DNA of 28,171 bases from a virus. Below the pieces are notes generated by a model. That model saw only the letters and a program-made list of their open reading frames with translations, did no database searches and was not told the origin of the DNA. Position 1 is the first letter of the stretch, and every line of letters starts with the position of its first letter. This document shows positions 1 to 28,171 of the stretch, one piece after another. Both the position numbers and the translations under genes were made by a program. The stretch lies in IMG/VR virus record IMGVR_UViG_3300027659_000166, positions 1-28,171 of that record. One strand, 5' to 3'.

Positions 1-1
1 A

Positions 2-823
2 GCGCAAGATCCAAATTTATCAAAGGAAGTTCAAATAAACCTACCTAGAATGACGTTTGAATTAGATTCAATCGTATACGATCCGTTGAGAAAAGTTTCT
101 GCGTTTCAAAAATATTTTGCTCCTAAATCAAACACAGAAATAAAAACCACATACTCAACTCCATATAATTTTAATTTTTCGCTAAACATATTTGTTCGAA
201 ATACTGAAGACGGAACACAAATAATAGAGCAAATACTACCATATTTTAATCCTGATTATACATTATCAATTAATTTTGTTGATATAAGCGATCCTATTGA
301 TGTTCCTATCATATTAGAAAGCGTCAGCTATTCAGTCGAAGACGAAGGAGCAATGGAATCTCTTCGAACTATTGTTTGGACATTACAATTTACAGTTAAA
401 GCATATCTCTTTGGTCCAATAACAAATACTGCAATAATCAGACAATCAACAGCAAATACATTCGATAGCATTTATAATGCTACTGGTAGTAGAACAATTA
501 CACTAACAAATGGAACTGGTGATTATAAACTTGGGGAATTGGTATATATTGGGCAATCAATAAAAAATATTGATGCATCGGCATATGTTGACCAATGGAA
601 TAATGTTAGCAATACATTAATTGTGTCATCATCTAGCGGAACATTTTCAGTTAATAATGTGTTAACTGGTGCAGTGTCAAATACTGCATATAAAATATCT
701 TCGTTTGATCTTGTGGATAAAAAGATTACCAATTTAACAGTAAGACCTAATCCATCAACGTCAAATATTAATACTGCTTTCGGATTCGATGAAACACTAG
801 AAGAATATCCAAATATAACATGA
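2..823 (+). CDS. 15: Tail sheath stabilizer/completion protein gp15-like (5' truncated)
   Basis: This is the C-terminal part of a T4 gp15-type protein, which caps the contractile tail at the sheath/head-proximal end and joins it to the head. The frame is open to the left edge of the window, so the ATG at 50 is probably internal. The codons before it (QDPNLSKEVQINLPR) run straight into MTFELDSIVYDPLRK, resembling the conserved LPRM(S/T)FE stretch I recall from gp15 relatives. At least 273 residues are visible, close to the full length of T4 gp15. The stop overlaps the next gene as ATGA. Its place immediately before the terminase genes 16 and 17 matches the T4 order. The identification rests on this stretch and on gene order; the N-terminus lies outside the window. 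Confidence 0.8.
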   Translation, partial: AQDPNLSKEVQINLPRMTFELDSIVYDPLRKVSAFQKYFAPKSNTEIKTTYSTPYNFNFSLNIFVRNTEDGTQIIEQILPYFNPDYTLSINFVDISDPIDVPIILESVSYSVEDEGAMESLRTIVWTLQFTVKAYLFGPITNTAIIRQSTANTFDSIYNATGSRTITLTNGTGDYKLGELVYIGQSIKNIDASAYVDQWNNVSNTLIVSSSSGTFSVNNVLTGAVSNTAYKISSFDLVDKKITNLTVRPNPSTSNINTAFGFDETLEEYPNIT

Positions 824-1227
824 GTAAAGTTGACGAAAATTTATCTAATATATTGAATACTGATTATATTCCTGTCGTGAGAGAAGATAAACCAGTAACA
901 ATACATCAATCAGAAAACGAAAATCCTGATGCTGACTATTCTCGTGCTAATTATTACAACCTTATCGAAAAAGGTAACGAAGCGTTGGACGGGATTTTAG
1001 AAGTAGCAAAAGAATCGCAGCACCCAAGAGCGTATGAAGTAGCAGCAAACATGATCAAAAATCTCTCTGACGTTACAGAGAAATTAATGATTCTTCAAAA
1101 GCAGCAGCAAGAACTTCAACCAAAAGAATCAGCAGCTCCAACTAATATCAATGTAGACAAGGCAGTATTCATTGGAAGCACTGCCGAGTTATTGCGACAA
1201 CTAAAGAATGAATCAAATAGCGGTTAA
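820..1227 (+). CDS. 16: Small terminase subunit (gp16-like)
   Basis: A 135-residue predicted terminase small subunit, which recognises concatemeric phage DNA and regulates the large-subunit packaging motor. The protein is mostly helical. Its middle (about residues 45-95) has a helical, coiled-coil-like character with the sequence AYEVAANMIKNLSDVTEKLM, and a Gln-rich stretch (QKQQQEL) follows. This is the usual pattern of the oligomerisation core of T4-like small subunits. The N-terminus is acidic and probably flexible. It overlaps gene 15 by four bases (ATGA) and the large-subunit gene by 20 bases, which suggests translational coupling. Length is slightly below T4 gp16. The call rests on position and helical pattern, because small subunits diverge strongly. 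Confidence 0.85.
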   Translation: MSKVDENLSNILNTDYIPVVREDKPVTIHQSENENPDADYSRANYYNLIEKGNEALDGILEVAKESQHPRAYEVAANMIKNLSDVTEKLMILQKQQQELQPKESAAPTNINVDKAVFIGSTAELLRQLKNESNSG

Positions 1228-2839
1228 ACTAAAGCATTATCTTGGTAATCCCAAGCTGAAGCGAGTGAACATGGCGATGAATCTGACTGAAGATCAGGTC
1301 AGAGAATTCGTCAAGTGCGCACAAGATCCAACATACTTTATCGAAAACTATGTTAAGATTATCACACTTGATAAAGGTTTTGTTCAAATCGATCTTTATC
1401 CTTTCCAAAAACAAGTCGTCAATGACATTAATAACAATCGTCGTGTGATTGTAAAGGCAGGTCGTCAGGTTGGTAAAACTACGATTATCGTTGGATATAT
1501 TCTCTGGTATATTCTATTCAATCAAGATAAGACCGTTGCTATTCTTGCTAACAAAGCCAGCACATCAAGAGAAATTCTTGCTCGCATCAAGTTGGCATAT
1601 GAAGCATTGCCGATGTGGATTCAGCAAGGCGTAAAAGTTTGGAACAAGGGCGACATTGAATTGGAGAATGGATGTCGTGTTCTCGCTAACTCTACTGCCT
1701 CCAGTGCGATTCGTGGTTTCTCTATCTCGCTACTCTATCTTGACGAGTTTGCATTCGTGCCAAGTAATATTGCTGAAGAATTTTTCACGTCCGTGTATCC
1801 TACGATTTCTTCTGGTGAGACCTCTAAGATTCTTATCTCTTCAACACCAAATGGCATGAATCACTTTTATAGAATGTGGACTGAAGCGGTTGAAGGTCAA
1901 AACGGATTTACTCATGTTGAAGCAAACTGGCGACAGGTTCCAGGAAGAACTCAGCAATGGGCAGATGAACAGCGACGAGTTCTTGGTGAACAGAAGTTTA
2001 TGCAAGAAATGGAATGCGAGTTCATGGGCTCATCTGGAACGTTACTCTCTGCAGCTGGTCTTAAATCTCTTGCTTTTATAAAACCATTGCATTTGACTGA
2101 GAATGGGATTAAAATTTATCAAGCACCGATTCCAGAACATACATATGTTATAGTAGCTGATACTTCTAGAGGAAGAGGATTAGATTATTCTGCATTCAGT
2201 GTAATCGATGTAACTAGTATTCCGTATCATCAAGTTTGCTCATATAAAGATAATAATATTAGTCCATTGGTTTATCCATCCATCATTAAGCGCATGGGCG
2301 AGTATTATAATCAAGCCTATGCGTTAGTGGAAATTAATGATAACGGTCAACAAATAGTAGATTCTTTATTCGAAGATTATGAATACGAAAATATTTTATC
2401 TACTGTTGACGTTAAGGGTAAAATTGCGCTGACATGGGGATATGGGAATAAGTCGCAACGTGGAATACGCACAACTAAATCTGTCAAACGTTTGGGATGT
2501 TCTCTCCTTAAAACTCTTGTAGAATCTGAAAAACTCCTCATACAAGATTTTGATACAATTTCTGAATTATCTACATTTGTAACTAAAGGTAGCAGTTATG
2601 AGGCTGAAGAAGGTAGTCATGATGATCTCGTCATGACTTTGGTGTTGTTTTCTTGGATAACAAATCAATCGTTTTTCGCAGATTTAACCAACACGAATAT
2701 TAAACAAAAGCTGCATGAAGAACAAATGCGTCAAATTGAAGAGGAATCCCTGCCAAATTTTCTAGCAGGTCATGTTGATATAGATAATAATGATGGATTT
2801 GTGGAAAATGGAAGTTATTGGACCGTAGTAAAATCTTAA
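1208..2839 (+). CDS. 17: Large terminase subunit, ATPase and nuclease (gp17-like)
   Basis: This is the DNA-packaging motor, which cuts concatemers and pumps DNA into the prohead through the portal. The N-terminal ATPase domain has a Walker A motif GRQVGKTT at residues 85-92 and a Walker B motif LLYLDE ending in D179-E180. The C-terminal RNase H-like nuclease domain shows the three expected acidic positions: D318 in VADTSRGRG, E375 in VEINDNG, and D472-D473 in SHDDLVM. Length (543) is a little shorter than T4 gp17 (610). The start overlaps the small-subunit gene by 20 bases, and the conserved-looking YLGNPKLKR near the N-terminus supports this start. Base composition changes inside the gene: the ATPase half is clearly richer in G+C than the nuclease half. 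Confidence 0.97.
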   Translation: MNQIAVKLKHYLGNPKLKRVNMAMNLTEDQVREFVKCAQDPTYFIENYVKIITLDKGFVQIDLYPFQKQVVNDINNNRRVIVKAGRQVGKTTIIVGYILWYILFNQDKTVAILANKASTSREILARIKLAYEALPMWIQQGVKVWNKGDIELENGCRVLANSTASSAIRGFSISLLYLDEFAFVPSNIAEEFFTSVYPTISSGETSKILISSTPNGMNHFYRMWTEAVEGQNGFTHVEANWRQVPGRTQQWADEQRRVLGEQKFMQEMECEFMGSSGTLLSAAGLKSLAFIKPLHLTENGIKIYQAPIPEHTYVIVADTSRGRGLDYSAFSVIDVTSIPYHQVCSYKDNNISPLVYPSIIKRMGEYYNQAYALVEINDNGQQIVDSLFEDYEYENILSTVDVKGKIALTWGYGNKSQRGIRTTKSVKRLGCSLLKTLVESEKLLIQDFDTISELSTFVTKGSSYEAEEGSHDDLVMTLVLFSWITNQSFFADLTNTNIKQKLHEEQMRQIEEESLPNFLAGHVDIDNNDGFVENGSYWTVVKS

Positions 2840-2851
2840 AATCAGCGTTTT

Positions 2852-2859
2852 ACTAAATA
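2852..2859 (+). promoter_or_regulatory. Putative T4-type late promoter upstream of sheath gene
   Basis: The element ACTAAATA lies in the 59-base gap before the sheath gene, about 40 bases upstream of its ATG. It keeps the TAAATA core of the T4 late -10 element TATAAATA. The same CTAAATA core occurs before the tube-like gene at 11275. A gp55-type late sigma factor is encoded in this window, so late promoters are expected. Two mismatches to the T4 consensus keep this tentative. Confidence 0.45.
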
Positions 2860-2898
2860 ATTTGTAGATTCTTAATTCTCCAAAACAGGAGTAAAACC

Positions 2899-4638
2899 AT
2901 GGCATTTTTAGTTTCTCCAGGAGTTAATACTTCTGAAATTGATTTAACAACAGCAGTTCCATCAGTTGGAACTTCGACAGGCGGAACAGTAGGAGTATTT
3001 CGTTGGGGTCCAGCGAATACTGTTGTTCAAATCAACAGCGAATCAAATCTAGTTGAAAAATTTTTTGAACCAGACTCAAATTCTGCAGTTTCTTTCCTTT
3101 CAGCTGCAAACTTCTTAGCATACGGCAACGATTTGCGAGTAGTTCGCGTAATTAACCCAACTGCTGGCGCTAATAGTTCAAATAATGCAGTCTCAAATTC
3201 AAGCCATAATATCACTGTGGCTAACGATGATAGTTATTTTAACAATAATTATTCTGCAGCAAATACACTAGTTCAATTCGCAGCAAGATATCCTGGATCT
3301 GTGGGAAATTCTCTTAAGGTTTCAGTATGTGCTTCAGAATCTGCATTTTCAGGTTGGGCATATGCAACATTTTTCGATGGCGCGCCAAATACATCAAATT
3401 TTGCAGTTTCAGCTGGCGCAACAAACATTAAAGATGAACTACACATCGTAGTTGTCGATGAAGATGGATTGTTAACAGGAACAGCTAATACTGTCCTAGA
3501 AAGATGGTCTAATTTGTCGAAAGCATCAGATGCTCGCGGCGATGACGGATCAACAATATTCTATAAAGAATTTTTATATAGAAATTCTAGATATATTCAT
3601 TGGTTAGGACATCCAACAGGATCTAATAGCACTAATGCTTGGGGTCAAACTGTAGGAACCGTCAATGCATCAGGAGATGGTTTCCATCAACCAGCTGTCG
3701 CAACATATTCATTATCTAATGGATCAGATGGATCTGTAACTGAATCGAATATGACTAATGCGATTGATTTGTTTAACAATAAAGAAAAAATTGATGTGTC
3801 ATTATTATTTGCAGGCGATTGTGGAGTTGGTTCAAATTCAGCCATTAGCAGCGCAACAGTTGCAAACAAATACTTAACAATAGCTGACACTCGTAAGGAT
3901 TGCGTGGCTTTCATATCTCCTACTCAAGCAAATGTCGTAGGAACTCAAGCTTCTGCAACTAACATTACTGCATATCGCGCACTGTTAAGCGATACATCTT
4001 ATGGCTTTATGGATAGTGGATGGAAGTATCAATACGATAAGTATAACGATGTTTATCGATACGTTCCATTAAATGCGGATATAGCAGGATTATGTGTAAG
4101 AACTGATCTACAACGTGATCCATGGTTCTCTCCAGCTGGACTCAATCGCGGGCAAATTCGCAACGTAGTTAAACTTGCATATAACCCAACGCAATCAGAA
4201 CGCGATACTCTTTACAAGGCTGGTGTAAATCCAGTTGTTTCATTCCCAGGCGATGGAACAATATTGTTTGGAGATAAAACATTACAAGGTAGACCTTCTG
4301 CCTTTGATCGCATTAATGTTCGTAGATTGTTTATTGTTCTAGAAAAAGCAATTTCAGCTGCAGCAAGATCAAGTCTCTTCGAATTCAATGATGAGTTTAC
4401 AAGAGCACAATTCGTTGGTCTAGTTGAGCCGTTCTTGCGCGATGTTCAAGGTAGACGCGGTATTTTTGATTTTAGAGTTGTATGTGACGACACAAATAAT
4501 ACTGCTGCAGTTATAGACAGAAACGAATTTGTTGGCGACATTTACATCAAACCAGCAAGAAGCGTCAATTTCATTCAGCTAAACTTTGTTGCGGTTCGCA
4601 GCGGTGTAGCCTTTGATGAAATTGTAGGTCGTTTCTAA
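2899..4638 (+). CDS. 18: Tail sheath protein (gp18-like)
   Basis: This is the contractile sheath subunit that surrounds the tail tube and drives injection. It has 579 residues, shorter than T4 gp18 (659). The N-terminus MAFLVSPGVNTSEIDLTTAVPSV is the typical sheath opening, which inserts into neighbouring subunits. The C-terminal third carries the conserved core: GLNRGQIRNV, then VNPVVSFPGDGTILFGDKTL, and finally FEFNDEFTRAQFVGLVEPFLRD spread over the last 120 residues. A good Shine-Dalgarno (CAGGAG) precedes the ATG. The tube gene follows 28 bases downstream, as in T4. The middle region (about 90-260) is Asn/Ser-rich and is the surface-exposed insertion that varies most in this family. Confidence 0.96.
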   Translation: MAFLVSPGVNTSEIDLTTAVPSVGTSTGGTVGVFRWGPANTVVQINSESNLVEKFFEPDSNSAVSFLSAANFLAYGNDLRVVRVINPTAGANSSNNAVSNSSHNITVANDDSYFNNNYSAANTLVQFAARYPGSVGNSLKVSVCASESAFSGWAYATFFDGAPNTSNFAVSAGATNIKDELHIVVVDEDGLLTGTANTVLERWSNLSKASDARGDDGSTIFYKEFLYRNSRYIHWLGHPTGSNSTNAWGQTVGTVNASGDGFHQPAVATYSLSNGSDGSVTESNMTNAIDLFNNKEKIDVSLLFAGDCGVGSNSAISSATVANKYLTIADTRKDCVAFISPTQANVVGTQASATNITAYRALLSDTSYGFMDSGWKYQYDKYNDVYRYVPLNADIAGLCVRTDLQRDPWFSPAGLNRGQIRNVVKLAYNPTQSERDTLYKAGVNPVVSFPGDGTILFGDKTLQGRPSAFDRINVRRLFIVLEKAISAAARSSLFEFNDEFTRAQFVGLVEPFLRDVQGRRGIFDFRVVCDDTNNTAAVIDRNEFVGDIYIKPARSVNFIQLNFVAVRSGVAFDEIVGRF

Positions 4639-4666
4639 TTAACTAGGATAAAGTCAGGAGAATAAG

Positions 4667-5212
4667 ATGGCTTTCAATGTAACAGAATTTCGTTCAGAAA
4701 TGCAGTTTGATGGCGCACGCGCTAATTTATTTGAGGTTGAGATGAATTTTCCTTTCTTTTCTCTACCAGGTAATGCTGCTAGAAAATTAAGATTTGTGTG
4801 TAAAACTGCGCAGATTCCTGGATCGACTCTCGGAATTGTGCCAGTTCAATATTTTGGACGTGAGGTTAAATTTGCAGGAAATAGAACGTTTGCAGATTGG
4901 ACAGTAACAATACTAAACGATGAAGATTTTGTTGTTCGTAATGCATTCGAAAGATGGATGAACGGCATTAACTCTCATAGATTTAACACTCGAGCTGGAG
5001 TTGCCTCATCACCAACTTCTTATGGCACCGATGCTTTTGTTAGACATTATGGCAAAACAGGTAAAGTAATTAAGTCATATAAGTTTATTGGTCTATTCCC
5101 AAATGATTTATCTCCAATCGATTTAGACTGGGGAAATAATGATTCTATCGAAGAATACTCAGTGACATTTGCATATCAATGGTGGGAAGCAGTCGCCGAA
5201 AACGTGGTTTAA
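4667..5212 (+). CDS. 19: Tail tube protein (gp19-like)
   Basis: A 181-residue inner tail tube subunit through which DNA passes into the host. The N-terminal half contains a strand-rich segment with FVCKTAQIPGSTLGIVPVQYFGREVKFAG, the tube-fold signature in which an IPG turn is followed by a beta strand. It ends with IEEYSVTFAYQWWEAV, also typical of gp19 relatives. It has a Shine-Dalgarno (CAGGAGAA) and sits directly after the sheath gene and before the portal gene, the T4 order. A second protein with the same kind of fold is encoded at 11275-11823. Length is close to T4 gp19 (163). Confidence 0.95.
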   Translation: MAFNVTEFRSEMQFDGARANLFEVEMNFPFFSLPGNAARKLRFVCKTAQIPGSTLGIVPVQYFGREVKFAGNRTFADWTVTILNDEDFVVRNAFERWMNGINSHRFNTRAGVASSPTSYGTDAFVRHYGKTGKVIKSYKFIGLFPNDLSPIDLDWGNNDSIEEYSVTFAYQWWEAVAENVV

Positions 5213-5247
5213 TTCCCCGCTATTAAATTTTATCATGGAGTTAAAAT

Positions 5248-6828
5248 ATGGCTATTAATTTATTTGGCTGGGAAATTATTAGATCTGAGTCTAATAAAAA
5301 TTTGCAACCAGCAATAACAGCACCCACAACAGATGATGGTGCGATTTCGATCAGCTCTGGTGGATATTTTGGATCTTATTTAGATTTAGAAACCTCATTT
5401 AAAAATGAAGGAGATTTAATTACACGCTATAGAGAAATGGCTATGCAGCCAGAACTCGAAGCTGCAGTTGACGATATTATTAATGAATCAATCGTGCATG
5501 ATGTAACGGGAAAATCTGTTACAATTATATTAGATGATCTAGAACAACCAGATAATATTAAAGATATGATTCGTGAAGAATTTGAATTAATTCTTCGTAA
5601 ACTTAATTTTTCTAACGAAGGGCATGATATTTTTAGACGCTGGTATATCGATGGTCGTTTATATTTCCAAGTATTAATTGATGAAAAACAACCTAAACTT
5701 GGTATACAAGAATTAGTTTATGTTGATCCTCGTAAAATTAAAAAAGTTCGTAATGTTGTAAAGAAAAAAGATCCTAGAACTAATGTCGAAGTCGTCACAG
5801 GCACTCAAGAATTTTATGTCTATAACGATAAAGCCACTACACTCGGTCAAACATTTATAACCTCACCGACTGATAGTGGAATCAAGATTGCTACTGATTC
5901 AATTGTGAACGTAAATTCTGGATTAATGGATCCAAAGAAACAAATGGTTTTATCATATCTACATAAAGCCATTAAACCTTTAAATCAATTGCGTATGGTT
6001 GAAGATGCGGTTGTTATCTACCGCCTATCACGTGCGCCAGAGCGTCGTGTGTTTTATATTGATGTTGGCAATATGCCTAAAATCAAAGCAGAACAATATC
6101 TTCGCGATATGATGACTAAATTTAGAAATAAAATTGTATATGATTCTTCAACTGGCGAAGTTAAAGACGATCGCAAGTTTATGTCAATGATGGAAGATTT
6201 TTGGATTCCACGTCGAGGTGAAGGTAAGTCTACAGAAATTACAACACTACCTTCAGGACAAAATCTCGGTGAATTATCTGATGTTAGATATTTTGAACAA
6301 AAATTGTTTAAGTCATTAAACGTTCCTATTTCAAGATTAGAATCAACAACAGGATTTTCTCTAGGAAGAACATCAGAAATTACTAGAGACGAATTAAAAT
6401 TTATGAAATTTATTGAGAGATTAAGAGCAAAATTTAGTATATTGTTTGACGATTTAATGGAACGACAACTATCATTGAAAGGCATTTGCTCAGTAGATGA
6501 ATGGAAAGAAATTAGAGAAAAGATTCATTATGATTTCTTAAAAGATAATAATTTTGCAGAATTAAAAGAATCTGAACTTTTAATGTCAAGAATGCAAACT
6601 ATGCAATTGATAGACCCATACATTGGAACATATTTCTCCAAAGCATGGGTCAAAAAACATGTTTTACATTTGTCTGAAGAAGATCAACAATTGATTGACA
6701 GTCAATTAAAAGAAGATGAAATTAATGAGCCTAGTTTGCAGCAACCGATTCCAACTGTTGCAGCTAATAAAGCGAATAACGAATCTGAATCGATTGACAG
6801 TTTATTCATGAATCAAATAAATAAATAA
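5248..6828 (+). CDS. 20: Portal protein (gp20-like)
   Basis: This is the head portal vertex protein: a dodecameric ring that starts prohead assembly, serves as the DNA channel and docks the terminase and the tail. Length (526) is almost identical to T4 gp20 (524). Typical gp20 stretches are visible: AVDDIINESIVHD near residues 73-85, QELVYVDPRKIKKVR near 155-170, RAPERRVFYIDVGNMP near 260-275, and LGELSDVRYFEQKLFKSLNVP near 335-357. The last 40 residues are polar and probably disordered. The Shine-Dalgarno ATGGAG precedes the ATG by eight bases. Confidence 0.97.
   Translation: MAINLFGWEIIRSESNKNLQPAITAPTTDDGAISISSGGYFGSYLDLETSFKNEGDLITRYREMAMQPELEAAVDDIINESIVHDVTGKSVTIILDDLEQPDNIKDMIREEFELILRKLNFSNEGHDIFRRWYIDGRLYFQVLIDEKQPKLGIQELVYVDPRKIKKVRNVVKKKDPRTNVEVVTGTQEFYVYNDKATTLGQTFITSPTDSGIKIATDSIVNVNSGLMDPKKQMVLSYLHKAIKPLNQLRMVEDAVVIYRLSRAPERRVFYIDVGNMPKIKAEQYLRDMMTKFRNKIVYDSSTGEVKDDRKFMSMMEDFWIPRRGEGKSTEITTLPSGQNLGELSDVRYFEQKLFKSLNVPISRLESTTGFSLGRTSEITRDELKFMKFIERLRAKFSILFDDLMERQLSLKGICSVDEWKEIREKIHYDFLKDNNFAELKESELLMSRMQTMQLIDPYIGTYFSKAWVKKHVLHLSEEDQQLIDSQLKEDEINEPSLQQPIPTVAANKANNESESIDSLFMNQINK
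6820..6827 (+). promoter_or_regulatory. Putative T4-type late promoter at end of portal gene
   Basis: AATAAATA matches the T4 late consensus TATAAATA at seven of eight positions. It overlaps the portal stop codon and lies 14 bases before the gp67-like start. The following bases (ATATT) make a 12-base run, ATAAATAATATT, identical to the run before the scaffold gene at 8724-8735. The AT-rich setting makes a chance match possible, and the distance to the ATG leaves room for only a very short leader. Confidence 0.4.
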
Positions 6829-6841
6829 TATTGGAGTTTTT

Positions 6842-7096
6842 ATGAGCACTTTAGAATTAGTTAATGCTGCAATTTCAGGAGATCGTGACCAAGCGATTTT
6901 AAATTTTAATTCTATATTAGCATCTAAAGTATCTGATGCGCTTGAAATTAAAAAAGTTGAACTAGCAACAAATTTATTAACACCACAAGAAGAACAGAAT
7001 GACACTACAGAAAATTCGATTGATGTTGATGGAACAGATGGGACAGAGCTCTTATCAGAACCAGAACCTCAATCTACAGAAACAGAACAAAACTAA
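6842..7096 (+). CDS. 67: Prohead core protein (gp67-like)
   Basis: A small acidic protein of 84 residues, near T4 gp67 in size (80) and in the gene-67 position between the portal and the prohead protease. The N-terminal half (ELVNAAISGDRDQAILNFNSILASKVSDALEIKK) is a predicted helix of the type seen in gp67-like core proteins of aquatic T4-like phages. The C-terminal half is a low-complexity acidic tail rich in Glu, Thr and Gln. Core proteins of this class fill the prohead and are normally degraded by the gp21 protease. A clear Shine-Dalgarno (TTGGAG) lies before the ATG. The assignment is by position, size and charge more than by a diagnostic motif. Confidence 0.7.
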   Translation: MSTLELVNAAISGDRDQAILNFNSILASKVSDALEIKKVELATNLLTPQEEQNDTTENSIDVDGTDGTELLSEPEPQSTETEQN

Positions 7097-7136
7097 AGAT
7101 CTTCGAATCAATCAGCTAGTTCGAAGCGGTGGGTTG

Positions 7137-7775
7137 ATGAAACCTAGTGAGATTTCTGCACTTAAGGTTGCAATGATGCGACATAAGAAAGTTGGGGATA
7201 TAGCAAAATTGCCAAAAAATCAAAGAGATTTATTGAATAGATACTACCAACAAACTAGCGATGCTGCTGTTCAAACACAACAATCATATGCTGCTGTTCG
7301 TAAAAACATTAAAGAAGAAAAAATAGAAGAAAGAGTTGCTGTCGCGACAGATCCGCCAATGGTTCTTATTCTAAAGAGACGTGGCGTAAGAATTTTCCCA
7401 GACGGAAAACGTGTTGCCTTATATGCTAATGAAAAATTAGGATTATCATTCACAATTCCGTATAGTTCAAATAAACAAGAACAAGAAATTGTTGGTGTTC
7501 AATCAGAAGAAACTGAAATGCTCGAGAGTATCGAGCAAGTATCAGCATATGCGCAACAAGAACAACCTAAAGCATCAGCAAAACATATGAAGTTTGCTGA
7601 TGGATCAAAATTAAAAGTCAGTCATGGTGCAGCAAAAGCCATTCATATGGTGCATGGTGCATTGAATGATGAGAATAAAAAGAAGTTTGCTGATATGCTT
7701 ACAAGCCCAAAGGGGTTTGAAAAAGCGGCACATTTTGCGTTAAGCAGAGTCAAATTTACAATTGGTGACGAATGA
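7137..7775 (+). CDS. Prohead core / head-assembly protein (gp68 position)
   Basis: The function is not certain. The gene occupies the gp68 slot between gp67 and the prohead protease. The protein is polar and helical. A central strand-rich piece (PPMVLILKRRGVRIFPDGKRVALYANE) and a C-terminal piece (LKVSHGAAKAIHMVHGALNDENKKKF) resemble a domain pair I recall from uncharacterised head-region proteins of many phages. The ATG at 7137 has GGTGGG three bases upstream and starts a 212-residue protein. However, the same frame is open further left, and the codons before it (LRINQLVRSGGL) look like real coding sequence. A start at 7038 or 6999 inside the gp67 gene is therefore also possible, giving a product of up to 258 residues. 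Confidence 0.6.
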   Translation: MKPSEISALKVAMMRHKKVGDIAKLPKNQRDLLNRYYQQTSDAAVQTQQSYAAVRKNIKEEKIEERVAVATDPPMVLILKRRGVRIFPDGKRVALYANEKLGLSFTIPYSSNKQEQEIVGVQSEETEMLESIEQVSAYAQQEQPKASAKHMKFADGSKLKVSHGAAKAIHMVHGALNDENKKKFADMLTSPKGFEKAAHFALSRVKFTIGDE

Positions 7776-8074
7776 GTATTGTTTCAGAAATTGTAAGAGA
7801 AATTATTGCTGAAGCAAACGTCCAAAAAATGGGACGAAAGAAAATTATTCGTGCGCGAGTTCGAGGTGGCAAGGTTCAGCGTAGAAAGGTTGTGTCTGCC
7901 GTTAAAGGCTACACAATTCGTCGTGGCAAATTAACTAGAATGACATCGGCAGAAAGAATGCGCCGACGTTTATCGCAAAGAAAAGCAAAAATTAAACGCA
8001 AGGCTAAGATGGCGCGTGCATTAATTAAAAGAAAAAGATCTTTGAGAAAAAGAAAATCTATAGGGCTAAAGTAA
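7772..8074 (+). CDS. Very basic head-internal protein, likely DNA-binding
   Basis: A 100-residue protein dominated by Arg and Lys, with runs such as MRRRLSQRKAKIKRKAK and IKRKRSLRKRKS. The first 15 residues form a short amphipathic helix (MSIVSEIVREIIAEA). They contain I-A-E followed by A, which fits the (I/L)-x-E consensus cut by T4-type prohead protease. Cleavage there would release an almost purely basic peptide suited to neutralising packaged DNA. It overlaps the preceding gene by four bases and the protease gene by one base, so it belongs to the head-assembly operon. It has no assigned T4 counterpart that I can name with confidence. Role as a core or internal protein is inferred from charge, position and the cleavage motif. 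Confidence 0.6.
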   Translation: MSIVSEIVREIIAEANVQKMGRKKIIRARVRGGKVQRRKVVSAVKGYTIRRGKLTRMTSAERMRRRLSQRKAKIKRKAKMARALIKRKRSLRKRKSIGLK

Positions 8075-8718
8075 TGAAATTAATTACAGAAAATATTGAA
8101 GAAGTCAAATTAATCACCGAAGAAAAAAACGGTGTAAAAACTCTCTTTATTCAAGGTCCATTTCTGGTTGCAGAAATGAAAAATCGTAACGGTCGTATGT
8201 ATAAAACAGAAACTCTGGCTAAAGAGGTTGATCGTTACAATGAAGAATATGTTACTAAAAATCGCGCATTCGGTGAACTGGGTCATCCAGATTCCCCATC
8301 GATCAATTTAGATCGCGTATCACATTTAATCACTTCATTGAAACAAGAAGGAAATCAATGGATTGGTAAGGCGAAAATTCTTGAAACACCAATGGGTAAA
8401 ATCGCAAAATCTCTTATGGAAGGCGGCGCAACTCTAGGTGTCTCGTCACGTGGAATGGGTTCACTTAAAGAAGTGAACGGTATTAACGTGGTTCAAGATG
8501 ATTATTATCTAGCCACAGCGGCAGATATAGTGGCGGATCCTTCTGCTCCAGGTGCTTTTGTTCAAGGTATTATGGAAGGAAAGGAATGGGTATGGGATAA
8601 CGGTAAAGTCAAAGAAGTTGACATTAACGAATATTATACTCAAATTAAAACCGCAAAACAAAAACAAATCGACGATATATCGCTAAAGATATTCGAGAAT
8701 TTTGTGTCAAAACTTTAA
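8074..8718 (+). CDS. 21: Prohead core serine protease (gp21-like)
   Basis: This is the maturation protease of T4-like proheads (herpesvirus-assemblin-like family, MEROPS S77). It cuts scaffold, core and capsid proteins after (I/L)-x-E. The 214 residues match T4 gp21 (212). The N-terminal core has NRNGRMYKTETL and FGELGHPDSPSINLDRVSH, with the catalytic His at H71. The catalytic Ser lies in LGVSSRGMG (S124 or S125). The acidic partner is probably in AADIVADPSAPGAF. It begins on the last base of the basic-protein gene (TAATG) and is followed by the scaffold gene, as in T4. Confidence 0.95.
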   Translation: MKLITENIEEVKLITEEKNGVKTLFIQGPFLVAEMKNRNGRMYKTETLAKEVDRYNEEYVTKNRAFGELGHPDSPSINLDRVSHLITSLKQEGNQWIGKAKILETPMGKIAKSLMEGGATLGVSSRGMGSLKEVNGINVVQDDYYLATAADIVADPSAPGAFVQGIMEGKEWVWDNGKVKEVDINEYYTQIKTAKQKQIDDISLKIFENFVSKL

Positions 8719-8722
8719 AATT

Positions 8723-8730
8723 TATAAATA
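8723..8730 (+). promoter_or_regulatory. T4-type late promoter (TATAAATA) for the scaffold and capsid genes
   Basis: An exact match to the T4 late consensus TATAAATA sits five bases after the protease gene and 28 bases before the scaffold ATG. There is no -35 element, as expected for a gp55-type late promoter. The position suits separate, strong late expression of the scaffold and the major capsid protein, which end at the terminator at 11207. Confidence 0.7.
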
Positions 8731-8757
8731 ATATTACTTCTTTAGGAGTTAACTAAA

Positions 8758-9849
8758 ATGTCAAAGTCACTATCTGAATCTGCTGCTGAAATTCTTCGTG
8801 CGTCCGTCTCTTCGGCTGCAAAAGAAACGGCGCAAAAATTACCTAATGCCGAAGAAGATCTCGGCGGCGCAACAACAGAAAATCCTAATGGCGGAGACGT
8901 AGGTAAAAAGTCTGCCGCTGGCGTTAAGGATGCTCCAAAACCAACCCCAAAAGGCGACGCTAAAACTGCTAAAACCCATGCAATGGAAGAAGTAGAAACT
9001 CTAGAGTCAACTGATGTTGTTGTCGAATCTAAGTCTAAAAAAGATGACGAAGAGATGGAAGACGAAGAAAATCTCGAAGAAGTCAAGAAAGTAATGATGA
9101 AGGGCATGGTTGCTAAGCATAAGGGTTCAATGAAGGAAGATGTCGATGCGCTATTCAATGGCGAATCTCTTTCTGAAGAATTCCGCACAAAAGCAACAAC
9201 GATCTTCGAAGCTGCTGTTCAATCTCGAGTAGAAAAAGTCGTTGAAGATGTCATCGCCGATAACGATAAAATCCTAGAAGAAGCATTCGAAGAAATCAAA
9301 CAAGAACTTTCAGAGAAAGTTGATGAATATTTAAACTATGTTGTTGAACAATGGCTTGAAGATAATAAAGTTGCAATCGAAACAGGTCTACGTGCCGAAT
9401 TGACTGAAGACTTTATTAATGGTCTTAAGAATTTGTTCAATGAGCACTATATCGAAATTCCTGAAGAAAAAATCGATGTAGCAGAAGAATTAGCTGCTAA
9501 AGTTGTCGAGTTAGAAGAAGCTGTTGCAAATGCTGCAGCAGAAAAAAATTCTCTAACAGAAGAATTAATGACAGCAAAGAAAAACGAATCAATTCGTAAA
9601 ATTTGTGAAGGTTTGACCGAAACACAAATTGCGAAAATGAAATCGCTCGCAGAGGGCGTGGAGTTCACCACAGAGGGTGAGTTTAATAATAAGCTCGCAG
9701 TAATTCGCGAGAACTACTTCCCAGTCAATAAAGTGATAAGTGAGGTAAAGGTTGCTGAGGAGACATCCGAGCCACAACCTGAAGTAGCACAAGTTCCTTC
9801 ATATATGCAACATTATGTTAACGCAATTACAAAAACATTACCAAAGTAA
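8758..9849 (+). CDS. 22: Prohead scaffold protein (gp22-like)
   Basis: This is the main internal scaffold around which the capsid shell assembles; it is later destroyed by the protease. The 363-residue protein is highly charged and Glu-rich, with long heptad-like helices at about 170-230 and 235-285. The segment DVDALFNGESLSEEFRTKAT is typical of gp22 relatives in marine T4-like phages. The following TIFE-AAV has the (I/L)-x-E form of a prohead protease site. The first 100 residues are low complexity. A good Shine-Dalgarno (TAGGAG) precedes the ATG. Codon use shifts to C-ending codons here and more so in gp23, consistent with high expression. The length is larger than T4 gp22 (269). Confidence 0.93.
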   Translation: MSKSLSESAAEILRASVSSAAKETAQKLPNAEEDLGGATTENPNGGDVGKKSAAGVKDAPKPTPKGDAKTAKTHAMEEVETLESTDVVVESKSKKDDEEMEDEENLEEVKKVMMKGMVAKHKGSMKEDVDALFNGESLSEEFRTKATTIFEAAVQSRVEKVVEDVIADNDKILEEAFEEIKQELSEKVDEYLNYVVEQWLEDNKVAIETGLRAELTEDFINGLKNLFNEHYIEIPEEKIDVAEELAAKVVELEEAVANAAAEKNSLTEELMTAKKNESIRKICEGLTETQIAKMKSLAEGVEFTTEGEFNNKLAVIRENYFPVNKVISEVKVAEETSEPQPEVAQVPSYMQHYVNAITKTLPK

Positions 9850-9862
9850 CAGGGGTATAAAA

Positions 9863-11167
9863 ATGTATCTTAACGAAACACATGCTAAAAAGTGGGCACC
9901 TGTTCTTGATCACCCAGAACTCCCAGCGATTAAAGACACATATCGTCGTGCAGTAACTGCACTTGTTTTGGAAAACCAAGAACGCGCCATGGCAGAAGAA
10001 GCATCCAATTATGGACGCCTCTTCGAAGCAACACCAGTAAACGTTGCTCCAACATCACCATCATCAGGAAATATCCAGGGTTTTGACCCAATCCTAATTG
10101 GTCTTGTTCGTCGTGCACTACCAAACCTAATGGCTTATGACGTTTGCGGCGTTCAGCCAATGACAGGTCCAACAGGTTTGATCTTCGCAATGCGCAGTAA
10201 GTATGCTGCACCAGACGGCACAGAAGCATTCTACAACGAAGCAAACACTGTCTTCGCAGGAACAACAAGCGACACAGTTGCTAACGCAATTGTTGGCTTG
10301 AGCCAAAACGTTGCTGCAATGACAATGGCAAACACAGGCGTTGGTATGGCTACTGCAACTGCTGAACCTCTTAACATGGCAAATATGGCGTTCTCAATCG
10401 AGCGCGTATCTGTTACTGCTAAGACACGCGGTCTACAAGCATCATACACAATGGAACTTGCACAAGACCTTAAGGCAATTCACGGTCTCGACGCAGAAAC
10501 AGAATTGACAAATATTTTGTCAACTGAAATTCTTGCTGAAATCAACCGCGAAGTTGTTCGCACAGTATATGCAACTGCAAACGTTGGTATCCTAGGAGCT
10601 GCAACTGCAGCATTCAACCTATCAAGCAGCACTGATACATCAGGTCGCTGGCAGGTAGAAAAGTATAAGTCACTCTTGTTTGCTATCGAAAGAGCATCAA
10701 ATAAGATTGCTAAGGATACACGTCGTGGTAAGGGTAACTTGCTCATCGTTTCAACCGATGTTGCATCAGCTCTTGCAATGACAGGTCTTCTAGACTACAA
10801 CTCAGCATTGTCAAATAACACCAACCTAACAGTTGATGATACTGGCAACACATTCGCTGGAACATTGTTCGGTCGGATCAAAGTTTATGTTGATCCATAT
10901 TCTGTCGCTGGTTCAGACTACGTCGTAGTCGGTTATAAGGGTTCATCACCATATGACGCTGGCTTGTTCTACTGCCCATACGTTCCGCTACAAATGGTTC
11001 GTGCTATTGACCCAGACAATTATCAACCAAAGGTTGGATTCAAGACACGCTACGGCATGGTCTCAAATCCATTCGCTGGTGGATCAAATGCTGCATTAGC
11101 AGGTGCATTGACAGCAAATACAAACGTATACTACCGCAAGTTTGCAGTATTGAACGTTGCACAATAA
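9863..11167 (+). CDS. 23: Major capsid protein (gp23-like)
   Basis: This is the HK97-fold major head protein. The open frame extends upstream to 9815 inside the scaffold gene, but the ATG at 9863 has a proper Shine-Dalgarno (AGGGG) and begins the typical MYLNETHAKKWAPVLDH, giving 434 residues (T4 gp23 is 521). L-F-E followed by A at residues 53-56 fits the prohead protease consensus. Cleavage after E55 would leave a mature chain of about 379 residues. Conserved gp23 stretches include FDPILIGLVRRALPNLMAYD and VCGVQPMTGPTGLIFAMRSKY. Strong use of C-ending codons (AAC, GAC, CGC) sets it apart from its AT-rich neighbours and fits the most highly expressed late gene. A hairpin terminator follows 39 bases after the stop. 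Confidence 0.97.
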   Translation: MYLNETHAKKWAPVLDHPELPAIKDTYRRAVTALVLENQERAMAEEASNYGRLFEATPVNVAPTSPSSGNIQGFDPILIGLVRRALPNLMAYDVCGVQPMTGPTGLIFAMRSKYAAPDGTEAFYNEANTVFAGTTSDTVANAIVGLSQNVAAMTMANTGVGMATATAEPLNMANMAFSIERVSVTAKTRGLQASYTMELAQDLKAIHGLDAETELTNILSTEILAEINREVVRTVYATANVGILGAATAAFNLSSSTDTSGRWQVEKYKSLLFAIERASNKIAKDTRRGKGNLLIVSTDVASALAMTGLLDYNSALSNNTNLTVDDTGNTFAGTLFGRIKVYVDPYSVAGSDYVVVGYKGSSPYDAGLFYCPYVPLQMVRAIDPDNYQPKVGFKTRYGMVSNPFAGGSNAALAGALTANTNVYYRKFAVLNVAQ

Positions 11168-11206
11168 TTTGCTAAATCGATAATAATAATAAAGCAATGT
11201 GACTGG

Positions 11207-11239
11207 GGGCGGATTCGAAAGGATCCGCCCTTTTTATTT
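11207..11239 (+). terminator. Rho-independent terminator after the capsid gene
   Basis: The stem GGGCGGATTC pairs with GGATCCGCCC (ten pairs, one of them T-G) around a GAAA tetraloop. A T-rich run (TTTTTATTT) follows immediately. This is a textbook intrinsic terminator closing the head-gene transcription unit. Confidence 0.92.
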
Positions 11240-11241
11240 GG

Positions 11242-11248
11242 CTAAATA
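11242..11248 (+). promoter_or_regulatory. Putative late promoter (CTAAATA) before tube-like gene
   Basis: CTAAATA directly follows the terminator and lies 27 bases before the ATG at 11275. It is the same seven bases as in the element before the sheath gene and shares the TAAATA core of the T4 late promoter. After a terminator, a new promoter is needed here, which supports the call. Confidence 0.5.
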
Positions 11249-11274
11249 TAGTTACTCTCGTATGGAGTTAGTAA

Positions 11275-11823
11275 ATGACTGCGCTTAATAGAAATCCATC
11301 AAATACAGATTTACTTCAAAGCACTAAATTCAGAGTAGTATTTGATCGCCTTCCTGGTGTAACATATTTTTGTCAAACAGCAAATTTACCTGGAGTTTCT
11401 CTTACAGAAATTCCAAGATCAACTCCATTTGTTGAATTGTATCATCCTGGTGAAAAATTAATATATGATACATTCAATGTTACATTTTTAGTAGATGAAG
11501 ACCTATATGCTTGGACACAGTTACATGATTGGATTAGAGCAATAACATTTCCTACAGAATATGAAGAATATGTGTCATTAGCCAAAACTCCGAATAGTTT
11601 TAGTCCATCTAATAGAGTGCCACTCACAAATCAATTTGTGTATTCGCAAGCAACACTGACTATCTATTCAAACAAAAATAATCCAAATTTTAGAGTAAAA
11701 ATGTTTGATGTCTTTCCAACTACGGTTGGATCAATTATATTCAATACAGGAGATTCCTCAGAAAATATTGTAGTTGCTGACGCAACTTTTAGATTCTCCT
11801 ACTATAATTATGAAAGAATTTGA
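11275..11823 (+). CDS. Tail-tube-like structural protein (gp19 fold paralogue)
   Basis: A 182-residue protein with the layout of a phage tube protein: FRVVFDRLPGVTYFCQTANLPGVSL near the N-terminus (compare the CKTAQIPG of the gp19-like protein at 4667) and VVADATFRFSYYNYE at the end. It also has FNVTFLVDEDLYAWTQLHDWI, similar in pattern to WTVTILNDEDFVVRNAFERWM of gp19. It therefore probably forms or caps a tube-like ring. In this position (after the capsid gene and before uvsY) related phages often carry a tail completion gene such as gene 3. A baseplate tube initiator such as gp54 is another possibility. The Shine-Dalgarno TATGGAG precedes the ATG, and the terminator upstream separates it from gp23. 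Confidence 0.7.
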   Translation: MTALNRNPSNTDLLQSTKFRVVFDRLPGVTYFCQTANLPGVSLTEIPRSTPFVELYHPGEKLIYDTFNVTFLVDEDLYAWTQLHDWIRAITFPTEYEEYVSLAKTPNSFSPSNRVPLTNQFVYSQATLTIYSNKNNPNFRVKMFDVFPTTVGSIIFNTGDSSENIVVADATFRFSYYNYERI

Positions 11824-11892
11824 GTAATACATTCATACTCGACATAGTCTATTATAGCGATACATCTACAATCTGTCAAACTATTGGTGTAT

Positions 11893-11921
11893 TTGCTTTT
11901 ATAATTGATTTATAGTATATT
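11893..11921 (+). promoter_or_regulatory. Possible sigma70-type promoter upstream of uvsY
   Basis: TTGCTT and TATATT are separated by 17 bases within the 130-base gap before uvsY. This gap marks the switch from virion genes to recombination genes, so a promoter is expected. The hexamers match the consensus only moderately (4/6 and 5/6) and the region is AT-rich. Confidence 0.4.
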
Positions 11922-11953
11922 ATATGTCCGTGTAACAGATCACATATCAATAT

Positions 11954-12403
11954 ATGGCTATTGAAACACCTCCACTTGAAGAATTAATGGCGCAATGGGA
12001 AAGAGATTCAGAAATTGATACCACAGAGCCAGGCAAAGAAATTTTGCGAATCCCTTTGATTCATAACAAATACAACAAATATCTTTCTTTGCATAATCTT
12101 GCAGCTAAAAGAGCAGCATTAGAATACGATAAACTTAAGCGTATCAAATGGATGTATTTCAATGGTAAACTTGACCAAGATGAACTTGATAAACTTGGTT
12201 GGGAACCGTTTAGATTTACTCTTAAATCAGACATTGCTGTTTATATTGATGGCGATGATGATTTGAATAAACTCAAACGCAAAAAAGCATATCACGAAGA
12301 AGCAGCAAACTTTTGCACTAATGTTATGAAAGAGTTAAACAATCGCACCTGGCAATTAAAAGAGTATATGGGCTGGGAGAAATTCATTCAAGGTGCTCGT
12401 TGA
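11954..12403 (+). CDS. uvsY: Recombination mediator UvsY
   Basis: A 149-residue protein of the T4 UvsY family (137 in T4). UvsY helps load the UvsX recombinase on single-stranded DNA covered by gp32. Recognisable features are the N-terminal LEELMAQWERDSEID, the central basic helix IHNKYNKYLSLHNLAAKRAALEYDKLKRIKW, and GDDDLNKLKRKKAYHEEAANFCTNVMKELNNRTWQLKEYM followed by WEKFIQG. This repeats the helix pattern of UvsY, with the final helix responsible for oligomerisation. It is followed directly by uvsW, with which it overlaps by one base, as in T4, where the two genes are also neighbours. No strong Shine-Dalgarno is visible before the ATG. Confidence 0.9.
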   Translation: MAIETPPLEELMAQWERDSEIDTTEPGKEILRIPLIHNKYNKYLSLHNLAAKRAALEYDKLKRIKWMYFNGKLDQDELDKLGWEPFRFTLKSDIAVYIDGDDDLNKLKRKKAYHEEAANFCTNVMKELNNRTWQLKEYMGWEKFIQGAR

Positions 12404-13866
12404 TGTGTGACGTGAAAATTGAAAAAGTCAATAACATATATGTTCAAGTAAACGCTGATGATAGTATTATACAAGAAATGTCAGAGTTCTTTACTTTTTC
12501 AACTCCAGGTTATCAATTTTCCCCAGCTTTTCGCAATAAATACTGGGACGGAAAAATTAGACTCTTAAATGTAAAAACCAAACAAATATATCTTGGTCTC
12601 GTGCCATATATCAAAAAATTTTGTAAGGACAATAATTATACATGCGAGTATCTCGATGAAGATAAGGAAATCTACCCTGTTGACACAAAAAATTTGGCAA
12701 ATGCTCTATCACTTTCGATGGAGCCGAGAGATTATCAGTATCTCGCTTCTAGCGTCGGACTTACGAAAAAAAGAACTATACTCATTTCACCAACAGCGTC
12801 GGGAAAATCATTAATCATTTATATGATGATTCGCCACCTGTTGAACACAGGTAAGAAGCGCGGATTGCTAATTGTTCCTACGATCAATCTCGTTACTCAA
12901 ATGCATAGTGACTTCAAGAACTACTCATCTGTCAATGGATGGGATGTAGAGAAATACTGCCAGAAGATTTATGGTGGCGAAAGTAAAATCCCTGATAGTG
13001 ATTTGATTATCTCTACATGGCAGTCAATCTATGATATGCCAAAGAAATACTTTGCACAGTTTGATTTTATTATCGGCGACGAAGCGCATACGTTTAAAGC
13101 CAAGTCATTGACAAGCATCATGACCAAACTCATCAACTGTAATGTGCGCATTGGCACAACAGGCACACTTGATGATAGTAAGGTAAACAAGTTAGTTCTT
13201 GAAGGATTATTTGGTCCGACATTTAAAGTTATTTCTACCAAAGAACTCATTGAACGAAAGCAATTAGCCAACTTCAGCATCAAGTGCATTGTTCTAAAAT
13301 ATCCTGAAGCAACTTGTAAAGCAATCAAAGGATTTACATATCAAGATGAAATGGCTTTTCTTGTGCAACACGAAGCTCGAAATAGATTCATCACTGAACT
13401 TGCGTTAAATTTAAATGGCAATAGTTTAGTTTTATTTACTTATGTAGAAAAACACGGTAAACTACTGTATGAATGGATAACTGAAAAAGCAAATGGTCGA
13501 AAAGTATTTTTCATTCATGGTGGGGTTGAAGCAGAAGATCGCGAAGCAGTGAGACATATCACTGAACAGGAAAATGATGCGATAATTGTGGCAAGTTACG
13601 GAACATTCTCAACAGGTGTGAATATCCGTAACCTACATAATATTATATTCTCCTCACCAACAAAGAGTAAGATTCGAGCATTGCAATCTATAGGTCGTGT
13701 GCTACGTCTAGGTGAGAACAAAGATGCTGCTACACTATACGATATCGCTGATGATTTGCGTTATGGTCCTTATACAAACTTCACATTGAAGCACTATGAG
13801 GAACGAGTGAAGATCTACAGCGAAGAAAAATTTCCTTTCACAACGAATAACGTAAGGATAAATTAA
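12403..13866 (+). CDS. uvsW: UvsW-like DNA/RNA helicase
   Basis: A superfamily 2 helicase that in T4 unwinds R-loops and branched DNA and drives the switch from origin- to recombination-dependent replication. Motifs in order: a Walker A motif in SPTASGKSL near residue 130, the Walker B box DEAH at 226-229, TTGTL (motif III) about 20 residues later, and motif VI QSIGRVLRLGE in the C-terminal RecA domain. The N-terminal region (FTFSTPGYQFSPAFRNKYWDGKIRLL) is the small domain found in UvsW. The frame can be read from a TTG at 12400. The ATG at 12403 overlaps the uvsY stop as TGATG and has AAGGTG seven bases upstream, so it is preferred (487 residues, T4 502). Confidence 0.95.
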   Translation: MCDVKIEKVNNIYVQVNADDSIIQEMSEFFTFSTPGYQFSPAFRNKYWDGKIRLLNVKTKQIYLGLVPYIKKFCKDNNYTCEYLDEDKEIYPVDTKNLANALSLSMEPRDYQYLASSVGLTKKRTILISPTASGKSLIIYMMIRHLLNTGKKRGLLIVPTINLVTQMHSDFKNYSSVNGWDVEKYCQKIYGGESKIPDSDLIISTWQSIYDMPKKYFAQFDFIIGDEAHTFKAKSLTSIMTKLINCNVRIGTTGTLDDSKVNKLVLEGLFGPTFKVISTKELIERKQLANFSIKCIVLKYPEATCKAIKGFTYQDEMAFLVQHEARNRFITELALNLNGNSLVLFTYVEKHGKLLYEWITEKANGRKVFFIHGGVEAEDREAVRHITEQENDAIIVASYGTFSTGVNIRNLHNIIFSSPTKSKIRALQSIGRVLRLGENKDAATLYDIADDLRYGPYTNFTLKHYEERVKIYSEEKFPFTTNNVRIN

Positions 13867-14300
13867 TGTCAGAAGATAAAGTAGAATATAAACCAAGAGG
13901 TGAACTTAGATTTGTTCGTCTACGGTCTATCCCAGAAGATCTTATAGGTTATGTCTCGTTTAGAGATCAATATATTGTGATAGAAAATCCACTTAAGATT
14001 GAAGTTGAAACGTATTTTGAGGAGGGTCGTCAAGTTTTGGCTATACAAGAATATTTGCCACAAACAGTAATAGAACTCAAAGAAGTTGAGTTTTATTCAG
14101 ATGAGGTTCTTTTTACCCATCCAGTTAAAGCTGAATTTGTAGAACAATATGAGAACGTTAGTCATTTTTTCTATGGCGATCAGGAAAGAAAATTATCTCA
14201 AAAAGAACAAAAAGAAAAAAAACCAACTACCGAACAAACAGAAAAGGTGGTCTCAATACTAGAAGCGCTCGCTAAGAAAGATAAAGGACCAATTCACTGA
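13866..14300 (+). CDS. Conserved phage protein, possibly Sm/Lsm-like
   Basis: I do not recognise this protein with certainty. The first 100 residues look like a small beta-barrel: LRFVRLRSIPEDLIGYVSF, then YIVIENPLKIEVETYFEEG, then LAIQEYLPQ and a hydrophobic strand, VIELKEVEFY. The pattern of a polar strand, 'ENPL' and a further strand resembles Sm-like proteins that many T4-like aquatic phages carry beside their recombination genes. The last 40 residues are a charged Lys/Glu-rich linker and a short helix (VVSILEALAKKDK). It starts on the last base of uvsW (TAATG) and ends one base before the next gene's ATG, so it is part of the same operon. Confidence 0.45.
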   Translation: MSEDKVEYKPRGELRFVRLRSIPEDLIGYVSFRDQYIVIENPLKIEVETYFEEGRQVLAIQEYLPQTVIELKEVEFYSDEVLFTHPVKAEFVEQYENVSHFFYGDQERKLSQKEQKEKKPTTEQTEKVVSILEALAKKDKGPIH

Positions 14301-14301
14301 T

Positions 14302-14904
14302 ATGAAGATTAATAAAATTTTAGATCCGTTTTCTTATATTCTAATAGATAATTTTTTAGATGAAGAATCTTATAAAGAAGTATTTACGGAAATAATATCG
14401 TTAATTCCTAACTTGCGTTCTCCTGCAGAAACTGGGTCATCTAGAGATAATAATCGATATCGGAAAAGAGGTCTTGGGATTTTTATAGATGATATATTCC
14501 AAGATAATCGAAATAATTCCAGCATTTTGACGAATTACGAAAAAAAACTTTCTTCTGTTGATATTGTAAAAGAAATGTTAAACCATGATTGGTTCTTTAA
14601 AAATTATTATTTTTCAACAAATCGAGACACGACACTACTACAATCTTATGGAGATGGAGATTTTTACAATGCGCATACAGACGCATCAAATGTAACATTG
14701 ATTGGTCTTTATCATAAGAAACCGAAGGCATACTCTGGGGGAGAATTAATTTTCCCAACCTATGACATAAAATTTGATTTAGTGGACAATCAAGTTTTAT
14801 TATTTCCATCACAAATTCCTCATCAGGTATTAGAAATTACTAAAAATGATGATGATGAAGAAACTAATAGATTCACAATTACTAAATTTTTTAATATAAT
14901 TTAA
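14302..14904 (+). CDS. 2OG-Fe(II) dioxygenase, prolyl-4-hydroxylase-like
   Basis: A 200-residue member of the 2-oxoglutarate/Fe(II) oxygenases of the P4H type. The metal ligands are visible: H125 and D127 in YNAHTDAS, and H174 in SQIPHQV. The 2OG-binding Arg is R190 in NRFTITKF. YSGGELIFP between them is the typical strand-turn of this fold. Such phage enzymes may hydroxylate host or phage proteins, but the substrate cannot be told from sequence. It lies between the uvsW group and the late sigma gene, with AT-rich codons that differ from the uvsW core. It overlaps neither neighbour and has no strong Shine-Dalgarno immediately upstream. Confidence 0.85.
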   Translation: MKINKILDPFSYILIDNFLDEESYKEVFTEIISLIPNLRSPAETGSSRDNNRYRKRGLGIFIDDIFQDNRNNSSILTNYEKKLSSVDIVKEMLNHDWFFKNYYFSTNRDTTLLQSYGDGDFYNAHTDASNVTLIGLYHKKPKAYSGGELIFPTYDIKFDLVDNQVLLFPSQIPHQVLEITKNDDDEETNRFTITKFFNII

Positions 14905-14913
14905 ATATCACTT

Positions 14914-15453
14914 ATGGCTAAAAATCACTATATCAATAACAAAGATTTTCTCAAAGAGATGATCAAATATCGCACAGCAATCCGCAAAGCAAAAAGGCAA
15001 GGATTACCTAAACCGCAAATCCCAACATATGTTGCCAAATGTTTTATGATGATTGCTGAAAATTTATCACATAAACCAAATTTTGTATCATATACATTTA
15101 GAGACGAAATGATTGCAGATGCAATTGAAAATTGTGTGATGTATGTTGATAATTTTGACACAAAAAAATCTAAAAATCCATTTGCCTATTTCACGCAAAT
15201 AGTATATTATGCATTCTTACGTCGCATTCAAAAAGAAAAGAAACAATTGTATGTTAAATACAAGGCGACAGAAACTGCTGGTATTCTTGATGAGTTTGAA
15301 TTGAATGAGAATGAGGATGGAACTTTTAGGCAATTTGAACTTTATGAAAATATTTCAGAGTTTATTGTAAACTATGAGAATGCTCGTAAGGAAAAGAAAG
15401 CCAAAAAAGCAGGTCTGGAGAAATTTGTAGATGAAGATAGCAATCCTGGGTGA
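14914..15453 (+). CDS. 55: Late transcription sigma factor (gp55-like)
   Basis: The phage sigma-family protein that directs host RNA polymerase to TATAAATA late promoters. The 179 residues are near T4 gp55 (185). Region-2-like sequence is visible: PNFVSYTFRDEMIADAIENCVMYVDNFDTKKSKNPFAYFTQIVYYAFLRRIQKEKK, in which YAFLRRI and the surrounding helix form the sigma core that contacts polymerase and melts DNA. The C-terminus (GLEKFVDEDSNPG) shows no obvious hydrophobic clamp-binding tail, unlike T4 gp55. The gene overlaps gp47 by 23 bases. Late-type elements before genes 18, 67, 22 and the tube-like gene are its likely targets. Confidence 0.92.
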   Translation: MAKNHYINNKDFLKEMIKYRTAIRKAKRQGLPKPQIPTYVAKCFMMIAENLSHKPNFVSYTFRDEMIADAIENCVMYVDNFDTKKSKNPFAYFTQIVYYAFLRRIQKEKKQLYVKYKATETAGILDEFELNENEDGTFRQFELYENISEFIVNYENARKEKKAKKAGLEKFVDEDSNPG

Positions 15454-16483
15454 CACTCATTTCGGTATGAGAGGCGATAGTATTGCCTTTCATAATCATT
15501 ATCGTGAGTTTTATACTAAACATTTTTTCCCTTATTTGGTGGACCATGGAATCAGGACCATCTTTCAACTTGGTGATCTATTTGATCGCAGGAAGTATAT
15601 TTCTTTTCAGTCTCTTGCTCTTTGCCGCAAGTATTTTTTTGATGAGTTGGTTCGGTATAATCTAGAGTGCCATACTCTACTTGGTAATCACGACATCACG
15701 TTCAAGAATACACTTGAAGTTAATTCGCCAGAGTTACTGCTGAAGGATTATCCAAACGTTGTTGTCTACAACGAGCCAACAGAATGGAATGGTATTGATA
15801 TTATTCCATGGATCTGCAAAGATAACGAAGTAGAAATTCTAGACTTTATCAAACGCAGCACCAATTATGTTTGCTTCGGTCATTTTGAACTGCAAGGTTT
15901 TGAAATGGATCGTGGCAATATTTGTCACGAAGGTATGGATCCTGCAGCATTGCAGAAATATGATTTAGTTTTATCAGGTCACTTTCATCACAAGAGCAAT
16001 AGCGGTAGTATTGTGTATGTTGGCACTCCTGGAGAGATGACTTGGGCTGATTATAATGATGAGCGTGGGTTTCACATTTATGATACTGAGACTCGCGAAT
16101 TAGAATTCATAAAGAATCCGCTACAAATGTTTTACAAAATTCATTATAATGATAATGAGTTATATTACAATGATCTTGTAAATGAAGATTATTCTTATCT
16201 TGCTGGTAAGTATGTAAAAATTGTTGTGGAAAAACGTAACAACTCATTTTTGTTTGATACTTTGTTAGACTCTTTAGCCAAAACAAATCCACTCGAGGTG
16301 TCTGTAGTTGAAGATTTTTCTGAGATCACAGAGAATGTTGATGTTGATATTGATCAAGCGGAAGATACGATAACAATTTTAAATAAGTATGTTGATGGCT
16401 TGACTTTACCTGTTGAGTCAGATAGAATTAAAAACGTATTGAGAGAAGTATACAGCGAAGCATTGTCTATGGAGACAACGTGA
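15431..16483 (+). CDS. 47: Recombination endonuclease subunit gp47 (Mre11/SbcD-like)
   Basis: The nuclease subunit of the phage Mre11-Rad50 type complex, which resects DNA ends for recombination-dependent replication. Metallophosphoesterase motifs are all present: D8 and H10 in LGDTHFG, D49 in QLGDLFDRR, N86-H87-D88 in LLGNHD, GHFELQG, and GHFHHKS with the final His ligands. Length 350 compares with 339 for T4 gp47. Its start lies inside gene 55 and its stop overlaps the GTG of gene 46, so all three genes are tightly coupled. Confidence 0.97.
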   Translation: MKIAILGDTHFGMRGDSIAFHNHYREFYTKHFFPYLVDHGIRTIFQLGDLFDRRKYISFQSLALCRKYFFDELVRYNLECHTLLGNHDITFKNTLEVNSPELLLKDYPNVVVYNEPTEWNGIDIIPWICKDNEVEILDFIKRSTNYVCFGHFELQGFEMDRGNICHEGMDPAALQKYDLVLSGHFHHKSNSGSIVYVGTPGEMTWADYNDERGFHIYDTETRELEFIKNPLQMFYKIHYNDNELYYNDLVNEDYSYLAGKYVKIVVEKRNNSFLFDTLLDSLAKTNPLEVSVVEDFSEITENVDVDIDQAEDTITILNKYVDGLTLPVESDRIKNVLREVYSEALSMETT

Positions 16484-18189
16484 TTTTATTCAAAAAGGTT
16501 CGTTACAAGAATTTCCTTTCTACTGGAAATATCTTTACTGAAATTCCTCTGAACGAAAATGCCACGACACTGATCGTTGGTGAAAATGGTGCAGGTAAGT
16601 CAACATTCCTGGATGCCATTACATTTTCATTGTTCGGCAAACCATTCCGCAATATTAACAAACCTCAACTTGTCAACTCGGTCAACGAAAAAGAATGTCT
16701 TGTTGAAGTTGAGTTTGATATTGGCAAGAAATCATATAAGGTCATTCGCGGTATCAAGCCAAATGTCTTTGAGATCTATTGTGATGGTGAACTCTTAAAT
16801 CAAGACGCCAAAGCAAAAGATTATCAGGATCATCTTGAAAAGATTATTCTCAAGATGAACTATAAGTCATTCACGCAGATTGTTATTCTCGGATCGACTA
16901 ACTTTACTCCATTCATGCAGTTGTCAGCAGCGGACCGTCGCACTGTCATTGAAGATCTGCTTGACATTCAGATCTTTTCAGCCATGAATGTGATTGTCAA
17001 AAGCAAACTACACACACTGAAAGATGAAGCAGCACAACTAAAAATTCAAATTGATAACACTAAAGATAAAATCGAATTACACAAGAAACATCTTGACGAA
17101 CTCAAGAAGAATACAAAAGAAATCGTAGATGCGAAGAAACAAGAAGTGACTGAAAACACGGCATCACTCTCAGCACTTGAAGTCGAAGCAACTGACAAAG
17201 AAACGCAAATTGAAGGTTTATTAAACGAAGTATCAGATGACGATTCAACTAGTAAAAAATTCAACAAACTAAATCAACTTGAAGCCAAGATTGAAGGGAA
17301 TATCCAGAAACTCGAGAACGACATTGAGTTTTATTCCGTGAATTCGACTTGTCCAACCTGCGATCAGGCTATCAATAATAGAGACGAAAAAGTTCACACA
17401 TGTAATAGTAAAATTGCAGAATTAACTGAAGGTCTAACAAAACTAAAGGAAGAGAGTGATGCCGTTCTACGTCGAATCAATACAATTAAATCAACCCAAC
17501 AAAACCTTAAAGTTCTTGAACAAGATCTCGTGCGGATCAATACTTCTCGCAAGCAGGTTCGAAACTATATTGCGAAACTTGAAAAAGAAATTAGTGAAAT
17601 AGAAAGCAAACCAGCCATGAGCGATGAGTTCAAGGCACAATCAAAAGAATTACTCAACGCATTACAAGCATTCAACGAAAAAAGAAAAACGGTATCTGAA
17701 CAAACACAACATTATGATATTGTCGCGCAGTTGCTTAAAGATGGCGGGATTAAGTCGAAAATCATTAAGCAATACGTTCCAGTTATAAACAAACTGGTTA
17801 ATAAGTATTTGGCTGCGATGGACTTCTTTGTCAATTTCAACATTGACGAAGAGTTCAAGGAGACCATCAAGTCTCGTCACCGAGATGATTTCAGTTATGA
17901 AAACTTCTCAGAGGGTGAAAAGAAACGTATTGATCTAGCACTGTTGTTCACTTGGAGGTCGGTCGCCAAATTAAAGAACAGTGTCAATACCAATCTTCTT
18001 ATCTTCGACGAGGTCTTTGATGGTTCTCTTGACATTAATGGCACTGAAGAATTTATGAAGTTGATATACATGTTTGCAGAAAACACTAACATATTTGTGA
18101 TCACTCATAAGACTGATCAGATGGTTGATAAATTCAAACACACAATACGATTCGCGAAAGTTAAAAATTTCTCGCAGGTGATATCATGA
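16480..18189 (+). CDS. 46: Recombination endonuclease subunit gp46 (Rad50/SbcC-like)
   Basis: The SMC-type ATPase partner of gp47. It starts at a GTG that overlaps the gp47 stop (GTGA) and has TATGGAG upstream. Walker A is GENGAGKST at residues 34-42. A long coiled coil follows from about 170 to 400, broken by the zinc hook CPTC at C291 and C294. The ABC signature FSEGEKKR is at about 476-483 and Walker B LLIFDE ends at D510-E511. The 569 residues match T4 gp46 (560). Its last four bases (ATGA) overlap the start of the deformylase gene. Confidence 0.97.
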   Translation: MILFKKVRYKNFLSTGNIFTEIPLNENATTLIVGENGAGKSTFLDAITFSLFGKPFRNINKPQLVNSVNEKECLVEVEFDIGKKSYKVIRGIKPNVFEIYCDGELLNQDAKAKDYQDHLEKIILKMNYKSFTQIVILGSTNFTPFMQLSAADRRTVIEDLLDIQIFSAMNVIVKSKLHTLKDEAAQLKIQIDNTKDKIELHKKHLDELKKNTKEIVDAKKQEVTENTASLSALEVEATDKETQIEGLLNEVSDDDSTSKKFNKLNQLEAKIEGNIQKLENDIEFYSVNSTCPTCDQAINNRDEKVHTCNSKIAELTEGLTKLKEESDAVLRRINTIKSTQQNLKVLEQDLVRINTSRKQVRNYIAKLEKEISEIESKPAMSDEFKAQSKELLNALQAFNEKRKTVSEQTQHYDIVAQLLKDGGIKSKIIKQYVPVINKLVNKYLAAMDFFVNFNIDEEFKETIKSRHRDDFSYENFSEGEKKRIDLALLFTWRSVAKLKNSVNTNLLIFDEVFDGSLDINGTEEFMKLIYMFAENTNIFVITHKTDQMVDKFKHTIRFAKVKNFSQVIS

Positions 18190-18752
18190 GCAAAATTATA
18201 AAATACATAAATGGCAATCTTATTGAATATGAAATTTTCAAATTAGTAGATTTCTATGATCCAATTCTTCGTCGTCCAACAGATCCATTTATATTTAATG
18301 GAGTAGACTCATATAAAGAAGCGGAGAGGCTTGCATATTCTCTTGTAGAAACTATGGGTAAATATGGCGGTCTTGGTTTATCTGCTAACCAATGCGGCAT
18401 AAACAAAAGAGTCTGCACTATTAACATGGGTAAAGAGGCATGGAGTATGTTTAATCCAGAAATTGTGTATCGTTCGGACACAATTGCTAATTTCTCTGAG
18501 GGTTGTTTATCTTATCCAGGATTGTATTTAAAGTTGAATAGAGCAGATCATATTAAAGTTCGATTTCAAGCAATCGGCGGACAGTTTGTTGAACAACAAT
18601 TTGATGGATTGACTGCAGTTTGCGTTCAACATGAACTTGATCATTTAGATGGAATTGTTTACACTGATTGTATCAGTCCAATCAATCTAGAAAAAGCCAA
18701 GAGAAAAGTAAAAACTAACCTGAAAAAATTAAATAAAATAAAAGTTGCGTAA
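18186..18752 (+). CDS. def: Peptide deformylase
   Basis: A phage-encoded metalloenzyme that removes the formyl group from the N-terminal methionine of new proteins at the ribosome. All three family motifs are present: GLGLSANQ at 62-69 (usually G-x-G-x-A-A-x-Q, so Ser replaces the first Ala), EGCLS at 105-109 with the metal ligand C107, and QHELDH at 148-153 with H149, E150 and H153. The 188 residues include a C-terminal basic helix (LEKAKRKVKTNLKKLNK), whereas many marine phage deformylases are shorter. The start overlaps the gp46 stop. The stop codon lies inside a direct repeat shared with the end of the CobT-like gene. It probably speeds processing of phage proteins late in infection. Confidence 0.95.
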   Translation: MSKIIKYINGNLIEYEIFKLVDFYDPILRRPTDPFIFNGVDSYKEAERLAYSLVETMGKYGGLGLSANQCGINKRVCTINMGKEAWSMFNPEIVYRSDTIANFSEGCLSYPGLYLKLNRADHIKVRFQAIGGQFVEQQFDGLTAVCVQHELDHLDGIVYTDCISPINLEKAKRKVKTNLKKLNKIKVA

Positions 18753-18771
18753 GTTATTGATTTAATTAGAG
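18744..18771 (+). repeat. Direct repeat copy 1, spanning the deformylase stop codon
   Basis: A 28-base segment, of which the first 21 bases are identical to 21079-21099 and two of the last seven differ. It begins inside the final codons of the deformylase gene (Val-Ala-stop) and runs into the spacer that carries the next promoter. The second copy spans the stop of the CobT-like gene (also Val-Ala-stop). The two upstream genes are unrelated, so the repeat points to duplication of a junction/promoter cassette. Confidence 0.85.
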
Positions 18772-18776
18772 TTTTT

Positions 18777-18808
18777 TATCCTTTACTTTTTCCTAGTTTT
18801 AAGGGATA
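18777..18808 (+). promoter_or_regulatory. Inverted repeat overlapping the cobT promoter (operator candidate)
   Basis: TATCCTTTA (18777-18785) pairs with TAAGGGATA (18800-18808): nine pairs, one of them T-G, with a 14-base gap. The left arm covers most of the -35 hexamer and the right arm most of the -10. A repressor bound to this dyad would block the promoter. It could also be a chance result of AT-rich sequence. Confidence 0.4.
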
Positions 18809-18810
18809 AT
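18782..18810 (+). promoter_or_regulatory. Sigma70-type promoter for the CobT-like gene
   Basis: TTTACT, a 17-base spacer and GATAAT. The -10 ends only six bases before the ATG at 18817, so transcription should start at or next to the start codon, giving a leaderless or nearly leaderless message. Confidence 0.75.
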
Positions 18811-18816
18811 GGTTCT

Positions 18817-21087
18817 ATGAAAACGAATTTACAGACCTCCAAGTCTATTCTCGCGAAACTCCTCGCGAGCGAGAATATTACAGTCTCGCACCAAAACGTA
18901 AAAACGGCATATTTCGACCTCAAGAATCGCACGATGGTTCTTCCCGTTTGGAAGGACATGGATGGCGACTTGTATGACTTGCTGACTGGTCACGAAGTTG
19001 GTCATGCTCTGAACACTCCGCAGCAGGGCTGGCATAATGAAGTTGCTGAGAGTGATCGCAAATTCAAAGACTTCTTGAACGTCATCGAAGATGCTCGCAT
19101 TGAGAAACTTGTCAAGCGCAAGTTCCCTGGACTGTCAAAGTCTTTCGCTCGTGCGTATGCGTCATTATATGAGCGCGATTTTTTCGGCATCAAGAAACTG
19201 AAAGACCTCAGCAAGTTGACTCTGATTGATCGCATCAACCTGCGATTCAAGATGGGTGCGCATGTCGTTGTTGAATTCAATGACTTTGAGCGCGAGATTG
19301 TTCGCGAAGTTGAGGCTGCTGAGACTTGGGATCAAGTTGTCGATATTGCTCGTCGTGTGTATGACTACACCAAAAAGAATGAGCAAGACAAGGTTCAAAA
19401 CAAACAAGATCTTCAAGAGCAGATGCAAGAAGAGCGTCAGCAGGATCAACAAGATTCTGGTGAGTATGACGACGCTGACGACGACTCTGATTATGAAGAT
19501 GACATCGACGGTAACGATGACTCTGACTTAGACGAAGAATCAGACGGCACTGACGCTGAAGATTCTCAGGATCAAACTGAGTCGGATGAAGAATCTGACA
19601 GCGAACAATATGCTTCTGGTGGTGATTCTCCTGAAGAAGAACAAGAAGATGAAGACGAGCCGCAGTCTGTAACTGATCGCAACTTCCGTCAGCGTGAGCA
19701 AGAATTGGTCAACGAGACTGGCAAAATCTTCATGTATGAGTTGCCTGATGTTGTTCTTGAGAACATCATTCTTCCGAACACGGAAGTTGTGAATGATCTT
19801 GAAGTATTCTTCCGTGCACAAGTTGCTGATCCGAATCGTCGTTATGGTCATCACGGTATTGCATACGATACTGTTGTTCAGAAGTGTGTGCGCAAGTTTA
19901 ACACGAACAACAAGAAAGTCATTATGCATATCTTGAAAGAATTCGAGATGCGCAAGAAAGCCAGCGAGTATGCTAGAACGCAGACTGCTCGCACTGGTGA
20001 ATTGAACATGAACGTGCTTCACAAGTATCGTTTCAGCAATGATCTCTTCAAGAAGATCACTGTTGTGCCGAAGGGCAAGAACCATGGCTTTATCATGTTC
20101 GTTGATATGTCTGGTTCTATGCACGATATTCTGCGCAACACGATCGAGCAGATGCTTGTGCTTGCGTCATTCTGTAAACTTGCGAAAGTGCCGTTTGAAG
20201 TTTATGGCTTCAGCGACGATGTTTATGACAACAAGAAGTTGCGCGAGATGGTGAAGAAAAATCGTTTTGTCTCCAATCCTACTGTTGACATGACGATGAC
20301 TAGCAGTTGGTTCCATCTGAAGCATCTGATTGGTTCTTCTTTGTCACCTGTTCAATATCGTCGTGCGTTCAATGCGATGTGTGTTGTTGCGAATGAACAT
20401 GGTCGCGAATATAATTACAGCAACAACGACAGCGATCATGGTTGCTGGCAATACAATTGGGATTCATCTGGTTTTGGCTTGAATGGCACTCCGTTTCTCG
20501 AAACACTTCTTGCTTCTCGTGGAATCATTACTGCTTTCCAGAACAAGCATCAGTTGGATGTTTGCAACGTTGTGTATTTGACTGACGGTGAGGGTGGCAA
20601 CAATTTGAATTATCCTCCGATGAGCACAGAATCTGGTTTCTATGACGATCGTCGTAAGTCTGTTGTCTATCTGATTGACAAAAAGACCAAAAAGAAAGTG
20701 AAGTTGCCGAATTTTCATTATATGCAAGCAGCGATCACGGAGTTGGTTGCTGATGTGACTGGTTGCAAACATCTTGGTTTCTTTGTTGGTAACAAGAAAA
20801 GCATTCAGCGCGACATGAAGTATCTTATTGATGGCAAATCTTCTCTTGATCAAGATACTGCCAGAAAAAATTTCCGCGAGCATAATTATTTCGTTGTTGA
20901 TCGTCTCGGATATGACAAATATTTCTATGTTGCTCTTCCGAATAGTAACATCGTTGATGACAAACTTGAGATCACCAGCGATATGAACAAGAACAAGATG
21001 GCTCGCGAGTTCTCTAAGAACGTGGGTAGCAAGAAGAGCAATCGCCTCCTCCTCACGAAACTAGCCGAAGAACTGGCGGTTGCGTAA
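18817..21087 (+). CDS. cobT-like: CobT-like protein: HEXXH metallopeptidase domain plus VWA domain
   Basis: A 756-residue protein annotated in phages as a CobT-type cobaltochelatase subunit. The N-terminal part has a zinc-metallopeptidase motif HEVGH at 59-63, followed by EDARIE at 91-96, which could supply the third ligand as in gluzincins. Residues about 208-285 are a very acidic Asp/Glu/Ser linker. The C-terminal half is a von Willebrand A domain with the MIDAS motif DMSGS at 430-434. The AAA+ partner follows next door. In bacteria CobT with CobS and CobN inserts cobalt into the corrin ring. The same AAA+/VWA pairing also serves as a general remodelling chaperone (MoxR type), and no chelatase CobN is visible here. 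Codon use is richer in G+C than most of the window. Confidence 0.85.
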   Translation: MKTNLQTSKSILAKLLASENITVSHQNVKTAYFDLKNRTMVLPVWKDMDGDLYDLLTGHEVGHALNTPQQGWHNEVAESDRKFKDFLNVIEDARIEKLVKRKFPGLSKSFARAYASLYERDFFGIKKLKDLSKLTLIDRINLRFKMGAHVVVEFNDFEREIVREVEAAETWDQVVDIARRVYDYTKKNEQDKVQNKQDLQEQMQEERQQDQQDSGEYDDADDDSDYEDDIDGNDDSDLDEESDGTDAEDSQDQTESDEESDSEQYASGGDSPEEEQEDEDEPQSVTDRNFRQREQELVNETGKIFMYELPDVVLENIILPNTEVVNDLEVFFRAQVADPNRRYGHHGIAYDTVVQKCVRKFNTNNKKVIMHILKEFEMRKKASEYARTQTARTGELNMNVLHKYRFSNDLFKKITVVPKGKNHGFIMFVDMSGSMHDILRNTIEQMLVLASFCKLAKVPFEVYGFSDDVYDNKKLREMVKKNRFVSNPTVDMTMTSSWFHLKHLIGSSLSPVQYRRAFNAMCVVANEHGREYNYSNNDSDHGCWQYNWDSSGFGLNGTPFLETLLASRGIITAFQNKHQLDVCNVVYLTDGEGGNNLNYPPMSTESGFYDDRRKSVVYLIDKKTKKKVKLPNFHYMQAAITELVADVTGCKHLGFFVGNKKSIQRDMKYLIDGKSSLDQDTARKNFREHNYFVVDRLGYDKYFYVALPNSNIVDDKLEITSDMNKNKMAREFSKNVGSKKSNRLLLTKLAEELAVA

Positions 21088-21106
21088 GTTATTGATTTAT
21101 ATAGAG
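21079..21106 (+). repeat. Direct repeat copy 2, spanning the cobT-like stop codon
   Basis: The partner of 18744-18771: the first 21 bases are identical and two of the last seven differ. It again covers a Val-Ala-stop end and leads into a strong sigma70 promoter eleven bases further on. Confidence 0.85.
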
Positions 21107-21116
21107 AAATTTCCCC

Positions 21117-21145
21117 TTTACAATAGGGGTATTTTCAGCGATAAT
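21117..21145 (+). promoter_or_regulatory. Sigma70-type promoter for the CobS-like gene
   Basis: TTTACA, a 17-base spacer and GATAAT. The -35 is enclosed by CCCC (21113-21116) and GGGG (21126-21129), which could form a small hairpin or operator. Transcription would start near 21152, leaving a leader of about 28 bases to the GTG at 21180. Confidence 0.75.
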
Positions 21146-21179
21146 AGTCTTATGATGATGATTAATTATGGAGTCTGAT

Positions 21180-22541
21180 GTGAGAAAGTCATTCTACAGT
21201 GATCTTGCTTCGCGCATGGAAATTCTTGAAAAGTTGCACGCGCATTTTGACAAGGATACGATTTCCCTCAAGGAACTCAATGCCTTCTGTGAGAGCAAGA
21301 AAAATTCAGTTGAGCAGTTCCCATACTTTATCTTGCGTGAGCGCAAGGTTGGTCGCGGTGAATTTAACATCGTCCCGAAGAATGTTGGCTGCGTCACTCC
21401 TGCTGCTCCGAAGCAGACTGCTGAAGTCCCAGTTGCTGCGGCTGCGATGGTTGCGCAGGTTGTGCAACTTGCCAGCAAACGTGCTGCCAACGTCACTGAA
21501 TCATTTGTGCCTGATCGCAACGAGACTTATGTTCCGTTCGGTTTTTACAATGACTTGCGCGACATCATCAAGTCACGAATCTTCTATCCCATCTACATCA
21601 CTGGTCTTTCTGGCAACGGCAAGACCATGATGATCGAGCAGGTTTGTGCTGCGCTCAAACGTGAATTGATCCGAGTCAATATCACGAAGCGCACCGATGA
21701 GTCTGACTTGATCGGTTCTTACGAACTGGTAGATGGAAACACGATTCGTCGTGAAGGACCAGTGATCACTGCGATGCGTCGCGGTGCTGTGCTGCTTCTT
21801 GACGAGTGCGATCTCGGCACGGAAGATATTCTGTGCTTGCAGCCGATTCTTGAAGGCAAGCCATACTTTGACAAGAAAACTGGTGAAGTTGTCCACCCTG
21901 CTGCTGGCTTCAACGTGATTGCAACTGCGAACACGAAGGGCAAGGGCAGCGACGATGGTCGATTCATCGGCACAAACTTGCTCAACGAAGCATTCTTGGA
22001 ACGTTTCGCGATCACTGTTGAACAAGAGTATCCGCCAGCCAATACTGAGCGCAAGATTCTTGAGAAGAATTTCGCTGTCCTGAATATCACTGACACGACG
22101 TTCATTGATCGTCTGATCACGTGGGCTGAAGTTATTCGCAAGAGTTTCTCGGATGGTGCAGTTGATGAGGTCATCTCGACTCGTCGTCTTGTGCATATCA
22201 GCAAGGCATTCTCTATCTTCAACAATCGATTGAAGGCAATTGAGATGTGCTTGAACCGATTCGATACTGACACCAAGACTGCGTTCTTGGATCTGTATAC
22301 GAAGGTTGATGCCGAGGCAACTCCTGCTCCTGCGGTTGCAACAACGAAAGAAGAATTGGTCATAACCAAAGACTTCAGCACAAACTCAATCACCTTTTCA
22401 TATAATGGTGAGTCTGTGACGTTCTCAGAGATGGAGATTCAAGAACTAAAGGACAGGGGATTATCAGAAGAACAAATCAAACTGCGTGTGATCGCAACTC
22501 TTGAAAAGGTTGCTGCTAACAAGAACAACGCTCCGTTTTAA
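21180..22541 (+). CDS. cobS-like: CobS-like AAA+ ATPase (MoxR type)
   Basis: This is the AAA+ partner of the CobT-like protein. Walker A is GLSGNGKT at about 142-149 and Walker B LLLDECD includes D208-E209. Further features are IATANTKG (sensor 1) and LNEAFLERF (arginine-finger region). About 120 residues precede the ATPase core and about 60 follow it, so it is longer than bacterial CobS. Start choice: an in-frame ATG at 21168 has no Shine-Dalgarno. The GTG at 21180 sits six bases after GGAG, the same TATGGAG signal used by other genes here, and gives 453 residues. G+C is visibly higher than in the virion genes (31 of 60 bases in 21361-21420 against 16 of 60 in 6361-6420). Its exact substrate is unknown. 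Confidence 0.9.
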   Translation: MRKSFYSDLASRMEILEKLHAHFDKDTISLKELNAFCESKKNSVEQFPYFILRERKVGRGEFNIVPKNVGCVTPAAPKQTAEVPVAAAAMVAQVVQLASKRAANVTESFVPDRNETYVPFGFYNDLRDIIKSRIFYPIYITGLSGNGKTMMIEQVCAALKRELIRVNITKRTDESDLIGSYELVDGNTIRREGPVITAMRRGAVLLLDECDLGTEDILCLQPILEGKPYFDKKTGEVVHPAAGFNVIATANTKGKGSDDGRFIGTNLLNEAFLERFAITVEQEYPPANTERKILEKNFAVLNITDTTFIDRLITWAEVIRKSFSDGAVDEVISTRRLVHISKAFSIFNNRLKAIEMCLNRFDTDTKTAFLDLYTKVDAEATPAPAVATTKEELVITKDFSTNSITFSYNGESVTFSEMEIQELKDRGLSEEQIKLRVIATLEKVAANKNNAPF

Positions 22542-22550
22542 TCGCAAGAG

Positions 22551-22579
22551 TTTACTTTTGCCATTTGTTGTAGTATAAT
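22551..22579 (+). promoter_or_regulatory. Sigma70-type promoter for the small winged-helix gene
   Basis: TTTACT, a 17-base spacer and a perfect TATAAT, starting nine bases after the CobS-like stop. The predicted transcription start near 22586 lies downstream of the ATG at 22582, which rules that ATG out as the start used by this transcript. Confidence 0.8.
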
Positions 22580-22589
22580 AAATGGTATG

Positions 22590-22629
22590 TCGCAAGGAAA
22601 GCCCCAATCTTGCGATATTATTGAAGGGG
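22590..22629 (+). promoter_or_regulatory. Structured 5' leader, possible H-type pseudoknot
   Basis: TCGCAAG (22590-22596) pairs perfectly with CTTGCGA (22609-22615) around a 12-base loop containing CCCC (22602-22605). GGGG at 22626-22629 could pair with that loop, giving pseudoknot topology. The GGGG run is part of a Shine-Dalgarno-like GAAGGGG in front of a GTG at 22636, and a second one (GAAGG) precedes the ATG at 22651. The hairpin begins about four bases into the predicted transcript. A regulatory role is inference. Confidence 0.45.
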
Positions 22630-22650
22630 TGTTTTGTGAAGGTATATTAT

Positions 22651-22947
22651 ATGTCTAATGCTCTTAATTCGTTTGTTACTTATCTTGCTGATGGCAACAC
22701 TGTAACATCGCGCCAAGTTCGCTCGATGTTCAAGGTTGACAACGCTGCTGACCTCGCCTATCGTGCGCGCAATGAGGGTATCTCTGTATACACTAATCGC
22801 GTTACAAATTCGCGTGGTGAGAAGGTGTTTGCCTATCGCCTTGGCAATCCTTCTGCTCAGTTCGAGAAGTATCTCGACCAGGGTCAGATTGCTCGCGCTC
22901 GCAAGACGCTCTATCGTGATGCTATCAGCGTCTCGATGAATGGCTAA
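22651..22947 (+). CDS. Small winged-helix DNA-binding protein candidate
   Basis: A 98-residue protein with a helix-turn-helix-like layout: FVTYLADGNTVTSRQVRSMF, then a second helix in NAADLAYRARNEGI, then a beta wing VYTNRVTNSRGEKVFAYRLG. Small proteins of this pattern are common in aquatic myoviruses and are uncharacterised, so I would call it a possible transcription regulator. The frame extends to 22582, but that ATG lies upstream of the promoter's expected start point. The ATG at 22651 has GAAGG eight bases upstream. An in-frame GTG at 22636, with GAAGGGG before it, would add five residues. The gene is a single unit between a sigma70 promoter and a hairpin terminator. Three copies of the seven-base word TCGCAAG (one inverted) lie around its promoter and could be its binding sites. 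Confidence 0.65.
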   Translation: MSNALNSFVTYLADGNTVTSRQVRSMFKVDNAADLAYRARNEGISVYTNRVTNSRGEKVFAYRLGNPSAQFEKYLDQGQIARARKTLYRDAISVSMNG

Positions 22948-22976
22948 TCAGCCAATTCTAAAAATGTGCTAACATT

Positions 22977-23010
22977 CTGTGGGGGTGCAATGCCCCCACA
23001 GTTTTATATT
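22977..23010 (+). terminator. Rho-independent terminator after the winged-helix gene
   Basis: CTGTGGGGG pairs perfectly with CCCCCACAG over nine base pairs with a seven-base loop, followed by TTTTATATT. It isolates the upstream gene from the modification operon whose promoter begins 21 bases later. Confidence 0.9.
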
Positions 23011-23030
23011 AATTTCGGAAAATACTGAGA

Positions 23031-23059
23031 TTGACAATTAATGATTGCACATATATAAT
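23031..23059 (+). promoter_or_regulatory. Perfect-consensus sigma70 promoter of the modification operon
   Basis: TTGACA, a 17-base spacer and TATAAT: every position matches the bacterial sigma70 consensus. The transcript should start near 23066, about 17 bases before the ATG at 23083, with GGAGG placed between. Such a strong host-type promoter suggests high expression early in infection. Confidence 0.92.
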
Positions 23060-23082
23060 CATAATGGTTCTTGGAGGAATTT

Positions 23083-24375
23083 ATGATTAAGACTATTGTA
23101 GCAAAGAATAAAATTGATTGCGCCCACCTCCTAGGTCAATTCCTAGATACATCCCATTATGATGTTTTAATTGAAGAAGATACTGACTGTTACATAGGAA
23201 GCGAAAGCGAAGAAAATATTGCTTTCAAATTTCGCAAGAATTTCTTTAGCAAAGAGCAACAAGATCAAGCCTATGCAGGTTTGCGTGATGCTGCTGTTGC
23301 ATCTCAGAATCGTGGACTTGCTGCTGGACCGAAAGGCGAAAAATGCGGCAATCGTGAATGGGTGACTGAGTATCAACTGCGTGTGTTAGATTTCTTTAAG
23401 AAACAATCTGAATATACAACTATTGAAATCGACGTTGCTGAAGAAGTTGCTAAACTCAAAGAACTCTATGGCGATGTAGATTCTAGTCGAGGTCTTGTTT
23501 GGTTGACGCAACAAACCAAAGAACACAACTTTAATTTTGAATCTTGGTTGAAAACATCAGTTAAGATAACTGTTGCCAAACGAAAAGAAGAAGTAAAGGC
23601 AATTGAAGAAACATTCATCTCGGATACAACTTATGCTAATGTTGTAATGTCAGGAATTGCTGGATGGTTTGATCGATATCCGCGCATTCCTTATGGTCGT
23701 GCTACATCATATACACAACACCATTATGATAAGTTTAAAATGTCGTTTCCATTTTTGCAAACATTAGATCGTGGATTCAAAGAATTATTGCCATGGCGCT
23801 GGAGCAATCAAAGGGCTGCGGCTGATAAGATTGATCCAGCATTTCTTGTTCCTGAAACTGTGTTTACTACAATTACAGTAAACAAAACATTTAGAACTGC
23901 CGCGCATTATGATGCTGGAGACTTTACTGATGGACTCTCTAATCTCTTGGTTCTTTCCAATAATGGCAACTATTCTGGCGGCTATTTGGTTCTACCTGAA
24001 GTCAGAATAGCAATCAATGTGCGTCCAGGAGATTTGCTCCTAGTTAATAATCATGAATGCATGCACGGTAACACGCCTATTGAAATCAATGATGAGGTTG
24101 CTGAGCGCATTAGCCTAGTGTGTTATCTGCGTGAAAAAATGCTTGAACTTGGAAGCAAAGAATATGAAGATCATCGATTTAATTATGTTGAGCAGCGTAG
24201 AAAAAACAAAGAACATCCACTGCAACGCAAACTCTGGAACGGAATCAGTCCAGGAATGTGGGAAGAGCAAGAATGGTATGATTATTTGGAAAACAATAGC
24301 AGTAGAGAAATGGTTGCCAAATATCACCCAGAAGCGTATAATAAAGAATCAACACTAGAAGATTTATTCGGATAA
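23083..24375 (+). CDS. TET/JBP-family DNA-base dioxygenase
   Basis: A 2OG-Fe(II) oxygenase of the TET/JBP family, which hydroxylates the 5-methyl group of thymine (JBP) or 5-methylcytosine (TET) in DNA. Metal ligands are H275 and D277 in AHYDAGDF and H328 in HECMHGNTPI. The 2OG-binding arginine is R342 in ERISLVCYLREKM. Family-typical stretches are TTITVNKTFRTAAHYDAGDF, GGYLVLPEVRIAINVRPGDLLL and, near the N-terminus, ASQNRGLAAGP. The protein has 430 residues. A TTG at 23071 extends the frame, but GGAGG before the ATG at 23083 decides the start. The C-terminus is STLEDLFG, almost the same as that of the next gene. No cytosine methyltransferase is visible in this window, so thymine or a methylated base made elsewhere could be the substrate. 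Confidence 0.85.
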   Translation: MIKTIVAKNKIDCAHLLGQFLDTSHYDVLIEEDTDCYIGSESEENIAFKFRKNFFSKEQQDQAYAGLRDAAVASQNRGLAAGPKGEKCGNREWVTEYQLRVLDFFKKQSEYTTIEIDVAEEVAKLKELYGDVDSSRGLVWLTQQTKEHNFNFESWLKTSVKITVAKRKEEVKAIEETFISDTTYANVVMSGIAGWFDRYPRIPYGRATSYTQHHYDKFKMSFPFLQTLDRGFKELLPWRWSNQRAAADKIDPAFLVPETVFTTITVNKTFRTAAHYDAGDFTDGLSNLLVLSNNGNYSGGYLVLPEVRIAINVRPGDLLLVNNHECMHGNTPIEINDEVAERISLVCYLREKMLELGSKEYEDHRFNYVEQRRKNKEHPLQRKLWNGISPGMWEEQEWYDYLENNSSREMVAKYHPEAYNKESTLEDLFG

Positions 24376-24378
24376 TAT

Positions 24379-25707
24379 ATGAAAATATTGACTGTTGTTC
24401 ATGATTTCAATAATTTTGGTGGCATCATTGCTCATACTGAACAATTAATTGCTGGATTCAAAGATCTTGGGCATGAAACTGGATTTGTCTTTCTTCGTTC
24501 CACTAAAACAGGTGGAAAGTTCTCTGAAGATTATGACAAGGAAGGTTATGAGATTGGTGTCGGAACTGGTGTTCCAGTGCATCAAGGTAAGGGGTGGCGA
24601 GGTGAATATTTGTCGTTCATCAACGATGATGATGTGAATAAATTTGTAAAACTCGCCAACTCTTATGATGTGATTATTTGGCAATCTATATTTGGATTCA
24701 AGTGCCAGGATTCAGAGGGAAAGCAATCATGGTTGAAGATGTTTACGGAAGTAAAGGCAAAACATGTGGTTGTGGTGCACGACGGTAATCTGCGCAAGAA
24801 CTATCCTTGGATCCATCAATTGCGAGCGCACATTTCTGCTCTTGCATGTGTTCATCCAAGCGCATTTAATCAGGCGGCATCAATGGAAATCCCTCGATTG
24901 CTGATTCTAAATCCGCAGGATATATCCAAAAAGCGAGGAACATCATTTGATGAAAAAACTGATACAATCTTCTCGCTTCAAACATTTAAACGTTGGAAAC
25001 GTGTTGATGACCTCGTAGCAGCAGTTCCATACATTTATGGTCAAGTTATTGTTGCTGGTGATGGTATTGAGCGTGCTTACATGGCATCAAAGGATAAGTG
25101 TAAGCCAGAATACTATTGCACACTTGAGCGTGATCCGAATGCTGAAGAAGATCGTTTGGGTCATCCAATCTGGATGAATGCTCTTACACGTGGAATGAAG
25201 TATATTGGATTTGTCACTGAGCAAAAGCGTGACGAGATTCTTAGCCATAGTAAATTCCTTCTCGATCCTTCTTGGTCAAAGACCTATGGCGAACACTTTA
25301 ATCGTGTTGTTATTGATGCAATGCTTATGGGCGTTGTTCCTATTGCTCGTAATCTAGGCGTTTCTGATAATGAGAAAGGTGAAGGTTTACTCAAGCCTGG
25401 TAAAAACTATTTGATGATTCCTTGGGACGCAACACCAAAGCAGTTCGGTGATTTGTGTAACAAGTTCTTATCAATGCAGCCATTTGATTATGGTAGAATT
25501 GTTGCTAACAACTGGGAATTCGTTAAGCAGTTTGATCGTAAAGAAATTGCTTCACAGTTTCTTTCTCTCGCATTTAGTCTATGCGAAGTTAAGGTTGGTA
25601 AATATGATCAAAGCCTCAATGATGCAGTTGATTCTGTTTGGAATGGTCATTTTAAATTTGACGCAAAACTGAACGCAACATCTACCCTAGATGATTTGTT
25701 TGGTTGA
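24379..25707 (+). CDS. GT-B fold glycosyltransferase (GT4-like)
   Basis: A 442-residue sugar-nucleotide-dependent glycosyltransferase. The N-terminal Rossmann domain begins KILTVVHDFNNFGGIIAHTEQ with the glycine-rich turn of GT4 enzymes. The C-terminal domain has KRWKRVDDLVAAVPYI, VIVAGDG, and the E-x7-E motif region (E305 to D313 in GEHFNRVVIDAMLMGVVP, with Asp in place of the second Glu). It starts three bases after the stop of the TET/JBP gene, so the two are co-transcribed. A sugar transfer onto hydroxymethylated DNA bases is the simplest reading of that pairing. Transfer onto a virion or host surface is the alternative. The C-terminal tail STLDDLFG repeats that of the hydroxylase. Confidence 0.85.
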   Translation: MKILTVVHDFNNFGGIIAHTEQLIAGFKDLGHETGFVFLRSTKTGGKFSEDYDKEGYEIGVGTGVPVHQGKGWRGEYLSFINDDDVNKFVKLANSYDVIIWQSIFGFKCQDSEGKQSWLKMFTEVKAKHVVVVHDGNLRKNYPWIHQLRAHISALACVHPSAFNQAASMEIPRLLILNPQDISKKRGTSFDEKTDTIFSLQTFKRWKRVDDLVAAVPYIYGQVIVAGDGIERAYMASKDKCKPEYYCTLERDPNAEEDRLGHPIWMNALTRGMKYIGFVTEQKRDEILSHSKFLLDPSWSKTYGEHFNRVVIDAMLMGVVPIARNLGVSDNEKGEGLLKPGKNYLMIPWDATPKQFGDLCNKFLSMQPFDYGRIVANNWEFVKQFDRKEIASQFLSLAFSLCEVKVGKYDQSLNDAVDSVWNGHFKFDAKLNATSTLDDLFG

Positions 25708-25749
25708 CTATATAATATGTTGGTTTGAATTTTATACTCTGGAGTTAAT

Positions 25750-26565
25750 ATGCAATTAGAAGTCAAAGTAGAAGAATTACGAAAGAATAAACTATTTGTT
25801 GCGACGCCTATGTATGGTGGTCATGCCCATGGCATGTATGTTAAGTCTTGTTTAGATTTACATACAGTTTGCGCGCAATATGGTATTGAAGTTCGCTTTT
25901 CATTCATTTTTAATGAATCATTAATCACTCGAGCACGCAATTATCTAGTTGATGAGTTCCTTCGCGCAGAAGGATTCACTCATTTACTGTTTATTGATGC
26001 TGATATTCACTTCGATCCTCGAGACGTCATCGCATTATTAGCGATGGATAAAGAAGTTATCGGTGGACCATATCCTAAGAAATCGATTAAGTGGGCTGCG
26101 ATTCGCGAAGCACTGAAACGAAATCCAGATATGGAAACTGGTGAGTTGGAAAAGGTTGCTGGTGATTTTGTGTTTAATCCTGCACCAGGAACTGAAAAGT
26201 TTTCTGTTGCCGAACCAATTGAAGTTCTTGAGATTGGCACTGGTTTCATGATGGTCAAGCGCGAAGTGTTTGACAAGTTTAAGGATGCTTATCCGCAACT
26301 TCGTTATAAGCCAGACCACGTTGGTCAAGCAAACTTTGATGGCTCGCGATATATCCACGCATACTTCGATACAGTTATCGACAGTAAGGCTAATGGTGGT
26401 CGAGGATCAGATCGTTACTTGTCTGAAGACTATATGTTCTGCCAATGGTGGCGTAACATCGGTGGTCAAATTTGGTTATGCCCATGGATGAGAACACATC
26501 ATATCGGCACTTATGCATTCACTGGTGATATGCCAGCAGTTGCAAATTACGTTGGCTCTCTCTAA
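25750..26565 (+). CDS. GT-A fold glycosyltransferase-like protein
   Basis: A 271-residue protein with the layout of a GT-A/GT2-type glycosyltransferase. It has LFVATPMYGGHAHGMYVKS at the N-terminus, ITRARNYLVDEFL around 59-71, and a DxD metal/sugar-nucleotide site in LLFIDADIHFDP (D83, D85). IGTGFMMVKREVF and a late acidic SEDYMFCQWW may complete the active site. It follows the GT-B gene by 42 bases with a good Shine-Dalgarno (CTGGAGTT). It lacks the DLFG tail. It might add a second sugar to the product of the first transferase or act on a different acceptor. The family is common in aquatic phage genomes, where the acceptor is usually unknown. Confidence 0.75.
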   Translation: MQLEVKVEELRKNKLFVATPMYGGHAHGMYVKSCLDLHTVCAQYGIEVRFSFIFNESLITRARNYLVDEFLRAEGFTHLLFIDADIHFDPRDVIALLAMDKEVIGGPYPKKSIKWAAIREALKRNPDMETGELEKVAGDFVFNPAPGTEKFSVAEPIEVLEIGTGFMMVKREVFDKFKDAYPQLRYKPDHVGQANFDGSRYIHAYFDTVIDSKANGGRGSDRYLSEDYMFCQWWRNIGGQIWLCPWMRTHHIGTYAFTGDMPAVANYVGSL

Positions 26566-26580
26566 TAAAGAGATTTTGTT

Positions 26581-27252
26581 ATGATCGTAGGTTTAGTTGG
26601 CTTTATTGGAGCAGGTAAAGGCACAGTTGCAGATCTCTTGGTTGATCGTCATGATTTTGTTAAAGAGAGTTTTGCGAATAGCGTCAAGGACGCCTGTGCC
26701 ACGATCTTTGGCTGGAATCGTTCCATGCTTGAGGGTGATACTCCAGGATCTAGAGCATGGCGTGAACAGCCAGATAAGTGGTGGTCAGAAAAATTCGGTC
26801 GCGAGTTTTCACCAAGATTGGCTCTCCAACTAATGGGCACAGAGGCAGGTCGTGATGTATTTCACCCTGACCTCTGGGTTCATACTACAATGCGTCGATG
26901 TGAGAATAACCCTTGGCATGATTATGTCATTGCTGATGTTCGTTTCCCAAACGAGATTAATGCAATTATAAAAGCAGGTGGCAAGATCATTCGTGTTCGT
27001 CGTGGTCCTGAACCAGAGTGGTATGATCTTGCTCGAGAAACTAATCAAGGCTATCACAAACAAGAATTATTCCGCAATGCTTATCCAGAAATCCACTACT
27101 CAGAGTGGGCGTGGATTGGTGCGCATTATGACATTGTGATGGATAATAATTGTTCGTTAGATGAATTAACAGTAAGGGTTGATAAGTTGGTTGATTCGTT
27201 ATATAATAATCATGTTGAAGCAAATGAGGTTGTTAATTATGAAACTTTCTGA
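26581..27252 (+). CDS. 1: Deoxynucleoside monophosphate kinase (T4 gp1-like)
   Basis: A 223-residue P-loop kinase of the T4 gene 1 family (241 in T4), which phosphorylates dNMPs, including 5-hydroxymethyl-dCMP in T4, to diphosphates for DNA synthesis. The P-loop GFIGAGKGT is at residues 7-15. Typical family stretches are SFANSVKDACATIFGW, ALQLMGTEAGRDVFHPDLWVHTTM and VIADVRFPNEINAIIKAGGKIIRV. It overlaps the clamp gene by 14 bases. Its place next to the clamp and the modification enzymes is suggestive, but the TET/JBP route acts on polymerised DNA, so a role with modified nucleotides is not needed. Confidence 0.92.
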   Translation: MIVGLVGFIGAGKGTVADLLVDRHDFVKESFANSVKDACATIFGWNRSMLEGDTPGSRAWREQPDKWWSEKFGREFSPRLALQLMGTEAGRDVFHPDLWVHTTMRRCENNPWHDYVIADVRFPNEINAIIKAGGKIIRVRRGPEPEWYDLARETNQGYHKQELFRNAYPEIHYSEWAWIGAHYDIVMDNNCSLDELTVRVDKLVDSLYNNHVEANEVVNYETF

Positions 27253-27910
27253 AGATACAGTGAATATCCTGAAAAATTATTCAGGCATTAATCAAAGTTT
27301 GCAATTTAAAGTTGGAAATACTCTTAAAACTATTTCTCCATTGCGAACTATTTTCGTTGAGGCTACTATAAGCGAATCGTTTCCACAAGAGTTTTCGATT
27401 TATGATCTGAATAAACTTTTAGCCAAAGTATCCTTATATAAAGATGCAGAACTGTCATTTGATTCTGATAAAGTAAATATCAGCGCAAACAAGAAGTCTG
27501 ACTACATCAAGTATTGCTCTTCAAAGGTTATTGTTGTCCCCCCAGAAAAGCCAATTTCTTTGGGAGAGCCTGATTGCTCATTTAGCCTTTCTCAAGAAGA
27601 TCTAGATTGGATGCGTAAGAGCGCAGGTATCTCTGGTTCTCCGAACTTCGTATTTGAAAGCGATGGTTCTACTATTCACTTTATTGCTACAGACGTGAAG
27701 GATGATGCTGCTGATCAGTCCAAAATTGAAATCGGCACAGTCCAAGATGGTAGTAAATTCCGCGTCGTCATGAAGGTAGAAAACTTCAAGTTACTTGAGG
27801 GATCGTATGATGTTGCGATTGCGAAAAAAGGTCTTGCTAGGTTTAAGCACAAGACTGTTGATATCACCTATTATATTGCGATTGAAGCAGCCAACTCTAC
27901 ATTTGAGTAA
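27239..27910 (+). CDS. 45: DNA polymerase sliding clamp (gp45-like)
   Basis: The trimeric clamp that tethers the polymerase and, in T4, also activates late transcription. The longest reading of the frame begins upstream at 27179, but MKLSEDTVNILKNYSGINQSL at 27239 is the natural gp45 N-terminus, with GAGG about ten bases upstream. The 223 residues compare with 228 in T4. Conserved parts include ATISESFPQEFSIYDLNKLLAKVS, QEDLDWMRKSAGI, and the C-terminal VDITYYIAIEAANSTFE. It overlaps the dNMP kinase gene by 14 bases. It sits in the same apparent operon as the TET/JBP hydroxylase and glycosyltransferase that carry DLFG tails, which may bind it. Confidence 0.96.
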   Translation: MKLSEDTVNILKNYSGINQSLQFKVGNTLKTISPLRTIFVEATISESFPQEFSIYDLNKLLAKVSLYKDAELSFDSDKVNISANKKSDYIKYCSSKVIVVPPEKPISLGEPDCSFSLSQEDLDWMRKSAGISGSPNFVFESDGSTIHFIATDVKDDAADQSKIEIGTVQDGSKFRVVMKVENFKLLEGSYDVAIAKKGLARFKHKTVDITYYIAIEAANSTFE

Positions 27911-27918
27911 AATGATCA

Positions 27919-28171
27919 ATGAATCATCAAGATGATTTATTCATTGTAGAAAAAACGCATAATTTAAATGACGCAGAACAAACGTTCATAGATCAAATTT
28001 TATCTGATAAAACTCCATATTATTGTATGGGGACAGTAGAAGGAACTGAAGAGTTTATCTTTGCGTTTTCTCATATACTTATGCATCGCAATAATAGCGA
28101 TACTCCAGAAACTGGAATTATTAATTCGCCATTTTATGAAGATGCCTTGAAATTATTTGACAGATTTTGCG
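27919..28171 (+). CDS. Unidentified protein start, possibly a 2OG oxygenase (3' truncated)
   Basis: An open frame runs from the ATG at 27919, eight bases after the clamp stop, to the window edge (84 codons). The sequence is MNHQDDLFIVEKTHNLNDAEQ and onward, ending in INSPFYEDALKLFDRFC. The late part, a short SPFYEDALKLFDRFC helix after HILMHRNN, resembles the region ahead of the metal site in some 2OG-Fe(II) oxygenases of cyanophages. No metal ligands fall within the visible part, so this is a weak suggestion only. An alternative ATG at 27912 is out of frame and stops after seven codons. Confidence 0.5.
   Translation, partial: MNHQDDLFIVEKTHNLNDAEQTFIDQILSDKTPYYCMGTVEGTEEFIFAFSHILMHRNNSDTPETGIINSPFYEDALKLFDRFC

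Follow-up and report, generated by a model that had tools for sequence, protein, structure and literature searches.

Modified bases protect phage DNA. In phage T4, the C-termini of the DNA polymerase gp43 and of gp33 and gp55 have been described as interchangeable epitopes that bind the sliding clamp gp45 (PMC2988020; PMC7892883), and an LDFL motif is found among the T4 clamp epitopes (PMC9690074). The tail of the replicative polymerase binds gp45 in T4 and RB69 (PMC2988020), and T4 late transcription likewise makes use of such tails (PMC7892883, PMC2988020). The T4 alpha-glucosyltransferase co-purifies with gp45, whereas the beta-glucosyltransferase does not; the same study concluded that neither the T4 glucosylation pattern nor the alpha/beta balance is governed mainly by gp45 binding (PMC13216743). 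A coupling of DNA modification to the clamp is thus not new in principle, since binding of the alpha-glucosyltransferase to gp45 has already been published. In the literature covered, which mostly did not include subscription papers, we found no report of a clamp-binding tail on a phage TET or on the modification families described below, and no known clamp-binding motif for the T4 alpha-glucosyltransferase, the one studied case. Known are the motif class and the principle; new is the motif on a TET and on several unrelated modification families.

The window, that is, the whole stretch of 28,171 bases of viral DNA analysed here, carries T4-type structural, recombination and replication genes (Table 1). 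The first of the two proteins considered here had been labelled a hydroxylase; this could be refined to a TET/JBP-family dioxygenase scoring 87.9 bits against the Tet_JBP profile, above the curated cut-off of 34.9. Its reading frame opens with an ATG, with a TTG also present upstream at 23071, and relatives were found in the phages DLP6, Cr30 and S-CBWM1. For the glycosyltransferase (GT), AlphaFold2 returned a confident GT-B fold (mean pLDDT 87), and the top 50 Foldseek matches of this model contained the T4 DNA alpha-glucosyltransferase (1xv5, E 1.4e-10; 1y8z, E 4.6e-10), including complexes with hydroxymethyluracil DNA, among GT4-type enzymes that matched as well as or better than 1xv5. The protein fell just under the cut-off of Pfam Glycos_transf_1 and gave only weak, sub-threshold GT1 matches, and since neither the Pfam AGT (PF11440) nor the TAGT (PF20691) profile matched, it was not filed under either family. 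Judged from the model, it is probable that this GT acts on DNA bases, and the two enzymes together probably oxidise and sugar-coat the phage DNA.

Table 1. Positions of the features discussed in the text; coordinates refer to the window unless another record is named.
Feature	Position	Strand	Evidence
gp55-type late sigma factor	14914..15453	+	PHROG 234 E 2.3e-59; sequence
TET/JBP-family 2-oxoglutarate/Fe(II) dioxygenase	23083..24375	+	Pfam Tet_JBP E 5.8e-25; PHROG 24024 E 1.6e-162
Dioxygenase C-terminal tail STLEDLFG, predicted sliding-clamp-binding motif	24349..24372	+	Tail class shared with gp43 polymerases
GT-B fold glycosyltransferase, probable DNA-base glycosyltransferase	24379..25707	+	AlphaFold2, Foldseek, Pfam
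Linker, about residues 425-434, joining the folded GT domain to the tail	25651..25680	+	pLDDT and DSSP
Glycosyltransferase C-terminal tail STLDDLFG, predicted sliding-clamp-binding motif	25681..25704	+	Sequence, relatives
Second glycosyltransferase-like protein, tail-less internal contrast	25750..26565	+	Weak Anp1 match
Deoxynucleoside monophosphate kinase (T4 gp1 family), between modification genes and clamp	26581..27252	+	Pfam DNMK, PHROG 139
gp45-type sliding clamp, predicted partner of both tails	27239..27910	+	Pfam gp45-slide_C; PHROG 223 E 6.8e-61
TET-linked cassette in place of GT	L029:2150-6336; L033:10001-14090; G003:111081-117415; G005:88764-92428		

The octapeptide ends on the two enzymes, which were the starting point of the original prediction, were recovered exactly and at the positions given there. 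The dioxygenase gene closes with TCA ACA CTA GAA GAT TTA TTC GGA TAA (24349-24375) and the glycosyltransferase gene with TCT ACC CTA GAT GAT TTG TTT GGT TGA (25681-25707), so that an L-[DE]-x-[LMF]-F core lies at the extreme C-terminus of both products. In the GT model the tail is attached to the folded domain by what appears to be a flexible linker (this holds for the GT only): pLDDT falls from about 88 to 58-65 past residue 430, and DSSP assigns coil after the helix at residues 411-424, with a short helix predicted at tail residues 437-441. The two tails are identical in seven of eight residues and in 18 of 24 bases, with third codon positions differing at six of the eight, the E/D-making one included. 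At the amino-acid composition of the window, a match of at least seven of eight residues has a chance of 2e-8 per pair, and 8e-6 such matches are expected over all pairs among the 29 C-termini of the window, in which the next best pair has three of eight residues in common.

Conservation in relatives is concentrated on a few positions. Among 73 distinct TETs, the tail leucine and the tail phenylalanine are each 99% conserved, down to about 57% sequence identity, and 90% have E directly after the leucine; certain residues immediately preceding the tail drop to 25-32%. The anchor residues are held, not the whole C-terminal end. The L-[DE]-x-[LMF]-F end is likewise kept throughout the family of the window's glycosyltransferase. 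No tail is seen in the alignment for three distant GT homologues (L122, L125 and L126, 37-38% identity), but these are only weak negative controls, because LVEFFG and MLEEFFN occur near the C-termini of L122 and L125, respectively, and because L122 may have a clamp of its own.

A shared end could in principle be a functionless copy at the DNA level, produced by gene conversion or by read-in from the polymerase or a neighbouring gene. A copy at the DNA level is accepted for one other carrier: in L241, a GIY-YIG/NUMOD3 SegE-like homing endonuclease beside gp43 carries a tail whose DNA is nearly identical to the 3' end of the adjacent polymerase gene, probably captured on insertion, and for this reason the endonuclease is not counted as an independent case. 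For the TET and GT tails, recent copying is rejected on the differing third positions and on the serine codons, which in relatives (L258, L307, L444, L455, L463, L469) are often TCN in the TET versus AGY in the GT; the claim that the likeness exists at the protein level and not through recent DNA duplication is thereby borne out. Together with the retention of the anchor residues across diverged TETs, these data make a functionless copy very improbable.

The same class of tail is present on the replicative polymerases of the group. Records with a TET or GT yielded ten gp43 DNA polymerases, all of which carry it, with ends such as SSLEDFFG, SSLENFFG, ESLEDFFS, ETLDCFFS and ATLEDLFS, and the cultured phages DLP6 and Cr30 have ATLDSFFA and ADLSSLFD, respectively; the comparison rests on the gp43 of relatives, the window's own polymerase lying outside the 28-kb record. 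The T4 tails that the original prediction had invoked are real and correspond to published gp45 epitopes: gp43 ends in KASLDFLFG, gp33 in NTLDFLL and gp55 in PSLDFLYEAND. The T4 ligase likewise has a known clamp epitope, NTFEDVFGDF, near its C-terminus. In G001, a relative of 197 kb, the strict motif closes 3 of 272 ORFs (0.7 expected), namely the DNA polymerase, the TET and the GT, and the same trio was obtained in G002. In the T4 positive control, the strict motif recovered gp43 and gp55, and gp33 was added by the broad motif [LIM][DESGTN]x[LFMI][FWYL]. Over whole genomes, hits to the broad motif exceeded expectation only slightly (1-8 versus 1-4), so the strict motif was used for the counts; the strict scan is conservative, since it missed T4 gp33 and the DLP6 TET. 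Only polymerases, chance-like ORFs aside, were found to carry the exact T4-type tail SLDFLFG.

Carriers of the motif were also searched for in IMG/VR without naming any protein, using T-L-[DE]-D-[LF]-F-G-stop and the version with AGY serine codons, together [ST]L[DE]D[LF]FG-stop. The first scan returned at least 119 stretches, the second at least 120, and a narrower, complete scan 44, as compared with 2 for a composition-matched, permuted motif. A chance likeness of two short C-termini, for which only the modest length of eight residues can be argued, is refuted by this control, the pair statistics and the conservation in relatives, and we regard it as practically ruled out. Among the matches listed, 204 distinct tail-bearing ORFs of at least 60 aa were counted, of which 162 were T4-type polymerases. 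An enrichment of the tail in the replication-associated proteins of relatives, as proposed for checking the prediction, is thus found, both in the gp43 set and in a scan dominated by T4-type polymerases.

Among the matches listed, the 42 non-polymerase carriers comprised 38 DNA-modification or glycosyltransferase-family enzymes: TETs (15), the window-type GT family (8), another GT-like family with a weak Glyco_trans_1_2 match (6), TAGTs (4), AGT homologues (3, two of them nearly identical) and DNA methylases of the N6_N4_Mtase and D12 classes (2). GIY-YIG/T5orf172-type proteins, one of them the L241 endonuclease, and unassigned proteins accounted for two each. That the other GT-like family (413-419 aa) consists of DNA enzymes is an inference, and its homologue in phage XG4 (L474) is without the tail. 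In metagenomic phages, three homologues of the T4 DNA alpha-glucosyltransferase (PF11440; L336, L351, L412) end in TSLEDFFG or SSLEDFFG, unlike the T4 enzyme itself, and a 197-aa T5orf172/MUG113 GIY-YIG-related nuclease-like protein (L388) ends in ESSLEDFFG. The tail therefore occurs on families that are not homologous to one another (TAGT, AGT, D12 and N6/N4 methylases, GNAT and one amino acid:DNA transferase, ADDT), and among the matches listed it is nearly exclusive to polymerases and DNA-modification enzymes.

The clamp had been placed in one operon with both enzymes, and a gp45 homologue was indeed located in the same gene cluster, so that the two tailed enzymes are encoded together with a cognate gp45-type clamp. 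phmmer matched it to RB69 and T4 gp45 (E 4.9e-20 and 3.2e-18), and its AlphaFold2 model (pLDDT 90) reached TM 0.89-0.90 to T4/RB69 gp45, the top structural match being the gp45-ligase peptide complex 6DRT; according to this model, the clamp of the window folds like T4 gp45. The clamp gene starts within the dNMP kinase gene, the 3' end of which it overlaps by 14 bases. The C-terminus of the kinase is without the tail. The late sigma factor of the window ends in ...GLEKFVDEDSNPG, which, from its sequence, is possibly a degenerate form of the T4 gp55 clamp epitope. A small second 2OG-Fe(II) oxygenase (PF13640; 14302-14904), distinct from the TET and tail-less, precedes gp55. The portal protein (5248-6828) ends in ...ESIDSLFMNQINK and contains a motif-like SIDSLF six residues from its end, probably by chance.

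The tails might have a shared partner other than gp45, such as the host beta clamp, the gp55/gp33-RNA polymerase complex or a mutual complex of TET and GT. LEDLF and LEDFF loosely resemble bacterial beta-clamp motifs, and tails of this kind also serve in T4 late transcription; however, the closest and commonest sharer is the replicative polymerase, the tail of which binds gp45 in T4 and RB69, and a gp45 of the phage itself is encoded in this cluster. A pure TET-GT contact is made less plausible by the TETs of relatives without the window-type GT, which have retained the tail. A partner other than gp45 hence seems unlikely to us, and the likeness of the tail to that of the polymerase speaks for replication over transcription as the target of recruitment.

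In relatives, among them G003, G005, L029 and L033, the tailed TET is kept and the GT is swapped for other enzymes. This alternative cassette, or variants of it, holds a glutamine-amidotransferase-like or threonine-dehydratase-like protein, a GNAT, an ADDT (PF18724) and a P-loop protein. The GNAT ends in PSLEEFLV or a similar sequence in about four fifths of 39 homologues, near the T4 gp33/gp55 type. The ADDT of L033, ending in TTLDHLFEV, is the only ADDT that fits the motif well; most ADDTs of relatives have a GLEALW/GLEMF end, which is conserved and not clearly the motif. The amidotransferase and the second GT-like protein do not carry the tail. In the cultured phages, the ends of the modification enzymes accompany those of the polymerases: DLP6 has ATLGDFFV on the TET and DLSSFFN on the TAGT, and in Cr30 the SDLSKLF of a TAGT-like protein mirrors the polymerase tail. 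The Cr30 TET is an exception, since it ends in GATLF and misses the full motif.

As regards the substrate, the cytosine-C5 methylase profile PF00145 had no match either in the window or in eight records of relatives (G001, G002, G003, G004, G005, G015, DLP6 and Cr30; two of these are complete cultured genomes and three are IMG/VR records with lengths of 164-197 kb), with the positive controls matched. A hydroxymethylase of the thymidylate-synthase type was not found in the searched records either, save for one PF00303 protein in Cr30. JBP oxidises thymine within DNA. The lack of a PF00145 methylase and the ADDT cassettes of relatives suggest that the TET may act on thymine in DNA in a JBP-like manner; methylation that is supplied by the host or went undetected is not excluded, and action on a 5-methylpyrimidine is inferred.

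What is established is the tail itself, the selective way in which it is conserved, its occurrence on the gp43 polymerases of this phage group, its near-restriction, among the matches listed, to polymerases and DNA-modification enzymes, and a gp45-type clamp in the gene cluster. On this basis we consider it highly probable that the octapeptide is a T4-type sliding-clamp-binding motif that recruits post-replicative base modification to the fork. The sequence data (gp43 tails, scan carriers, T4 epitopes and the gp45 homologue) strongly support the original proposal of a clamp tail; binding itself is inferred. In the proposed mechanism, the tail (consensus L-[D/E]-x-[L/M/F]-F, placed at the extreme end of the protein behind a flexible linker) would tether both enzymes to the phage gp45, the TET/JBP dioxygenase would hydroxylate a pyrimidine of the DNA at its methyl group, and the GT-B glycosyltransferase would then cap the hydroxymethyl group with a sugar. 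Carried by clamps that were loaded behind the fork, both enzymes might modify the new DNA during replication; binding to a hydrophobic patch of gp45, the order of the reactions and the timing at the fork are inferred. The polymerase-type tail on both enzymes suggests that the phage DNA is modified right behind the replication fork.

The T4 enzymes bear on this interpretation in two ways. The alpha-glucosyltransferase ends in FDIITK and, like the beta-glucosyltransferase, has no such tail, so that a tail is not required in general, the former binding gp45 without it and the latter having neither tail nor binding. This precedent makes clamp binding by the TET and GT likely and at the same time leaves its weight in the cell unsettled. 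The tails may bind gp45 and merely raise the local concentration of the enzymes on any DNA that bears a clamp, for example during late transcription, with little effect on the timing or extent of modification; indeed, the T4 alpha/beta glucosylation ratio tracks expression and activity, not gp45 binding (PMC13216743). That the tail is strongly retained in diverged phages and recurs on unrelated modification enzymes points instead to a selected benefit, and we hold this weaker role possible, though not the likely one. With recruitment to the fork as the preferred reading, we lean, by a narrow measure, towards a broader one, in which the tail is a portable and repeatedly acquired clamp tag that couples hypermodification pathways (TET, several DNA GT families, GNAT, ADDT, N6 methylases) to the fork, and in which the TET may oxidise thymine and yield, with the GT, a base-J-like sugar-thymine. 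A short, recognisable tail would offer a direct handle on how modification keeps pace with replication. It would predict which enzymes ride on clamps and allow unknown DNA-modifying enzymes to be sought by sequence, any T4-like phage protein with a polymerase-type tail being a candidate.

Compared with known systems, the tails resemble those of T4/RB69 gp43, gp33, gp55 and ligase in being extreme C-terminal and acidic-hydrophobic, with an L-D-x-L/F-F core and a gp45-type clamp, the likeness being close between SLDFLFG of T4 gp43 and STLDDLFG of the window; they differ in that the T4/RB69 carriers are a polymerase, a ligase and transcription factors, whereas those of the window are base-modification enzymes. 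The T4 alpha-glucosyltransferase is also a clamp-binding DNA glycosyltransferase, proposed to act with replication (Sommer et al., 2004, cited and re-tested in PMC13216743), but it is tail-less, and the GT of the window, which has a tailed TET as its partner, belongs to another GT-B family. As in the phage TET/JBP-glycosyltransferase operons (TAGT and others), the TET adjoins a GT, and a hydroxymethyl group would be made in DNA and then decorated; here, in contrast, no PF00145 match was found in the searched relatives and both enzymes bear the clamp tail. In eukaryotes, DNMT1 is tethered to the cellular clamp PCNA by an N-terminal PIP box in maintenance methylation. If the clamp-binding reading is true, the window would hold a phage parallel to this coupling, since in both cases a base-modifying enzyme would be held on a sliding clamp by a short motif, which in DNMT1 is an N-terminal PIP box and here a C-terminal T4-type motif on enzymes of oxidation and glycosylation.
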